Below, in pieces: positions 1 to 64,000 of a DNA stretch of 64,000 bases. The notes under the pieces were generated by a model, which had not been told where the DNA came from, searched no databases, and saw only the letters and a program-made list of their open reading frames with translations. Within the stretch, counting starts at the first letter, position 1. Each line of letters starts with the position of its first letter. Source of the stretch: Dysgonamonadaceae bacterium (GTDB taxonomy: Bacteria > Bacteroidota > Bacteroidia > Bacteroidales > Azobacteroidaceae). Location: positions 1 through 64,000 of the forward strand of contig JAIRVZ010000044.1 of the NCBI GenBank assembly GCA_031253625.1, read 5' to 3'. Position numbers and translations under genes: made by a program.

Positions 1-624
1 GATGGGAGCAAATCGGGAAGTCTTAGACATAATTCTCCTCCCACCGCAAAATTGCATATTGTTAAAGGAAATGCAGAACATGGATTCCAACTTGAAGATG
101 GAACGCAAGGTGAAGGCAAAGTGTTAACATCAGATGCTAATGGCGTAGGAACATGGCGAGATGCAACACCAAAAATTGCGACCAACGAAATCTATGTCGG
201 AGAATTTGAAGAATTGTCTATTATTGACCATTATTTCGGCGGGAATCTGCACCAACGACCATATAGACACACGAACCCAGGGTCAGAAGTGACACTGCCG
301 CCCGGCTTAATGTTCTTCCGTGTTGAATTCGTCATGCCTAATGGTTCTCTGGGTAATCCTTATGGTGCAGACGCTTTAGAATTCCTCGCTTTAACAGAAA
401 GTTCTTCTAATCCGAACCCGAGGGACTCCGATATGTCATGGTCTTTTTATGCTGCCGCTGGTGGAACGGCTCGTAAGAACAGCATAAGCCCGACCTTTTG
501 GCAAAACAATCCGATAACAATTGTATCTATCCAATATCTTTGCACGGACTCGAGTAATAACCTGCCCGCACCCGGTCAACGCCATAAATTACGCCTATAC
601 GCCACTGTGCTGATAGAAAAATGA
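1..624 (+). CDS. Secreted repeat-module protein, C-terminal part (5' end outside window)
   Basis: The frame is open from base 1, so the TTG at 52 is not a true start; only the last 207 codons are present. Residues around 17-60 match a linker module (AKLHI, a GF.L.DG stretch, GKVLTSD, GTW) that occurs twice in the 1165-residue protein at 6236-9733, so this is probably a related surface protein. The remaining C-terminal domain, about 145 residues, is not recognised; it is rich in Asn, Ser and Pro and has no S74 chaperone motif. A strong terminator follows 17 bases after the stop. Function unknown; an exported adhesin or fibre-like role is inferred only from the shared module. Confidence 0.7.
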   Translation, partial: DGSKSGSLRHNSPPTAKLHIVKGNAEHGFQLEDGTQGEGKVLTSDANGVGTWRDATPKIATNEIYVGEFEELSIIDHYFGGNLHQRPYRHTNPGSEVTLPPGLMFFRVEFVMPNGSLGNPYGADALEFLALTESSSNPNPRDSDMSWSFYAAAGGTARKNSISPTFWQNNPITIVSIQYLCTDSSNNLPAPGQRHKLRLYATVLIEK

Positions 625-640
625 CATATATATCACCTCC

Positions 641-667
641 AATCCCGCCAAGTGCGGGATTTTTTGT
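641..667 (+). terminator. Rho-independent terminator
   Basis: Perfect 8-bp stem AATCCCGC / GCGGGATT with a 5-base loop, followed by a run of T. It ends the transcript of the partial first gene just before the promoter of the glycosyltransferase gene. Confidence 0.85.
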
Positions 668-694
668 TTCAATACCATAAAATCGGTACTTTTG
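663..694 (+). promoter_or_regulatory. Bacteroidetes-type promoter
   Basis: TTTG at 663-666, a 20-base gap, then TACTTTTG at 687-694. This matches the -33/-7 pattern of Bacteroidetes primary sigma promoters. Transcription would start near 700, leaving a leader of only about 15 bases before the ATG at 716. Confidence 0.7.
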
Positions 695-715
695 CCAAAA
701 ATACACAAAACAGAC

Positions 716-1984
716 ATGAAGATATTGTTAATTATCCCCGGATCGGGAGATTCGTTTTATTGCGGTAACTGCTTTCGCGACAATTTGTATGCCCATGCGT
801 TGCGCACAGCAGGACAAGATGTCGTTATCATGCCCCTATATCTTCCATTAACCGACAAATCGTTTCGAGCAAATACGCCCTTGTTTTTCCCCGCAACATC
901 TTATTACGTTTCGCAAAAGTATTTCGGGAAAGGAAAAATGCCGGCCGTTTTTGAGAAATTCCTCGATTCTCCATCTGTTTTGCATTTAGCATCTTCTTTT
1001 TCGGGAACAACATCTGCCAAAGGAATGGAACAAATGACCCTTTCCATGATAAAAGGCGATGACAGAAGTTTTGCTCATCAAATCGAAAAACTAATCCACT
1101 GGATTGCAAATCACGACCGGCCTGATATTATCCACCTGTCGAGTTCGATGCTGATCGGTATTGCAAAGGCAATTAAAAATCATATCGATATACCTGTTGT
1201 TTGTTCGTTGCAGGACGAAGAAATATGGTTAGACAGTCTCGAAAACCAATATGCACAAGAGGCGTGGGAATCAATCGGACACAATGCAAAATATATCGAC
1301 CGGTTCACCGCATCAAGCGAATTTTACAAGTCTTTTGTATTGAATAAAATCCCAGAAATCAAAGAAATAGACGTAGTTTATCCCGGAGTAAAAAGCAAAG
1401 AATACGAATCGTTGAATGTCCCCAAAGAACCGGTTATCGGTTTTTTCTATCGAATAAGTCAAGAAAACGGGTTAGATATTTTGGCGCAATCTTTTGTGAA
1501 ATTAAAAAGAGAAAACGCGATTCCGGGCTTAAAGCTAAAAATCGGTGGCGGATATACCCGCGAAAACAAAAACTTCGTCAATCGCATTCGAAACATTTTA
1601 CAACCTTATATAAATGATGTTATTTGGTTAGATAATTACGCTTTGAATGAACATGCCGCTTTTTACAAGGATATTTCGCTGATTTGCGCTCCTTTACGAT
1701 TCAACGAAGCCTTCGGATTGTATTTGTGCGAAGCTTTTGCTGCCGGTCGTCCTGCCGTGGTACCAAACACAGGCTCCTTCAGCGAAATCGCAGGAAATGC
1801 CGGTTTACTATATTCACCCAACGACAGTGAACATTTAGCAGAGACACTGCGCAAAATATTAGGAGACGCTGTTTTATACGAAAAATACAAAGAAAACGCG
1901 ATTAGATTATCTCACGAAAAGTATAACGATGTTATTGCAGCTAAAAATTTATTAGGTATTTATCACAAATGCGTTTCAAAATAA
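716..1984 (+). CDS. Glycosyltransferase, GT4-like family
   Basis: 422 residues if started at the ATG at 716, which the promoter at 663-694 favours over the TTG at 692. GT-B fold type: N-terminal nucleotide-sugar-transferase style start (MKILLIIPGSG) and a C-terminal GT4 motif EAFGLYLCE (E-x7-E) followed by AGRPAVV and GSFSEI, the usual nucleotide-sugar binding region. No signal peptide, so it should act in the cytoplasm or at the inner face of the membrane, building a glycan or glycolipid. Donor and acceptor cannot be told. It stands alone after a terminator, with a 198-base AT-rich gap after it. Confidence 0.8.
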   Translation: MKILLIIPGSGDSFYCGNCFRDNLYAHALRTAGQDVVIMPLYLPLTDKSFRANTPLFFPATSYYVSQKYFGKGKMPAVFEKFLDSPSVLHLASSFSGTTSAKGMEQMTLSMIKGDDRSFAHQIEKLIHWIANHDRPDIIHLSSSMLIGIAKAIKNHIDIPVVCSLQDEEIWLDSLENQYAQEAWESIGHNAKYIDRFTASSEFYKSFVLNKIPEIKEIDVVYPGVKSKEYESLNVPKEPVIGFFYRISQENGLDILAQSFVKLKRENAIPGLKLKIGGGYTRENKNFVNRIRNILQPYINDVIWLDNYALNEHAAFYKDISLICAPLRFNEAFGLYLCEAFAAGRPAVVPNTGSFSEIAGNAGLLYSPNDSEHLAETLRKILGDAVLYEKYKENAIRLSHEKYNDVIAAKNLLGIYHKCVSK

Positions 1985-2182
1985 AGTTGCATCAAACGAA
2001 AAATTGCTGTAAAACATATTTTCTGTAATTTGCTGAAAAACAAATAATTAAACTTCCTATTTGAAATAACAATTTAGCTTAGATACTTTTTTTAAGAAAA
2101 TATTCTTGGATTTTGGATTGAAAATATCGAACTTTGGCTGTTTAAAACTCAGAATTTGTTAAATTTCTTAAAAAATTATTGC

Positions 2183-2650
2183 ATGGAACAAACATTAGTA
2201 ATTCTTAAGCCGGGCACTGTTCAAAGAGGACTGATGGGTGAAATTATCTCTCGTTTTGAAAAGAAAGGTCTTCTTATCAAAGGGATGAAAATGATGCAAT
2301 TAACAGACGAATTGCTGAACGAACACTACTCTCACTTGAAAGAGAGGTCATTTTTCAAGGATCTTAAAAATTCCATGATGTCTTGTCCTGTTGTAGTAAT
2401 GTGTTTGGAAGGAGTTGATGTAGTGAACGTGGTAAGAAATATAGTGGGAGCAACGAATGGGCGCGCCGCACAACCCGGAACCATCAGAGGTGACTACAGC
2501 GTGAGCGCAATGGAAAATTTGGTACACGCTTCGGATTCCCCCGAAACGGCCGAAATAGAATTAACCCGTTTTTTCAAAAAAGAAGAGATTCTTGAGTGCA
2601 ATCATAAATTATTGTTGAATATATACGCTGCCTATGAAATGGTAGTTTGA
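2183..2650 (+). CDS. ndk: Nucleoside diphosphate kinase
   Basis: 155 residues from the ATG at 2183; an upstream TTG in frame lacks family support. Transfers the gamma phosphate from ATP to NDPs through a phospho-histidine. Visible motifs: TLVILKPG at the N-terminus, the NGRAAQPGTIRGD segment, and NLVHASDSP with the catalytic His115. Length fits the bacterial family (about 140-155). The M23 peptidase gene follows after 15 bases, suggesting co-transcription. Cytosolic housekeeping enzyme; no oddities seen. Confidence 0.97.
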   Translation: MEQTLVILKPGTVQRGLMGEIISRFEKKGLLIKGMKMMQLTDELLNEHYSHLKERSFFKDLKNSMMSCPVVVMCLEGVDVVNVVRNIVGATNGRAAQPGTIRGDYSVSAMENLVHASDSPETAEIELTRFFKKEEILECNHKLLLNIYAAYEMVV

Positions 2651-2665
2651 TTAAATAAAAAGAGG

Positions 2666-3592
2666 ATGGATTGTTTTATAAAAAAATTACTGGTTATTAG
2701 TTTAGGGGCAGTTATTCCATTGATGATGACAGCTGCAATACCTTCTTCTAACGTAGAACAAAACACAGCAGGAGTGCCTGTTTCAGTACAAGAAACAAAA
2801 AACGGTGACGGTAAAACTTTAGTTGCAGATGCAATCGATACGCCACAATTGAAAGCACACTTAGACGAGATGCTTTGGGAAGACGAGTTGGATAGAGAAG
2901 AAGAAATGTTTCCGGCAGACGATTTGTATGGTCTTTGGGATTCGGAAAGAGTCAATCCTTATGCTACAGCTGTCATTCCTGATACTTTCTCTGTAGATGT
3001 TTCTACTTATGTGGCTCCCACAGAAGGATATGTAACTTCTCCTTTTGGTCCAAGAAAAAGACGTTTTCACAACGGAATCGATTTAAAGGTTCAGGTAGGC
3101 GATACCATCCGCGCTGCTTTCGACGGAAAAGTGAGAGTACAAGAGTATCAGAAAAGAGGTTACGGTTATTATCTTGTTATAAGACACAACAACGGATTGG
3201 AAACCATATATGCACATCTTTCGGATTACTTGGTAGAATCAGAAGAAACAGTAAAAGCCGGACAACCCATCGCTTTAGGTGGAAATACCGGACGTTCAAC
3301 CGGTTCGCACCTGCACTTCGAAACCCGCTTTTTGGGAATGGCGATTAATCCGGCATCAATAATCGATTTCAACAATCACGTGCCGCATAATGACGTTTTT
3401 GTGTATAACAAGACCAAATCGTCGATTAACAAATATCAAAACGGTTCTGTTACTTATCACAGGGTAAAAACGGGCGATACATTGGGCAAGATTGCTCAAA
3501 AGCATGGTGTTTCTATCAACACTTTATGTAGATTAAATAATATCAAACCAAATAAGGTATTGAGGGTTGGAACTACGCTTCGCTGCTCGTGA
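2666..3592 (+). CDS. M23 (LytM) metallopeptidase with C-terminal LysM domain
   Basis: 308 residues. Hydrophobic N-terminus (about 5-24) acts as signal or anchor. The M23 domain spans about 120-235: SPFGPR, zinc motif HNGID (His135, Asp139), HLS and HLHFE (His215 and His217), all present, so an active peptidoglycan endopeptidase is expected. A LysM peptidoglycan-binding repeat follows at about 264-307 (YHRVKTGDTLGKIA). Likely periplasmic cell-wall remodelling. It follows ndk by 15 bases. The last codons (TTLRCS) run into a sequence resembling the palindromic repeat seen at 12932-12957. Confidence 0.9.
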   Translation: MDCFIKKLLVISLGAVIPLMMTAAIPSSNVEQNTAGVPVSVQETKNGDGKTLVADAIDTPQLKAHLDEMLWEDELDREEEMFPADDLYGLWDSERVNPYATAVIPDTFSVDVSTYVAPTEGYVTSPFGPRKRRFHNGIDLKVQVGDTIRAAFDGKVRVQEYQKRGYGYYLVIRHNNGLETIYAHLSDYLVESEETVKAGQPIALGGNTGRSTGSHLHFETRFLGMAINPASIIDFNNHVPHNDVFVYNKTKSSINKYQNGSVTYHRVKTGDTLGKIAQKHGVSINTLCRLNNIKPNKVLRVGTTLRCS

Positions 3593-3603
3593 GTTGTAGT
3601 GTA

Positions 3604-3628
3604 GAATTTCTCACTTCGTTCGGAATTT
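3604..3628. repeat. Degenerate palindromic repeat unit
   Basis: A 25-base imperfect inverted repeat (GAATTTC ... GGAATTT around TCACTTCGTT). It resembles the better preserved unit at 12932-12957. Similarity judged by eye only. Confidence 0.4.
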
Positions 3629-3644
3629 GATGCTAAATATGAGA

Positions 3645-3680
3645 GAGGCTGTCTAAAAATTAGGCAGCCTCTTGTATTCT
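3645..3680 (+). terminator. Terminator after the M23 peptidase
   Basis: 12-bp stem GAGGCTGTCTAA / TTAGGCAGCCTC (one G-T pair) with a 3-base loop, followed by a T-rich stretch. Ends the ndk-M23 transcript. Confidence 0.75.
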
Positions 3681-3701
3681 CTCAAAAAAATTGTATCTTT
3701 G
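3672..3701 (+). promoter_or_regulatory. Promoter of the toxin-antitoxin pair
   Basis: TTG at 3672-3674, 19-base gap, TATCTTTG at 3694-3701, then the antitoxin ATG at 3726. The -33 element touches the foot of the terminator hairpin. Confidence 0.7.
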
Positions 3702-3725
3702 TTTCGTTAATAATTAAAAACAACT

Positions 3726-3878
3726 ATGGAACCAAAAGTTAAAAAACAAACTGCAAAATCTCCCCAAAAGAATGAGGTAGAAAAACAAAAGCCGAAGTCG
3801 AAATTTACTTTATGGAGAGAAAAATATCCTGAAGGATTAGAAGGTACAATTGTTAATATGAGGGCTGTACTGAGATGA
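3726..3878 (+). CDS. Small antitoxin-like protein paired with a PIN toxin
   Basis: 50 residues, Lys-rich (MEPKVKKQ...), ending in NMRAVLR. Its TGA overlaps the toxin start (ATGA at 3875-3878), the usual coupling of type II toxin-antitoxin pairs. No AbrB, RHH or HTH fold is evident. I recall a C-terminal [DN]MRAV[LM] ending in small Bacteroidetes proteins encoded before PIN genes; that is from memory, not searched. Its role as the neutralising partner is inferred from position, promoter and overlap. Confidence 0.65.
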   Translation: MEPKVKKQTAKSPQKNEVEKQKPKSKFTLWREKYPEGLEGTIVNMRAVLR

Positions 3879-4297
3879 GATATTATTTAGATACCAATAT
3901 CCTTATATTTCTTTTGTTCGATAAAAATTCTGATGACAACTTGGATAAAAATACATTGGAAATCCTTGCCGATTATGAAAATATGTTTTACACAAGTTCA
4001 GTTGCCATTTGCGAACTTTTTCATTTGTATAAATCCGGTGATTTTAAAACTTCTAAGTATAAAAATCCGGCAGAAGTGTTTAATACTATTGACAATATTG
4101 GAATAGTAATAAAATCGGCTACTAAGGAGCATTTGAAATATTATTCGGAATTAAATGCAGTAGAAGGACACAAAGACCCGAACGACCATCTGATTATCTC
4201 TCAAGCTATTTCCGATAAAATGCCGGTTATTTCTTCCGACAGAAAATTCAAACTCTACGAAAAACAGGGGCTGCAACTTGTATTCAATAAAAGGTAA
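3875..4297 (+). CDS. PIN-domain ribonuclease toxin, VapC-like
   Basis: 140 residues. The PIN acidic residues are in place: Asp6 (MRYYLDTN), Glu47 (AICE), Asp101 and Asp104 (HKDPNDHLI), Asp122 (ISSDRKF). Family members are metal-dependent RNases that cut tRNA or rRNA. Translationally coupled to the upstream 50-residue protein. A new promoter for the DUF1599 gene begins just after its stop, so the pair is a self-contained unit. The RNA target cannot be predicted. Confidence 0.85.
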   Translation: MRYYLDTNILIFLLFDKNSDDNLDKNTLEILADYENMFYTSSVAICELFHLYKSGDFKTSKYKNPAEVFNTIDNIGIVIKSATKEHLKYYSELNAVEGHKDPNDHLIISQAISDKMPVISSDRKFKLYEKQGLQLVFNKR

Positions 4298-4327
4298 TGT
4301 TACTAATTTATCTTTAACAAATTTCAT

Positions 4328-4335
4328 TATCTTTG
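4328..4335 (+). promoter_or_regulatory. -7 box upstream of the DUF1599 gene
   Basis: TATCTTTG, 23 bases before the ATG at 4359. No clear TTG at the expected -33 position. It lies inside the longer frame that starts at 4278, which supports the later start. Confidence 0.6.
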
Positions 4336-4358
4336 CCGGCAGAATAAAATCATCGGAA

Positions 4359-4901
4359 ATGAACACAAACGAACAATTTGAACATGTAATATCTTTATGT
4401 CGCGATTTGTTTGAAAAAAAACTCAACGATTATGGCGCATCGTGGCGCATCATGCGTCCGCAATCCATTACAGATCAAATATTTATCAAAGCAAATCGCA
4501 TTCGCAGCCTCGAAACAAAAGAAACGAATAAGATCGACGAAGGAATTAAATCCGAATTTATAGGAATTGTTAATTATGGTGTAATCGGATTGATTCAGTT
4601 GGAATTAGGCTATGCCGATACTGTAGATATTTCCGAAAAACAGGCAGTCGAACTTTACGACAAACATATCACTGCCTCAAAAGAATTGATGTATGCCAAA
4701 AATCATGATTATGATGAAGCTTGGCGAAGTATGAGAATCAGTTCTTATACAGATTTTATTCTGACAAAAATCTACCGTACCAAACAGATTGAGGGCAATG
4801 AAGGAAAAACATTGGTTTCGGAAGGAATCGATGCCAATTACATGGATATGATTAACTATGCTCTTTTTGGATTAATTAAATTAGAATACGAACAGGAATA
4901 A
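4359..4901 (+). CDS. DUF1599 protein with an internal duplication
   Basis: 180 residues from the ATG at 4359, chosen because the promoter box lies upstream of it. Two similar halves are visible (about 10-85 and 100-178), each with a DY..(A/S)WR.MR motif, an (E)GI segment and a late NY..(F/I)GLI.LE helix. This is the DUF1599 (nucleotide-modification-associated domain 1) family; biochemical role unknown to me. Stop is one base from the start of the next gene. In Bacteroides this gene neighbours the DoxX-type gene, tpiA, a SPOR gene and folE. Confidence 0.8.
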   Translation: MNTNEQFEHVISLCRDLFEKKLNDYGASWRIMRPQSITDQIFIKANRIRSLETKETNKIDEGIKSEFIGIVNYGVIGLIQLELGYADTVDISEKQAVELYDKHITASKELMYAKNHDYDEAWRSMRISSYTDFILTKIYRTKQIEGNEGKTLVSEGIDANYMDMINYALFGLIKLEYEQE

Positions 4902-4902
4902 A

Positions 4903-6159
4903 ATGCTCGAAAAAGTAAAAAAAATATTGGTGGAAGTACTCCGTGTTTTACTTGGACTACTTTTCATTTTTTCCGGATTTGTCAAGGCGGTCGACCCACT
5001 GGGAAGTGCCTACAAATTTCATGATTATTTCACGGCTTTCAGTATGCCTTTCATGGAGCCGTTAACTTTGCCGGCATCCTTTATTTTATCTGCTTTTGAA
5101 TTTTCTTTAGGGGTTTTTATTCTGTTGGGAATTTACAGGAAACTTACTTCTTTTCTCATCCTCGCACTGATGTGCGTAATGACTCCTCTTACTCTATACT
5201 TGGCAATAGCCAATCCGGTTTCCGACTGCGGATGTTTTGGTGATGCACTGGTAATCAGCAATTGGGCAACTTTTATCAAGAATATTTTTGTATTGGCAGC
5301 AGCCATAGTCGTTTTTATTTGGAATCGTTACATTACTCCCATTCTTACTGACAAATCGACATGGTTGGGTGTACTTTATACCTATATGTTTATTTTTGGA
5401 CTTTCTTTTTATTGTTACCAAAATTTACCGATTTTAGATTTCAGACCATATCGAATAGGAGCCAATATTCCTCAACTGATGGAAATTCCGGAAGGTGCTC
5501 CACATGATGAGTTTAAGAGTATTTACATTTATGAAAAAGATGGCGTAAAGAAAGAATTTACCATAGATAATTATCCGGCCGGTGATTCGGCTTGGACATT
5601 TGTCGATAGAATAACAAAGCTGGTAAAAAAAGGCTACACACCTCCAATTCACGATTTTACCATCACAACCTTGGATGGTGTGGAGATTACGGACATCATC
5701 TTGGCCGATACTTCATATACTTTTTTGTTAATTTCGCCTAAATTGGAGAGGGCCAACGATGCCGGTTTTGATAGAGTAAATGAGATTTTTGATTATTCGC
5801 AAGTTTTTGGTTATCAATTCTACTGTCTTACGGCATCCAGTCATGAAGAAATTTTTAAGTGGATTGAGAATGCTTGTGTCGATTATCCGATTTGTATTAC
5901 GGACGAAACAACTTTAAAAACAATCATACGCTCTAACCCCGGACTTCTTTTGTTGAAATCAGGAACAATTATCAACAAATGGCATCACCGCAATATTCCT
6001 CAAGGAGATGAATTATCAAAACCGCTCTCCGAAAGTGAATTGGGACAAATTCCACCTAATAGAGATAAACAAAAGGTGATTTACTGCATTTTATGGCTTG
6101 TCATCCCCTTAGGTTTGATTTCTCTTTTGGATTGCTTGGTCTACAGAAGAAAGAAGTAA
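4903..6159 (+). CDS. DoxX-like membrane protein, BT_3928 family
   Basis: 418 residues. N-terminal half is a four-helix DoxX/MauE-like membrane domain (about 8-150) with SGFVKAVDPLG and a conserved CGCFGD motif; a further helix near 155-172, then an extracytoplasmic or thioredoxin-like region (180-390) and a C-terminal helix near 392-410. MauE/DoxX proteins are linked to thiol or quinone redox chemistry in the envelope; the exact reaction is not established. Translationally close to the DUF1599 gene. Ends at a strong bidirectional terminator. Confidence 0.8.
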   Translation: MLEKVKKILVEVLRVLLGLLFIFSGFVKAVDPLGSAYKFHDYFTAFSMPFMEPLTLPASFILSAFEFSLGVFILLGIYRKLTSFLILALMCVMTPLTLYLAIANPVSDCGCFGDALVISNWATFIKNIFVLAAAIVVFIWNRYITPILTDKSTWLGVLYTYMFIFGLSFYCYQNLPILDFRPYRIGANIPQLMEIPEGAPHDEFKSIYIYEKDGVKKEFTIDNYPAGDSAWTFVDRITKLVKKGYTPPIHDFTITTLDGVEITDIILADTSYTFLLISPKLERANDAGFDRVNEIFDYSQVFGYQFYCLTASSHEEIFKWIENACVDYPICITDETTLKTIIRSNPGLLLLKSGTIINKWHHRNIPQGDELSKPLSESELGQIPPNRDKQKVIYCILWLVIPLGLISLLDCLVYRRKK

Positions 6160-6160
6160 C

Positions 6161-6194
6161 AAAACGGGGGAAGATTTGATTCTTCCCCCGTTTT
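6161..6194. terminator. Bidirectional terminator
   Basis: Perfect 14-bp stem (AAAACGGGGGAAGA and its complement) with a 6-base loop, with A and T tracts on both sides. It serves the DoxX gene on the + strand and the large surface-protein gene on the - strand. Confidence 0.9.
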
Positions 6195-6235
6195 ATTTTC
6201 AACACAAAGTCTTATCTGAATAATTGAGAGTTCGA

Positions 6236-9200
6236 TTATTTTGTTTCTAATGCTTTCAGGCGAGCCTCTAATTGTTCATTGATTTTTTGCAATGCCTCAA
6301 TCATTTGTTGTTGCTCCTGAATAGCTTTCGTTAACACCGGAATTAAATCGGAAGTGTTCAAGCCAAGTATATCTCCTTCTAATTGTGAAACCAAACCATA
6401 GCCTTCCATGTTTTCAGCAGCCATAGCGTCCTGTACATCTTGTGCAATAAAACCAAGTGATTTTTTGCCGGTTCCATTGTTATACAAGAATTCTACAGGT
6501 TTTAATTTCAATACAAAATCAACACCTTGACCTATCGGTTTGATATCGTGTTTCAAACGACGGTCGGAAGCATTTGTCCAACTGGTGGTATTATACATGT
6601 AATATGCATTGTTGCTACTGTTACCAATAACTACTTGGTTACTTGAACTTCCACGACTTCCCAAATCATTTCCAATGATGATGTTATTATTACCTGTCAT
6701 ATCAGTATCAGAACTCTTCGGATTAGGATTAACCCCTATCATTATATTTTTACTTCCGGTAGTTATATAACATCCTGCGCCATAACCTAATACTGTGTTC
6801 AGTTGTCCATCTACAGGAGTATCATTTACTTTAGTGCCTTTAATTATCCGTAATGCGTAAGAACCTACAGCAGTATTCATATCAGCGCTATTAGGATTAT
6901 CTGCACCTGATAACCCTCCCATCGCCTGCACTCCTATTGCGACATTATTCGCTCCTTTTTTTATATTCTGTCCGGAAATAGCACCTACGGCAACATTACC
7001 ACTATTATTATTACTGTTTGTAATTACGTTTAATGCGTTAAGACCTACAGCGGTATTACCATAGTCACCACTTCCGCTACCAACATCAACTCCATTGATA
7101 GAAGCATTTCCTCCGGTAACGTAAAACTGATACCCAGCTTGACCGGTTTGTGTGTATGCGTATTCTTTCAGGATAGCTTCTTCAGCTTTTATCCCAACAA
7201 TAACTTTTGCTCTCAAATAAGAATTATTACTATTGAGAGTCGACGGAGTACCAGTACCCGCCATCGCATTTGCAGCTGTTACATTCGCACTCCCTTCTGT
7301 CTCCATGTTAAGAGGAAATTGATGCCAAGGACTTGCTCCTGCTCCGGTAGTTGGCAATGCTTGCCAAGTTGCCAAACCTGTATCATCAGTGGTCAGTACC
7401 CATCCTTTATTTTTTTCATTTCCGTCTTGAAGCATAAATCCTTTTACCGGAGCATCAGCTTTACCTCCAGTTTGGATATGGAATTTTGTCTGAGGATCAT
7501 GTGTTCCGACACCTAAGTTTCCGTGGTGAACATCGTTGGGAGAAAAGCCGGACATACTGCCGTCCGCATCTGTTGCAAATATTAAATTCCCGATATTTAT
7601 TTTGTAGTCGCCTTCTGTATTTGTGTTGGCACCTATAGTTATATTATGACTGCCAAACGAGTTGCTTCCAGCCATAAAACCTAATGCAGTGTTGTAAGAT
7701 TGATCACCGTCCATAGTAGATAACGCATCGATACCCACAGCCGTATTATAATTTCCAAACCTCAAATTTGAAAGAGCCGCACTGCCCATGGCTGTATTTC
7801 CATAGCCTGTTTGAAGATCCTCCAGCGCTATATATCCAACGGCTGTATTACTGTCAGCTGTATTCATACGAAGAGCTCTGGTGCCTACTGCCGTATTATG
7901 GATACCGCCTTTTCCTGTTCCGACAGTGATTCCATTGATAATGGCGTCTCCACCTGCAACTGTTAACTGGGCTTCTGTAGCCCCAAATGGTTCAAACTTA
8001 GCAGGAACCGTAGAACCGATAACTACTTTGGCCATTAAATAAGAATCATCGGTATTTTGGGTTGACGGCGCTCCCGGAATGCTACCCACCTTATACCAAG
8101 GGCTGGGAGCTGTTGGTGGTAGCCATGTTGCATAACCCAGGGCATTAGCAGTTAATACATAACCGGCTTGACAAACTCCACGGTCTACAAGTCTGAAACC
8201 AGTATATGGAGCCAGCGCTTGAACCTCTAATTTTGCGTTGGGTGTATTTGTTCCGATACCGATATTTCCTTCAAAAATGCCGTCATTGCGAATTCCGGTT
8301 ACACCTGTTCCATATATCAGGTTGCCTATGGAGATTTGGTTATTGGTATCATCAGATACATCAGCTTTATTGCCAATTACAATATTATTATCTCCTTTAT
8401 ATAAACTTTGTGCAGCTTCATTTCCAATTATTATATTTCTGGAACCTTCATTAAGAATAGGTGCGGAACGATATCCTATAATCACATTCTGATCTCCTTT
8501 ACCATACGGCATAGCGCTATATCCCACTACCACATTCAGGTTTCCTAATGTCGAAAACGCAGCGGCACTATGACCTATGGCGACATTATTACTTCCGGCA
8601 TCATTATTACGAAGAGCATTATAACCTAAGGCTGTATTATAGTCTCCACTTGCATTATACGCAAGAGCCATAGAGCCTACCGCTGTATTTTCTTTTCCTT
8701 TACTGTAATCAAGAGCGAAGTAGCCTACAGCTACATTGTAAGAATTTGTAGTATTGCCATTAAGAGCGAAGTAACCTATCGCTGTATTATATGTCCCTGA
8801 AGTATTGCTATGAAGAGCATAATTACCTACAGCAACATTATTACCGCCATCAATATTGAGATGGAGTGCAGAGTTACCCATAGCTATATTGTTTCCACCT
8901 GATACATTACTCCAAAGAGCACCTGAACCCATAGCTATATTATAGTTACCTGTTTCGTTCTTATAAAGAGGATTTCCGCCTATGGCTATATTATCACCTC
9001 CTCTGGTATTGTAATAAAGAGCTGTCGAACCTATGCCTATATTATTCCAACCTGTAGTGTTTCCTCTAAGAGCGCCGCCTAAGCCTATATTATAGTAACC
9101 TGATGTGTTCGCTCCAAGACTCTCGTTTCCTATGGCTACATTATAAGAACCAGAGGTATTTTCTTTAAGGATATTACCTCCTATGGCTACATTATTCCAG

Positions 9201-9733
9201 CCCGTCTTTGAGGGTAAAGCGTTGATACCAAACGAAACTGAGCCGTATGGATCGTTGCTGATCATTCCGGCATGGGTGTCATTTACCCTGAACATCAACG
9301 CATTGTCGTCTGTTGTACCAATAAAATTATCGATAGAATTTGTTCCGTCATTTCCGGTAGTTAGCCAAGCGTTCAAATCAGTTGTTGTGCCGGCATCTTT
9401 CACCCATTTGGAACCATCCCAATAATAAACACCTATTCCATTTCCACCAGTTATGGCAGGGTTTGTATTGTAAACAATTGCCCCTTTCAAATCTGCTACA
9501 TCCGCAGGAGTTTCGCTAAACTGTGTTAAATCGGTTATATTTGTCAAAGATACATTAGCTAATCGCAAGCCCCCGACATAACCGGTTGCTTTGTTACTGT
9601 GTAGTTCCAGTACCGCACCTTTAACAGGTTCGGCATCCTGACCGATTTTTACTTGTGCTTGTATAGTAGCTAACGGCATTAATGCTACCAATACGATTAA
9701 GACTTTTAATTCTTGAATAGTTTTCATAATCAT
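6236..9733 (-). CDS. Giant secreted beta-roll protein with C-terminal S74 chaperone domain
   Basis: 1165 residues; ATG at 9727 (MKTIQELK) is an equally good start. Signal peptide about 1-27 ending IQAQ. Three beta-roll arrays (about 178-457, 610-720, 890-1040) built on N.A.G / N.(I/V).IG turns, like the head repeats of trimeric adhesins. Between them are repeated linker modules (KLEV/KFHI...GF.L.D...TW at 488-540 and 738-790; SYL.AKV at 564-607 and 838-885). The C-terminus (1054-1165) is a peptidase S74 intramolecular chaperone: NASDRRLKHDI with candidate cleavage Ser1056, FIAQDVQ, then a coiled-coil tail. S74 domains help fibres trimerise and then cut themselves off. Cell-surface fibre or adhesin inferred; phage origin not supported by neighbours. 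Confidence 0.85.
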   Translation of the reverse strand: MIMKTIQELKVLIVLVALMPLATIQAQVKIGQDAEPVKGAVLELHSNKATGYVGGLRLANVSLTNITDLTQFSETPADVADLKGAIVYNTNPAITGGNGIGVYYWDGSKWVKDAGTTTDLNAWLTTGNDGTNSIDNFIGTTDDNALMFRVNDTHAGMISNDPYGSVSFGINALPSKTGWNNVAIGGNILKENTSGSYNVAIGNESLGANTSGYYNIGLGGALRGNTTGWNNIGIGSTALYYNTRGGDNIAIGGNPLYKNETGNYNIAMGSGALWSNVSGGNNIAMGNSALHLNIDGGNNVAVGNYALHSNTSGTYNTAIGYFALNGNTTNSYNVAVGYFALDYSKGKENTAVGSMALAYNASGDYNTALGYNALRNNDAGSNNVAIGHSAAAFSTLGNLNVVVGYSAMPYGKGDQNVIIGYRSAPILNEGSRNIIIGNEAAQSLYKGDNNIVIGNKADVSDDTNNQISIGNLIYGTGVTGIRNDGIFEGNIGIGTNTPNAKLEVQALAPYTGFRLVDRGVCQAGYVLTANALGYATWLPPTAPSPWYKVGSIPGAPSTQNTDDSYLMAKVVIGSTVPAKFEPFGATEAQLTVAGGDAIINGITVGTGKGGIHNTAVGTRALRMNTADSNTAVGYIALEDLQTGYGNTAMGSAALSNLRFGNYNTAVGIDALSTMDGDQSYNTALGFMAGSNSFGSHNITIGANTNTEGDYKINIGNLIFATDADGSMSGFSPNDVHHGNLGVGTHDPQTKFHIQTGGKADAPVKGFMLQDGNEKNKGWVLTTDDTGLATWQALPTTGAGASPWHQFPLNMETEGSANVTAANAMAGTGTPSTLNSNNSYLRAKVIVGIKAEEAILKEYAYTQTGQAGYQFYVTGGNASINGVDVGSGSGDYGNTAVGLNALNVITNSNNNSGNVAVGAISGQNIKKGANNVAIGVQAMGGLSGADNPNSADMNTAVGSYALRIIKGTKVNDTPVDGQLNTVLGYGAGCYITTGSKNIMIGVNPNPKSSDTDMTGNNNIIIGNDLGSRGSSSNQVVIGNSSNNAYYMYNTTSWTNASDRRLKHDIKPIGQGVDFVLKLKPVEFLYNNGTGKKSLGFIAQDVQDAMAAENMEGYGLVSQLEGDILGLNTSDLIPVLTKAIQEQQQMIEALQKINEQLEARLKALETK
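6614..7066 (-). repeat. Third beta-roll repeat array (coding)
   Basis: Encodes about residues 890-1040 with irregular N.AVG / N.(I)IG turns interrupted by insertions such as those near residues 905-912 and 965-978. More degenerate than the first array. Confidence 0.65.
7574..7906 (-). repeat. Second beta-roll repeat array (coding)
   Basis: Encodes about residues 610-720: turns NTAVGTRAL, NTAVGYIAL, NTAMGSAAL, NTAVGIDAL, NTALGFMAG, NITIGANT. Spacing is about 16-17 residues. Confidence 0.7.
8363..9202 (-). repeat. First beta-roll repeat array, about 17 turns (coding)
   Basis: Encodes about residues 178-457. The unit is about 17 residues (51 bp), for example GNYNIAMGSGALWSNVS, tandemly repeated with strong conservation of N.A.G.(A)L..N. 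High DNA-level similarity between units makes the tract prone to recombination and copy-number change. Confidence 0.85.
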
Positions 9734-9762
9734 TTCTTTTTTTATTCATTTCTTTTTTTATT
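9731..9762. repeat. Tandem 16-bp duplication at the ribosome-binding region
   Basis: Two adjacent identical copies of CATTTCTTTTTTTATT. Read on the - strand this duplicates the A-rich translation initiation region and an ATG just upstream of the surface-protein start. Confidence 0.8.
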
Positions 9763-9808
9763 TGTCTACATGTATTTTTTAGTGTTTATTCATTAGAGTT
9801 TAAATTAA

Positions 9809-9940
9809 CTCCGGTGTCCTTTATCACACACATAAATAAAAAAGATAAAAAAGAAAACTTTTTTCACAAAAAGCCTGCTGCCGTATTTTCACAAATATGG
9901 ACTGCTAAATTTCCTAATAACGATAAAGGAAACACCGGAG
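9809..9940 (-). ncRNA. Candidate structured 5' leader
   Basis: CTCCGGTGTCCTTTATC at 9809-9825 pairs with 9922-9940 (same sequence inverted, with a 2-base bulge), enclosing 96 bases. Inside are two smaller hairpins: AAAAAAG/CTTTTTT near 9849-9865 and CCGTATTT/AAATATGG near 9891-9910. The structure lies in the transcribed leader of the surface-protein gene, about 75 bases before its start. It is not a riboswitch class I recognise. Confidence 0.45.
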
Positions 9941-10020
9941 ATAATAGAATTATTAAACTTTCACAATTAGCATGTGTTGTGTGAATAATATTGTTGTTAT
10001 TTTTCAATTTATTTACAGCA

Positions 10021-10028
10021 CAAAGATA
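10021..10028 (-). promoter_or_regulatory. -7 box of the surface-protein gene
   Basis: TATCTTTG on the - strand. The expected -33 position (near 10049-10052) has no TTG and falls at the edge of the first direct repeat, as in an activator-dependent promoter. Predicted start near 10015, giving a leader of about 280 bases. Confidence 0.6.
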
Positions 10029-10050
10029 AAACGTAAGGTTAAAAAGGTCA

Positions 10051-10130
10051 TGCCACACAGTCCGAAATCTATGTCACGTAATCCGAAATTTGTGCCATAC
10101 AGTCCGAAAGCTTGCCACACAGTCCGAAAG
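10051..10130. promoter_or_regulatory. Four direct repeats, candidate regulator binding array
   Basis: Units related to TGCCACACAGTCCGAAA start at 10051, 10072, 10093 and 10113, a period of 20-21 bp, about two helical turns. They sit directly upstream of the -7 box at 10021-10028 and just past the end of the TPR-AraC gene. A regulator binding one face of the DNA is the simplest reading. Confidence 0.6.
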
Positions 10131-10180
10131 TTGCGTTGTGTGCTGCAAATTTCAGGTTAATAATAAAATTATTAATGCAT

Positions 10181-11989
10181 TTACGAAGTTGTTGCGATTT
10201 TTCTATATTCGGAGGGAGTAATCCGGTAGTAGTTGCTGAAGAGGCGATAAAATGTTCGTAAAGAACTAAATCCACATTCAGCAATAATGGTTTCGATGGT
10301 TAGGTCGGAATGATCAAGCAGTCGTTTCGCTTCTTCTAATCGCAAGCAGTTGACGTATTCCATTGGAGTCTTTCCGGTAACTGCTTTAATCGCATCAAAC
10401 AGATATGTTCTGTTAGTTGCCAATTTCGGAGCGATTTGATCAATGTCGATATCAGAATTGACGAAAGCCCTATCCTTGAGCAGGTATTCGTGCATGCAGG
10501 AAACGAGTTGCCGCTGTTGCTTGTTACTCTGAAGATTCACGATTTCATCTGCGGCATTCAGTTCGTGTTCTCCTGTGGCCGGAAGTGATTGTATTAATTG
10601 TTCGTATTGTTTAGAAATAATATCCAATTCATCTTTCAGTCGATCTTGTTCTTTAATTTGTCTATATAAACCACGGTTTTTCTTAGTAACTATCCGGCTG
10701 TAATGCATCCATATTCCGAGTAAGATTGCCAGTAAGATGCAGCCACCAAGGGCAAAAAAAAGATAGTTATGGAGGTGTTCTTTTTCGGCAATGTGTTTGT
10801 CTACTTCGTATTGGATACGGATTTCGTCTAATTGGGCACTGTTTTCTAACTGGACGATAGAATCGTTGCGTTCGAAAGCCTTTATAATAACCGAATATGA
10901 TTCTTCCGCACGCCCCATTTTGCTTAATAAGCGAGCTTTTTCCTTTAATAAGTAAATCGTGTAATAATTTGAAAATCCGAGATTAGTACGCCAATCGATG
11001 TTTTTATCAATCCAACCGATGGCACTGTCATACTCATTGCGTCCCTCACAAATAGAGGCTCTGATATTCCATATCAAATGTTGTTCTATAGGGACAATTA
11101 TTGGCTGCAAGGAATCGCAATATAACTCGGCTTCTTCGTATTTTTCTTTGGCGATTTCAGCCAAAGCACAGGTTTTATAATATAATACTAAAAACGGATC
11201 GGGATAACCGAAAGCTTTTTCAAAATCAATCGTATATTTTTTCCAAACAGGCATTAGAGCAAGTAACTCGTTTAGTTTCTTTTGATCAATCAAAGAATTT
11301 GCTAATCCATTGTACCCTTTTGACATTAAATTATAATTAGCAAGGTCAGATTCTTCTTTGATTAGTTTTGACGCATTTCTCATCGTTTCTTGATAGTATT
11401 TTTCGGCTTCGTCATAACGTCCTTCCATATAATATATCTGTGCTATGAGTAAGGTAGCTTGGGTTATTCCATACAAACAATCTTCTTGTTTAGCTTCTGC
11501 ATATATTTGTTTGGCTCCTTCTATAGTACGCTTGTTATTTCCATCCCTTCCTAATAATTGTACCACAGGTACATAAGTGTCGTAGTAGGCTTTATAGGAA
11601 CCATTTTTCTTAAAGATGGGTAGATATTCGTTTGCTTTCCGTCTAAACTCATCATCTTTTAAATGCCTCCATAAATAAATAAGTTCTTCTCTGCAAGCTA
11701 AACTTTCATATTCTTTGTTTTGTTGTTTGCGTGCTTCGCGGATAAAGTCGTTTATGTATTGTAACATTAAATCAACGTCTTCCTCCGAGAGTTGAGAGGA
11801 TTGATCGAACTCTACCAATGCCTTGTATACTTTTAACCTTTCCTCTCCTTGTGTTGATGCAATTACTTTTAGGAGCGAATCTTTTTTATGTAGAAAATTG
11901 TTATTTTGTCCATGAATGGCTGTTATGGAGAAGAAACATATAAATAGGCAAATCAGCCCTCGAGTGAAAAATCGGGTTGTAAGTTTCAT
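10181..11989 (-). CDS. Membrane TPR sensor with cytoplasmic AraC-type DNA-binding domain
   Basis: 602 residues. Signal peptide or first membrane helix about 9-28; a periplasmic TPR-like helical region about 30-395 (repeats such as YMEGRYDEAEKYYQE and KEKYEEAELYCDSL); one membrane helix about 408-428 (LFFALGGCILLAILLGIW); a coiled segment; then an AraC HTH pair about 505-600 (LATNRTYLFDAIKAV, TPMEYVNCLRLEEAKRLL, CGFSSLRTFYRLF, TPSEYR). This one-component layout, sensing outside and binding DNA inside, is common in Bacteroidetes. The neighbouring S74 surface protein and the direct repeats between the two genes suggest its target; this is inference. Confidence 0.88.
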   Translation of the reverse strand: MKLTTRFFTRGLICLFICFFSITAIHGQNNNFLHKKDSLLKVIASTQGEERLKVYKALVEFDQSSQLSEEDVDLMLQYINDFIREARKQQNKEYESLACREELIYLWRHLKDDEFRRKANEYLPIFKKNGSYKAYYDTYVPVVQLLGRDGNNKRTIEGAKQIYAEAKQEDCLYGITQATLLIAQIYYMEGRYDEAEKYYQETMRNASKLIKEESDLANYNLMSKGYNGLANSLIDQKKLNELLALMPVWKKYTIDFEKAFGYPDPFLVLYYKTCALAEIAKEKYEEAELYCDSLQPIIVPIEQHLIWNIRASICEGRNEYDSAIGWIDKNIDWRTNLGFSNYYTIYLLKEKARLLSKMGRAEESYSVIIKAFERNDSIVQLENSAQLDEIRIQYEVDKHIAEKEHLHNYLFFALGGCILLAILLGIWMHYSRIVTKKNRGLYRQIKEQDRLKDELDIISKQYEQLIQSLPATGEHELNAADEIVNLQSNKQQRQLVSCMHEYLLKDRAFVNSDIDIDQIAPKLATNRTYLFDAIKAVTGKTPMEYVNCLRLEEAKRLLDHSDLTIETIIAECGFSSLRTFYRLFSNYYRITPSEYRKIATTS

Positions 11990-12042
11990 TTTGTTATCGC
12001 TATCTTAATTCCTGTGTATGAAAAAATGGTAAATACCAAGTG

Positions 12043-12050
12043 CAAAGATA
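12043..12050 (-). promoter_or_regulatory. -7 box of the TPR-AraC regulator gene
   Basis: TATCTTTG on the - strand, 54 bases before the ATG at 11989. It is divergent from the tpiA promoter 45 bases away. Confidence 0.6.
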
Positions 12051-12094
12051 CAAAACTTTTGCATAATTCTTTTTAATATCTTATGGTTAAATTG

Positions 12095-12102
12095 TATCTT
12101 TG
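12095..12102 (+). promoter_or_regulatory. -7 box of tpiA
   Basis: TATCTTTG, 52 bases before the tpiA start at 12155. No strong -33 TTG is visible at the usual spacing. Confidence 0.6.
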
Positions 12103-12154
12103 TGTCTTCTAATCAAAAGACTGATATATTAACATAAATATTTAAATAATTTCG

Positions 12155-12910
12155 ATGAGAAAAAACATTGTGGCAGGTAACTGGAAAATGAATAACAACC
12201 TGCAAGAAGGATTAAAATTAGCTAAAGATTTAGAAGCTGCATTAGTTGGGAAAAAAGTGAATTGTGACGTGGTTATCGGCACTCCGTTTATTCATTTGGC
12301 TCCGGTTGCAGCAGCTATCGATACAACAAAAATCGGTGTTGCAGCACAAAATTGCGCCGACAAAGCTTCCGGAGCTTATACCGGAGAAGTTTCTGCCGCA
12401 ATGGTTGCGTCTACCGGTGCGAAATATGTAATTTTAGGGCACTCCGAACGTCGCGCTTATTATGGCGAAACCGATGCTATTTTGAAAGAAAAAGTATTAT
12501 TGGCATTGGCCAACGGTTTAACTCCCATTTTTTGCGTAGGTGAAGTGTTGGAAGAAAGAGAGGCTAACAAGCAAGACGAAATTGTTAATTCTCAAATAAA
12601 GAATGCTTTATTTAATCTCTCTGCTGAAGAATTCGGAAAAATCGTTATCGCTTACGAACCCGTTTGGGCTATCGGAACAGGCAAAACTGCCACTTCGGAA
12701 CAGGCTCAGGAAATGCACGCATTTATTCGTGGCGTATTGGCAGCAAAATACGGAGAAAAAGTAGCCGACGAAACTTCAATTCTCTATGGCGGAAGCTGTA
12801 ATGCTGCAAACGCTAAAGAACTTTTCGACAATCCCGATGTAGATGGTGGCCTTATTGGCGGTGCATCTTTAGGAGTTGATAAATTCATGCCGATTATAGA
12901 AGCATTTTAA
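12155..12910 (+). CDS. tpiA: Triosephosphate isomerase
   Basis: 251 residues, normal length. Interconverts dihydroxyacetone phosphate and glyceraldehyde 3-phosphate in glycolysis. Catalytic residues visible: Lys11 (GNWKMN), His96 (LGHSERR), Glu168 ([12 protein letters not shown]), and the phosphate-binding GGS near 208 and GGASLG at the end. Followed after 2 bases by a SPOR gene and then folE, the arrangement found in Bacteroides. Has its own promoter divergent from the AraC gene. Confidence 0.98.
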
Positions 12911-12912
12911 TT

Positions 12913-13398
12913 ATGGTTACAGACGTTTTTAGGAGATTCCTCGCTACGCTCGGAATGATGATGGCACTTTTGCCTTTGTGCTGTCATGCACAAACAAGAG
13001 TGACTATCATTGATGAACTTCTCCGGAACGGCTATTCCGGAGGAACGATTTATGTTGAATGCGATTCGAAGATAAAAGCATTGATAGGAGAACCTTTGAT
13101 GGGTCTAAATTCTTCGAATGAAGTATCCGTGAAATTGCCGGGATTTCGAATTCAGGCATTTTCAGGCAGTCAGCAAGGTGATCGATCTGTGGCTGAGGCT
13201 AAAGCCAGAGAGATCAGGAGTTTGTTTCCTGATATATCAATTAATGTAACGTTCAAGTCTCCGGTTTGGCAATTGCGTATCGGTGATTTCCAAACGAGTG
13301 GAGAAGCAACGAATTTTATGAAGGATTTCAAAAAGAAATATCCTGCTTTAGGACGAGAAATGTATGTTGTGTCGGATGAAATTAAAGTCGTTTTTTAG
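12913..13398 (+). CDS. Secreted SPOR-domain protein
   Basis: 161 residues. N-terminal signal peptide ends near CHAQ (residue 27). C-terminal SPOR domain about 78-161 ([28 protein letters not shown]), which binds denuded peptidoglycan glycan strands. Part of the signal peptide (RRFLATLGM) is encoded by a dispersed palindromic repeat at 12932-12957. It lies 2 bases after tpiA and 5 bases before folE, so it is co-transcribed with both. Likely periplasmic; its link to metabolism genes is one of conserved position only. Confidence 0.85.
12932..12957. repeat. Dispersed palindromic repeat inside a signal-peptide sequence
   Basis: GGAGATTCCTCGCTACGCTC followed by GGAATGA: an imperfect inverted repeat (ATTCC...GGAAT; GCTACGC core) resembling the units at 53021-53095 and 3604-3628. 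It is read in frame as residues 7-15 of the SPOR protein. Confidence 0.6.
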
Positions 13399-13403
13399 AT
13401 AAA

Positions 13404-13985
13404 ATGGAATCAAACGCGGAAGAACTCAAAAAGAAGGAAGAAATAGCTTTTCATTATAGAAAAATATTAGAACTATTAGGAGAAGATACTGATAGGGAAG
13501 GATTGTTAAAGACTCCCGAAAGAGTTGCTAAATCCCTGATATTCTTCACAAAAGGTTATCGACAAGAGCCGGAAAAGATATTGACTTCAGCTGTGTTTGA
13601 AGAAGACTACCGCCAGATGGTTATCGTGAAAAATATTGATTTCTTTTCTATGTGTGAGCATCATGTCCTTCCTTTTTTTGGGAAAGCGCATGTTGCTTAT
13701 ATCCCCAACGGCAAAGTAACTGGATTGAGCAAAATTCCCCGTATTGTGGATGTTTTTGCCCGTCGCCTGCAAATTCAAGAACGTTTGACTACACAAATCA
13801 AAGATTGCATCCAAAAAACATTGAATCCTTTGGGAGTTATGGTTGTAATTGAGGCGCAACACATGTGTATGCAAATGAGAGGGGTAGAAAAACAAAACTC
13901 AATCACTACTACCTCCGATTTTACCGGCATATTTAATACTGCCAAAACAAGAGAAGAATTTATAAATCTGATAAAAGATAGATAA
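13404..13985 (+). CDS. folE: GTP cyclohydrolase I
   Basis: 193 residues, normal for the bacterial enzyme. Converts GTP to dihydroneopterin triphosphate, the first step of folate synthesis. Zinc ligands visible: Cys84 and His87 in [10 protein letters not shown], Cys155 in QHMCMQMRG; also the KTPERVAK and [15 protein letters not shown] signatures. Last gene of the tpiA-SPOR-folE run, convergent with cysK. folD at 60.8-61.7 kb belongs to the same pathway area. Confidence 0.97.
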
Positions 13986-14016
13986 ATTCTCCCTCATTTT
14001 ATATTTTCATATCTGT

Positions 14017-14964
14017 TTACAACGGATATTCTTCAAAAGCACACAGTACGGTACTTAAATATCTTTCGCCTGTATCGGGAAGTATGACTATAATGTTTTT
14101 TCCTTTGTTTTGAGGCTGTTGGGCTAATTGGAGTACAGCAAAAACAGCTGCTCCCGACGAAATGCCGACCAAAAGTCCTTCGGTTTTTGCCAACTGTCTT
14201 CCTGTGCGAATGGCATCATCGTTTGTTACCGCGATAATTTGATCCACTACCGAGGCATCATAAGTTTTCGGCACAAAGCCGGCTCCGATACCTTGTATTC
14301 CGTGAGGTCCGGGATTTCCGCCCGAAAGAACGGGAGAATCTGCCGGTTCTACTGCTACAATACGAATATTGGGATTAAGTTCTTTCAGTCGTTTTCCTGT
14401 TCCGCTTATAGTTCCGCCTGTACCCACGCCCGCCACAAGGATGTCGACGTTTCCATCGGTATCGCACCAAATTTCTTCTGCGGTGGTGTGAGCATGTATG
14501 GCAGGATTAGCCGGATTTTCAAACTGTTGGAGAATAATCGAATTCGGAATTTCGGTTTGTAATTCCTCTGCTTTGGCGATTGCACCTTTCATCCCTTTTG
14601 CACCTTCGGTCAGTACAAGTTCCGCATTAAGTGCTTTCAACAGATTTCGCCGTTCAATGCTCATGGTTTCGGGCATAGTTAGTATTAGGCGATAACCTTT
14701 TGTAGCAGCCACATACGCCAATCCGACACCTGTGTTTCCACTTGTCGGCTCAATGATAACCGAGCCTTGTTTCAGTGTACCTCGTTTTTCGGCATCGTCG
14801 ATCATTGCAAAAGCAATACGGTCTTTCACGCTGCCCAACGGGTTAAAATACTCAAGTTTACCGATGATATGAGCCTCAGCATTGTGTAATTCGGCAAAAT
14901 TTCCTAACTCCAACAAAGGAGTGTTGCCAATCAAATCCGTTAATTTTTTTGCTATTTGTGCCAT
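14017..14964 (-). CDS. cysK: Cysteine synthase A (O-acetylserine sulfhydrylase)
   Basis: 315 residues. PLP enzyme making cysteine from O-acetylserine and sulfide. PLP Lys47 in GSVKDR, the PTSGNTG loop at 73-79, the phosphate-binding [10 protein letters not shown], and SSGAAV near the C-terminus. Cytosolic. It lies 17 bases after the small DUF4834 gene on the same strand. Confidence 0.96.
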
Positions 14965-14981
14965 AATGCAGTATTCGGAAA

Positions 14982-15218
14982 TTATTTAATTTCTTCATAA
15001 TCAACATATTCCCCTTCTTCTTTGGAGATTACTTTAGAAGAGTTATGTTTTGTGCCTGTATAGTCTGTTTTGTTCCGTTGTTCTCTTGATGATTGTTGTC
15101 CTGCGTTATTACTCCATCCTCCGAAAAGAAGGCGGAAAATAAACTTCACGATAGAAAAGCCAAAAGCAAGAACCAAGAAAATAAAAATAAAAAAAAGAAA
15201 TAGAAGAAATTTCAGCAT
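14982..15218 (-). CDS. Small membrane protein, DUF4834 type
   Basis: 78 residues from the ATG at 15218 ([12 protein letters not shown]). An earlier start at 15266 is ruled out by a -7 box lying between the two. One long hydrophobic helix (about 2-30), then a polar tail ending [12 protein letters not shown]. This matches a small Bacteroidetes family (DUF4834) of unknown function. Located between mscS and cysK, likely co-transcribed with cysK. Confidence 0.7.
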
Positions 15219-15240
15219 TTTTAAAATATTTAGTATTATG

Positions 15241-15248
15241 CAAAGATA
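15241..15248 (-). promoter_or_regulatory. -7 box of the DUF4834-cysK unit
   Basis: TATCTTTG on the - strand, 22 bases before the ATG at 15218; it fixes the start of the DUF4834 gene. Confidence 0.65.
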
Positions 15249-15283
15249 CGATTTTCTTTTTATCACCCAAGCATATTCCGAAT

Positions 15284-16861
15284 CTACTGTTGATTCGCAT
15301 AGAAATGAGGCGATGTGATTTCCACACCCGCTTCACTAAATACATCCTGAACATTTTGATGCAGAGCAGTATAAACTTGTGTCATTTTATCCGCATCGTT
15401 GACATAAACATTCAGCTGATATTCTGCATAAAAGTCGTCAAGCGCCGTTTGCAGGACAAAAGGCTTGGGAGTTTCCAACACATCGGGAGTTCGCTTGGCT
15501 GCTTCGAGTAACAACTCATGCACTTTTCGCCATGGCGTGTCGTAGCCAAAGGTCAGTTTAGTATGCAGAATCAATCCGTAGATACTTGCCGAGTGCGTAT
15601 AATTAAATGTTTGTGCCGACATAATGCCAGAGTTGGGGATAGTTACTTCTTCATTCTTGAGCGTGCGAATGCGAGTTACAAAAGGTGTTTTTTCTACCAC
15701 ATTGCCTATCAAATCGCCAATTTTAATGCGGTCGCCCACTTTAAACGGGCGCATATAAGTGAGTACCAATCCCGAAACCACGTTGCTAATAATAGATGAA
15801 GAGCCCAATGAGAAAACGACACCAATAAATACAGATACTCCTTGAAATACTTTCGAGTCGGAACCGGGCAAATATGGGAAAATCACGACAAACATAAAAG
15901 CATACAACAGGGTTTTGATAATATTAAACGTCGGATGAGCCCAATCGGGATAAAATCCTTTGAGCGTGAGTCGTCCCTTGTCGATTTCTTCGGCCAAATA
16001 ATGAAGTCCTTTGATTAGGTATCTGAAAACGATGACAATCACAACAATAGTAATCAGATTCGGGATAAACCCGGCAACTCCTAAAAGTATTGTTTTGAAA
16101 GGTTTCAGTACATAACCGAACAAAATGTTTGCAATATTTCGTGTAGCCGGAAAAACGCTGAAGGCCAATGGGATAGAGAGATATAACATCAAAAAGATGA
16201 TTGCGTAACGCAATATATTGAGTACAAACAGAATAGCTTTGGTCATTTTTCCCGCACCCATCAGTTTATATGATTTAATCCTAATGGAATTAATTGTTTT
16301 TCCTTTCTGTTCACGCACTTTAACAGCGATTTTACGGAACAAGAGATTGACAATTCTAATCAAAAAGTATTGTACCATAATGATTAACAATACTAAGAAT
16401 ACTCGCCAAAGTATGGTTAACCATCCGGTATCTTTGAGATACTGTAGGATAGCTTTTTGTATAATATCTTTATATTCGTTGGCTAAAACCTGCTGCGTTT
16501 TTCCCTCAAGTACGGCATCTGTTTCGGTAATTGTCATAACGACAACATCATGATAAGCGATTTCGAGTACATTCCCTTCCGTTAGTATGGTCAAAGAATC
16601 GGCAAAAACATCCCATTCTTTGCTCACGTTCCGTATCTTTTGGGTTATCGAAGTCGCTCTTTCCGTGGGAGAAAACGAGCCGAGATTGCAGCCAACATAA
16701 AATAATGTGTCACGGAAAGGTACTATAGGTTCCGGTGCATACGTTTTCTTCGTAGAAACGGGTTTTACGACAAGCGAATCATTTTGACCCGATACCGTAA
16801 CAAACGAGCATAAAAAAATGCTACAAATTAACAAAAACCTCATGGTGTAAAACTTACTCAT
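15284..16861 (-). CDS. MscS-family mechanosensitive channel
   Basis: 525 residues from the ATG at 16861, which overlaps the stop of the LysE-type gene (ATGA); an ATG at 16843 is an alternative. Signal peptide about 7-25 (LLICSIFLCSFVTVSG), a periplasmic domain, then several membrane helices from about 160. The MscS core is at about 350-515: GSSSIISNVVSG pore-lining helix, MRPFKVGDRIKIGD, GNVVEKTPFVTRIRT, and VTIPNSGI. Opens under membrane tension to release solutes on osmotic downshock. C-terminal alpha-beta domain is complete. Confidence 0.9.
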   Translation of the reverse strand: MSKFYTMRFLLICSIFLCSFVTVSGQNDSLVVKPVSTKKTYAPEPIVPFRDTLFYVGCNLGSFSPTERATSITQKIRNVSKEWDVFADSLTILTEGNVLEIAYHDVVVMTITETDAVLEGKTQQVLANEYKDIIQKAILQYLKDTGWLTILWRVFLVLLIIMVQYFLIRIVNLLFRKIAVKVREQKGKTINSIRIKSYKLMGAGKMTKAILFVLNILRYAIIFLMLYLSIPLAFSVFPATRNIANILFGYVLKPFKTILLGVAGFIPNLITIVVIVIVFRYLIKGLHYLAEEIDKGRLTLKGFYPDWAHPTFNIIKTLLYAFMFVVIFPYLPGSDSKVFQGVSVFIGVVFSLGSSSIISNVVSGLVLTYMRPFKVGDRIKIGDLIGNVVEKTPFVTRIRTLKNEEVTIPNSGIMSAQTFNYTHSASIYGLILHTKLTFGYDTPWRKVHELLLEAAKRTPDVLETPKPFVLQTALDDFYAEYQLNVYVNDADKMTQVYTALHQNVQDVFSEAGVEITSPHFYANQQ

Positions 16862-17505
16862 CTCACATATCTCATTATTTTTGCATATTCCCAAAGAGCG
16901 ACAATTGTCCCTACGGCAGCTATAACCACGATTACAGTTCCAACGATGCGGTTCATAATCCATAAACCCCGTACATTGAAATTGTTTCGCACTTTATTTA
17001 CTAAAAATGTTATTAAAAACCACCAAAATATAGCCCCTGCCGCGATGCTCGCAATTCCGATTAATGTCGAAAAAATGGTTGCTTCGGCCAAAAAGTTGAA
17101 ACGGGCGAAAAGCGCTATAAAAAGAAATATAATAAATGGGTTGGAAAGAGTAAGACCAAAAGCAGTTACTGTGTCTTGAAAATAATTTTTAGGAGCAGTG
17201 GGAGGGCGGTGTAAATTTTTGGAAGGATTGGAGCGATAAATGTAAATACCAAATAACATCATCAATATACCTCCGGCAACTTGTAGAACTTCCTGATTGC
17301 TTTGAATAAAGTCAATCACAATTCCCATTCCCAGACAAGTTAACAAAGCATAAAATATATCGGAACCAACAGCACCCAGTCCGGAGAAAAAACCATGCCA
17401 ACGGCCTTTATTCAAAGTCCGTTGTATGCACAATAAACCAATGGGACCCATTGGAGCGGAAACCAAAATGCCGATTACAAAACCTTTATATAAAATGCCT
17501 CCCAT
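16858..17505 (-). CDS. LysE-family amino-acid exporter
   Basis: 215 residues with about six hydrophobic helices. N-terminal signature GILVSAPMGPIGLLCIQRTL is typical of LysE/RhtB exporters. Substrate unknown. Stop overlaps the mscS start, so both are likely co-transcribed. The -7 box ends only 4 bases upstream of the ATG, pointing to a leaderless or nearly leaderless mRNA. Confidence 0.88.
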   Translation of the reverse strand: MGGILYKGFVIGILVSAPMGPIGLLCIQRTLNKGRWHGFFSGLGAVGSDIFYALLTCLGMGIVIDFIQSNQEVLQVAGGILMMLFGIYIYRSNPSKNLHRPPTAPKNYFQDTVTAFGLTLSNPFIIFLFIALFARFNFLAEATIFSTLIGIASIAAGAIFWWFLITFLVNKVRNNFNVRGLWIMNRIVGTVIVVIAAVGTIVALWEYAKIMRYVR

Positions 17506-17509
17506 GGCG

Positions 17510-17517
17510 CAAAGATA
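17510..17517 (-). promoter_or_regulatory. -7 box abutting the LysE start codon
   Basis: TATCTTTG on the - strand followed by CGCC and ATG. The predicted transcription start coincides with or touches the start codon. Confidence 0.65.
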
Positions 17518-17520
17518 CTA

Positions 17521-17599
17521 AAATAATGATTAATGATTAATGGTTAGTGATTAATTAGATATTCATTAATCACTAACCATTAATCATTAATCATTATTT
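17521..17599. repeat. Perfect 35-bp inverted repeat with 9-base loop
   Basis: 17521-17555 is the exact reverse complement of 17565-17599; loop 17556-17564. The arms are built from TAATGATT / GGTTAGTGATTAAT units. It fills the whole gap between the mdh stop codon and the LysE promoter, so it can act as an mdh terminator. AT-rich, and its regularity suggests a dispersed palindromic repeat. Confidence 0.85.
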
Positions 17600-18541
17600 T
17601 TAAAGGGCGTTGATTTCTTTCAACACGTCATTTGTTGCACGAACTGCATTTGCACTTTTTGCAAAAAGTTCTTTCTCTTCAGCATTCAATTGAATATCAA
17701 GTATTTTTTCAACACCGTTGCGACCGATAATCGCAGGAACACCGATACAAATATCATTTTGTCCGTATTCGCCCTCCAAACTTACACAACTTGTAATCAT
17801 GCGTTTATAATCTTTAACGATTGATTCAACCACGTAAGCTCCGCAAGCTCCGGGAGCATACCATGCAGAAGTTCCCAAAAGACCGGTTAATGTAGCTCCA
17901 CCTACCATTGTATCGGCAACAACTTTATCTAATGTAGCAGCATCTAACAAAGAAGAAACAGGAGTTCCGTTATAAGTAGCCAAACGTTTCAATGGAATCA
18001 TAGTTGTATCGCCATGTCCGCCGATTACATTTCCTTCTATTTCTGCATGATTCACATTCAACGCTTTGCTTAAATAGAATTTGAAACGAGAACTATCCAA
18101 AGCGCCACCCATACCGATTACTCTGTTTTTAGGAAGACCTGTAGTTTTCAATGTTAAATAAGTCATTGTATCCATCGGATTGGATATAATCACAAAAATA
18201 GCATTTGGAGAATATTTCAAACAGCTTTGAACAACGCTTTTAACAATATCGGCATTTACTCCGATTAATTCTTCGCGAGTCATTCCCGGTTTACGGGGGA
18301 TTCCTGAAGTAACCACGATAACTTCAGAACCGGCTGTTTTTTCATAATCATTAGTAACACCTACAACTTTGGTTTCAAAACCAAGAGTCTGAGCAGCTTG
18401 CATCATGTCTATTGCCTTACCTTCGGCAACACCTTCTTTTACATCGAGCATAACCACTTCACTTGCAATCTTATTGAATGCCAACACATTTGCACAAGTA
18501 GCGCCTACATTTCCTGCGCCAACAACCGTAACTTTTGCCAT
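17600..18541 (-). CDS. mdh: Malate dehydrogenase
   Basis: 313 residues, LDH-like MDH family. NAD-binding GAGNVGA (8-14) and Asp34 (MLDVKEG) mark NAD preference; Arg83 and Arg89 (IPRKPGMTR) mark malate rather than lactate; catalytic His176 in GGHGDTTM. Interconverts malate and oxaloacetate in the partial TCA cycle or fumarate-respiration route of anaerobic Bacteroidales. Ends at a perfect hairpin. Confidence 0.96.
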   Translation of the reverse strand: MAKVTVVGAGNVGATCANVLAFNKIASEVVMLDVKEGVAEGKAIDMMQAAQTLGFETKVVGVTNDYEKTAGSEVIVVTSGIPRKPGMTREELIGVNADIVKSVVQSCLKYSPNAIFVIISNPMDTMTYLTLKTTGLPKNRVIGMGGALDSSRFKFYLSKALNVNHAEIEGNVIGGHGDTTMIPLKRLATYNGTPVSSLLDAATLDKVVADTMVGGATLTGLLGTSAWYAPGACGAYVVESIVKDYKRMITSCVSLEGEYGQNDICIGVPAIIGRNGVEKILDIQLNAEEKELFAKSANAVRATNDVLKEINAL

Positions 18542-18648
18542 AACTGAATATATTTAAATTGGTGAAATTTTTTCGCCCACAAAATTACAACTTCCATTCC
18601 TATTAAAGAAATATTTCTGTAATTTATTTTGTTGTTTTTTCGGATATC

Positions 18649-18804
18649 CTACTCTTTTTCAAACTGGTCTTTACCTACGCCACATAAGGGACAAACCCAA
18701 TCGTCAGGAAGGGCTTCAAACGGGGTTCCGGGGGCGATACCACTATCAGGATCACCTACTTCAGGGTCATAAACATAACCGCAAACTGTGCATACATACT
18801 TCAT
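18649..18804 (-). CDS. Rubredoxin
   Basis: 51 residues: [20 protein letters not shown], then a [12 protein letters not shown] segment. The two CxxC pairs that hold the single iron are intact. Small electron carrier. It lies 28 bases downstream of the flavin reductase gene on the same strand. In acetogens such as Moorella a flavin reductase-rubredoxin fusion (Hrb) feeds electrons to the flavodiiron protein FprA; here the parts are separate, and an FprA gene lies at 54315-55517. Confidence 0.95.
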
Positions 18805-18831
18805 AATACAAATCTTTAAAAATTAATAACT

Positions 18832-19344
18832 TTATTTCATTATATACGATGGTGCATTCTTTGGAGTAACACCTTTTTTCATTTCATGATAATAAGAATA
18901 GGTTAACGGGATTTCATTTTCTGCTATTATCTGAGCATCCAATACTTTCCCGACAAACAAAATATGCGTACCTACATCCATCTCATCAGTCAATTGACAA
19001 TCAAACCAAGCCAAACAGTCTTCTATAACAATAGGCGTTTGCATGTTTTCAAAGATAAATTCCTTGCAATGCTCAAATTTATTAAAATCCTTTCCCGAAC
19101 GAAAGCCAAAAGTACCCATCGTTGTCGGTTTGTAGTCTTGTTTAAGCACGGAAACACTAAATACTTTCGACTCACGTATAAGACTTGTGGTGAAATTATT
19201 TTTATTGCAGGCTACAACAATTTTTGCCGGTTTTGATGTTACCTGCATTACAGTCGTTGCTATGAACGCATTTTGTCGTTCTTTGTTCCCCGAGGCAACA
19301 ATATATACCCCATAACTAAGTTTTGAAAATGTATTAATATCCAT
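18832..19344 (-). CDS. Flavin reductase-like FMN-binding protein
   Basis: 170 residues from the ATG at 19344 (MDINTFSKLSYGVYIVAS); the longer frame to 19371 adds an unlikely tail. FMN-binding split-barrel fold: VYIVAS, NAFIATTVMQVTSKP, GTFGFRSGKDFNKF, CQL. Family members reduce flavin or carry electrons (flavoredoxin). Followed by rubredoxin, suggesting a two-protein electron chain to a flavodiiron O2/NO reductase. Cytosolic. Confidence 0.88.
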   Translation of the reverse strand: MDINTFSKLSYGVYIVASGNKERQNAFIATTVMQVTSKPAKIVVACNKNNFTTSLIRESKVFSVSVLKQDYKPTTMGTFGFRSGKDFNKFEHCKEFIFENMQTPIVIEDCLAWFDCQLTDEMDVGTHILFVGKVLDAQIIAENEIPLTYSYYHEMKKGVTPKNAPSYIMK

Positions 19345-19474
19345 ACCACTTAAAAAATAAAAACAACACAAATCTACATGAAATTTTTTAATTACACACA
19401 GACAAATAAAAATTTCCTCGTTGTTAGTTGATTTTGGTTTAAAAATTCGTTTTTAGGAATTTTATAAATCTTAT

Positions 19475-19506
19475 TTTGCACTATACCTTAATAAACTGTA
19501 CTTTTG
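19475..19506 (+). promoter_or_regulatory. Promoter upstream of the coiled-coil protein
   Basis: TTTG at 19475-19478, 20-base gap, TACTTTTG at 19499-19506. The predicted start falls at the left edge of repeat copy A1 (19512), so the leader consists largely of repeat. Confidence 0.7.
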
Positions 19507-19511
19507 CAGGC

Positions 19512-19590
19512 GATTACCCCTAAATCCCCTAAAGGGGACTTTGGCTTTTGCTCACTCTACAGCGTTAGAAGGCAGCCAATTAGGGGTTAA
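19512..19590. repeat. Dispersed repeat family A, copy A1
   Basis: Left arm 19512-19541 contains CCCCTAAAT plus the hairpin CCCCTAAAGGGG and ACTT. The right arm is degenerate, keeping only ATTAGGGGTTAA near 19580-19590. Same family as 24217-24308 and 35570-35671. It lies in the untranslated leader of the next gene. Confidence 0.75.
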
Positions 19591-19601
19591 ATAAATTCAT
19601 T

Positions 19602-20477
19602 ATGAAGAATAAAGTACTTTGGATTTTTTTAGGTTTAGTATTGTTGACGGTTATCGGAGTTGGCATATATTACATATTGCATCAGCAAAGACAATTAAAC
19701 GATATGGCTATTCAAATGGACGTTCAGAAAGAAGAATTAGCTGACGAATACAACGAATTGTCGTTACAATATGAAGGTTACAAATTTTCTGTCAGCAACG
19801 ATTCATTAGTAGCCAAATTAGAAAGAGAACAAATAAAGGTGCAACGGTTGATGGAAGAACTTCGTACTGTGAAATCGACCAACGCAAGACGTATAGGAGA
19901 ACTCAAGCGCGAACTGGAAACCTTAAAAACCATCATGCGCGGGTATGTACAACAAATAGATTCGCTGAACCGCATCAATCAAAAACTAACCATAGAAAAC
20001 AAAGAAGTAACTCAAAAATACGAACAAGCTACAGCCACGGTTTCTCAACTGACGCAAGAAAAAGAGCATTTGACGGAAAGGGTCAGCTTGGCCTCCAAAT
20101 TAGATGCAAGCGGGATATATGTAACCGGAATCGATAAAAAGAATAAATCTACCGACAAGATTAATAAAATGGAGCAAATCGCTATCAGTTTTAAAATTAA
20201 TAAAAACATAACGGCTCCAACCGGTGAAAAAGTGATTTATGTCCGCATCCAAAAACCGGATGATGATGTGTTGATTAAAAGTCGGGATAATGTATTCCTG
20301 TTTGAAGGCAAGGAAATTAATTATTCTGTCAAGCGAATAATTGAATACGATGGTGAAGAAACTTCTGTCTCCATTTATTGGAAAATCGAAGAATTTCTTT
20401 CTCCCGGAACCTACCGCGTCGATATTTTTGCCGATGGTAACCGGATAGGTTCACAATCATTTAAACTTGGGAAATAA
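19602..20477 (+). CDS. Membrane-anchored coiled-coil protein, unknown function
   Basis: 291 residues. One N-terminal membrane helix (about 5-26), a long coiled coil (about 28-165, heptad-rich with many Glu, Lys, Gln), then a C-terminal beta-rich domain (about 170-290; VYVTGIDKKNKSTDKINKM, VRIQKP, GTYRVDIFADG). The tail looks like an exported Ig- or immunoglobulin-like fold. A structural envelope protein is plausible. I do not recognise a named family. Monocistronic, with a convincing promoter and a repeat-filled leader. Confidence 0.7.
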   Translation: MKNKVLWIFLGLVLLTVIGVGIYYILHQQRQLNDMAIQMDVQKEELADEYNELSLQYEGYKFSVSNDSLVAKLEREQIKVQRLMEELRTVKSTNARRIGELKRELETLKTIMRGYVQQIDSLNRINQKLTIENKEVTQKYEQATATVSQLTQEKEHLTERVSLASKLDASGIYVTGIDKKNKSTDKINKMEQIAISFKINKNITAPTGEKVIYVRIQKPDDDVLIKSRDNVFLFEGKEINYSVKRIIEYDGEETSVSIYWKIEEFLSPGTYRVDIFADGNRIGSQSFKLGK

Positions 20478-20514
20478 CAGCTTTTACTTGATGGGGACAT
20501 AGAATGCAAGAGGT

Positions 20515-20904
20515 TTATTCCTCCGGACTTATGAACTTCAATGCCTCATCTAATTGCGCTGTTTCGAAATACTTTTCTTCAAAAGCGCTGTTTGCCAGAT
20601 GAAGCGCTTTGTTCTCAACTTTTACAACATCTTTGATGATATCGGATTCAGCCACTACAGCGCATCGTCCCATCTTTCCAAAGTGTTTAAACCCCCATAT
20701 TTCGCCTTCCATTAAGGCTTTCAAATCCATATGTCTCATTACGGACAAATCTTTGACTTTAAGCAAAAGATTAACATACTCGCTGCCTTCGTTCAGTTTT
20801 TCTTCAAAAAGCTGAACCATCAACTGCTCATCTACTTCTGTGAACGTACCTGTAAGTTCCAAAGCAAGCGCGTTCCCTTTGAATGTTTTAATTTGAGTTA
20901 GCAT
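20515..20904 (-). CDS. SpoIIAA-like (STAS-type) protein
   Basis: 129 residues. Matches the SpoIIAA-like family (ALALELTGTFTEVDEQLM at the start, a DLKALMEGEIWGFKHFGKM helix region, VAESD near the end). Alpha-beta cytosolic protein that may bind lipid or act as a signalling scaffold; function not established. Convergent with the coiled-coil gene, with 38 bases between them. Confidence 0.7.
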   Translation of the reverse strand: MLTQIKTFKGNALALELTGTFTEVDEQLMVQLFEEKLNEGSEYVNLLLKVKDLSVMRHMDLKALMEGEIWGFKHFGKMGRCAVVAESDIIKDVVKVENKALHLANSAFEEKYFETAQLDEALKFISPEE

Positions 20905-20990
20905 AATGATAAAAATTAAATTTTAAATAAAACAAATATTTTTCAAGCTTAAAAAAGTTTCATTTTGTACAAAATCATAAATATGTAATT

Positions 20991-21638
20991 TTATCTATAT
21001 CCAACGGTCAAACTAATTACAAAAGTATTTATTGATACTTTTCCTGCAGCTCTGTCTTCTTTAGCTGACCATTCGGCAACTTTTGTGAAGTCTAAATAAT
21101 AATCTGCTCGCAATCCAAATTGAAGATTTGAAATGTCATATTTTACACCCCCACCAAATATTAATCCAATTGAAGTGCTATTTAAATCATCAAGTAATTC
21201 TAAAACAATAAAGTGTTTGCTGCTACTCACCAAGTAGTCGAATCGAGGTCCAATACTTATAAACGGAGATACTTTCTCTTTTATTCGATATTTAAAGTCA
21301 ACCATAGTGTTTATTGATAAATAATCCAAAGTTGCTTCCTCTGTTATCGTCCGCATAACCATTCCAAAAGGGTCTGCTGGAACTAACATCTCACGTTTAC
21401 CTCCTCTTCTTATCATACCAATATTACTCGAAAGATTAAAAAATTTCCGATCGAAATAGTCTATACCTACAAAGATTGGATATCCAATAAATGTTTCGTC
21501 ATACAATGAATTTACGTCAATGTTTGTTATTTCTCCATTCATTTTTGAAATGGAAGTTCCGAATTGAATTTTTACGATTTGTCCATTAGCAAAAATTGTA
21601 ATTATCAATCCAATTAATAATAATCCTACTTTTTTCAT
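20991..21638 (-). CDS. Small outer-membrane beta-barrel protein
   Basis: 215 residues. Signal peptide about 1-19 ending ANGQ, then alternating beta strands (SPFISIGPRFDYL, GLIFGGGVKYDI, FGLRADYYLDF) and a C-terminal strand ending VISLTVGYR. Fits the porin-like outer-membrane barrel families common in Bacteroidetes. Ligand unknown. Appears monocistronic. Confidence 0.75.
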   Translation of the reverse strand: MKKVGLLLIGLIITIFANGQIVKIQFGTSISKMNGEITNIDVNSLYDETFIGYPIFVGIDYFDRKFFNLSSNIGMIRRGGKREMLVPADPFGMVMRTITEEATLDYLSINTMVDFKYRIKEKVSPFISIGPRFDYLVSSSKHFIVLELLDDLNSTSIGLIFGGGVKYDISNLQFGLRADYYLDFTKVAEWSAKEDRAAGKVSINTFVISLTVGYR

Positions 21639-21800
21639 TGTCCCACCATAATTTTATGTCCTTGTCGGACAGTTATTTTGTTAAACATTTATTTTCTTGC
21701 GTACTGTTTGTTATTGTTAAAAGACTGCCTGCTTTTTACTTCGCCTTTTCATACCGAAACGTAGCGAGCATTTCAAATGCTATTCAATATCGGTAAAAAC

Positions 21801-21844
21801 AAAAAAGACACTGTCTTATTTTGAGATAAAACAGTATCTTTTTT
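21801..21844 (-). terminator. Terminator of the histone-like gene
   Basis: 19-bp stem (21801-21819 with 21826-21844, two G-T type mismatches) with a 6-base loop and a poly-U end on the - strand. A smaller hairpin with an AGCATTT/AATGCT core lies just beyond, near 21766-21782. Confidence 0.8.
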
Positions 21845-21863
21845 GACAAATAAAGTGTAACCC

Positions 21864-22037
21864 TTATTTAGATGCTTCGATAGAAACTTTACGGAATTCT
21901 TTCAACGCTTTCTCGATAGCTAATGATGCTTTTCTTGCGCGAGTACCTGCTGCTTTGTTTCCATTTTCCAATTGTGCTGTTGAATCTTTTGTAAAATCTG
22001 CAAAAAGTTGATTCAAATTTGCTAATAAATTTTTCAT
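21864..22037 (-). CDS. Histone H1-like DNA-associated protein
   Basis: 57 residues from the ATG at 22037 (MKNLLANLNQLFADF), chosen because a -7 box lies at 22067-22074, inside the longer frame. C-terminus is basic and Ala/Lys-rich (NKAAGTRARKASLAIEKALKEFRKV), as in the small Hc1-like histone H1 family of Bacteroidetes. Probably binds DNA and shapes the nucleoid. Ends at a strong terminator. Confidence 0.8.
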   Translation of the reverse strand: MKNLLANLNQLFADFTKDSTAQLENGNKAAGTRARKASLAIEKALKEFRKVSIEASK

Positions 22038-22066
22038 GACCTTATAATGTTTAATAATTCGAGAGG

Positions 22067-22074
22067 CAAAGATA
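22067..22074 (-). promoter_or_regulatory. -7 box of the histone-like gene
   Basis: TATCTTTG on the - strand, 29 bases before the ATG at 22037. Confidence 0.65.
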
Positions 22075-22178
22075 TATAAAATCCTAACACGCGCAATAGT
22101 CTGATTAAAAATAAACTTATTTTTCATAAATATTGTTTATATATGCAGAATGAATGTATTGCTTTGTGCTTAACAAAA

Positions 22179-22196
22179 TTGTAATATTTATGTAAC
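22179..22196 (+). promoter_or_regulatory. Candidate Pho box before pstS
   Basis: TTGTAAT, 4 bases, ATGTAAC: two 7-base direct repeats with the 7-4-7 spacing of PhoB sites (Escherichia coli consensus CTGTCAT-N4-CTGTCAC). It lies 21 bases before a weak -7 box TAATCTTG (22218-22225). A PhoB homologue is encoded at 26632-27324. Confidence 0.45.
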
Positions 22197-22256
22197 AACG
22201 ACTTCACAAATTTGCCGTAATCTTGTTCCAAAATTCATTTTATTAATTATTTCGAT

Positions 22257-23291
22257 ATGAAAAAGGTACTTTTATTAGTGATGACAGTGATGGTTGCTTT
22301 CAGTTGTAGCCAAAAAGTAACAAATGAACTTTCGGGAGCAGGAGCTACATTTCCTCAACCTTTCTACAACATTGTATTTAAAGATTTCTCCGACAAAACC
22401 GGGAATAAGGTTACTTACGGTGGTATCGGCAGTGGCGGGGGTATTCGCAGCTTGCAAGACAAGACCGTTGATTTCGGAGCATCCGACGCATTCCTTACCG
22501 ATGAAGAAATGGCCGATATGGGAGGCGAAGTATTGCATATACCTACTTGTATGGGTGCAGTTGTTTTAGCGTATAATTTACCTGAAATTCCTACGTTGAA
22601 CTTGAATGCCGAAATCGTTTCCGATATTTATCTTGGTAAAATCACGAAATGGAATGATGCTAAAATTCAAGCTTTGAATCCGGATGTTAAATTGCCTGAA
22701 CAAACAGTAACTCCTGTATATCGTTCGGATGGTAGCGGAACTACTTTTGTTTTTAGCGATTACATGGCTAAAGCAAGTACGGAGTGGGCAGAAAAAATGG
22801 GAACCGGTAAATCTTTGGCTTGGCCTGCCGGAATCGCATCGAAAGGTAATCCAGGTGTTGCCGGAACAATCCAACAAACAAAAGGTGCCATCGGATACGT
22901 GGGTTCTGAATTTTCTCTTTCACAGAAAATCCCTACTGCTTTGATGCAAAACAGCGCGGGTAATTTTATTGAGGCCGGAACAGAATCTATTTCTGCTGCC
23001 GCTAAAGGAGAACTTCCTATCGATATGCGTACAATGGTTACCAATTCTCCGGAACCGGATGCTTATCCTATCAGTTGCTTTACATGGATTATCCTATATA
23101 AGGAACAAGCTTATGCTAAAAGAGATTTAAACAAAGCAATAACATTGGTTGAATTAATGGATTATATACTTAGCGATGACGCACAAAGCGTTGCTGCCAA
23201 TATACATTATTCTCCGCTACCCGAAACTGCTTTGCAAAATGCCAAAGCGATTTTAAGCACAGTAACTTTCGAAAATAAAGAAGTGAAATAG
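22257..23291 (+). CDS. pstS: Phosphate-binding lipoprotein of the Pst transporter
   Basis: 344 residues. Lipoprotein signal with Cys17 (VAFSC). PstS signatures: GAGATFPQPFY, GSGGGIR, VDFGASDAFL, YRSDGSGTTFVFSDY, and GAIGYVGSE. Captures inorganic phosphate in the periplasm and hands it to PstCA. First gene of a seven-gene rightward block pstS-C-A-B-phoU-phoB-phoR. A large hairpin follows its stop and may keep pstS mRNA more abundant than that of the permease genes. Confidence 0.97.
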   Translation: MKKVLLLVMTVMVAFSCSQKVTNELSGAGATFPQPFYNIVFKDFSDKTGNKVTYGGIGSGGGIRSLQDKTVDFGASDAFLTDEEMADMGGEVLHIPTCMGAVVLAYNLPEIPTLNLNAEIVSDIYLGKITKWNDAKIQALNPDVKLPEQTVTPVYRSDGSGTTFVFSDYMAKASTEWAEKMGTGKSLAWPAGIASKGNPGVAGTIQQTKGAIGYVGSEFSLSQKIPTALMQNSAGNFIEAGTESISAAAKGELPIDMRTMVTNSPEPDAYPISCFTWIILYKEQAYAKRDLNKAITLVELMDYILSDDAQSVAANIHYSPLPETALQNAKAILSTVTFENKEVK

Positions 23292-23368
23292 AAGTTATAC
23301 GAAGTTAAAAGGAGTTACACGAATATTCTTTTAACTTCGTGTAACTCCTTTTAACTTCGTGTAACTCC
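23291..23368. repeat. 33-bp inverted repeat between pstS and pstC
   Basis: 23291-23323 pairs with 23336-23368 (two mismatches), built from a 20-bp unit (TTAACTTCGTGTAACTCCTT) that is also tandemly repeated in the right arm. It fills the pstS-pstC gap and could stabilise or attenuate the transcript; it looks like a dispersed repeat. Confidence 0.8.
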
Positions 23369-23373
23369 CAACA

Positions 23374-24228
23374 ATGAAAGATAAGATATTCAAATTTCTG
23401 CTATTCTTCGCTGCTTGTTCGATATTACTTCTTACAGCAGGCGTTATCTATACGCTGGTCGGACAGGCACTCGGAACTTTCCAATATTTCGGATTCTTCG
23501 GATTTATCACTTCTTCCGAATGGGATCCGAGAGCGGGACAAGAAAATTATGGGGCGTTGGCATTTATCACAGGAACGGTAATAACTTCATTACTCGCGCT
23601 CCTTTTCTGTATTCCGTTCTCATTTCCGGTAGCATTGTTCACCGGAGAATATTTCAGAGGAAAAAAAATTGCCTCGATGGTCGGTTCTGTAGTTAATTTA
23701 TTGGCAGGAATACCTTCTATTGTTTATGGGTTGTGGGGATTTTATACCCTGCGACCTTTAATAGTTTCTTTGGGATTAAGCGACCAAGGTTTCGGAATTC
23801 TTACGGCATCGTTGGTGTTGGCTATCATGATTATTCCTTACGCCTCTTCCCTCAGTTCGGAATTTCTTTCGATGGTTCCCAATGATTTGAAAGAAGGAGC
23901 TTACAGTTTGGGAGCAACCCGTCTGGAGGTAATATCAACGGTCAGCTTTCCGGTAGCAAGTTCCGGAATTTTATCGGCATACATATTGGCTTTAGGACGC
24001 GCTTTAGGTGAAACAATGGCTGTTACAATGCTTATCGGTAACACGAATAACATTCCGAGGTCGCTGACTGATACGGGAAATACAATGGCAAGTATCATTG
24101 CCAATCAATTCGGAGAAGCCGGCGGATTAAAATTGAGTTCATTGATTGCTATAGGATTGCTATTGTTTTTGATTACGGCAATTATCAATTCAATCGCGAA
24201 GTTAACAATGAAGAGAATTAACCCCTAA
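23374..24228 (+). CDS. pstC: Phosphate ABC transporter permease
   Basis: 284 residues with about six membrane helices. Permease (EAA-type) loop ELSMVPNDLKEGAYSLGAT at about 168-186, then ALGETMAVTMLIGN. Forms the inner-membrane channel with PstA. The last three residues INP and the TAA stop are encoded by the left arm of dispersed repeat A2 (AATTAACCCCTAA), so the native C-terminus has been replaced or trimmed by the insertion. Confidence 0.95.
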   Translation: MKDKIFKFLLFFAACSILLLTAGVIYTLVGQALGTFQYFGFFGFITSSEWDPRAGQENYGALAFITGTVITSLLALLFCIPFSFPVALFTGEYFRGKKIASMVGSVVNLLAGIPSIVYGLWGFYTLRPLIVSLGLSDQGFGILTASLVLAIMIIPYASSLSSEFLSMVPNDLKEGAYSLGATRLEVISTVSFPVASSGILSAYILALGRALGETMAVTMLIGNTNNIPRSLTDTGNTMASIIANQFGEAGGLKLSSLIAIGLLLFLITAIINSIAKLTMKRINP

Positions 24229-24308
24229 ATCCCCTAAAGGGGACTTAAATATGCAAAAAGAGCAAACAATGATAAACTCGCAAGCCCCCTTTAGGGGGTT
24301 GGGGGGTA
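24217..24308. repeat. Dispersed repeat family A, copy A2
   Basis: Left arm 24217-24246 (ATTAACCCCTAAATCCCC then TAAAGGGGACTT) and inverted right arm 24282-24308 (AAGCCCCCTTTAGGGGG, TTGGGGGGTA). The pair of arms flanks about 35 bases. The left arm carries the pstC stop codon and the right arm is translated near the start of pstA. Confidence 0.85.
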
Positions 24309-25153
24309 GAAAAATAAAAAACAACATCTTTTTCTACACAGTATGTATCTTATCGGGCATTACCATGCTACCCTTGTTTTTTATTCTTTACGAGTTGTTA
24401 AAGAAAGGATACAAGCAATTCAACCTCAGTTTATTTACCGAAGTTGCTCCAACATCAATGGATGCCATGCTGGCTAAAATGAGCGGAAGCGATATTCCGG
24501 GAGGTGTTTTGAATGGTATCACAGGTGGCTTATTAATGATAGGATTAGCTATTTTAATCGCAATTCCTGTCGGCATTTTTGTAGGCATTTATTTGTCCGA
24601 ACATGCCGAATCTGCTTTTGCCGGAATTGTAAGGTATTTAACGGATTTAATTCAGGGAACTCCTTCGATTGTAATCGGTATTATTGCTTATGCTTGGATA
24701 GTAAAGCCGCTGCACAGTTATTCTGCGTTGGCAGGTAGCGTTGCATTGGCGATTATGATGTTGCCTTTGGTCATCCGTTCAACCGAAGAAACTTTGAAAT
24801 TACTGCCGGTTTCGCTCAAAGAAGCAGGATTGGCATTAGGAGCATCGTATACCAATGTTATTTTTAAAGTGATGTTACCTTCGGCTTTCGGAGGTTTATT
24901 TACAGGAATCTTACTGGCAGTATCGCGCGTGATGGGAGAAACGGCTCCGCTGATGCTCACTGCTTTGGGTGCATCTGCAATAAACTGGAACATCCACCGC
25001 CCCACAAGTGCTATTCCGTTACTTATATGGGAGTTTTACAACGACCCGAATTTGATAGATATGATTTGGTCATCATCATTATTATTATTACTTTTGATTT
25101 TGACTTTGAACTTAATCGCTAAACAAGTAGCAAATAAATGGAGAATACAATAA
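24251..25153 (+). CDS. pstA: Phosphate ABC transporter permease
   Basis: 300 residues, about six membrane helices. Permease loop [14 protein letters not shown] near 188-201 and [16 protein letters not shown]. Pairs with PstC. The first 20 or so residues ([10 protein letters not shown], then [14 protein letters not shown]) are unusual: QAPFRGLGG is the translation of the right arm of repeat A2. A start at the in-frame ATG at 24269 is possible, but any start before the first helix includes repeat-derived residues. Overlaps pstB by 16 bases. Confidence 0.94.
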
Positions 25154-25914
25154 CAAACGAATATTTGCTTGAACTGAAAAATGTCTGCGTTTCGTATACA
25201 CCCGGAAAAAATGCGGTGAATAATGTAAGTGCAGGAATCAAAGAAAATACGATAACAGCTATTATGGGGCCTTCCGGTTGTGGGAAAAGTACCTTGTTGC
25301 GGGCAATCAACCGGATGCACGAACTTTATCCGCACATCAAAACCACAGGAGAAATCTTGTTGAAAGGAAAAAATGTGCTGGGAATGAATCCCATGGAAGT
25401 ACGTCGTCGTGCCGGAATGGTTTTTCAGCGACCGAATCCATTTCCAACCATGAGTATATATGATAATGTGTTGGCCGGATATGCTTTGAACGGTATTCGT
25501 TTGAAAAAAGACGAAAAAGACGAGATTGTTGAAACAAGTCTGAAAAATGTGGCACTTTGGAATGAGGTCAAAGATACCATGACGAAAAAAGGTTCTTTCC
25601 TTTCCGGTGGACAACAGCAACGGCTTTGTGTGGCTCGCGCCCTCGCTCTTAAACCGGAATTGTTACTTATGGATGAGCCGACTTCGGCATTAGACCCAAT
25701 TTCGACCAATCACATTGAAGAATTGTTATTGGAGTTGAAAGAACAATATACTATCGTAATCGTAACACATAATATGTCGCAAGCAGCGCGTATTTCCGAT
25801 TATTCCATGTTTATGTATTTGGGAGATTTGGTAGAATACGATACAACAACGCAAATGTTTACTAAACCCAAAAATAAACAGACAGAAGAATATCTAACAG
25901 GAGTGTTTGGGTAA
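25138..25914 (+). CDS. pstB: Phosphate ABC transporter ATP-binding protein
   Basis: 258 residues. Walker [10 protein letters not shown]-loop (VFQRPNPFP), ABC signature [15 protein letters not shown], Walker [14 protein letters not shown] and switch His in VTHNM. Hydrolyses ATP to drive phosphate uptake through PstCA. Start overlaps the pstA end by 16 bases in another frame, typical of coupled translation. phoU follows after 18 bases. Confidence 0.98.
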
Positions 25915-25932
25915 TAAATCTAAAATAAATTT

Positions 25933-26607
25933 ATGGATACAATTAAATCAAAATATCTCGACAGATTACTCGCTGATTTCGAGTTGCTCTCAGAAATCAT
26001 ATTAAAAGAGTTGAGCATTATCCGCACATTATTTGAAAAAGGCAAAGACTTGGCTTTGTGCGAAGAAATCGAACGTTCCGAAAAAATAATCGATAGCTTA
26101 GATGTGAAAATACGGGAAAGTGTTATCAATGCCATACTCTTGTTTAATCCCAAAGCAACAGATTTAAGGAAAATTATTTCCTATCACGATATGACTATCT
26201 ATTTAGAACGTATCGGTGATTTAATTATGAATATTTCTATATTTGTCAAAGAAAATGAATGGGAGTCGGATTTGTATACCGAACTTAAAGCAATACTTGC
26301 TAAGATGCTGAAACATACCGAAAAAATGGTAAGTAATGCTGTATATGCTTTTTCTTGTGAAGATAATTCAAGGGCCTACCTGACTATCGATACAGACGAT
26401 AAAGTAGATAATTTACTCAAAGATATAACCTTGAAACTACAACAGTCTTTTGCAGGTAGAGTGCTGACTGAAAGCGAATTGAAAATATTGATGAGTATTA
26501 ATACTATTTCTCACAACATCGAACGCATCGGTGACCATGCTACTAACTTAGCCGAATCAGCTATATATTTGATGGAAGGGAAAGACATCAGGCACGGTAA
26601 TAAGTGA
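25933..26607 (+). CDS. phoU: PhoU, negative regulator of phosphate signalling
   Basis: 224 residues, helical, with two PhoU repeats (about 8-100 and 112-210; motifs RKIISYHDMTIYLERIGDLI and INTISHNIERIGDHATNLAE). In other bacteria PhoU links the Pst transporter to the PhoR kinase and prevents signalling when phosphate is plentiful. Its position between pstB and phoB-phoR fits that role. Cytosolic. Confidence 0.95.
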   Translation: MDTIKSKYLDRLLADFELLSEIILKELSIIRTLFEKGKDLALCEEIERSEKIIDSLDVKIRESVINAILLFNPKATDLRKIISYHDMTIYLERIGDLIMNISIFVKENEWESDLYTELKAILAKMLKHTEKMVSNAVYAFSCEDNSRAYLTIDTDDKVDNLLKDITLKLQQSFAGRVLTESELKILMSINTISHNIERIGDHATNLAESAIYLMEGKDIRHGNK

Positions 26608-26645
26608 AAAGTTGAAAATTGAAAGTTGAAAATGAAAAATGAAGA
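26605..26645. repeat. Simple A/G-rich repeat at the phoB start
   Basis: GAAAAGTTGAAAATTGAAAG followed by TTGAAAATGAAAAATGAAGAG: tandem variants of (G)TTGAAAAT. It bridges the phoU stop and the first codons of phoB, and contributes residues such as MKNEE. Confidence 0.5.
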
Positions 26646-27324
26646 GTTAAAAAATAGGATTTTTGTAGTCGATGACGAGAAAGACATCTGCGAGATTCTT
26701 CAATTTAATCTTGAAAATGAAGGTTTTGTAGTCGATACTGCTTATTCTGCCGAAGAAGCACTTAACAAATTATCCGATGAGCATCAAATCATCCTGTTGG
26801 ATGTGATGATGGGCGGAATGTCGGGATTCCGAATGGCCGAAAAACTGAGGAAACAGGGAAATAAAATTCCTATCGTCTTTTTGACGGCTAAAGACACAGA
26901 AAATGATTTATTGACCGGTTTTTCTATCGGAGCCGACGATTATATATCCAAACCGTTTTCTATTAAAGAAGTGGTTGCTCGGGTTAAAGCTGTTCTGAAA
27001 CGGACAAACAAGTCGGATAATGCGAGTCAATCGGAAGATATTATCATCGATAAACTAAAAATAAGTCAGGGAACCAAACAGGTCGAATTAGATGACAAAC
27101 AGGTATTGCTCACTAAAAAAGAGTTTGAAATTCTGCTTTTGTTAGTCAAAAATCCGGCCAGAGTCTTTACCCGCGAAGAAATTCTCGATAGGGTGTGGAA
27201 AGACGAAGGGTATGTATTAGACCGCACGGTTGATGTACATATTACTCGGTTAAGGAAAAAATTTGGAAATTACAGCCATTATATCATAAACCGTTCAGGA
27301 TACGGATATTGTTTCACTGCGTGA
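26632..27324 (+). CDS. Response regulator, PhoB-like (OmpR/PhoB family)
   Basis: 230 residues from the ATG at 26632; a TTG two codons upstream is less likely. Receiver domain 10-125 with acidic pocket VVDDEKD, phosphoacceptor Asp57 (LLDVMM), Thr in FLTAK and Lys in YISKPF; winged-helix DNA-binding domain about 135-228 (LLTKKEFEILLLLVKNPARV, DRTVDVHITRLRKK). Next to a PhoR-type kinase and after phoU, so likely the phosphate regulator, although the family alone does not prove it. Confidence 0.88.
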   Translation: MKNEELKNRIFVVDDEKDICEILQFNLENEGFVVDTAYSAEEALNKLSDEHQIILLDVMMGGMSGFRMAEKLRKQGNKIPIVFLTAKDTENDLLTGFSIGADDYISKPFSIKEVVARVKAVLKRTNKSDNASQSEDIIIDKLKISQGTKQVELDDKQVLLTKKEFEILLLLVKNPARVFTREEILDRVWKDEGYVLDRTVDVHITRLRKKFGNYSHYIINRSGYGYCFTA

Positions 27325-27337
27325 ACTTTTATAAATT

Positions 27338-29074
27338 ATGAAACTGAATTACAGACAACGACTTTTTCTCTATTTTTTTATTGTATTTTCTTTATTTACA
27401 ATAGGTGTTATCATTTTTGAACAAGAGAGGGAAAAAAACTACAAAACGGAAATCTTGGAATCCGAACAAAGTATTTTCGTCAATTTTGTCCATAATTACA
27501 TAGTGCAAAATCAGATTTCGCTTGATAGCATAGAACGGGTAAATAACATATTGTCTTTATTGCCTGAAAATCTACGTGTTACAATTATAAAAGAAGATGG
27601 AAGCGTTGTTTTTGATAATAATTTGGATACTTTAAAAGGAGTAGCCAACCATCTCGACCGTCCTGAAATACAGATTGCCAAACTAAGACCTTTTGGTACG
27701 AATATCAGAAAATCGGCATCGGTGAACAAAGAATTCATGTATCTTGCCAAACATTATGATGGTTATTTTATCCGGGTGGCCATTCCTTATGACATCGTGA
27801 TTAAGAAATTCTTCAAGACCGATAATATTTTCCTCTATTTTATCTTGTTTCTATTTTTTGCATCTATGATTGCAATGATTTATTTGTCGGGGCGTTTTAG
27901 TAAGTCCATCTCTAAATTGAGAGATTTTGCATCGGCCGCACAAGCCGGAAATCCTGACCTAAAAAACATTACTTTTCCGGAAGATGAACTGGGAGAAATC
28001 GGAGAAAAAATCGTTGACGTTTATGAACAAGTGCAAGAAAACAAAAAGAAAATTTCTTTGGAAAGAGAAAAAATGCTTCAGCACTTCAATTCACTTCAGG
28101 AAGGAGTGAGTTTCTTTACCCCCAAACGAAATAAAATATACGCCAATTCTCATTTTATACAATACCTGAATTTCCTGACCGAAAAACCCTCGTTGAACGT
28201 AAACAAGATTTTTGAAGAACCTGTTTTCAAAGATTTGCAAGATTTCTTAGATGAGTCGCAAGATAAATCAACTGTCTTTACAACACAAAAAAGCAGAGAC
28301 GGAAAGCATTTCAACATTACGGTGGTACGCTTTGAAGATAGTAGTTTTGAAATTGCTATTACTAATGTGACAAAAATGGAGAAAACCCGTTTGATGAAAC
28401 AGGAAATGACGAATAACATCGCCCACGAACTAAAAACACCTGTTACAAGTATCAGAGGGTATCTCGAAACCTTGATAAAACAATCGGAAATCGACTCGGA
28501 AAGAAGACAGTTTTTCTTAGAACGGGCTTATTCTCAAATCGTTAGACTATCAGAACTAATACAAGATATTTCTTTTGTTACCCGAATGGAAGAAGCTTCG
28601 GATTTATTCGAAATTGAGAATGTGCAAATTCAACCCTTGTTGAAAGAATTAAAGAAAGATTTATCGGATAAATTTGTCGAAAACAAAATTAATTTCGACA
28701 TCAAGGTCGAAAACAATGTAGCCATTGAAGGCAATCGCATTTTACTTTATTCCATTTTCCGCAATCTGACAGATAATTCCATTACTTATGGAGGCAATAA
28801 TCTCGATATACAGATTACGAATTACATGGAAGATGATAATTATTACTACTTTTCATACTACGACAGTGGAAAAGGAATTGATGAGAAACATCTTGCCCGT
28901 ATTTTTGAGCGTTTCTACCGTGTAAGCGAAGGGCGCACGCGCGACACAGGCGGTTCCGGTTTAGGACTGTCTATCGTTAAAAATGCTGTTTTATTCCACA
29001 AAGGCGAAATTGTTGCAAAAAATCGCTCGGAAGGCGGCTTGGAATTTCTTTTCACATTGAAGAAAAAACGGTAA
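27338..29074 (+). CDS. Sensor histidine kinase, PhoR-like
   Basis: 578 residues. Membrane helices about 9-28 and 163-186 flank a periplasmic domain. Then a HAMP-like linker, a PAS-like region (about 245-340), HisKA with phospho-acceptor His363 (NNIAHELKTPVTSI) and an HATPase domain (DNSITYGG, DSGKGIDEKHL, FERFYR, TGGSGLGLSIVK). Thirteen bases after the response regulator. It should phosphorylate that regulator when the Pst complex is idle. Last gene of the phosphate block. Confidence 0.9.
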   Translation: MKLNYRQRLFLYFFIVFSLFTIGVIIFEQEREKNYKTEILESEQSIFVNFVHNYIVQNQISLDSIERVNNILSLLPENLRVTIIKEDGSVVFDNNLDTLKGVANHLDRPEIQIAKLRPFGTNIRKSASVNKEFMYLAKHYDGYFIRVAIPYDIVIKKFFKTDNIFLYFILFLFFASMIAMIYLSGRFSKSISKLRDFASAAQAGNPDLKNITFPEDELGEIGEKIVDVYEQVQENKKKISLEREKMLQHFNSLQEGVSFFTPKRNKIYANSHFIQYLNFLTEKPSLNVNKIFEEPVFKDLQDFLDESQDKSTVFTTQKSRDGKHFNITVVRFEDSSFEIAITNVTKMEKTRLMKQEMTNNIAHELKTPVTSIRGYLETLIKQSEIDSERRQFFLERAYSQIVRLSELIQDISFVTRMEEASDLFEIENVQIQPLLKELKKDLSDKFVENKINFDIKVENNVAIEGNRILLYSIFRNLTDNSITYGGNNLDIQITNYMEDDNYYYFSYYDSGKGIDEKHLARIFERFYRVSEGRTRDTGGSGLGLSIVKNAVLFHKGEIVAKNRSEGGLEFLFTLKKKR

Positions 29075-29170
29075 AAATATTTTTTACATGGAAACACAGA
29101 GGCACAGAATATCCATTCCAATTCCTTTCTCTTATTCCTTTATTTTTTCATTTGCAGTAATATTAACCTA

Positions 29171-29205
29171 AAATCACCAACTTCTGATATTTTATCTATC
29201 TTTGC
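29171..29205 (+). promoter_or_regulatory. Promoter, copy 1 of a duplicated segment
   Basis: 35 bases including CTTCTGATATTTTATCTATC and the -7 box TATCTTTG (29197-29204). 31 of 35 bases are identical to 29821-29855. It drives the unknown gene at 29232. Confidence 0.75.
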
Positions 29206-29231
29206 GCGAATTTAAAGTTTCAACAACCAAA

Positions 29232-29699
29232 ATGAAAATAACCGAAGACAACAATAATGTCTACATCGAAAGCTACGTCATTCCAAAAGGAATGGAAAAA
29301 GAGGATTTAAAAGCACGAGAAAATGTGATTTGGGCGATGTACAGTCGTTGGTCTGCCGAAAACCCCGAAAAGAAATGTTACAACAACAACTTGCAAAGTG
29401 ATATTTTTGTGGTGTTTAAAAGCATAACAGAAACTACAGAAAAAGCAGCTAGAAACTACAAATCAACAATGGCGTTTTATGCGTTAGATCTTGCACTGCA
29501 ATACGCCCGAAAAACAGGTCAGGATAAACCTCACTCTAAGCGGCAGGCAGAGTATGACAAAATTCTCATTATGATAGCAACCTCAGACTTATTTGAGCCG
29601 TATTTTAGCAGGATAAAACTAACCGTAGGTGTAAAAAAGAGTGGACGAAAAAATATGTACTGCATAACTGCAATAGAAGATAGTACAGACGAGAAATAA
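29232..29699 (+). CDS. Protein of unknown function
   Basis: 155 residues from the ATG at 29232 (MKITEDNNNVYIES); the earlier TTG at 29202 overlaps the -7 box. No signal peptide or membrane helix. Mixed alpha-beta, with a Lys-rich middle (YNNNLQSDIFVVFKSITETT, ARKTGQDKPHSKRQAEYDK). I do not recognise the family. It has its own promoter and a terminator with a long loop, and is flanked by a 35-bp near-identical direct repeat that carries the promoter, so it looks like an insertion or a promoter duplication before murF-alr. Confidence 0.65.
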   Translation: MKITEDNNNVYIESYVIPKGMEKEDLKARENVIWAMYSRWSAENPEKKCYNNNLQSDIFVVFKSITETTEKAARNYKSTMAFYALDLALQYARKTGQDKPHSKRQAEYDKILIMIATSDLFEPYFSRIKLTVGVKKSGRKNMYCITAIEDSTDEK

Positions 29700-29700
29700 A

Positions 29701-29756
29701 AAAAACAGTAAGGATTTACATCCGGCTCAACACCGCTTCACGACCTTACTGTTTTT
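29701..29756 (+). terminator. Long-loop terminator
   Basis: Perfect 13-bp stem AAAAACAGTAAGG / CCTTACTGTTTTT around a 30-base loop, directly after the stop codon, ending in a T run. Confidence 0.7.
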
Positions 29757-29820
29757 ATCTCATTGAGATTTTATACTACAAAGATACTACATTTCTCCAA
29801 ACCAACAAAAAGATTTTCTA

Positions 29821-29855
29821 AAAACATCAATTTCTGATATTTTATTTATCTTTGC
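29821..29855 (+). promoter_or_regulatory. Promoter, copy 2 of the duplicated segment
   Basis: Near copy of 29171-29205, exactly 650 bases further on, with TATCTTTG at 29847-29854. It serves murF-alr. Confidence 0.75.
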
Positions 29856-29928
29856 CTCTCTAACATAATATGCCTATGATTAGATGCGCAAAACAGCGTA
29901 CAAAACAAACATAAAACTGTTAGCAATA

Positions 29929-32454
29929 ATGAAATATACCGTCAATCAAATATCCAAAATAATTTCTGCCAAAGGAATTATCCGTAATCATTCGACTATC
30001 AATTATTTGCTGACCGACAGCCGTTCGCTTTCACATCCTGAAGAGACATTGTTTTTTGCTCTGCAAACGATATTAAACGACGGACATAAATATATTCCTA
30101 ATTTATACAGAGCCGGAGTACGAAACTTTATTATTCAACACTACATTCCGGAACTGGAAAAACTGACCGAAGCCAATTTTTTATTGGTCGACAATTCATT
30201 AACTGCATTGCAGCAATTAGCCGCTTTTCACAGGGCGCAGTTCGACATCCCAATTGTTGGAATCACAGGAAGTAACGGAAAAACCATCGTCAAAGAATGG
30301 CTTTATCAGTTACTAAACAACGATTTCAATATCGTGCGTTCTCCTCGGAGTTATAATTCACAAATCGGGGTTCCTCTCTCGGTTTGGCAATTAGATGGAA
30401 AAACCGAACTGGGTATTTTTGAGGCGGGAATTTCTCAGGTTTCCGAGATGCAGCAATTAGAAAATATCATCAAGCCAACGATTGGTATTCTTACCAATAT
30501 TGGTGATGCTCATCAGGAAAATTTCACTTCTCTGAAAGAAAAATGTTTGCAGAAACTGGAATTATTCCAAAACAGCCAATTACTTATTTATGATGCTGAT
30601 AACGAAATTATTGAAGATGCTATAAATACATCAGATTATTCTTTTGAAAAATTCGGTTGGTCGCAAAAAAATCCGAATGCACCGTTATTTATCAAACAGA
30701 TTAAGAAAGAAAAAGATTATACTTCGATTGATTTTGTATTTGATGAAAAAGAAAATAGTATAACAATTCCTTTTGATGATGATGCTTCAATTGAGAATGC
30801 GATTCATTGCTTGGCCATTGTTTTATGCTTAACACTTGGCGTGGTTTCTGATGTTGCTGCGCTTTCGTTCGGCGTAGTCTCTGACTACGTCGCAGCTAAA
30901 AGCAAGTCTCCAGACTTGCAAATATTTAGAAATCTCGAGCCTGTCGCCATGCGCTTGGATGTAAAAAAAGGCATCAACCACTGCATCCTCATTAACGACA
31001 CCTACAACTCTGATATTAATTCGCTACATATTGCACTGGATTTCATGCTCCGTCGCTCGGTAGATAACAAAATGAAATCCGTACTGATTTTATCGGATAT
31101 TTTGCAATCAGGTGTTCCTAATGATATTTTTTATGCAAAAGTTGCCGAATTAATCAAGAAAAAACAAATACAACATATCATCGGTATCGGAAATAATTTG
31201 TCTAAACAAGCCGACAAATTCGATGTGGAGAAAGAATTTTATTCCACTACAGAATCATTTTTGCAATCGGGAAAAATTCGTCAATTTGACAACTCGATTA
31301 TCCTTATCAAAGGTTCAAGAAGTTTTGCCTTCGAAAAAATAACGGAACAATTGGAAGAAAAAATCCACGAAACCATGCTCGAAGTCGACTTGGATGCCAT
31401 CATTCATAACTTTAAATATTTCCGTTCGAAATTAAAATCCGAAACGAAAATTATTTGCATGGTCAAGGCTTTCGGGTATGGTGTAGGCTCTTACGAATTA
31501 GCTAAAACGCTGCAAGACCAAGGTTGCGACTATTTAGCGGTTGCTGTTGCCGATGAAGGAGACGAACTGCGCAAAGAAGGAATTTCCATGCCTATAATGG
31601 TGATGAATCCGGAAACAAACAGTTTCAACACATTGTTCGACAATCATTTAGAACCTGAAATATATAGCTTCAGGATATTAAAAACCATGTTGAAGGAGGC
31701 CGAAAAACGTGGAATCACTCAATATCCTGTTCATATCAAGTTAGATACAGGTATGCATCGTTTGGGTTTTGAAAAGAATGATATGCAAGAATTGATTCAG
31801 ATATTAAACAATCAATCCTGTTTGAAAGTCCGTTCCGCATTTTCTCATTTGGCAGGTAGCGATTCTTTGTTGCACGATGAATACACCATGCAGCAGTTTG
31901 CTCTGTTCAATTCTCTTGCTGCCGAGTTGGAAGTCGCTCTTTCCTACCCGATTATGAAACACGCGCTTAATTCGGCCGGCATCGAACGTTTCTCTCAATT
32001 TCAATCCGACATGGTTAGGCTGGGAATTGGGTTGTACGGTATTTCGGCTGTCGACAAGCATGCGTTGCAAAACGTAGCCACTTTGAAAACAATAATCTTG
32101 CAAATCAAAGACAGAAAAAAAGATGAAACCATCGGCTACGGCCGGAACGGCATTTTATCTCGCGACTCCCGCATTGCCTGCCTTCCCATAGGCTATGCCG
32201 ACGGATTAGACAGAAAATTAAGCAACAAAGGTTCTGTTTTTATCGACGGAAAACGTTGTCCGATTATCGGGAATATCTGCATGGATTTATGTATGGTAGA
32301 TGTAACCGATACCAATGCTCAAGAAGGCGATACGGCAATTATTTTCGGGAAAGAAATTACGATAGAAGAGGTTGCTAATCAGTTAGATACTATTCCATAC
32401 GAGATTCTTACATCTATTTCACCGAGAGTAAAACGAGTGTATTTCAAAGAATAA
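29929..32454 (+). CDS. Bifunctional MurF ligase / alanine racemase
   Basis: 841 residues from the ATG at 29929 (MKYTVNQISKII); a start at 29884 adds 15 residues. The MurF part (about 1-475) joins D-Ala-D-Ala to the UDP-muramoyl-tripeptide: TDSRSL, P-loop GITGSNGKT (about 111-119), LEPVAMRLDVKKG. The alanine racemase part starts near 483 (MLEVDLDAIIHN) with PLP Lys513 (MVKAFGYG), RLGIGLYG and IGYADGLDR. The fusion is usual in Bacteroidales. Unusual here: residues about 302-333 (LGVVSDVAALSFGVVSDYVA...) are the translation of palindromic repeats. It supplies both the substrate D-Ala and the ligase. Confidence 0.95.
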   Translation: MKYTVNQISKIISAKGIIRNHSTINYLLTDSRSLSHPEETLFFALQTILNDGHKYIPNLYRAGVRNFIIQHYIPELEKLTEANFLLVDNSLTALQQLAAFHRAQFDIPIVGITGSNGKTIVKEWLYQLLNNDFNIVRSPRSYNSQIGVPLSVWQLDGKTELGIFEAGISQVSEMQQLENIIKPTIGILTNIGDAHQENFTSLKEKCLQKLELFQNSQLLIYDADNEIIEDAINTSDYSFEKFGWSQKNPNAPLFIKQIKKEKDYTSIDFVFDEKENSITIPFDDDASIENAIHCLAIVLCLTLGVVSDVAALSFGVVSDYVAAKSKSPDLQIFRNLEPVAMRLDVKKGINHCILINDTYNSDINSLHIALDFMLRRSVDNKMKSVLILSDILQSGVPNDIFYAKVAELIKKKQIQHIIGIGNNLSKQADKFDVEKEFYSTTESFLQSGKIRQFDNSIILIKGSRSFAFEKITEQLEEKIHETMLEVDLDAIIHNFKYFRSKLKSETKIICMVKAFGYGVGSYELAKTLQDQGCDYLAVAVADEGDELRKEGISMPIMVMNPETNSFNTLFDNHLEPEIYSFRILKTMLKEAEKRGITQYPVHIKLDTGMHRLGFEKNDMQELIQILNNQSCLKVRSAFSHLAGSDSLLHDEYTMQQFALFNSLAAELEVALSYPIMKHALNSAGIERFSQFQSDMVRLGIGLYGISAVDKHALQNVATLKTIILQIKDRKKDETIGYGRNGILSRDSRIACLPIGYADGLDRKLSNKGSVFIDGKRCPIIGNICMDLCMVDVTDTNAQEGDTAIIFGKEITIEEVANQLDTIPYEILTSISPRVKRVYFKE
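30836..30920. repeat. Palindromic repeats inserted in frame in murF
   Basis: A degenerate unit (GGCGTGGTTTCTGATGTTGC, 30838-30857), a clean one (CGTAGTC-TCT-GACTACG, 30873-30889) and a perfect palindrome GCAAGTCTCCAGACTTGC (30902-30919). All are translated. Palindromes of this density are foreign to the surrounding coding sequence. Confidence 0.75.
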
Positions 32455-32457
32455 AAA

Positions 32458-33222
32458 TTACTGTCCTCTGTAAACCACTGTTCCGGTAGCCTGATTGGTA
32501 GGCATGATTAACACTTCTGCTATTTGGATGTGTTTGGGAACAGAAGTCGTGTAATAAACAGTTTCTGCAATATCTTCAGCAATTAATGGTTTTAATCCTT
32601 GATACACGGCATTAGCTTTCGATTTATCACCATGAAAACGGGTGATACTGAAATTTGTTTCAACCAATCCGGGCTTGATATTCGTTACTCGTAAAGGCGT
32701 ATCAACCAAATCTATACGCAAACCGTCGGTCAGCATGCGAACTGCAGCTTTGGTGGCGCAATAAACGCTTCCTCCAAGATAGGCAGCCTCACCGGCAATG
32801 GAACCGATATTGACAATATGCCCACGATTATGTTTTAGCATCAGGGGAACAATCAGTCGGGTTGTTGTTAGTAATCCTTTGATATTGGTATCGATAACAA
32901 TATCCCATTCATCCAGATTACCTTCAAATTCTTTATCAACTCCTAAAACCAATCCGGCATTGTTAATTAAAATGTCGATGGCTTGCCATTTTTCGGGTAA
33001 GTTGTCGATTTCTTTTTTAGCAGTTTCTTTGTCTCTTACATCAAATAAAAGCGTCAATATTTCAACCGGATATTTTTCCAAGATGCTGTTTTTGAGGGTT
33101 TCCAATTTTTCTTGATTTCTTCCGTTTAGAATCAAATTAACTCCTTCCGAGGCATATTTGAAAGCGCAAGCCTCTCCTATTCCGCTTGTAGCACCTGTTA
33201 TCAATACAATTTTATTTCGCAT
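32458..33222 (-). CDS. SDR-family NAD(P)-dependent oxidoreductase
   Basis: 254 residues. Rossmann motif GATSGIGEA, NNAGLVLG, catalytic Ser (IGSIAGEAA) and YCATK (Tyr-x3-Lys), all intact. Resembles YdfG-type 3-hydroxy acid/serine dehydrogenases; the true substrate is unknown. Convergent with murF-alr, with 3 bases between stops. Confidence 0.85.
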   Translation of the reverse strand: MRNKIVLITGATSGIGEACAFKYASEGVNLILNGRNQEKLETLKNSILEKYPVEILTLLFDVRDKETAKKEIDNLPEKWQAIDILINNAGLVLGVDKEFEGNLDEWDIVIDTNIKGLLTTTRLIVPLMLKHNRGHIVNIGSIAGEAAYLGGSVYCATKAAVRMLTDGLRIDLVDTPLRVTNIKPGLVETNFSITRFHGDKSKANAVYQGLKPLIAEDIAETVYYTTSVPKHIQIAEVLIMPTNQATGTVVYRGQ

Positions 33223-33275
33223 AATAATTTATTTAGAGTCTGTTTAAATTTTATTCAATAACATGAGCAATGAAG

Positions 33276-34283
33276 TTATTCTTTTATCATTAGTTCCGAA
33301 TTTGTAGTCCATAGTCCAAAATAAGGATTTTTAGCATCAGTACGTTTTAATAATATCAAAAATGGCTTGTCAAAAATCATTTTTTTAGGTTTCGGTCTTT
33401 CATAATCTTCTATTACTTCTTCAACTACTGCCTCCATTTCCGCTTCACTCTCAATTTCGGCACCATTTTCATCTAAAATAAATGCTGTTCTTTGCCAAGC
33501 TCTTTCAATCTGATAGTTTGTTTTTTCTGTTTTGAGTTTATTTCCTTCTAATGTCGAGTAATTTGTTTCGATATTAAAGTTAAACTTTGGAATTACTATT
33601 TCGTCTTCGTCGGCATAATAATATTTCCAACTTAGTTTTTCATTCTTTTTTTCTGTTTTGCCAATTTCAATTAATTTCTCAATTTCATTGACCATTTCAG
33701 CTATTGAATAAAAAGGTTGTCCTGTTTTAAACAATATTACTTCATGGTTTTTGTCTTTTGGTAACAGTTTGATTATAAAATTATTATCATTTTCATAATA
33801 ACCAATTCTGACAATTTTTAGTTTTTCGTAATCACTATAACCCGTAATTCCAAATGAGGCAACAGACTGACCATCAAAAACTAATTTATTTTTGAATTCT
33901 TCTAATTTTATTTCAAAAGGCAAAGATTTACTAAATTCAGCTTTGGCTGTAATTAATTCACCATCAACATTTCCACTAACAACGTATTCATTGCTTTTCA
34001 AAACACCAACAAAAGACTTAGATGCATTGAGTAATGTTAGGTCACAGTTTTCTTCAGGTATCTCTAATGGCAGCTTAATTTTTTCCTTTATTTCATTCCA
34101 AGCATATAAAAGAGTAACACAATAAACAGAATTTCTTTCACCATTGATTTTATGTTCAATTGTTGGTATAAAATCCGTTTTCTCAAATTCGGAAAGATTT
34201 CTTACTTCTGAGAATTTTCGGTCTTTATTACAATTTGTGAAAGTTATCAATATGATAGCTAATACCAGACTTATTCTTTTCAC
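33276..34283 (-). CDS. Predicted lipoprotein of unknown function
   Basis: 335 residues. N-terminal lipobox (ITFTNC, Cys18). Mostly beta strands with many Glu and Lys, a repeated LKIVRIGYYEND-like style, and an acidic stretch near 285-295. No family recognised. It lies 16 bases downstream of nadK, probably in the same transcript. Likely tethered to the outer or inner membrane facing the periplasm or surface. Confidence 0.65.
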   Translation of the reverse strand: MKRISLVLAIILITFTNCNKDRKFSEVRNLSEFEKTDFIPTIEHKINGERNSVYCVTLLYAWNEIKEKIKLPLEIPEENCDLTLLNASKSFVGVLKSNEYVVSGNVDGELITAKAEFSKSLPFEIKLEEFKNKLVFDGQSVASFGITGYSDYEKLKIVRIGYYENDNNFIIKLLPKDKNHEVILFKTGQPFYSIAEMVNEIEKLIEIGKTEKKNEKLSWKYYYADEDEIVIPKFNFNIETNYSTLEGNKLKTEKTNYQIERAWQRTAFILDENGAEIESEAEMEAVVEEVIEDYERPKPKKMIFDKPFLILLKRTDAKNPYFGLWTTNSELMIKE

Positions 34284-34299
34284 TGCTATTTTTATTTAT

Positions 34300-35169
34300 T
34301 CATATCCTGTTATCTGCTCCCCACATCAACTTATCTCTCAGTGTTTTATAAAAGGTATTGTTATATCGTTTGATTACTTTTATGGGGAAATCTGCTTTTT
34401 CTATTTCAAATTTTGTCCCCGTTGGGAAAGCCTGTGAACATCCGTCGACAGCTATCAAAAAGTTGGTATTTCGCGATTCAACTTCGAAGCTTAAACGAGA
34501 ATCTTCAGGAATAACCAAAGGACGAACATTCAGCGAGTGCGGAGCAATCGGACTCAATACAATCGTTTTGGCTTGCGGAACAATAATCGGACCACCAACA
34601 CTGATAGAATAAGCCGTAGAACCGGTTGGGGTGGCAACTATCAAACCGTCGCCCCAGTAGGTAGTTAGGAATTCGCCGTTGATAAACGCATTTATTCGTA
34701 TCATAGAAGACGTGTCGCGCTTTTGAATGGCAATTTCATTCAGTGCATAATTATAGATTTTCGTGTCCATACCGATTTTGAAATGGAGCAATGTGCGGTC
34801 TTCAATGCGATAATGATTCTTGAATATATCGTTTAATGTATCTTCAATTTCGGTAGGGCCTACATCTGCCAAGAAACCCAATCGACCGGTATTAATCCCA
34901 AGAATGGGAATTGCTTTGGAACCAACAAGAGCCGCTGTGCGCAAAAATGTTCCGTCTCCACCTATGCTAATAGCAACATCAACCTGAAAATTATTCTCTT
35001 CAATCAGAGCCGAAACCGAAGGTTCGTAATTTAATTTAGAAGATAAGTACCGGTAAAAATTCTTTTCCACACAAGTTTCCATGCCTAATTTTTGCAATTG
35101 TTCGAAAACCCGTTTAATCTGTACTTGTTTATCTGATTGGTAATCGCTACCGAAAATTCCTACTTTCAT
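34300..35169 (-). CDS. nadK: NAD kinase
   Basis: 289 residues. Makes NADP from NAD and ATP. GGDGTFLRTA at 70-79 is the hallmark; also GINTGRLGFLAD, NEIAIQKRDTSSMI, GDGLIVATPTGSTAYS and PIAPHSL. Normal length. It follows the small ACT-type gene by 7 bases and precedes the lipoprotein gene, and lies head-to-head with pdxJ. Confidence 0.95.
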   Translation of the reverse strand: MKVGIFGSDYQSDKQVQIKRVFEQLQKLGMETCVEKNFYRYLSSKLNYEPSVSALIEENNFQVDVAISIGGDGTFLRTAALVGSKAIPILGINTGRLGFLADVGPTEIEDTLNDIFKNHYRIEDRTLLHFKIGMDTKIYNYALNEIAIQKRDTSSMIRINAFINGEFLTTYWGDGLIVATPTGSTAYSISVGGPIIVPQAKTIVLSPIAPHSLNVRPLVIPEDSRLSFEVESRNTNFLIAVDGCSQAFPTGTKFEIEKADFPIKVIKRYNNTFYKTLRDKLMWGADNRI

Positions 35170-35176
35170 TTCGTAT

Positions 35177-35530
35177 CTACATTTGCAGGTAATACATCAA
35201 TTCGTCTAACCGTTCCCGTTGTACATCGTTAGTCAAACCTTGTTTTTGGAAATGATATATAACAGAATAATTAAACCGCTCAAAACTACGCAATACAGCT
35301 GATGCATCTTCCGAATCAATTTTCATCATGACGACTAATTTTCCGGTCTCTTTTATCGGATGAGAAAAAAGACTCAATATCTTACAATTATTGGATTCCA
35401 CCAAACGTGCAATATTGGATAAATCGTAATCTTGTGGATTAAGTTCTAAGGCAATTAACGCACCGTTAGAGTCGGCATTGGTGATTTCTGCAAACTTCTC
35501 GACTAAAATTAGTATTTCTTTACTTAACAT
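35177..35530 (-). CDS. ACT-like regulatory protein lacking its CBS half
   Basis: 117 residues. From memory of Bacteroides proteins encoded next to nadK (about 220 residues with two CBS domains and a C-terminal ACT-like part containing DIARLVE and FERFNY motifs), this one matches only the C-terminal part: NPQDYDLSNIARLVESNN, KIDSEDASAVLRSFERFNYSVIYHF, DELMYYLQM. It begins at its own ATG and no CBS-like sequence is visible upstream on this strand. Either a genuine short form or a truncated gene. Role unknown; location suggests co-expression with nadK. Confidence 0.7.
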   Translation of the reverse strand: MLSKEILILVEKFAEITNADSNGALIALELNPQDYDLSNIARLVESNNCKILSLFSHPIKETGKLVVMMKIDSEDASAVLRSFERFNYSVIYHFQKQGLTNDVQRERLDELMYYLQM

Positions 35531-35555
35531 GTTTTATTTATTGATACAATTCTAC

Positions 35556-35563
35556 TAAATTTG
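35556..35563 (+). promoter_or_regulatory. -7 box of pdxJ
   Basis: TAAATTTG followed by CACCCT and then repeat copy A3 at 35570, so the repeat again begins at the expected transcription start. Confidence 0.5.
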
Positions 35564-35569
35564 CACCCT

Positions 35570-35671
35570 GATTACCCCTTAAATCCCCTAAAGGGGACTC
35601 GAGGTGTGAAAGACCGTAATTATTTTCAGTTTTTTCAGAAACTGAAGTCCCCTTTAGGGGATTTAGGGGTA
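35570..35671. repeat. Dispersed repeat family A, copy A3 (complete inverted pair)
   Basis: Left arm 35570-35599 and inverted right arm 35645-35671, each with CCCCT(T)AAAT plus the CCCCTAAAGGGG hairpin, separated by 45 bases. This is the best preserved pair in the window. It forms most of the leader of pdxJ. Confidence 0.85.
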
Positions 35672-35695
35672 AAATTACTATATATATTTTAAACA

Positions 35696-36418
35696 ATGAC
35701 AAAACTAAGCGTAAATATCAATAAAATAGCAACCATAAGGAACGCTCGAGGAGGAAATATTCCTAATGTGTTGAAAGTGGCGCAGGACTGTGAAAAGTTC
35801 GGTGCAGAAGGAATTACCGTTCATCCACGCCCCGATGGCCGGCATATCCGTTATCAAGATGTATTAGATTTGAGCCGCTCCGTAACAACCGAATTTAACA
35901 TCGAAGGCTATCCTTCTTTAGAATTTATCGATTTGATAATAAAAACAAAGCCCCGGCAAGTTACTTTAGTTCCCGACGCACCCGAAGCGATAACATCAAA
36001 TGCCGGTTGGAATGTAAAGGAATCTTTCAGTCAACTTTCCGAAATAGTTGAAAGCTTCAAAGGAATCGGAGTCAGAACTTCCATTTTTGTCGGAACAGAT
36101 TTGCAAAATATCGAATATGCTGCAAAAACAGGAGCCGACCGGATTGAATTATACACCGAACCGTATGCAACGCTTTATCCAAAAGGAAAAGAAAAAGCTG
36201 TGGCACCGTTCGTAGAAGCTGCTAATTTGGCAAAAAAACTGGGAATGGGCGTCAATGCCGGACACGACTTGAGCCTCGAAAATCTGAAATTCCTGCATCA
36301 GTCGATTCCATTTTTGGATGAAGTGTCTATCGGCCACGCATTAATTTGTGATGCGCTTTATTTAGGACTGGAGAATACAATAAAAGAATATAAAAGATGT
36401 TTAATACATAACTCTTAA
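35696..36418 (+). CDS. pdxJ: Pyridoxine 5'-phosphate synthase
   Basis: 240 residues. Ring-closing step of vitamin B6 synthesis from 3-amino-2-oxopropyl phosphate and deoxyxylulose 5-phosphate. Signatures: [40 protein letters not shown] and [20 protein letters not shown]. Leads into exbB after 11 bases. The leader is filled by repeat A3. Confidence 0.96.
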
Positions 36419-36429
36419 TTTTCAACAAA

Positions 36430-37149
36430 ATGAGTTTATTACTAACTATTCAAGATGTTTCAGCGCAAGTATCAGATGCTATGCCTGACCTTACTTCTGC
36501 TGTTTCTGCTGTACAACCCACAGAGGCGCATATCAATGCTTTTGAGTTAGCCGTTAAAGGCGGATGGATTATGATTCCGATTGTACTCCTTTTGTTTATT
36601 TCTATCGCCGTTTTTATCGAAAGAGTACTTGTTCTCAAAAAAGCGGAAAAAGAAGACCAAAGTTTTATGCACCGAATCAAAGATTACATCCATGAAGGAA
36701 AGATAAGTTCGGCCATTAATCTTTGTAAAAGCACCAACACGCCTTATTCACGCATGATTGAAAAAGGTATTTCCCGATTAGGAAGACCGATGAATGATAT
36801 ACAAGTGGCTATCGAAAACGTAGGAAATATTGAAGTTGCCAAACTTGAAAAAGGTTTCACTTGGGTAGCAACAACCGCAGGGATAGCTCCTATGCTTGGA
36901 TTTCTCGGAACCGTAACCGGTATGGTTCGTGCATTTTTCGACATGGCAAATGCAGGTACAAATGTAGATATAACATTGTTATCATCAGGAATTTACGAAG
37001 CATTGGTAACTACTGTTGCCGGTTTGATTGTCGGAATTATCGCCCTGTTTGGATATAACTATTTAGCATCCATGGTTAATGGTGTTGTCAATAAAATGGA
37101 AGCTCGTTCCATGGAGTTTATGGATTTACTAAATGAACCAACAAATTAA
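36430..37149 (+). CDS. exbB: MotA/TolQ/ExbB proton-channel protein
   Basis: 239 residues. Membrane helices about 42-62, 140-165 and 180-205; conserved ATTAGIAPMLGFLGTVTGMV and the second-helix EALVTTVAGLIVGI. With ExbD it uses the proton gradient to energise TonB. First of a compact exbB-exbD-tonB set: 6 bases to exbD and a 4-base overlap between exbD and the TonB-like gene. Confidence 0.93.
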   Translation: MSLLLTIQDVSAQVSDAMPDLTSAVSAVQPTEAHINAFELAVKGGWIMIPIVLLLFISIAVFIERVLVLKKAEKEDQSFMHRIKDYIHEGKISSAINLCKSTNTPYSRMIEKGISRLGRPMNDIQVAIENVGNIEVAKLEKGFTWVATTAGIAPMLGFLGTVTGMVRAFFDMANAGTNVDITLLSSGIYEALVTTVAGLIVGIIALFGYNYLASMVNGVVNKMEARSMEFMDLLNEPTN

Positions 37150-37155
37150 TTTACG

Positions 37156-37563
37156 ATGTCTCTTAAAAGAAGATCAAAAGTAAATGCGGAATTCAGTATG
37201 GCCTCCATGACTGATATGATATTCCTGTTGCTCATATTTTTCATGATAACGTCGACCGTAGTAGTGCCCAATGCCATTAAGGTAATGCTTCCGCAAAGCC
37301 AAAGTCAAACGACATCCAAACCATTGACTCGCATAACGATAGACGAAAATTTGAATTATTACATCGCTCACGGAAAAGAAAAAGATCGCCAAGTTTCATT
37401 TGATGAAATTGCACCTTTTTTACGAGCACGTTACGCTGAAGAACCGGAACTTTATGTCGCTTTATATGCAGATGAAAATATTTCTTATAAAGAAGTTGTG
37501 AGAGTTTTGAATATTGCGAATGAAAATCAATTTCGCATGATACTCGTAACCCGGCCGAAATGA
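37156..37563 (+). CDS. exbD: ExbD/TolR biopolymer transport protein
   Basis: 135 residues, one membrane helix (about 15-35) carrying Asp18 region (SMTDMIFLLLIFFM), the proton-translocating acidic residue of ExbD. A periplasmic domain follows (RITIDENLNYYIAHGKE, ALYADENISYKEVVRVLNIA). Overlaps the downstream TonB-like gene by 4 bases (ATGA). Confidence 0.92.
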   Translation: MSLKRRSKVNAEFSMASMTDMIFLLLIFFMITSTVVVPNAIKVMLPQSQSQTTSKPLTRITIDENLNYYIAHGKEKDRQVSFDEIAPFLRARYAEEPELYVALYADENISYKEVVRVLNIANENQFRMILVTRPK

Positions 37564-38339
37564 ATTTGACAAAAGAAAAAATAATTGGTTATATCGGGTC
37601 ACTGATTTTTTGTGCAATCCTGCTCTTAATCTTGTGGTTCTCTGTGCTGAACACAGTTGTACCGGCAAGGGAGGCAGGTGTATTGGTTCGTTTTGGTAAT
37701 GTTGATGAGGCATCCGGAACATTCATGCCTATGGGCGACAACACCAACGATATTCCTGTCGAACCCTACACCCCTGAAGTTTCAGCGCAACCATCACAAC
37801 CGGCTATCACTCAAAACATTGAACAAACGGTTTCGATAGATGCGGAAGAACAAAAACGCAAACAAGAACAACTCCGGATAGAACAAGAAGAACGCAAACG
37901 CATAGCAGAGGAACAAAAACGTCAACAAGCTATAAACAGTCAAGTGGCCGGAGCTTTTGGAGCCGGAAGTACTCAATCGACAGGCTACGGTACCGGCACC
38001 GGACAAGGAAGTCAGGGAAGTCCTCAAGGAAATTCCGATCAGGGAGCCAACACCGGTGTTGGGCATTGGGGCGATTTCTCTCTTTCAGGCCGTCATCTTG
38101 GTCCCGAAGGTCTACCCCGTCCAGCATTTTCAGTTCAGGAAGAAGGCATTATTGTTGTCGATATTATTGTTGACAGAAATGGTAGTGTATCTTCAGCTTT
38201 AATCGGAAGAGGAACTACCATAACCAACGCGACCTTGCGTCAATCGGCCTTAGAAGCCGCTAAAAAAGCCAGATTCAACGTTATTTCAGGAAATGAAAAC
38301 CAATCGGGAAAAATAACGTACAGATATTATTTAAGGTAA
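37560..38339 (+). CDS. TonB-like energy transducer
   Basis: 259 residues. N-terminal membrane helix about 12-32, a Pro/Gln-rich and then charged coiled stretch (about 60-130, EEQKRKQEQLRIEQEERKR), a Gly/Gln/Ser-rich linker (135-165), and a C-terminal TonB domain about 178-258 (GIIVVDIIVDRNGSVSSALIG, ARFNVISGNENQSGKITYRY). Transmits energy from ExbBD to outer-membrane receptors such as the one at 48565-51309. Confidence 0.88.
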   Translation: MNLTKEKIIGYIGSLIFCAILLLILWFSVLNTVVPAREAGVLVRFGNVDEASGTFMPMGDNTNDIPVEPYTPEVSAQPSQPAITQNIEQTVSIDAEEQKRKQEQLRIEQEERKRIAEEQKRQQAINSQVAGAFGAGSTQSTGYGTGTGQGSQGSPQGNSDQGANTGVGHWGDFSLSGRHLGPEGLPRPAFSVQEEGIIVVDIIVDRNGSVSSALIGRGTTITNATLRQSALEAAKKARFNVISGNENQSGKITYRYYLR

Positions 38340-38397
38340 ACCGTGAACAAAAAGTACACTTCGTTTGTTCTTAGTTTATAATACAAAGTTATCAATC

Positions 38398-38952
38398 ATG
38401 AAAAAAGTATTTCTCTTTTTAGCAACAGGCTTTGAAGAAGTCGAAGCTGTTATTGCTGCCAACTTGCTTCTTCGAGGAGGAGTCGAAATTGTAACTATTT
38501 CTATAACAGGAAATAATCTCGTCAAAGGTTCTCACGGCATCTCGGTTAAAGCAGATAAACTTTTCGAAGAAATCAATTTCGACGAAGGCATTATGCTTGT
38601 TTTACCCGGAGGACTGGTCGGAATGAATAACCTGAATGCTCACGAAAACCTGAAAAAGCATATTTTGGAATACGTCGAAAACGGAAAATATGTGGCCGCT
38701 ATTTGCTCTGCTCCGCTCATTTTCGGAGGGTTAGGAATTTTAAAAGGTAAAAAAGCCACCTGCTATCCAAGTCTTCGTTTTGATTCAAGACTGAAAGGCG
38801 CAATTCTAAGCGACGACAGCGTTGTGCAAGATGGCAAAATAATTACCGGCAAAGGACCCGGATTTACCTTCGACTTCGGATTGAAAATCATTGCCGAATT
38901 GCAAGGTCAAACTAAATCCGACGAAGTTGCTCAAGATTTGTTATTAATCTAA
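38398..38952 (+). CDS. DJ-1/PfpI-family protein
   Basis: 184 residues from the ATG at 38398 (MKKVFLFLATGFEEVEAV); the frame to 38365 is an unlikely extension. DJ-1 superfamily: GFEEVEA near the N-terminus and the nucleophile-elbow Cys in AAICSAPLI. May act as a glyoxalase, protein deglycase or redox chaperone; not decidable. 58 bases after the TonB gene. Confidence 0.88.
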   Translation: MKKVFLFLATGFEEVEAVIAANLLLRGGVEIVTISITGNNLVKGSHGISVKADKLFEEINFDEGIMLVLPGGLVGMNNLNAHENLKKHILEYVENGKYVAAICSAPLIFGGLGILKGKKATCYPSLRFDSRLKGAILSDDSVVQDGKIITGKGPGFTFDFGLKIIAELQGQTKSDEVAQDLLLI

Positions 38953-38966
38953 TAAAATAAAATGCA

Positions 38967-39950
38967 ATGAAAAAGACAATTATTTTATCAATTGCACTTG
39001 TTTGTGCATTGATTTCTTGTGGCAAAAATACTGCCAATAATTCAAGCGTAAAAGCAGAAAATCAAGTTCAAGAGAACAGAGATTGGTTAAAAGAAGTGGT
39101 TATAGAAAAAGAACTGTTATACGACCAACACACTTTGGCCGACTCTTATCCCTACAAAGATACGGTTCGGGTATTCCAATGGGATAAAATCCGTAAACAC
39201 TTGGCAATTGTCGACTCGATACAGGAATCTCCCGCGATTTGGGGGATTTTACAGAACAAAAGCAACGAATACGGAGATCCTCCTAAAGCAAGAAATTTCA
39301 AAATAAACGAATATCATAGCGTAACAGATGTATACGGAATTGAAGGCAGCCAAAATGTCCCATTATACTTGCCGACAGACTCCATCGTCCCCGAACGATA
39401 TGGATTAGATGGTTCTTTGGTGAAAATAATAAATGATGGCACGGATTTTGTTGAAGTATCTACCATATATTTTCCGGGAAATTGGATAATTCCTAAAAAA
39501 TATGTAGATGTCATACAAGATAATGTGTCTTTCAAAAAAGTGGCAGTGGTAGATCGCAACAATCAAAACATCGCTACATTGGAGAAAGTCGATGATAAAT
39601 GGTTAGTAAGAAGTATGAATCCGGCCACAACAGGTGCGCATCATCCTCCCTACGAAAAACCCACTCCGCTTGGCATCTTTGTCATACAGGAAAAAAGAGA
39701 AAAAATGTTTTTTTATGGTGATGGAAATACTATTATCGAAGGTTTTGCTCCTTATGCCAACCGTTTTTGCGACGGTGGATATATACACGGAGTTCCGGTA
39801 AATCTACCACATAAAGACATTATCGAATTTAGTCCGACTTTAGGAACTATCCCACGCTCTCACATGTGCGTGCGCACTGCCGCCTCACATGCTAAATTTA
39901 TATATGATTGGGCTCCCATAAACAACAGCCTCGTCATTGTTTTAGAATAA
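38967..39950 (+). CDS. L,D-transpeptidase lipoprotein (YkuD)
   Basis: 327 residues. Lipobox ALISC (Cys18). C-terminal YkuD domain about 195-327: YIHGVPVNL (catalytic His) and SHMCVRTAASHAKFIYDW with the Cys nucleophile; the more common SHGCxR is SHMC here. Crosslinks peptidoglycan stem peptides (3-3) or attaches lipoprotein. Followed after 12 bases by a second, different L,D-transpeptidase, probably one operon. Confidence 0.88.
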   Translation: MKKTIILSIALVCALISCGKNTANNSSVKAENQVQENRDWLKEVVIEKELLYDQHTLADSYPYKDTVRVFQWDKIRKHLAIVDSIQESPAIWGILQNKSNEYGDPPKARNFKINEYHSVTDVYGIEGSQNVPLYLPTDSIVPERYGLDGSLVKIINDGTDFVEVSTIYFPGNWIIPKKYVDVIQDNVSFKKVAVVDRNNQNIATLEKVDDKWLVRSMNPATTGAHHPPYEKPTPLGIFVIQEKREKMFFYGDGNTIIEGFAPYANRFCDGGYIHGVPVNLPHKDIIEFSPTLGTIPRSHMCVRTAASHAKFIYDWAPINNSLVIVLE

Positions 39951-39962
39951 AAATTATTGATT

Positions 39963-40658
39963 ATGTTGAAATTTTTTATATACCTGATTTTACCGGCATT
40001 TTTACTTTTCTCTAAAGTAGAAGAGGCAAAAACCGATACAAAAAAGACAAATTCAGAATCACATTCTAAGTCAGAATGCCTTCAGTTGTATGAAGACATG
40101 AATTTAAAAGGTGTTATCAACTACACTGCTTTTAAATATGCTTACGCAGGCTACAATAAAATCAATACAAAAAATAAAGATATCATGACTTTGATTGATT
40201 TTAGCCAACCATCTACGGAAGAAAGATTCTTTGTTCTTGATATGCAACACAAGAAACTTTTATATTCTACTTATGTTGCTCATGGGAAAAATAGCGGAGA
40301 AAATTATGCAACGTTTTTTTCCAATAAACCCGGTTCAAATAAAAGTTCTCCGGGATTTTATATTACAGAAAACACTTATCAGGGAAGAAATGGTTATTCT
40401 TTAATTCTTGATGGATTGGAAAAAAATATTAACGACAAAGCAAAACAACGTTCTATCGTGATACACGGAGCCGATTACTGCAATGTTTCACTTATTGAAA
40501 GTGGGCGATTAGGTCGCAGCTTTGGTTGTCCTGCTTTGCCGAGAGATGTTACTCAACCGATTATCGACACCATCAAAGATGGAACCATACTTTATATTTA
40601 CACCGACAATAAATGTTATTTAAACAAAAGTAAATTTACGACTTCAGCAAAATATTAA
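39963..40658 (+). CDS. Murein L,D-transpeptidase, YkuD_2 type
   Basis: 231 residues from the ATG at 39963 (MLKFFIYLILPAFLLF, signal peptide). The YkuD_2 catalytic part has VIHGADYC (His) and SFGCPAL (Cys), with the usual spacing. Acts on peptidoglycan in the periplasm. Second L,D-transpeptidase in tandem with a YkuD lipoprotein of a different subfamily. Confidence 0.88.
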   Translation: MLKFFIYLILPAFLLFSKVEEAKTDTKKTNSESHSKSECLQLYEDMNLKGVINYTAFKYAYAGYNKINTKNKDIMTLIDFSQPSTEERFFVLDMQHKKLLYSTYVAHGKNSGENYATFFSNKPGSNKSSPGFYITENTYQGRNGYSLILDGLEKNINDKAKQRSIVIHGADYCNVSLIESGRLGRSFGCPALPRDVTQPIIDTIKDGTILYIYTDNKCYLNKSKFTTSAKY

Positions 40659-40671
40659 ACGATAATAACAA

Positions 40672-41040
40672 ATGAAAACTTTAGGAAATATAATTTGGTT
40701 AGTGTTCGGAGGTTTGTTGATAGCAATCGAATACTGTATTGCCAGTCTTCTGTTAATGATAACCATTGTTGGCATTCCGTTCGGAATACAAACCCTGAAA
40801 ATAGGCTTATTGGCACTTTGGCCTTTCGGCAGCAAGGTGATAGACAACGGAAACGCAGGTGGCTGTTTATCAATGTTCATGAATGTAATTTGGATTCTGA
40901 TAGGTGGTATTTGGATTAGTCTGTCTCATTTATTATTCGGAGTATTCTTTTGCATTACAATTATTGGTATTCCATTCGGCCTGCAACACTTCAAAATGGC
41001 GGCACTGGCTTTAACTCCTTTTGGAAAAATTATTGTATAA
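40672..41040 (+). CDS. yccF: YccF-domain membrane protein
   Basis: 122 residues with two repeated hydrophobic halves: IVGIPFGIQTLKIGLLALWPFG and IIGIPFGLQHFKMAALALTPFG, the double YccF motif. Inner-membrane protein of unknown function. 13 bases after the transpeptidase gene, so likely in the same transcript. Confidence 0.9.
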   Translation: MKTLGNIIWLVFGGLLIAIEYCIASLLLMITIVGIPFGIQTLKIGLLALWPFGSKVIDNGNAGGCLSMFMNVIWILIGGIWISLSHLLFGVFFCITIIGIPFGLQHFKMAALALTPFGKIIV

Positions 41041-41104
41041 CAAATTAACCGGTAAATCCTCTATGAAAGGTTTGAAGAAACCGATTTTAAGCAATTAGTT
41101 ATTT

Positions 41105-44100
41105 ATGAACGGAATAGCGTTTTTTGAAGAAATAAAAGAAACCCACCACGAATCTGACTGCATAAAGGATAAATATCTTAAAATGCGTTCGTTGCTTGAG
41201 CGAGTGTGTAAAGACTTGACTGCCAACGAACGCATTCAATTTTCTAATTTGTTTTCTCGACTGAATTATGTATGCGAAAAAACGAAACTCGACAAGTACA
41301 AAACATTTCAAATTAATACGTTTAGGATTAACGCCAACAATGTTTTACATGCCGATCTTGAACCAACTCAAGAAGACTATTTGCAGGATTTGAAAGCATT
41401 GTGCAATGCTTTGAGCCATTTTTATAACGCAGTTATTCCGGGTACATTATCAGCCGCTTTTCCTCAAAAGGATTATTACAAACCCAAAACAAAACCGGTT
41501 AATAAATACAATCGAATAAGAGTAGAAGTATCTTCGGTTGACGAGCAATTTATTTATAGTTTTGATGAAGAAAATCCTACAGAAGAACCAATAAAAATAA
41601 AACATCATGTTCCGGGTGTCAACGAAGAATTTAACGATACGGTAGACAAACTTTGGAACGGTTGTCAACTGAATCTCATTGATGTAACAATAGATGAACA
41701 AGAAATTTATTTGCCCGAATTTATCATTCTTGAACCCGACTACCTAATAGATATCAGCTCGTTGGCAGAATGCTTTAAAGACGAAGGAGATAGCTATTTG
41801 AATTATTTTCGTTCGAGATTGGAAACTATGCCTAACAGACACTATTTATTACTCGGTAATATCGCCAATAATATGCTCGACGAACTTGTCAATGAAAAGC
41901 CTCATGCACCGGTTCTTTACGACAAAGTAATCAAGAAATCATTTAAAGGTGCTCCATTCGAAATAACGACCTGCGATATTCCTGTAGATTTTCACGAAAC
42001 AGGTAAATTGCATTTTACAAATATCCGGAATATAATAAATAATGTACTGCCGAAAGAGGAAATAAACAAGGAAACGGCACTGCTTGAGCCTTCGTTTATT
42101 TGTGAGCAATTAGGTCTTCAAGGGCGATTGGATTTTCTGACGCAGGATTTCAAAAGAATTATCGAATTGAAATCAGGAAGTACTAAAACTTTTCCTCCAC
42201 CCATTCAATTAAAAACAAATAATTATGTGCAGACTTTGCTCTATTATGCCGTATTGAATGCTAATTTTGGGAAAGATGCCGATAGAAAAACCTACATCTT
42301 ATATTCAAAACACAATGAATTGCTTTATGCCAATAAATTGGAGAAGCTCACCAAGGAAGCTCTAAATAAAAGAAATTTAATTGTTGCCAACGAAAAAAAT
42401 ATTGTAGAAAAAGGAGATGCAGCATCTTTGATAAGTACTTTAACCGGTACGAATCTTTTAACCAATACTCCTGTTCCGTCTTGGGCCTCCAATCAATTGG
42501 CTGAATTTAGAGAACCTATCGATAAATCGAGCTCATTAGAACTTGAATACTTCCACAATTTTTACTCTTTTGTAACCAAAGAACATTACATTTCAAAAGC
42601 AGGAGATGCTGATTATGAAAGCATTAGAGGAATTTCATCTCTTTGGTTGTCTTCATTAAGAGAGAAAAAAGAATCCGGAGAAATTCTTTTCGACTTATCT
42701 ATCATTGAAAATAAAACGGAAGAAGAAACGCCAATTATCCGATTTAAAATTCCGGCTTACGAACAAACATTTCTTCCCAATTTCCGGCAAGGAGATATTG
42801 TAATTTTGTATGAAAGAAACAAAGATGAGGATAATGTAACCAACAGGCAAATTTTTAAAGCCACGATTGAAAAACTTGCAGCATCTGAAATAACAATCCG
42901 TTTTCGTTTCAAACAGCGAAATCAATCCGTGTTGCCACAGCAGAGCAAGTATGCCATCGAACGCGACTTTTTAGATTCCTCTTACAATTCCATGTATCGT
43001 GGATTATATACTTTTTTGCTAGCCAACAAAGACAGAAAAGATTTGTTACTCCATCAGAGAAAACCGACACAGGATTTAACGCAAACATTAACAGGCAGTT
43101 ATATTTCGCCGGAAATAAACGATATAATTTTGAAAGCCAAACGCGCCAAAGATTATTTCCTGCTAATCGGACCTCCTGGAACCGGCAAAACTTCGGTTGC
43201 TTTAAAATCAATGGTGGAAGAATTTTACAGCGAGCCAACCAACAACATATTATTGATGGCGTACACGAATCGTGCCGTAGATGAAATTTGTGATGCGTTG
43301 GATAAAGTGAAAGGCAATCCGCCATTCATAAGAATTGGCTCCGAACTATCGTGTGATGAAAAACATCGAAAAAGACTGCTCGAAAAAGCAATTGAACATT
43401 ACAATAAAAAAGAGGAAGTTCGTCGAGAAATTGAAAGGCACAGAATTTTCGTCGGGACAACTGCATCGTTATCCGGTAAAACAGAACTGTTTAAACTGAA
43501 ACATTTTCAAGTAGCCATCGTTGATGAGGCATCACAAATTTTAGAACCAAACATTATCGGAATTTTGTCGGCCAAAAACGTAGCAGGTACCCATGCAATT
43601 GATAAATTTATTTTGATTGGCGACCATAAGCAATTACCGGCAATTGTGCTGCAAAAAAAGGAAGAATCGGAAGTAATCAATCCGACTTTAAATCAGATTG
43701 GATTGACCAATAAGAGAAACTCACTTTTTGAACGACTTTACAATTTACATAAATCGGATAAGCAATCGCCTGTTTGGAGCATGTTGCAAAAACAAGGAAG
43801 AATGCACCCTGAAGTTGCATCGTTTCCCAATGAGGCGTTTTATGATAATCGACTTGAAACAGTCCCTGTAACGCATCAAACTGAAAATTTGGCGTACACC
43901 CGATTTGATGAAACAAATCCTTTCCACAAAATTATCGCAACCAAGCGAATAGCTTTTATTCCATCCAATACGCACAAAGAAGATAAAACGAACAAGACCA
44001 ATACCCACGAAGCTAAAATTGTCAAGGAGCTTGTAAAAAACATCTACGAGTTATACAAAATCAACAATCAAGCGTTTTCCGTAGCGGGAACCATCGGGAT

Positions 44101-44455
44101 TATTACTCCTTACAGAAGTCAAATTGCATTAATAAAGAAAGAAATTTACGATTTGAATATTTCCGAATTAAACGGCATCTTGGTCGATACTGTAGAACGT
44201 TTTCAAGGCTCGGAAAGAGATATTATTATTTATTCTTTTTGTGTCAATAAATCGTATCAGTTGGATTTTTTGGTCAATAATATTGAAGAAGAAGGGCAAA
44301 TTATCGACAGAAAATTAAACGTAGCTATCACAAGAGCAAGAAAGCAACTTTTCATTACAGGAAACCCATCTATCCTTTCAAGCAATCTTATCTATTACCG
44401 TTTCATTGAATTTATTCGCTCAAAATCGGGATATATAAGCATAAAAAATATTTGA
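41105..44455 (+). CDS. Dna2-like protein: PD-(D/E)XK nuclease fused to superfamily I helicase
   Basis: 1116 residues. N-terminal nuclease-like region with GLQGRLDFL (near 340) and IELKSG (near 354), the catalytic core of a Cas4/RecB-type PD-(D/E)XK nuclease. Helicase from about 640: Walker A GPPGTGKTS (near 689), DEAS box, GDHKQLPA, TVERFQGSERD and NVAITRARKQL. Family members process DNA ends or single-stranded flaps in replication and repair. 64 bases after yccF; the promoter of the next gene overlaps its stop codon. No Cas or defence partners beside it. Confidence 0.85.
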   Translation: MNGIAFFEEIKETHHESDCIKDKYLKMRSLLERVCKDLTANERIQFSNLFSRLNYVCEKTKLDKYKTFQINTFRINANNVLHADLEPTQEDYLQDLKALCNALSHFYNAVIPGTLSAAFPQKDYYKPKTKPVNKYNRIRVEVSSVDEQFIYSFDEENPTEEPIKIKHHVPGVNEEFNDTVDKLWNGCQLNLIDVTIDEQEIYLPEFIILEPDYLIDISSLAECFKDEGDSYLNYFRSRLETMPNRHYLLLGNIANNMLDELVNEKPHAPVLYDKVIKKSFKGAPFEITTCDIPVDFHETGKLHFTNIRNIINNVLPKEEINKETALLEPSFICEQLGLQGRLDFLTQDFKRIIELKSGSTKTFPPPIQLKTNNYVQTLLYYAVLNANFGKDADRKTYILYSKHNELLYANKLEKLTKEALNKRNLIVANEKNIVEKGDAASLISTLTGTNLLTNTPVPSWASNQLAEFREPIDKSSSLELEYFHNFYSFVTKEHYISKAGDADYESIRGISSLWLSSLREKKESGEILFDLSIIENKTEEETPIIRFKIPAYEQTFLPNFRQGDIVILYERNKDEDNVTNRQIFKATIEKLAASEITIRFRFKQRNQSVLPQQSKYAIERDFLDSSYNSMYRGLYTFLLANKDRKDLLLHQRKPTQDLTQTLTGSYISPEINDIILKAKRAKDYFLLIGPPGTGKTSVALKSMVEEFYSEPTNNILLMAYTNRAVDEICDALDKVKGNPPFIRIGSELSCDEKHRKRLLEKAIEHYNKKEEVRREIERHRIFVGTTASLSGKTELFKLKHFQVAIVDEASQILEPNIIGILSAKNVAGTHAIDKFILIGDHKQLPAIVLQKKEESEVINPTLNQIGLTNKRNSLFERLYNLHKSDKQSPVWSMLQKQGRMHPEVASFPNEAFYDNRLETVPVTHQTENLAYTRFDETNPFHKIIATKRIAFIPSNTHKEDKTNKTNTHEAKIVKELVKNIYELYKINNQAFSVAGTIGIITPYRSQIALIKKEIYDLNISELNGILVDTVERFQGSERDIIIYSFCVNKSYQLDFLVNNIEEEGQIIDRKLNVAITRARKQLFITGNPSILSSNLIYYRFIEFIRSKSGYISIKNI

Positions 44456-44482
44456 GTTTTTCAAAGAAATAAGATACCTTTG
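44451..44482 (+). promoter_or_regulatory. Promoter overlapping the helicase stop codon
   Basis: TTTG at 44451-44454 (spanning the TGA stop), 20-base gap, TACCTTTG at 44475-44482. The gene starts at 44509. Confidence 0.75.
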
Positions 44483-44508
44483 TGTACTTGACAAATAAAG
44501 TATAAAAA

Positions 44509-45690
44509 ATGAAGAAACAATTGTTATTATTTGCTGCGCTTTTTCTGTCTGCAATGCTTTATGCACAAGGCAATTACAAGTCCGGATATATTATTACAAA
44601 TCAAAACGACACCGTAATCGGTTGGATTAATTTCCGAACAGACAAGCAAAATCAGCGACAATGCGAATTCAAATCGGACTTAGGATCGGCTGCAAAAACC
44701 TATTTGCCCGGAGATATTGCTGGTTATCGTTTTACCAACGAAGGCAAATATTATGTTTCCCGCGAAATCCAGATAAACGAAACACCTCAAAAAGTCTTTT
44801 TAGAATTTTTGGTCAAAGGAATCATGAATTTGTATTATTACGAAGACGAAATCAGCTACTACTTTTTTGAGAATGAAGAAGGAAAAATGGAAGTCATTAG
44901 CCAACAGCCGGAAAGGATAGAAGAAACAGGCATTCGTGGAGACGGCTCAAAAGTCGTTCGTAAAGATATGCGTTACGTTGGACAGGTTCGTTATCTTTTT
45001 CGGGGTTATCAACCCATTGTTAAGAAGGCCGAAAGAATCAATTTTAACCAAAAATCAATGATGAGCATTGTTGAAGAATATCATAACGAAGTGTGTACTA
45101 CAGGTGAATCTTGTATTATTTTTCAAAATCCGCGGCCAGACGACAATGGATTGAAATTAAAATTTTCTGCTTATACCGGTTTGCAGTTGTCGAATTATAC
45201 TTTTGCAGTCCCTTATACTGTTTATGAGAATCATAATGGCAAAAGAAAAACTGTAGTTAAACATCGCTATTACACAGAAAGTAATGTGTCCCCCATACTC
45301 GGAGCGCAAGTTAATTTTATAAATCCACGTTGGTCGCAGTCTTGGAGTGCCCAATTGGATGTATCTCTTTCCCGATTCATAAAAGAATCCTCTTACGATG
45401 CTATGGCATATTCTTTTCGATTAGGAGTAAAATATACCTATCCAAAATATAGAATATCTCCAACGGTGGAGGCCGGCGCTGCTTTTACTTATTTGAATGA
45501 AGATCGAGATATTTTACGACAGAAACATTATGGATATTATTTAGCTTTGGGTGCAGATTATAAAATAAAAACAAGTCAAGCTATCTTTATACGGTTAGTT
45601 TACGAAGATTATCCGTTTGCAGATCAAATGCAGCAACTTGACCATGACAAAATACGTTTACCTCACATAAAATTAGGCTATACCTTCTAA
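44509..45690 (+). CDS. Outer-membrane beta-barrel protein
   Basis: 393 residues. Signal peptide about 1-20 ending YAQG. First half (about 25-200) is a soluble domain with GWINF and YVGQVRYLFRGYQP; the second half (about 220-393) is a barrel with alternating strands and the C-terminal Phe (IKLGYTF) typical of outer-membrane proteins. Ligand unknown. Its own promoter; convergent with the TonB-receptor operon. Confidence 0.75.
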   Translation: MKKQLLLFAALFLSAMLYAQGNYKSGYIITNQNDTVIGWINFRTDKQNQRQCEFKSDLGSAAKTYLPGDIAGYRFTNEGKYYVSREIQINETPQKVFLEFLVKGIMNLYYYEDEISYYFFENEEGKMEVISQQPERIEETGIRGDGSKVVRKDMRYVGQVRYLFRGYQPIVKKAERINFNQKSMMSIVEEYHNEVCTTGESCIIFQNPRPDDNGLKLKFSAYTGLQLSNYTFAVPYTVYENHNGKRKTVVKHRYYTESNVSPILGAQVNFINPRWSQSWSAQLDVSLSRFIKESSYDAMAYSFRLGVKYTYPKYRISPTVEAGAAFTYLNEDRDILRQKHYGYYLALGADYKIKTSQAIFIRLVYEDYPFADQMQQLDHDKIRLPHIKLGYTF

Positions 45691-45698
45691 TTCGAATA

Positions 45699-47360
45699 TC
45701 ATTTTACTTGAAAATAAGAAACGCCTCGGATTATTTCTCCATTGGCATTAATACCTTCGACAACAACTTTGAATTCTCCACTCAAGTCGGATGTATAAAA
45801 AGAAAGATTAGCAGATTGACCGTTTGTTGCAACAAAGGGATTCCAATACAAAGTATGTCGAAAATCCGGTTTTCTGGAATTCTTTACCAAATCGGTTGAA
45901 TAATCCGGCATATCGAATACCGGCGAAGGCGAGGGATAATCATAACTGAATAGTTGTGATTCGCCACTCAACTGAAAAAGCGGCAAATTACCTTCACGAG
46001 TGATAAAGGATACGATACATTCAAAATCTTTACCGCCAAACATATAACGTTCGTCGTAAATATCGACCTTTTTTATATACATCGGGTTATAATTGAGAAT
46101 ATCTTCATGATCGTAGATAGGAATTCCATCAAGCAGAACTAACGTTCTTGGACTAATTCTTTGATATTCAGTTAAAAAGACACCGATTCTCCGCTTGTCG
46201 CGTATTTTAACGACATGGACTCTGCTGATAAATTCCAGTATAGTTTCACTTACTGTATTGAAACGAGTATATTCGTCTAAATCATAACTTAAAGTGGGCT
46301 GGAAAGTACAGCCTTCAAATATCTGAGTAAAATTTTCGATGGCATCGTTATTCATTTTTCCCTGAATTTGAGCACCAATATATCTTTCCATGATCTGTTT
46401 TTCATTCGGATAAATTTGTAGAACAGGTAAACTATCAGGCAAAGATGCACAAAACGGAGTAAGCAGATCAATGCGATAAGCTGCTTTTTCATAAAAAGGA
46501 GATACGGCAGATGTTACGATTTGCTGCCGGCCAAAAATTCCGGAAGTATAGAAATTGACTGTCCCATTTTGGGCATTTGCTTGCCCGCTTGTATAGCTGA
46601 TATTTTTTCCAACAAGAGCAACGTTGGATAGCAATTCTCCCTGCGGATCAGGGACAAAACGTCCGGTAATGATGTGTCCTTCATATTCGGGAATCCATTG
46701 TTGCGAAAGCGGAGAAGTATTTGTTGCCTGTTTCAGCCATTCCGAATGATTTATTATTTCCGGTACAAATGCAATCGAGTCGTTTCTGCTGACCGAAACA
46801 ACCAAATTGGCTGTGTTTTCGGGAATATTGTCGATAGAAAGCACTACCCTCTGTCGATTTCCATACTCGTTTAGGTCGGTTTTTATCAAAAAGTTACCAG
46901 ATTCTTTTTTCTCTGAATTTGTCGGTTCATTTTTTTCGACCAATTCAAATCGTTTAGGATCAGGAGTAGGTTGTGTTGCATTCACAATAGCAATTTGGTT
47001 TTTGAAGAAAACATATTCTCCTTCATTTCTCATATAACGAGTATAACCTGATAATTGATAAATGCCCGAAGGAAGATTCATGGGAATGCTTATTTTTCCG
47101 GCTCCGCCTCCTTTTTCTAACGCTACTTTCAATTGCATCAGAGGTTTTTCTGTATTGCAAATTTCCACATATCCTACTTTGCTCAGAGAAGAGGGTTGAA
47201 AACGGTTGTCAACGACATAAAACTTCAACAAAATATCTTCTCCGGCAACATAACAATCTTTATCGGTGTGAACATATACTCTTTCATAAAACGGCTCTTT
47301 TGCCTTTAATGAAAAACAGAAAAACAGCAAGATCGAAAATATCAGATGTAGTGCTTTCAT
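45699..47360 (-). CDS. Envelope protein with MG2-like N-terminus and plug-like segment
   Basis: 553 residues. Signal peptide about 1-20. N-terminal region resembles the macroglobulin MG2 fold of bacterial alpha-2-macroglobulins (ERVYVHTDKDCYVAGEDILLKFYV). Around residues 405-460 is a TonB-receptor plug-like stretch (LLDGIPIYDHEDIL, then IKKVDIYDERYMFGG and a FITREG), but there is no barrel. Last gene of the operon from 52007; 12 bases after DUF4249. Probably a periplasmic partner of the TonB receptor; role unproven. Confidence 0.65.
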   Translation of the reverse strand: MKALHLIFSILLFFCFSLKAKEPFYERVYVHTDKDCYVAGEDILLKFYVVDNRFQPSSLSKVGYVEICNTEKPLMQLKVALEKGGGAGKISIPMNLPSGIYQLSGYTRYMRNEGEYVFFKNQIAIVNATQPTPDPKRFELVEKNEPTNSEKKESGNFLIKTDLNEYGNRQRVVLSIDNIPENTANLVVSVSRNDSIAFVPEIINHSEWLKQATNTSPLSQQWIPEYEGHIITGRFVPDPQGELLSNVALVGKNISYTSGQANAQNGTVNFYTSGIFGRQQIVTSAVSPFYEKAAYRIDLLTPFCASLPDSLPVLQIYPNEKQIMERYIGAQIQGKMNNDAIENFTQIFEGCTFQPTLSYDLDEYTRFNTVSETILEFISRVHVVKIRDKRRIGVFLTEYQRISPRTLVLLDGIPIYDHEDILNYNPMYIKKVDIYDERYMFGGKDFECIVSFITREGNLPLFQLSGESQLFSYDYPSPSPVFDMPDYSTDLVKNSRKPDFRHTLYWNPFVATNGQSANLSFYTSDLSGEFKVVVEGINANGEIIRGVSYFQVK

Positions 47361-47372
47361 TTCTTTTTTTAA

Positions 47373-48560
47373 TTAATAATGATTGTTAGGCCAAAAATCA
47401 GGTCTTTTCTTTTCCGCTCCATTGATTACGCAACTGGTACAACTTTCTAAAGCCCATCCGAAGGGAATTATTTTGGGATAATATTCCATATTCCTATCAC
47501 CGACCGGCCGAAATCCCATTCGGTAATAATCGGAAAAGCTAATTTTTTTTTCAACCAAATAAGCTAATACATCTCTATACTCCATCCAATTACATCCATC
47601 ATAATTTGGCGGACGTGTTATTTGTGCCCGTTCAATAAATATTCTTTTTTGAGTTGTATTTTTAACAACTTCAACATATCCCATTGCTTTTTTTGATGGC
47701 TCCGTAGTACAAATGATATTTCCTCTCAATTCGGAAGGTTGAGGAGCAAATAACCCTCCCATTTCTTCGTTTAATGTTTTTTTGTTTTGGAAATAATCAT
47801 ACGCACTCTTGCTGACAGCTATTTGAGATACAGTAACGCAATAAAGTATTGAAAAACGTTCATCTTTGGGACTGATTTGGTAGAGTTGCCGATTAATGAT
47901 TTTATTTTCTACAAGAGATTCTGTCGAAGCGGTTAAAAGGCTAACAGACCTTGCATTTTTCCAACAATAACGATAAGGAGGGGGATCAATAACATAATAG
48001 TTGTTATTTGTCAAATCATAAAAGACTGTGGTGGGGAAAATTGCTTCGACTTCCCATATTTCCGTATAGTCCCACATGAAAAATTTAGCACCCTTCGTAT
48101 TATCGTAAGTAGAGATATAGAAAGAAATATCGCCAAATTTTTCCGGTTGCGCCCACGAAACGCTGTCGATTCCGGGGGTATGAATCGGATTCGAGAAAGC
48201 AGATTGATAAATATTCCCATCATATTCTATTTGTAAGGCATACTTTACATCATCATACAATTCACCGATAGCTATTTGATATTCACCTTTTTTCAAAGAT
48301 TTTGCCGGAGGACTTTTATATCCATTGCTACCAATAACAGTTAATTTTGCCTCAACATCGAAACTTTCCGCAGGAGCAGCCCCGGAATTAAGAGGGAAAT
48401 TTTTACTTAAATAAAATATAGCATCAGAGTTTCCTATAATATTTCCTTCTACGATCAGGATTTGATTGCCATCAGAAGGCAAATTGGCGTTAAATTCTGA
48501 TATACATCCTGTTATAAGCAACGACAAAACAACTAAGCAAGACAATATTTTTGAGTTCAT
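47373..48560 (-). CDS. DUF4249 lipoprotein
   Basis: 395 residues. Lipobox LLITGC (Cys19). Matches the DUF4249 family (N-terminal LIVEGNII...AIFYLSKNFPL, then beta domain with HTPGIDSVSW), which usually accompanies a TonB-dependent receptor in Bacteroidetes. Four bases after the receptor gene. Likely surface-exposed ligand-binding partner; ligand unknown. Confidence 0.85.
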   Translation of the reverse strand: MNSKILSCLVVLSLLITGCISEFNANLPSDGNQILIVEGNIIGNSDAIFYLSKNFPLNSGAAPAESFDVEAKLTVIGSNGYKSPPAKSLKKGEYQIAIGELYDDVKYALQIEYDGNIYQSAFSNPIHTPGIDSVSWAQPEKFGDISFYISTYDNTKGAKFFMWDYTEIWEVEAIFPTTVFYDLTNNNYYVIDPPPYRYCWKNARSVSLLTASTESLVENKIINRQLYQISPKDERFSILYCVTVSQIAVSKSAYDYFQNKKTLNEEMGGLFAPQPSELRGNIICTTEPSKKAMGYVEVVKNTTQKRIFIERAQITRPPNYDGCNWMEYRDVLAYLVEKKISFSDYYRMGFRPVGDRNMEYYPKIIPFGWALESCTSCVINGAEKKRPDFWPNNHY

Positions 48561-48564
48561 ACGA

Positions 48565-51309
48565 TTAAAATTTGATATTATACGTTATAAAAGGAATTGG
48601 CACTCCAAAAACAGAAAGCTTGTATCCTTTGACTCTATTGTATTCGGAAACATAATATATTGAGTAAGCATTTTGTCTTCCTGTCAAATTATATACTCCG
48701 AAAGAAACAGAACTGTGAGTCAGCAAAGTCAGTTTATGACTGGCCTCGATGTTAAATGATAAGTCCATGCGGAAATAATCGGGAATTCGAAACATATTCC
48801 TATCTGTATAGTACATTTGTACTTTTCTCAATGCCTCATTGTAGTAGCATCCGGCAGGTATGGTTATCGGACGGCCTGTGCTGTAATCGATATTTACCGA
48901 GCAACTGTATCGCTGAGTAAATTTGTAATTACCGGTCAACTTGAAATCGTTTGGTTTGTCGTAATCCGTAGGATACCAGTCTCCATTATTAATAAGGAGG
49001 TTCCCAAAATTATCGTTTTGACGAAGAAACGTTCGCGAATAAGTATAACTGGCCCAGCCATTTAATTTTCCGACTTCTTTTTTGAGTGATAATTCCACTC
49101 CGTAGGCATATCCTTCTGTACTAATTACATCTGTTTCAATATGTTGATTCATTAATATCCGGGCTCCGGCACGATAATCCAAGTAATTGTTCATCTTTTT
49201 GTAATAAACTTCCAAAGAGGCTAACCAAACTTTTTCGGGTGTATTATAATACAATCCGGTTGCAACCTGCCATCCTTTTTGAGGAGGGATGTTGGTGTCG
49301 CTCAGTTTCCATGTATCTGTAGGCGACATGATAACGGTGTTCGACAATTTGTGAATATATTGTCGCATGGTGTTGAATCCTGCTTTTACGGAAAGATTAT
49401 CCGCTAATACATAACGGGCAGACAACCGGAACTCAGGCCCCATATATGTTTTGAATGCCTGACCGGCATCGGCACTTAACGTATCAATAATGGTAGGTAT
49501 GGAAGGTAATACCTCCTGATTGTATTCGTAATAAGTGCGCGGGCCTAAAGCATTAAAAATTGAGAACCGAATTCCACCGGTTACAGAAAGCTTATTGGTA
49601 ATATCCCACTGGTCTTCCATATAAAGTGCCGATTCCAATGCTTTTTCTTTTTGCAATACGTCGAGTCGCACCAACGAATTAGCACCTTCGGGAGAATAGG
49701 TTCCCGGATTAATATCATAAAGTATTGTTTTGAATCCGAAATTCATTTTATGCTCGTTCATATCATAAGAGAAATCGGTTTTTGCAAACAGTTGGTTGAT
49801 GTCGAAAGCGAGTCTGAATGCTGCGTATTCATTCGTATCATCTGTGTGCCTATAATCATAATGGTCGTATCCGGCGGCAAAACTTCCTATTAATTTACTG
49901 TTAAACAGTCGTTTCCATTTAGCGGAGGCATTTAGATTGTTGTAAGCATATTTTTGGTTTTTATTAAATTCAAAACGGTCGTGGCTATGATATCCATAAA
50001 TGTTAAGAAAGTTTTTCTCATTGATTTGATGGCTGATTACGGTTCCTATATCATAAAATCCTGCTGTTCCATTGCTATAATCGCTTTTTTCGGGTAACTG
50101 TTTTAATATCCAATCGGAATAAGTAGTTCTTCCGCTAAATAAAACAGATGTTCTGTCTTTGATGATGGGTATTTCGAGCGCAAGTCTGCTGGTAACAAGG
50201 CCTATTCCGGCAGAACCGGTGAATTTTTCTTTGCTTGCCTCTTTTCCGGTAATATCCAATACAGAAGAAATCCGGCCTCCATATTGTGCAGGAATACTGC
50301 TTTTGTATAATTCCGCCTCTTTTACCATATCGGAACTAAATGCTGTGAAAAGTCCGAAAAGGTGATTTGGATTGTAAATAGTACCATCATTCAATAGGAT
50401 GAGGTTTTGATCGGTTGCTCCACCGCGCACATTGTAACCACTGGACGCTTCGCCTACTGTTTTCACTCCCGGCAATGATTGAACTACCCTCAATATGTCC
50501 ACTTCTCCGAACGCTGCAGGAACATTTTTAATTTTAGATATCTGAAGTTTTTCTGTTCCCAGTCGCACATTTCTTATATTATCTGTTCGTTGAGCAATAA
50601 TTGTAACTTCATCCAACTGATAAATGTCTTCTATCATTTCGATGTTTAGCGTTCCGTGGTCGTAAAGCATCAATTGTCGACGAGATTCCTTAATATTAAA
50701 CCCGCTTATATTCAATTGAATACGTCCTGTCGGTAAGTTGATGGAGTAATTTCCTCTATTGTCGGTAGTAGCAATAGTGAAAGGTTCCTTCAAAACAAGG
50801 TTAACGCCAGTCAAAGGCTCTCGTGTTTTGGAATCGATGACTTTTCCTTTCAAGTTTACTTTTTCGGGAATATCTTTCAGATACGGATCTCCTATGGCAT
50901 AAATTAAATTTTCGGAATTGGCAAAATTTGTTTTTTCTATTTTTTCTGTTTGTATTCTACTTTCACTGTTTATATCCTGCTGTGAATTGTATGTTAGTGA
51001 GGAAGAAAGAACGGTTTCCAACTCTTGTCCTTTCAAAATGAACAGGTCATTATTGTAAACAGAAACACTATAAGGAGAACCTGCAAGTACATTTTTCAGT
51101 AATTGTAGAGGTGAAATATTATTTTCCTGAATAAAAACGGTAAAAGAACTGTCGATGTCTGCATAAATATGATATGAAGTGTTCGTTTCCAAAAACGACA
51201 ATAACGTTTCTATATTAATACTGTCTTGGGGTATAGAAACAGTTTGTTGAGCTTTTATTCCTGAGAACAAGCCGCATAGCAGGATGAATAGTAGTGTCGA
51301 TTGTTTCAT
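48565..51309 (-). CDS. TonB-dependent receptor with STN and CarboxypepD_reg-like domains
   Basis: 914 residues. Signal peptide about 1-20 (GIKAQ). STN domain about 25-105 (secretin/TonB N-terminal fold, used in surface signalling), carboxypeptidase-regulatory-like domain about 148-230 (GKVIDSKTREPLTGVNLVLK), plug about 265-360 (LRVVQSLPGVKT, GYNVRGGATDQNLILLNDG), then a 22-strand-type barrel ending FITYNIKF. Energised by ExbBD-TonB. An STN domain usually implies an anti-sigma/ECF pair, but none is encoded next to it. Start overlaps the stop of the upstream gene (ATGA). Confidence 0.93.
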   Translation of the reverse strand: MKQSTLLFILLCGLFSGIKAQQTVSIPQDSINIETLLSFLETNTSYHIYADIDSSFTVFIQENNISPLQLLKNVLAGSPYSVSVYNNDLFILKGQELETVLSSSLTYNSQQDINSESRIQTEKIEKTNFANSENLIYAIGDPYLKDIPEKVNLKGKVIDSKTREPLTGVNLVLKEPFTIATTDNRGNYSINLPTGRIQLNISGFNIKESRRQLMLYDHGTLNIEMIEDIYQLDEVTIIAQRTDNIRNVRLGTEKLQISKIKNVPAAFGEVDILRVVQSLPGVKTVGEASSGYNVRGGATDQNLILLNDGTIYNPNHLFGLFTAFSSDMVKEAELYKSSIPAQYGGRISSVLDITGKEASKEKFTGSAGIGLVTSRLALEIPIIKDRTSVLFSGRTTYSDWILKQLPEKSDYSNGTAGFYDIGTVISHQINEKNFLNIYGYHSHDRFEFNKNQKYAYNNLNASAKWKRLFNSKLIGSFAAGYDHYDYRHTDDTNEYAAFRLAFDINQLFAKTDFSYDMNEHKMNFGFKTILYDINPGTYSPEGANSLVRLDVLQKEKALESALYMEDQWDITNKLSVTGGIRFSIFNALGPRTYYEYNQEVLPSIPTIIDTLSADAGQAFKTYMGPEFRLSARYVLADNLSVKAGFNTMRQYIHKLSNTVIMSPTDTWKLSDTNIPPQKGWQVATGLYYNTPEKVWLASLEVYYKKMNNYLDYRAGARILMNQHIETDVISTEGYAYGVELSLKKEVGKLNGWASYTYSRTFLRQNDNFGNLLINNGDWYPTDYDKPNDFKLTGNYKFTQRYSCSVNIDYSTGRPITIPAGCYYNEALRKVQMYYTDRNMFRIPDYFRMDLSFNIEASHKLTLLTHSSVSFGVYNLTGRQNAYSIYYVSEYNRVKGYKLSVFGVPIPFITYNIKF

Positions 51310-52007
51310 TGGCCGGTTGAGTTTAGTAATTCCTCACAATAGCCGGCTAAAGAAACGAAACTATTATCTGCCAGACGTTTAAAGTTCAATTGATGATCTT
51401 TAGCAAATTTGTTGATTTGCTTTTTATACCGAGGAAATAATTTGGAAAATGAACTTTGGTTTTTTATCGGATAATACCGGTTATCGTATCGTAGATAATA
51501 TCGTGTTTCGGGTTCGAAATAAGAAACAGCACCATTTTGTTGCAATTTTTGCCACAAAGAGTAGCTTACTTTACAAAACAATTGCATCTTTTCTCCCTCC
51601 GCTAAATGTATATAGTATCCTGTTTTCAATTTGTTTTCTTTGGGTGGAGCCAACCATACAAAAGTTTTTCCATACATATACACACTTTCCACATCAGAGG
51701 AACATATCTCAACTGCATATTGTGTTCCTTTGGGCATTACGACCAACTGTTCCCGAAACAAATCCAAACGCGCTTTTTGATTGGGATAGTGATTCTTCTT
51801 GTAAACGATAGATGTTTCGGTGAAATCGGAGTTTATATAATAGGGCAAATTCGCGTATTGCACCATATTGTAATTTTTCTCCATTTTTCCATTGTATATT
51901 TCGGCATATTCTCCGACCTGTTGCAGATAATTTGCGACAGGATTATCCTGCGCATTTATGTGAGTATAACAAATAATCGTTATACATATAATTATACATT
52001 GTTTCAT
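51306..52007 (-). CDS. Secreted protein of unknown function, first in the TonB-receptor operon
   Basis: 233 residues. Signal peptide about 1-20 (ICYTHINAQ). No recognised domain; many Tyr and charged residues (YYLRYDNRYYPIKN), possibly a beta-rich periplasmic domain. The first gene of the operon with its own promoter; its stop overlaps the receptor start by 4 bases. Confidence 0.7.
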   Translation of the reverse strand: MKQCIIICITIICYTHINAQDNPVANYLQQVGEYAEIYNGKMEKNYNMVQYANLPYYINSDFTETSIVYKKNHYPNQKARLDLFREQLVVMPKGTQYAVEICSSDVESVYMYGKTFVWLAPPKENKLKTGYYIHLAEGEKMQLFCKVSYSLWQKLQQNGAVSYFEPETRYYLRYDNRYYPIKNQSSFSKLFPRYKKQINKFAKDHQLNFKRLADNSFVSLAGYCEELLNSTGQ

Positions 52008-52027
52008 TCAAGTGTTTATTTGAGTTG

Positions 52028-52058
52028 CAAACTTAGCTAAAAAAAAGCATCAATCCAA
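52028..52058 (-). promoter_or_regulatory. Promoter of the TonB-receptor operon
   Basis: On the - strand: TTG at 52058-52056, 20-base gap, TAAGTTTG at 52035-52028, then ATG at 52007. Divergent from the radical SAM gene. Confidence 0.65.
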
Positions 52059-52100
52059 CAGAGAGTTTTGAGTTTCGGAGAAAAACCGTATTTTTACATA

Positions 52101-53036
52101 ATGAAACATCAGCCTCTTCGGACTTTCGGTGATTTTCTGCAAAAAACTTTTCCTTTCAAAGTACAGAAAATTTCAATCAATGCAGGATTTACTTGTCCCA
52201 ATCGCGATGGAACGAAAGGATGGGGAGGATGTACTTATTGCAATAACCAGACATTCAGTCCACAGTATTGTGCAACAGAAAAATCGGTAACGGAACAATT
52301 GGAAGAAGGCATCTGTTTCTTTTCTCGAAAATATCCTCAAATGAAATATTTGGCTTATTTTCAATCCTATACAAATACATACGGTTCGCTCGAAAGTTTG
52401 TTGAATAGATACAATGAGGCACTTAGTTATCCCGATGTTGTCGGATTAATTATCGGAACCCGTCCCGATTGTATGCCAAATGAGTTGTTGGACGCTTTAT
52501 CCGAAATAGCTAAAAAATTCTTTGTTTTAATCGAATATGGAGTCGAATCTACTTGCAATAAAACATTGGAATATATCAATCGAGGGCACACTTATGAAGA
52601 AACAGTCGACGCAATCGATCGAACATCAAAAAAAGGATTGATGTGTGGCGCACATTTAATTTTAGGGCTTCCGGGAGAAAATCGAGAAATGATTTTATCT
52701 CATGCACGAAAAATTTCAGAGTTGCCTTTAACAACCGTAAAATTGCATCAATTGCAATTAATTCGTCACACCCAAATGGCGAAACAATTTGAAGAAAATC
52801 CGGAAAAATTTCACCTTTTTTCTGCTGACGAATATATCGATCTTTGTATTGATTTTATCGAATTGTTTAATCCTGAATTCGTTTTGGAGCGTTTCGTTTC
52901 CCAATCTCCTAAAGAGCTACTGATTGCACCTGATTGGGGTCTGAAAAATTTCGAATTTACAGCTAAGGTAGATAAGCGAATTGCGGAAAGAGAGACTTGG
53001 CAAGGCCGGTTGTTTAAAACGTCATTGCGAGCGTAG
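52101..53036 (+). CDS. Radical SAM protein, YhcC/TIGR01212 type
   Basis: 311 residues from the ATG at 52101 (MKHQPLRTFGDFLQ); the frame to 52068 is upstream of the likely start. The radical SAM cysteine cluster is CPNRDGTKGWGGCTYC, the spaced pattern of the YhcC family, which is a putative RNA- or thiol-modifying enzyme. The C-terminal residues KTSLRA and the TAG stop are encoded by a dispersed palindromic repeat (53021-53095), so the natural end may have been replaced. Confidence 0.9.
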   Translation: MKHQPLRTFGDFLQKTFPFKVQKISINAGFTCPNRDGTKGWGGCTYCNNQTFSPQYCATEKSVTEQLEEGICFFSRKYPQMKYLAYFQSYTNTYGSLESLLNRYNEALSYPDVVGLIIGTRPDCMPNELLDALSEIAKKFFVLIEYGVESTCNKTLEYINRGHTYEETVDAIDRTSKKGLMCGAHLILGLPGENREMILSHARKISELPLTTVKLHQLQLIRHTQMAKQFEENPEKFHLFSADEYIDLCIDFIELFNPEFVLERFVSQSPKELLIAPDWGLKNFEFTAKVDKRIAERETWQGRLFKTSLRA

Positions 53037-53095
53037 TGAAGCAATCCAATGAATTTTACTTGATATTTAGATTGCTTCGCTACGCTCGCAATGAC
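53021..53095. repeat. Inverted repeat pair (GTCATTGCGAGCGTAG type)
   Basis: Arms 53021-53046 and 53070-53095, 26 bases each with one mismatch, around a 23-base spacer. The left arm is translated as the end of the radical SAM protein. It is a compact, MITE-like unit; no transposase is nearby. Confidence 0.85.
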
Positions 53096-53115
53096 GAGCT
53101 ATATAATCCTGAATA

Positions 53116-53559
53116 TTACTCAGAAACAACTTCGAAAGGAATTTCAACCGAAATTTCTTTATGAAGTTTCAATAGCGCTTTGTAATTTCCTACTTCTTTA
53201 ACAGCATCTTTGATAACGATAGCTTTTCTTTCTACATCAAAATCTTTCTTTGCTAAAGCGTCAGCGATTTGAATGTTAGTAACAGAACCAAAGATAGTTC
53301 CTGTTGAACTTGTTTTTGCTCCGATAGTAAGAGAAACTCCTTCTAACTTAGCAGCTAATGCTTGAGCGTCAGCTTTGATTTTTTCCAATTTGTGTGCACG
53401 TTGGCGAAGATTTTCAGCCAATACTTTTTGTGCAGATTCGGATGCAATCACTGCCTTTTTTTGCGGAATCAAATAATTTCTTCCATAACCGTCTTTTACA
53501 GTTACGATATCGTCCTTATAACCAAGGTTAGTAACGTCTTCTTTTAATATAACTTGCAT
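53116..53559 (-). CDS. rplI: Ribosomal protein L9
   Basis: 147 residues. Binds 23S rRNA domain V region. N-terminal [37 protein letters not shown] is diagnostic. Last gene of the S6-S18-L9 operon, 18 bases after rpsR. Confidence 0.97.
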
Positions 53560-53577
53560 GTTGTTTTCCTCCTTTTT

Positions 53578-53850
53578 TTATTTCATCAAATCGGTTACAT
53601 AAGGAAGTAAAGCCAAGTGACGGGCTCTCTTCACAGCGGTAGCTATACGGTGTTGGAACTTCAAAGAAGTACCGGTAATGCGACGAGGAAGAATTTTTCC
53701 TTGTTCGTTCAAGAATTTTTTAAGGAATTCAGGATCTTTGTAATCGATAAATTTGATACCGTTCTTTTTGAAACGGCAATATTTTTTCTTCTTAACATCG
53801 ACTGTAGGAGGAGCTAAGTAGCGAATTTCTGTATTGTTATTTGTTGCCAT
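53578..53850 (-). CDS. rpsR: Ribosomal protein S18
   Basis: 90 residues. [35 protein letters not shown] and [18 protein letters not shown] identify S18. It sits 6 bases after rpsF and 18 before rplI. Confidence 0.97.
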
Positions 53851-53856
53851 GACTGC

Positions 53857-54201
53857 TTATTTTTTTACGGATTCTTTAACTCTGTTTCTTCTCTTAGCAG
53901 CATATTCTGCAAAATCTTTGTCTTGACGGAAAGTCAAAAAGCGGATTACTCTTTCGTCGCGACGGAAATTGATTTCCAATTTGTTGATGACATCAGGATT
54001 TGCTTTGAATTCCAACAGTTGATAGAATCCTGTTGATTTCTTCTGGATAGGATAGGCCAACTTTCGAAGGCCCCAGTTCTCTTCATTCACAATCTCAGCA
54101 CCTTCTGCAACAAGAAGAGCTTTGAATTTTTCGACCGCTTCCTTCATCTGTACATCAGACAAAACGGGAGTCAAAATGAAAACGGTTTCGTAATTGTTCA
54201 T
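53857..54201 (-). CDS. rpsF: Ribosomal protein S6
   Basis: 114 residues from the ATG at 54201 ([16 protein letters not shown]); the longer frame to 54249 reaches into the -7 box. [28 protein letters not shown] and [12 protein letters not shown] identify S6, which pairs with S18 in the small subunit. First gene of the operon. Confidence 0.96.
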
Positions 54202-54246
54202 AAAACTTTTTAATTGATAATTTTTACAATATTTAAAATTGAGGTG

Positions 54247-54254
54247 CAAAGGTA
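54247..54254 (-). promoter_or_regulatory. -7 box of the rpsF-rpsR-rplI operon
   Basis: TACCTTTG on the - strand, 45 bases before the rpsF start at 54201. It shows that the frame beginning at 54249 is too long. Confidence 0.65.
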
Positions 54255-54314
54255 GTAATTAATTATTAATTATCAATTATTAATACTGATTTTTTTAGGC
54301 ACTGCACTTCTTAC

Positions 54315-55517
54315 TTACTTTTTGTCGGATTTAATCTTTTCCGCCATTGCTTGCGCCAATGCTACTGCTGCATCACGCGATTGTTGATTCATTGCTTGTT
54401 TCATTTCTGCGGGAACTCCAACAACTTCCCATCCGGAAGTTTCTGCGAAGGCAGCGATGTTTTTCACTGCGGCTCCTGCCCAAGTGAATGAGCCGAAGTA
54501 GCCGAAATAACGGTTTTTGATTCCGCGAGCGGCCAATTTTGACAACAAAGCTTCCATTTCGGGATACAGTTGGTTGTTGTATGTGGGGCAACCTACGATT
54601 AAACCGTTGTATTTGAAAACATCACGAATAATGTTGGAATGAGGAGAAACCGATACATTATGTATCACAATATCTCTGATTCCTTGAGCTGCTAATTCCG
54701 ATGCAATCGTTTCGGCCATTTGTTCCGTGTGTCCGTACATACTTCCGTAGGCAATCACAACACCGGGTTCGGTTTCGTATTTGCTCAATTTATCATATAA
54801 AGCTACGACTTTCGAAATATTTTCTTTTTCTGTCCACATCGGGCCGTGAGTGGCGCAAATGGTTGCGATTTCGATTCCGGAAAGTTTGGCAATCGCCTTT
54901 TGCACCGGAGAACCGTATTTCCCAACAATGTTGGAATAATAGCGAATCATTTCATCCCAATATCTTTCAGGACGGAGTTGTGTATCAGTGATTCCACCGT
55001 CTAAAGCACCAAAAGTACCGAAAGCATCCCCCGAGAAAAGCGTTTTTTCTGTGATGTCGTAAGTTACCATCGTTTCAGGCCAGTGTACCATCGGAATTAG
55101 ATGAAATTGAAGCGTATGTTTTCCTGTTTTCAATTCTTCTCCGTCGGTGATGATTTTCAGATTATCCGTGATGCCGTAATAGCCTGCAAGCATTTCGGCC
55201 GTGCGGGCATTCCCTATAATTTCGATGTTCGGATATTTGGTTTTCAGCAAAGCCAAGGAGCCTGAATGATCGGGTTCCATGTGGTTAACAACCAAATAAT
55301 CTAATGCTTTTCCGTTCAAAGCAGATTCCAATTTTGAGAAGAAAACATCCGAATAACCAATTTCTACGGTATCAAACAAGACTGTTTTTTCATCTATAAG
55401 AAGATAAGAGTTGTATGACACACCTTGCGGCAATGGCCAAAGATTTTCGAATAAATGTTTCGTTCTGTCATTTACTCCCACATAGAATAAATCTTTCTTT
55501 ATCTCAATTGCTTTCAT
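54315..55517 (-). CDS. fprA: Flavodiiron protein (FprA family)
   Basis: 400 residues. Metallo-beta-lactamase-like diiron domain with every ligand: His79, Glu81, Asp83, His84 (HMEPDH), His145 (MVHWPE), Asp164 (SGDAFG), His224 (ATHGPM); flavodoxin domain about 252-395 (YGSMYGHTEQMA). Reduces O2 to water or NO to N2O in the cytosol of anaerobes. Needs an electron donor such as rubredoxin; both a rubredoxin and a flavin reductase are encoded at 18.6-19.3 kb. Third gene of ddh-lgt-fprA, 9 bases after lgt. Confidence 0.95.
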   Translation of the reverse strand: MKAIEIKKDLFYVGVNDRTKHLFENLWPLPQGVSYNSYLLIDEKTVLFDTVEIGYSDVFFSKLESALNGKALDYLVVNHMEPDHSGSLALLKTKYPNIEIIGNARTAEMLAGYYGITDNLKIITDGEELKTGKHTLQFHLIPMVHWPETMVTYDITEKTLFSGDAFGTFGALDGGITDTQLRPERYWDEMIRYYSNIVGKYGSPVQKAIAKLSGIEIATICATHGPMWTEKENISKVVALYDKLSKYETEPGVVIAYGSMYGHTEQMAETIASELAAQGIRDIVIHNVSVSPHSNIIRDVFKYNGLIVGCPTYNNQLYPEMEALLSKLAARGIKNRYFGYFGSFTWAGAAVKNIAAFAETSGWEVVGVPAEMKQAMNQQSRDAAVALAQAMAEKIKSDKK

Positions 55518-55526
55518 TTCAAAAAA

Positions 55527-56387
55527 TTATTTTTTACTTTTTGAGGGGGATTCAGGGGTCGGTGGTGTAGTTAACCCTTTATAAGTAAACCAAATCCCTG
55601 CCAAAATAAACGGAATACTTAAAAGCTGCCCCATATTGAGTATCATGCTTGCCTCAAAAGATTCTTGCGGATTTTTCAGAAACTCGATAAAGAAACGTGT
55701 TGTGAAAATACCGATGAAGAATACTCCGAAAATTAAACCTTGTCGCTTGTACGCGTCTTTTTTCCAATAGAGCCACATACAAATCAAACCGGTTATGATG
55801 TAACATATCGCCTCGTAAATTTGAGTCGGATGACAAGGTTGTCCGCTAATTGGCGGTAAATGCCATTCTGCGGATCTATAAAAATTAAAGCCCCATGGAA
55901 GAGTAGTCGGGCGACCGTAAATTTCCGAATTCATCAGATTGGCTAAGCGAATCAAAGCTGCAACAAATCCTACCGGGACGACTAAACGATCTAAAGTCCA
56001 CAGCATACTTTTGTGGGTAACTTTCTTTGAATAAATGTATACCGCAATCACAATTCCCAAAGTTCCGCCATGACTGGCCAATCCTCCTTGCCAAATTTTG
56101 AGTATCGCAACCGGATTGCGGAAATAATAGAAAATATCGCCATCAGCTCCATAAAAAAAACAATGCCCTAACCTTGCACCTACGACCGTGGCGATAAAAA
56201 CATAGATAAACAATTTGTCCATCCACACAGGATTCAATTTTTCATGTTTCCATATTTTGGAAACAATCCATAAACCAAGTATAAAACCGAGCGCAAATGC
56301 CAATCCATACCATCGCACGTCCCAACCGATTCCGGGTATGGTAAATGCTACCGGATCAGCTTTCCAATCGATAAAAGATAGTATCAT
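55527..56387 (-). CDS. lgt: Prolipoprotein diacylglyceryl transferase
   Basis: 286 residues with about seven membrane helices. [28 protein letters not shown] and [11 protein letters not shown] signatures, and [15 protein letters not shown]. Adds diacylglycerol to lipoprotein Cys; several lipoproteins lie in this window. Two bases after ddh and 9 bases before fprA. Confidence 0.96.
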
Positions 56388-56389
56388 GA

Positions 56390-57286
56390 TTAAACCAATT
56401 TTTTAATTAATTCTTCTTTATCTCCATAAATCATATCAATCACAGGTATTTCAATCATGGTGTAAGCACCCGGTTGCTGTTTGAAACTTGCACGAGCCAC
56501 AGTTACCAAAACCTGTGCGGTCAGTGCAGGATTATTGATACGCATATTGAAGTCGAGCAATTGATTTTGAGTTTTACCGGAAACTCCTTTGCGAACGAGA
56601 TTTACGCCATGTCCCATATCAATCAGGTTGTCAACACAATCCACTTGTTTAACGTGCGTTTCATCGTGAGCAAAATAATCGTCGGCTCTGATTGCCGCAG
56701 CCACTTTGTTGAAATCGTATCCGTCTTTTACTTCGATATAAACCATGCGACGGTGAATGCCTGTTCCAGTGGGTATGGTCATTGATAAGGCAGCTTTTAC
56801 GCCTTCAATGGCTTTTACGGCAACGGTATGTCCCATGCTCATTCCGGGTCCGAAGTTGGTGTAAGTGATTCCTTTCGGCACGACGGCTTCCATCAAGGCA
56901 CGCACAATCGAGTCACTACCCGGGTCCCAACCGGCGGCAATTACCGAAACAGCTTTATTGGCTTTAGCTACTTTATCTAATTCACGACGAAGGTCAACGA
57001 TTCCACCATGAATATCAAAACTGTCGACAGTATTTATTCCTAATGCTAAAATTTCTTTGGCGTATTTTTCTACGCTGCGGGTTGGTGTGCATAAAATAGC
57101 AACATCCACATCTTTCAGTTTTTTAATGTCATCTACTACTTCTAAATATGCTATTTCTGCCGGTTTATCGGTTGCATTTCTACGCACTACCCCTGCTACT
57201 TCAAAATCCGGTGCAGTTTCCAACGCATCTAAAACATATTTACCGATATTGCCATAACCCACGATGGCTGCTCTCAACTTTTTCAT
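56390..57286 (-). CDS. ddh: meso-Diaminopimelate dehydrogenase
   Basis: 298 residues. NADP Rossmann motif [54 protein letters not shown] and [15 protein letters not shown], matching DapDH. Makes meso-DAP from tetrahydrodipicolinate in one step, the shortcut lysine/DAP route used by many Bacteroidetes. First gene of ddh-lgt-fprA. Confidence 0.95.
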
Positions 57287-57316
57287 ATATTTATTACCTA
57301 TAAAACTCTAAGTTCG

Positions 57317-57324
57317 CAAAAGTA
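57317..57324 (-). promoter_or_regulatory. -7 box of ddh-lgt-fprA
   Basis: TACTTTTG on the - strand, 30 bases before the ddh start. Confidence 0.6.
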
Positions 57325-57373
57325 ATCATTTGAATTTATTTTTTTTGAATTAATTTGTAATTTTATTCTTTTA

Positions 57374-57420
57374 CCCGACGTTTCACATCGGGCTACCAAA
57401 ATTAAATCCGTTCCGGATTT
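57374..57420. repeat. Twin-hairpin repeat in the ddh/yqaA gap
   Basis: Two adjacent hairpins: CCCGACG-TTTCA-CATCGGG (57374-57392, one mismatch) and AAATCCG-TTC-CGGATTT (57404-57420). Same layout as the pair of palindromes inside murF. Confidence 0.6.
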
Positions 57421-57455
57421 TCCACTTGACTCTCAATAATTCTCCAAACTTATCG

Positions 57456-57463
57456 TATCTTTG
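57456..57463 (+). promoter_or_regulatory. -7 box of the YqaA-like gene
   Basis: TATCTTTG, 24 bases before the ATG at 57488; it lies inside the longer reading frame, so the later start is preferred. Confidence 0.65.
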
Positions 57464-57487
57464 CCGCACATCAAGTGCATAAAGAAT

Positions 57488-57949
57488 ATGGAATACCTTT
57501 TAACTTGGGGATATTTAGGGTTGTTTTTAGGCTCATTTTTAGCTGCAACAATTCTTCCGTTCAGTTCTGAAATATTGGTTACCGGAATGCTGTTGGCCAA
57601 AGCCTCTCCTATTTATGTACTCATTGTTGCGACCTTAGGAAATTGGTTGGGAAGTCTTTCTACATACGGCATCGGTTGGCTTGGGAAATGGGAATGGATA
57701 GAAAAATGGTTCAAAACTTCTCGCGAAAAAATAGAGAAACAACAAAAGAAAATTACCAAATACGGAAGTTTTCTCGCGTTTTTCGTTTGGCTTCCTATTA
57801 TTGGTGATGTATTTGCGCTTGCATTAGGTTTTTATAAAGTAAATTTTATCAAATGTAGTACTTTTATGCTTATCGGTAAATTCTTGCGCTTTCTTATTTA
57901 CATCATGTTATTTAATTATGTGGGTAGTTGGTTTGGTTTTGAAATTTAG
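57488..57949 (+). CDS. YqaA/DedA-type small membrane protein
   Basis: 153 residues from the ATG at 57488 (MEYLLTWGYLGLFLGSFLAA). Several hydrophobic helices with the DedA/VTT-like GNWLGSLSTYGIGWLG and FLAFFVWLPIIGDVFALALG. The family is thought to affect lipid transport or envelope homeostasis; exact role unknown. Divergent from ddh; 50 bases before hlyIII. Confidence 0.82.
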   Translation: MEYLLTWGYLGLFLGSFLAATILPFSSEILVTGMLLAKASPIYVLIVATLGNWLGSLSTYGIGWLGKWEWIEKWFKTSREKIEKQQKKITKYGSFLAFFVWLPIIGDVFALALGFYKVNFIKCSTFMLIGKFLRFLIYIMLFNYVGSWFGFEI

Positions 57950-57999
57950 TTTCCATCTTTTGAAAGATAATTTCGTAATTGCATGATATAAAGAAAAAT

Positions 58000-58683
58000 A
58001 TGAATAACATATATAAAATAAAGAAAATTTCCTCAAATCAACCTTATACCAAACGCGAGGAGATTATGCACATACTTACCCACTGGATAGGCAGTATTAT
58101 AGTTAGTTTGGGAGCCGGTTGTCTTATAACTTTAAGTGCGTTAACAGACTCTGTCACAAAAATTATCTCTGTGTCTATATACAGTTTCAGCATGATAGTG
58201 CTTTACTGCGCCTCTACGCTCTATCATTTTGCAGAAAACGAAGGTGTGAAAAAGAAACTTAAAGTATTAGACCACTCTTGCATTTATCTTCTGATAGCCG
58301 GCACATATACACCATTTTTGCTTGTTAACATAAAAGGCACTATAGGTATAACGCTTTTTGTAATTGTTTGGAGCATGGCTCTTTTGGGAATAATCGCCAA
58401 AATGTTCTTTTTGAGTAAATTTAAAAAGATATCCTTAGTGGTTTATTTGGTTATGGGTTGGCTTGTAGTTTTTGCGATAAAGCCACTCCTTGGTTCGATG
58501 TGCACGACCGGACTTATTCTTATTGCTTTAGGAGGCTTATTTTATTCCGGAGGAGTGTATTTTTATATTCGTAAAGACAAGGAATTCTACCACGGCATTT
58601 GGCATATTTTTGTTTTACTGGGAACAATCGCGCATCTCTTCGCAGTTTTATACGGTTCTGTGCTCCCAATAAGACCTATGTAA
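58000..58683 (+). CDS. Hemolysin III family (PAQR) membrane protein
   Basis: 227 residues from the ATG at 58000 (MNNIYKIKKISSNQ); a TTG at 57979 would add 7 residues. Seven hydrophobic helices with the PAQR zinc motifs: EEIMHILTHW, CASTLYH, LDHSCIYLLIAGTYTPF and FYHGIWHIFVLLGT. Despite the family name, usually not a toxin; a metal-dependent hydrolase or receptor in the inner membrane is possible. Confidence 0.88.
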   Translation: MNNIYKIKKISSNQPYTKREEIMHILTHWIGSIIVSLGAGCLITLSALTDSVTKIISVSIYSFSMIVLYCASTLYHFAENEGVKKKLKVLDHSCIYLLIAGTYTPFLLVNIKGTIGITLFVIVWSMALLGIIAKMFFLSKFKKISLVVYLVMGWLVVFAIKPLLGSMCTTGLILIALGGLFYSGGVYFYIRKDKEFYHGIWHIFVLLGTIAHLFAVLYGSVLPIRPM

Positions 58684-58695
58684 TAAAGAATAATT

Positions 58696-58703
58696 ATCTT
58701 TGC
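58696..58703 (+). promoter_or_regulatory. -7 box probably used by ruvC, reading across tRNA-Ala
   Basis: TATCTTTG on the + strand. Transcription from here would start near 58709 and cross the tRNA-Ala gene in antisense before reaching ruvC at 58849. No closer TAnnTTTG is visible. Confidence 0.4.
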
Positions 58704-58712
58704 AGGAAAGTG

Positions 58713-58786
58713 TGGAGATTACGAGACTCGAACTCGTCACCTTTAGACTGCCAGTCTAACGCTCTAGCCAGATGAGCTAAACCCCC
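58713..58786 (-). tRNA. tRNA-Ala (anticodon GGC)
   Basis: 74 nt cloverleaf on the - strand: acceptor GGGGGTT/AATCTCC with the G3-U70 alanine identity pair, D arm GCTC/GAGC, anticodon stem TTAGA/TCTAA with loop CTGGCAG (GGC), T arm ACGAG-TTCGAGT-CTCGT, discriminator A. The CCA end is not encoded. Confidence 0.93.
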
Positions 58787-58802
58787 ATTTTCAATTCGGG
58801 GA

Positions 58803-58810
58803 CAAAGATA
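58803..58810 (-). promoter_or_regulatory. -7 box of tRNA-Ala
   Basis: TATCTTTG on the - strand, 17 bases before the mature 5' end at 58786. Confidence 0.65.
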
Positions 58811-58848
58811 ACAGAATTTTCACAATTTGTATCAGTTTATACTAAAAA

Positions 58849-59406
58849 ATGATAAAAGAAAAAATCATACTTGGAATCGACCCGGGAACAACAGTCATGG
58901 GATATGGCGTTTTACAGGTGATAGACAATAAGCCTTCGTTAATCGCGATGGGCGTATTAGAATTGAACAAATATGAAGACCATTATCTCCGGTTAAGACG
59001 GATTTTCGAAAGAGTTATCGGGTTGATTGATGAGTATTTACCTGATGAATTAGCCATTGAAGCTCCATTTTTTGGAAAAAACGTTCAAAGTATGCTCAAG
59101 TTGGGAAGGGCGCAAGGAGTGGCTATGGCCGCTGCTTTGTCGCGCGATATTCCCATTTTCGAATATGCGCCTTTGAAAATCAAAATGTCAATTACAGGCA
59201 ATGGAAAAGCAGCCAAAGAACAAGTGGCCGATATGCTTAAACGATACTTGAAAATTCCGGAAGAAAATATGCTCCCACAATTGGATGCTACCGACGGATT
59301 GGCTGCTGCACTTTGTCATTTCTTCCAAAGCAACAATCCTTTATCCGAAGGAAAATACAATAGTTGGAAAGACTTCATCAATAAAAACCCCGGAAAAGTC
59401 GTATAA
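58849..59406 (+). CDS. ruvC: Holliday-junction resolvase RuvC
   Basis: 185 residues. Catalytic acids: Asp11 (GIDPGTT), Glu71 ([10 protein letters not shown]), Asp146 and Asp149 ([14 protein letters not shown]). Cuts four-way DNA junctions symmetrically. Lies between two leftward tRNA genes. Ends at a hairpin cluster near 59407-59450. Confidence 0.96.
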
Positions 59407-59430
59407 CGCGTAGCGTTTCCGCGTCTATAG

Positions 59431-59450
59431 CCGTGTGCGAAAGCGCACGG
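59431..59450. repeat. Palindromic unit after ruvC
   Basis: CCGTGTGC-GAAA-GCGCACGG, an 8-bp stem (one mismatch) with a GAAA loop. It could act as a + strand terminator element or be another dispersed repeat; no T run follows. Confidence 0.5.
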
Positions 59451-59469
59451 ATTGAACGGATTGGAATAA

Positions 59470-59502
59470 AAAATAACCCCCAAATGAATTGAGGGTTATT
59501 TT
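59470..59502. terminator. Terminator between ruvC and tRNA-His
   Basis: 10-bp stem AAAATAACCC / GGGTTATTTT, with A/T tracts on both sides, so it can end tRNA-His on the - strand and ruvC on the + strand. Confidence 0.75.
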
Positions 59503-59506
59503 GGTG

Positions 59507-59581
59507 GGTGGATGACCGGATTCGAACCGGCGACCCTCAGAACCACAATCTGATGCTCTAACCAGCTGAGCTACAACCACC
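59507..59581 (-). tRNA. tRNA-His (anticodon GTG)
   Basis: Acceptor GTGGTTG/CATCCAC with the extra G-1 opposite C73 typical of tRNA-His; D arm GCTC/GAGC; anticodon stem TCAGA/TCTGA with loop TTGTGGT (GTG); T arm GCCGG-TTCGAAT-CCGGT. One acceptor pair (T5-T68) is mismatched. CCA is not encoded. Confidence 0.9.
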
Positions 59582-59642
59582 ATTTAATTTGCGGGTACAA
59601 AGATAGAGTTTTCTTTGTATTCTGCAAAGTTTTTCTGTTTTT

Positions 59643-60755
59643 TTATTCTTGATTGACGGTATCCTCCAAACAATCGACATTGTATTTGTCGAATAAATCT
59701 CTGGCATTTCGGGCAAAAATCATCATCTTGTCGTAAGTAGTCGGCGAGATAGAATCTTTCATATTTTCAAAACGACTGACAGGTAATAAAGTAAAATCTA
59801 TTTTGTCCTCATTTTTCTGTCTGTCGACATATACCAATTGATAAGAGCAAGATTTGATTTTCGTTTTGAAATTCTCTTTCGCAACAACAACCTTAAGCAT
59901 TTGTCCGCCATCGGTATTTTCTTTGACCTGTGCGGAGACAAAATTTCCCAAAGAATAGACTACCAAATTGGTTATTTCACCTTTCTCATTTTTTAAAACA
60001 TGCGTAGGTTGAACAACGTGTGGATGCGAACCGATAACCAAATCTGCTCCTTCCCTGAACATTAATTTAGTCAACCGTTCCTGTTCTTTGTTTTGATTCA
60101 ATTTATATTCCTCGCCCCAATGTATGGCGACAATAACCAAATCCGCACCCAAAAATCCTTTGGCATCTCTGATGTTGTTTTTTATTTGGATAGTATCAAT
60201 ATAATTGACCACATTGGGCGACGAAACGCTGATTCCGTTTGTGCTGTAAGTATAATTCAGAAAAGCCATACGGATATTATTCTTCGTCAGCATCATCGGA
60301 TAATTCCTGACTTTTTCTGCCTGATTTCTATAAGTTCCGACGTGTCTCACACCTAAAGAATCCAACACATCGAGTGTTCGTTCCAATCCCTTTTTCCCTC
60401 TGTCTACACAATGATTATTGGAAGTCAGGAAGACATCGAAACCCGCATCTTTCAGCGCGATAGGAAATTCGTCGGGAGCACTAAACATAGGATATCCGGT
60501 ATATGGTTTTCCGCCTAAGGTTACTTCCAAATTGACAATTGCAATATCAGCTTCAGTGATATAATCTTTCAAATGCTTAAAGTACGAAGAATAATCGTAA
60601 ATGCCCTTGCGATAAGCGTTATTGATTTGAGATTGATGCTGCATGGCATCGCCGGCAAAAAGGAGCGTAAGCTCCTGACAATTGACAATTGACAATTTAC
60701 AATTTACAATCAATAATACCAACAAAATTTTGATGTTATACGAGTAACTTTTCAT
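59643..60755 (-). CDS. CapA/PgsA-family metallophosphatase-like protein
   Basis: 370 residues from the ATG at 60755 (MKSYSYNIK); the longer frame to 60899 overlaps folD. CapA domain (PGA_cap): FAGDAMQHQ, NLEVTLGG, SNNHCVDRGKKGLERTLDVL, AIHWGEEY, GSHPHVVQP and YSLGNFV. The family is tied to poly-gamma-glutamate capsule synthesis but often has other envelope roles. The signal-peptide core (residues about 14-27, VNCKLSIVNCQ) is encoded by the simple repeat at 60678-60715. Confidence 0.85.
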   Translation of the reverse strand: MKSYSYNIKILLVLLIVNCKLSIVNCQELTLLFAGDAMQHQSQINNAYRKGIYDYSSYFKHLKDYITEADIAIVNLEVTLGGKPYTGYPMFSAPDEFPIALKDAGFDVFLTSNNHCVDRGKKGLERTLDVLDSLGVRHVGTYRNQAEKVRNYPMMLTKNNIRMAFLNYTYSTNGISVSSPNVVNYIDTIQIKNNIRDAKGFLGADLVIVAIHWGEEYKLNQNKEQERLTKLMFREGADLVIGSHPHVVQPTHVLKNEKGEITNLVVYSLGNFVSAQVKENTDGGQMLKVVVAKENFKTKIKSCSYQLVYVDRQKNEDKIDFTLLPVSRFENMKDSISPTTYDKMMIFARNARDLFDKYNVDCLEDTVNQE

Positions 60756-60802
60756 TGTAATATAAATTATCAATTGTAAATCGTAAATTGTAAATTGATT
60801 TA
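60678..60802. repeat. ATTGTAAATTG-type repeats flanking the CapA start
   Basis: Left block 60678-60715 (CAATTGACAATTGACAATTT...) and right block 60761-60802 in the opposite sense (ATCAATTGTAAATCGTAAAT...). They surround the CapA start codon; the left block is translated in the signal peptide, and the right block lies between folD and capA. A perfect hairpin AGGAGC-GTAA-GCTCCT (60661-60676) adjoins the left block. Confidence 0.6.
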
Positions 60803-61678
60803 GTATATGGCTTTTTTGCCTGCCAGCAAAGTATTTTTCATTAACGAAATAATCGTCATCGGGCCAACGCCACCGGGAACCGGAGTAATGTAAGAGCATT
60901 TCGGAGCGACTTCGTCAAATTTCACATCACCGGTAAGTTTGAATCCCGATTTGGTTTTATCGGAAGGAACGCGAGTTGTTCCTACGTCAATCACAACTGC
61001 TCCTTCTTTGACCATATCGGCCGTAAGAAATTCGGGAGAACCCAATGCGGCAATGATAATGTCTCCTTGCAAGCAAAATTCTTTAATATTCTTGGTACGA
61101 CTGTGACAAACCGTTACAGTACAATCTCCGGGATATGCTTTTTGCATCATCAGAGAGGCCATCGGTTTCCCTACAATATTACTGCGCCCGAGCACTATGC
61201 AATGTTTGCCGGAAGTTTCGATATTGTACCTTTTCAATAATTCGAGGATACCGGCCGGAGTTGCCGAAACAAAACAAGGCAAACCGATAGACATACGTCC
61301 CACGTTAATCGGATGAAATCCGTCGACATCTTTCCGATAGTCGATTGTTTCGATTACTTTCTGCTCCGAAATGTGTTTGGGCAAAGGCAATTGTACGATG
61401 AAGCCGTCAACATCAGGATCATTATTTAACTCGACAACTTTTTTAAGCAATTCTTCTTCCGTTACATCATCTTCATAACGAATCAAAGAAGATTTGAAAC
61501 CAACTTCCTCACAAGTACGCACTTTGCTTGCAACGTATGTTTCACTGCCACCATCATGACCCACCAAAATTGCAGCCAAATGAGGCGTTTTTCCTCCTGC
61601 CGCTTTGATTTGTTTTACTTCTTCTGCTATCTCCAATTTGATTTGAGCAGCAATTGCTTTTCCGTCGATTAACATCAT
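60800..61678 (-). CDS. folD: Methylenetetrahydrofolate dehydrogenase / cyclohydrolase
   Basis: 292 residues. Bifunctional folate enzyme. [49 protein letters not shown], and the C-terminal [16 protein letters not shown]. Adjacent to ffh (1 base). Works in C1 metabolism together with folE's pathway product. Confidence 0.96.
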
Positions 61679-61679
61679 A

Positions 61680-63002
61680 TTATTTTTTCTTCATCATTCC
61701 TTTTCCCGGAAGTTTGGATGTAGTCATCATCTTCATCATTTTACGGGTTTCTTCAAATTGTTTGAGCAATTTGTTTACTTCCTGAACAGAGGTTCCGCTA
61801 CCTTTGGCGATTCTGGCGCGACGCGAACCGTTCAAAATACTTGGATTGGTTCTTTCTTCCGGAGTCATTGAATGAATAATGGCCTCAATACTCTTGAAAG
61901 CATCATCGTCTATATCAATATCTTTCAATGCTTTTCCTACACCCGGAATCATAGATGCCAAATCTTTCAGGTTACCCATTTTTTTGATTTGAGCGATTTG
62001 AGAAAGGAAATCGTTGAAATCAAATTGATTTTTAGCAATTCTCTTTTGTAAGCGACGGGCTTCTTCTTCGTCGTATTGTTCCTGTGCTTTTTCTACTAAC
62101 GAAACAATATCTCCCATTCCCAAAATGCGATCGGCCATACGAGTCGGGTGGAATGGGTCGATAGCGTCCATTTTCTCACCGGTTCCCACAAATTTTATGG
62201 GCTTATCAACGACAGAACGAATAGAAAGCGCAGCTCCACCGCGAGTATCACCATCTAATTTGGTAAGTACAACCCCGTCGAAATTCAAACGGTCGTTGAA
62301 TTCTTTGGCGGTGTTTACGGCATCTTGTCCGGTCATGGAATCCACTACAAACAAGATTTCATTCGGATTGATAGCTTTTTTGATAGCCTCAATCTCGTTC
62401 ATCATTTCTTCGTCGACAGCCAAACGTCCGGCGGTATCTATAATGATAAGGTCACAACCTTTATCTTTTGCAAATTTGATACTGTTTTTAGCAATCTGAA
62501 CAGGATTTTTGTTTCCTTCTTCGGTATAAACAGGAACTTCGATTTGTTCTCCGAGTACTTTCAACTGGTCGATAGCTGCAGGACGATACACGTCGCAAGC
62601 AACCAACAACGGATGTTTTCCGCGTTTGCTTTTCAGCATTTTGGCCAATTTTCCGGAGAAAGTCGTTTTGCCCGAACCTTGCAATCCCGACATCAGGATA
62701 ATGGAAGGATTACTTTTTATGTTGATGTCGACAGTTTCTCCACCCATTAATACGGCTAACTCGTCGTGCACGATTTTAACCATTAACTGTCCGGGCTTAA
62801 CTGCTTTAAGCACATCTTGTCCTAAAGCTTTTTCCTTGACTGTATCGGTAAATTGCTTGGCAACTTTATAGTTTACGTCGGCATCAAGCAATGCTTTGCG
62901 TACATCTTTCAATGTTTCGGCAACATTGATTTCGGTAATTCTTCCTTCTCCCTTGAGGAGCTTAAACGAGCGGTCTAACCTGTCACTTAAATTTTCAAAC
63001 AT
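61680..63002 (-). CDS. ffh: Signal recognition particle protein Ffh
   Basis: 440 residues from the ATG at 63002 ([16 protein letters not shown]). NG GTPase domain with [32 protein letters not shown] and [14 protein letters not shown]-terminal Met-rich M domain ([36 protein letters not shown]) binds 4.5S RNA and signal peptides. Exports inner-membrane proteins co-translationally. The matching SRP RNA gene is not in view. Confidence 0.97.
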
Positions 63003-63024
63003 ACTGATTTTGTTTTTTGAGTCG

Positions 63025-63032
63025 CAAAAATA
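63025..63032 (-). promoter_or_regulatory. -7 box of ffh-folD
   Basis: TATTTTTG on the - strand, 22 bases before the ATG at 63002, inside the longer frame to 63038; it supports the later start. Confidence 0.6.
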
Positions 63033-63086
63033 CAACAAAACAAGTAATTATCAAAATCAACAAGAAATTGAACAACTCCAATTTTT

Positions 63087-63950
63087 CTATCTTGAACCTA
63101 AATACAGAAAATACATCCCGATAAGCAGCAACAACAAATCAATCGCTTTGTTTTTCAGGTTCTTTTCACCAAAGAATAACCATCCGGCAATGAAAGAAAC
63201 TATCACTCCACTGCGACGTACCATTGAAACAACAGAGATTAAAGCATCATCGTAAGCAAGCGATTTGAAATAAAAAAAATCTGCCATGATAAGAAAAATT
63301 GAAATCAGCGGAATACTCCATCGCCATTGAAAAGGTGTTGATTTTTTCCGCTGCGGATACCAAAGAAACAAAGTCAAAATTCCCATCATTGCAAATTGAT
63401 AGAAACAGTAATAACCCTGAACTACTATCGGGTCGATTATTCTCAGCAAGTATCTGTCGTATAAACCGCTGATTGCACCTGTAATAGTAGCCATCACGAT
63501 AAAGAAAATCCATTTGTTGTGCCGAAAGTTAATTCCTTCTTTTTTACCCGTTTTCGACAATAAGAAAAACGAAGAAATAGAGAACAAAACCCCAATCCAT
63601 TGATACAAATTTAATCTTTCTTGAAATATCAGCAAGGCTCCCAAAAGTACGAGTATAGGCTGCGTGGCTTTAATAGGCGAAGCAATGGTAATGGGTAAAT
63701 GTTTGAGGGCGAAATAGGCAAACAACCACGACGAAAGCACGATTACTGCTTTCAACGCCAGCAATAAATGTATGTGGAAATCGGCAGGATGCGAACCGGA
63801 TATAAAAACAACGGGCAGAAAAATTAAACTGCTAAAAAGCGTATTGAGAAAAAGTACAGGGATAACGGCATTTTTCGATAACGATACCTTTTTCACCACA
63901 TCGTACACACCAAGCAATGCTGCTGATAAAAATGCAAGTGCTAACCACAT
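63087..63950 (-). CDS. EamA-family (DMT) membrane transporter
   Basis: 287 residues, about ten hydrophobic helices in two EamA-like halves (about 2-135 and 148-285), with PIKATQPILVLLGALLIFQERL in the first and RSGVIVSFIAGWLFFGEKNL in the second. Probably exports a small metabolite; substrate unknown. Own promoter at 63974-63981. Confidence 0.88.
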   Translation of the reverse strand: MWLALAFLSAALLGVYDVVKKVSLSKNAVIPVLFLNTLFSSLIFLPVVFISGSHPADFHIHLLLALKAVIVLSSWLFAYFALKHLPITIASPIKATQPILVLLGALLIFQERLNLYQWIGVLFSISSFFLLSKTGKKEGINFRHNKWIFFIVMATITGAISGLYDRYLLRIIDPIVVQGYYCFYQFAMMGILTLFLWYPQRKKSTPFQWRWSIPLISIFLIMADFFYFKSLAYDDALISVVSMVRRSGVIVSFIAGWLFFGEKNLKNKAIDLLLLLIGMYFLYLGSR

Positions 63951-63973
63951 AAATAATTCATTGAAAACGGGTG

Positions 63974-63981
63974 CAAAGATA
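63974..63981 (-). promoter_or_regulatory. -7 box of the EamA gene
   Basis: TATCTTTG on the - strand, 23 bases before the ATG at 63950. Confidence 0.6.
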
Positions 63982-64000
63982 GTAAGTTTCCGTTCGATTT

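Follow-up and report, generated by a model that had tools for sequence, protein, structure and literature searches.

The window analyzed here is a stretch of 64,000 nucleotides (positions 1 to 64,000 of contig JAIRVZ010000044.1, assembly GCA_031253625.1) from a Dysgonamonadaceae bacterium. Within it, an array of four direct repeats sits between the gene for a membrane regulator with TPR and AraC domains (here, a TPR-AraC regulator) and the gene for a surface protein with a Peptidase_S74 domain (here, an S74 protein); the features of the locus are listed in Table 1. The array occupies the 52 to 130 bp past the regulator stop codon and ends 22 bp short of a -7 box. The start-to-start spacing of its four units is 21, 21, and 20 bp.

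Table 1. Features of the regulator/surface-protein locus, with positions given in the window.
Feature	Position	Strand	Basis
Target gene, 1165-aa exported protein	6236..9733	(-)	Pfam; repeats by eye
Structured 5'UTR leader: outer stem CTCCGGTG..CACCGGAG, two hairpins usually GTGA-capped	9809..9940	(-)	Fold, alignment, genome scan
-7 box TATCTTTG without -33 element	10021..10028	(-)	Sequence; alignment of 14 promoters
Putative foreign block: coiled coil and HTH coding (from ~codon 440) plus operator	10030..10670	(-)	DNA identity, protein profile
Putative half-site 1 (promoter-proximal) TTTCGGACTGTGTGGCA	10051..10067	(-)	Sequence reading
Putative half-site 2 TTTCGGATTACGTGACA	10072..10088	(-)	Sequence reading
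Putative half-site 3 TTTCGGACTGTATGGCA	10093..10109	(-)	Sequence reading
Putative half-site 4 (distal) TTTCGGACTGTGTGGCA	10113..10129	(-)	Sequence reading
TPR-AraC membrane regulator, 602 aa	10181..11989	(-)	Pfam, hydropathy, AlphaFold2 model

Four direct repeats 20 to 21 bp apart had been predicted at this position from the sequence alone. The best 21-base self-match at a lag of 20 to 22 is 18/21, which lies beyond all of 400 shuffles (mean 10.7, maximum 15). The repeats of the original prediction therefore stand, and their orientation is corrected: the functional reading is that of the minus strand (TTTCGGACTGTGTGGCA), on which both flanking genes are encoded. In a scan of the 3.14-Mb assembly, a degenerate motif for the window units had four perfect matches, all at the window array, and zero sites with one mismatch. 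With two mismatches allowed, the scan returned 20 solitary, scattered sites genome-wide compared to 12 for the reversed control. Autoregulation through the window repeats was considered and rejected, given that the motif is absent from the 5' side of the regulator's own gene.

Promoters of Bacteroidota are recognized by a -33 TTTG and a -7 TAnnTTTG. Next to the repeats we found the predicted arrangement, a -7 box lacking a -33 element, with no TTTG at 19 to 21 bp upstream of the box, either at the window locus or in the aligned promoters of its paralogs. When 14 promoters are aligned, the window box keeps the paralogs' position relative to the operator. The direct half-sites, approximately 21 bp apart with the proximal one over the -35/-33 position, have the geometry of a class II AraC operator.

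The upstream gene had been read as a membrane TPR sensor with an AraC domain, and Pfam, hydropathy, and an AlphaFold2 model agree on this. The protein consists of an N-terminal hydrophobic or signal segment, a TPR sensor (residues ~30 to 400), a single membrane helix placed by hydropathy around residues 406 to 428, a coiled coil, and an AraC-type HTH. Its Pfam matches are HTH_18 (6.7e-21, 74.8 bits, cut-off 33.6), HTH_AraC (55.3 bits, cut-off 26.6), and TPR_12, the first two of which exceed the curated cut-offs and mark an AraC/XylS-type domain. In the AlphaFold2 model (mean pLDDT 84), a TPR solenoid leads into a long membrane-spanning helix, after which come a flexible linker (residues 465 to 486) and the HTH. 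The HTH is an all-helical double HTH with two recognition helices (residues 527 to 538 and 577 to 588), both in the model and in an ungapped alignment with MarA. Among PDB structures, the modelled solenoid is similar to TPR superhelices, including those of the peptide sensors Rap and NprR. Pfam found only TPR and AraC domains in the regulator and no histidine kinase or receiver domain; therefore, the protein is not an HTCS. The 1165-aa target protein combines YadA-head-like repeats, as judged by eye, with a C-terminal Peptidase_S74 chaperone domain.

Fourteen regulator loci in one genome

In total, the genome encodes 14 TPR-AraC regulators: the window protein and 13 others that are 49 to 58% identical to it. 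Nearly all 14 lie beside a surface-protein gene, and S74 proteins adjoin most of them. The loci have a common layout, in which the stop codon of the regulator is followed by a tandem array of two to four units spaced 21 bp, then by 17 to 18 bp, and then by a -7 box (e.g., TACTTTTG). In 12 of the 14 loci, a nearly identical leader is placed between the -7 box and the target gene. The bases of the units differ between loci, with the closest pair, C23 and C3, differing by one core base. By self-match alone, six of the 14 arrays (C18, C90, C78a, C71, C16, and C89) are not significant as repeats and the C78b array is borderline (p=0.06); these arrays were accepted by alignment to the common geometry.

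Two cassettes in this genome (G000) drive exported proteins of other kinds: a 1411-aa secreted protein at C18, where there is no leader, and a FISUMP-type lipoprotein at C89, where the leader is divergent. The switch is therefore not tied to S74 proteins. The target gene at C71 is incomplete, as it runs off the contig end. One S74 protein of 1587 aa that is related to the surface protein (L087, G000:C93:65954-70654) has neither an adjacent TPR-AraC gene nor a leader.

Match between operators and DNA-binding domains

Across the 14 loci, the more two operators differ, the more their HTH domains differ as well (Mantel r=0.82, p=2e-4), and the correlation persists when the window locus is left out (r=0.48, p=0.0015). 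Operator distance was not significantly correlated with sensor distance (p=0.10 to 0.41) or with leader distance (p=0.28), though the leader is as near the operator as the HTH is. Leader distance follows sensor distance (r=0.51 to 0.63).

When HTH columns were compared with operator columns in an unbiased scan, the highest-ranking pairs included residue 582 with operator position 12 (N with T and R with G, 13/13), 527 with position 4, 528 with position 3, 578 with position 14, and 581 with position 15. All these residues are located in the two recognition helices, and residues 528, 578, 581, and 582 correspond to MarA positions 42, 92, 95, and 96 in the gap-free alignment. Helix 6 contacts the DNA in the MarA-DNA structure. 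Trp42 of MarA makes base contacts, and Gln45 and Arg46 are named along with it (PMC3315485). The comparison of contact columns with the remaining HTH columns gave p=0.02, with some non-contact columns scoring equally high, as is expected since the 13 sequences are related. The rules derived from the 13 paralogs fit the window locus, where R582, R578, and Y581 face G12, C14, and A15 after the window operator is shifted one base, to the 17-bp spacer register of most loci. As testable recognition rules, the aligned sequences suggest R or N at residue 582 with G or T at position 12, R or Q at 578 with C or T at 14, and R, Q, or Y at 581 with C, G, or A at 15.

The window locus carries the outlying member of this set. 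DNA identity to the 13 paralogs is ~0.7 before the block listed in Table 1, 0.38 to 0.56 inside it, and 0.8 after it, in the leader; the break falls just past the membrane helix. The window sensor is 60% identical to the family, as similar as other members are, and is closest to the paralogs. The window HTH, with 35% identity compared to ~70% among family members, has its closest counterparts within the family but outside its own genus (57% in G332). The locus with the outlying HTH is exactly the locus with the outlying repeats. Because the 3' end of the regulator gene codes for the HTH and the operator lies past the stop codon, the two make up a single DNA segment whose exchange would leave their match intact, and the identity profile marks the window locus as a joint exchange of HTH and operator in one contiguous block. 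It constitutes a natural swap experiment.

This linkage on one piece of DNA means that co-inheritance could lie behind part of the correlation. We consider it very unlikely, however, that the covariation reflects shared ancestry only and that the repeats have no function with the adjacent regulator. HTH and operator are indeed DNA neighbors, and the window block moved as one piece, but the leader equally adjoins the operator yet does not follow it. In addition, the 21-bp spacing and the 17- to 18-bp distance are kept while the bases change, and the covarying residues are located in the recognition helices. The window repeats are very probably landing sites of the neighboring membrane-anchored regulator.

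The expectation that relatives would carry the same repeats was borne out in part, in two genomes, and failed in others. In G332, which belongs to another genus, direct repeats of 21 bp (GGAATAGTACGGACA; self-match 18/21, above all 400 shuffles) come after the gene for the regulator whose HTH is closest to that of the window regulator. One unit has the TTTCGGA box of the window repeats; the -7 box there is not clear. In G013, whose regulator has R578 and R582, the gene is followed by 21-bp repeats of TTTGTC(C/T)AC, and G12 lies at the family distance, 26 bp from a -7-like box (GAACTTTG), this box being imperfect and its distance counted by hand. Reading of the sequence revealed no visible 21-bp array in G332b and G025, which have the same HTH type as the window regulator, and the repeats of G015 are of another form: a regulator of this HTH type (L095, G015:C148) has three tandem units (TGCCCTGACTTTGTGCAA) at 30 to 31 bp, equal to three helical turns rather than two. 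The neighboring gene is unrelated in several of the compared relatives (G332, G013, G015, G332b, and G025). Behind four TPR-AraC genes of related genomes (L091, L092, L093, and L103), the direct repeats give way to an inverted one (GATGTCGCATTTC..GAAATGCGACATC or a closely similar form), which precedes a -7-like box.

Known systems and a proposed model of the switch

Bacteroides HTCS have direct-repeat operators with ~21 bp between sites, and similar HTH domains among them have similar motifs (PMC3878776). Like the regulators described here, HTCS such as BT4124 and BT4663 combine a sensor outside the membrane with an AraC-type HTH inside in one protein, occur as many paralogs per genome, and adjoin their targets (PMC3878776). 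Given that HTCS share the operator form found at the window locus and in its paralogs, and that their motifs cluster with their HTH domains, the principle is already known. In contrast to HTCS, which carry a kinase and a receiver between sensor and HTH, the regulator here has a TPR sensor and neither of these domains; its target is an S74 surface protein rather than a glycan-utilization locus, and its operator lies directly past the regulator stop codon. A literature search for Bacteroidota membrane regulators of this TPR-AraC kind with surface proteins as targets returned nothing relevant. From sequence comparison, four things appear to be new: TPR regulators that lack a kinase and are dedicated to S74 proteins of the surface, a single genome with 14 such operators that all differ, an HTH exchanged together with its operator in one block, and the leader.

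The AraC protein of Escherichia coli acts at araI1-I2 on 17-bp half-sites arranged as a direct repeat 21 bp apart, the proximal one over the -35 region. The window array shares the 17-bp direct-repeat half-sites 21 bp apart and the proximal position at the -35 region, whereas E. coli AraC is a soluble, single-copy arabinose-binding protein with a different site sequence. With MarA, SoxS, and Rob, the regulator shares the double HTH that places recognition helices 3 and 6 on DNA, and its covarying residues fall at aligned contact positions; MarA itself acts as a monomer on single sites and is without a sensor domain. An AraC-type regulator beside a surface-antigen gene is also found in the YSIRK-targeted surface antigen regulators (TIGR04094), a Gram-positive family to which the regulator here is similar in the HTH only (score 30.8 compared to a cut-off of 200).

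The original prediction of a dedicated switch for the surface protein is supported by the geometry of the 14 loci, the covariation of HTH and operator, and the joint swap at the window locus. We put the probability at roughly 85% that the repeats are the operator through which the adjacent regulator activates the surface-protein gene and that the 14 paralogs work alike on private sites. We conclude that each regulator would activate its own neighbor, switching it through a half-site sequence private to that locus. The regulator would be a single-protein membrane switch, with its TPR sensor outside the cytoplasmic membrane and its HTH in the cytoplasm. We infer that a signal leads to dimerization and DNA binding: engagement of the sensor would bring two DNA-binding domains (at the window locus, up to four) side by side onto half-sites spaced two helical turns apart. 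Because the proximal half-site lies where a -33 element would be expected, the bound regulator could bring RNA polymerase to the -7 box, and transcription of the surface-protein gene would then pass through the structured leader RNA. Judging from the modelled sensor, it is conceivable that the ligand is a peptide or a protein, perhaps a peptide from the S74 protein itself.

Activation is also what we infer in preference to an improbable alternative, in which the regulator, once on the repeats, represses the surface-protein promoter or does no more than adjust its activity, and its release by a signal turns the gene on. A protein on the proximal half-site over the -33 region could also block polymerase, but promoters without a -33 element are expected to be weak unless helped, the position of the site fits class II activation as known for AraC-type proteins, and the related HTCS activate.

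There is about an even chance of a wider reading. In it, the 14 regulator/operator pairs have distinct operators, HTH and operator make up one contiguous specificity cassette that is recombined as a whole between the sensor and the leader, and new switches free of cross-talk thereby appear in one step. The pairs would also supply a readable amino-acid-to-base code for AraC-type domains, and their transcripts would have in common a structured leader RNA not described before. The general question addressed by such a set is how duplicated regulators become insulated from one another. Because 14 duplicates stand beside their own operators in one genome, their specificity can be read by comparison. 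Rules for the AraC double HTH could help predict the targets of many Bacteroidota AraC-type regulators, and the 14 loci provide a candidate set of distinct promoters.

Structured leader RNA

The window leader has a fold z of -3.45. We detected 14 copies of the leader in the genome, 12 nearly identical and two divergent (C89 and C32:662-834), and folding indicates that all 14 share an outer stem closing hairpins, usually with GTGA loops. The arms pair better within a locus than across loci (p=0.0016), chiefly via the two divergent copies, and RNAalifold reported 0 doubly compensated pairs among the 12 near-identical leaders; most support for the stem comes from the arm-swap test and from the C89 and C32 copies. 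No Rfam 15 family matched positions 9700-10200 at E<=1, and a known riboswitch or leader was rejected on this basis. A search of 47 other genomes of the family and 294 other genomes of the order found no leader; its model was narrow and its filters strict, and leaders of greater divergence may have escaped it. The U-rich 3' side of the leader and its alternative pairings would allow attenuation or mRNA stabilization.

The arms of the outer stem form a near-perfect inverted repeat (9809-9825/9922-9940) with ~96 bp between the inner arms, as would suit an invertible promoter that generates phase variation. We regard this as extremely unlikely: rather than occurring in both orientations, the segment has an identical orientation in 12/12 close copies, its interior folds into conserved hairpins, and the two divergent leaders retain the stem despite different arms. 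An inverton was rejected on these grounds.

The divergent copy at C32 (L125) lies outside the TPR-AraC cassettes, after a different AraC-type gene, and precedes a small exported protein with a membrane segment at its end.
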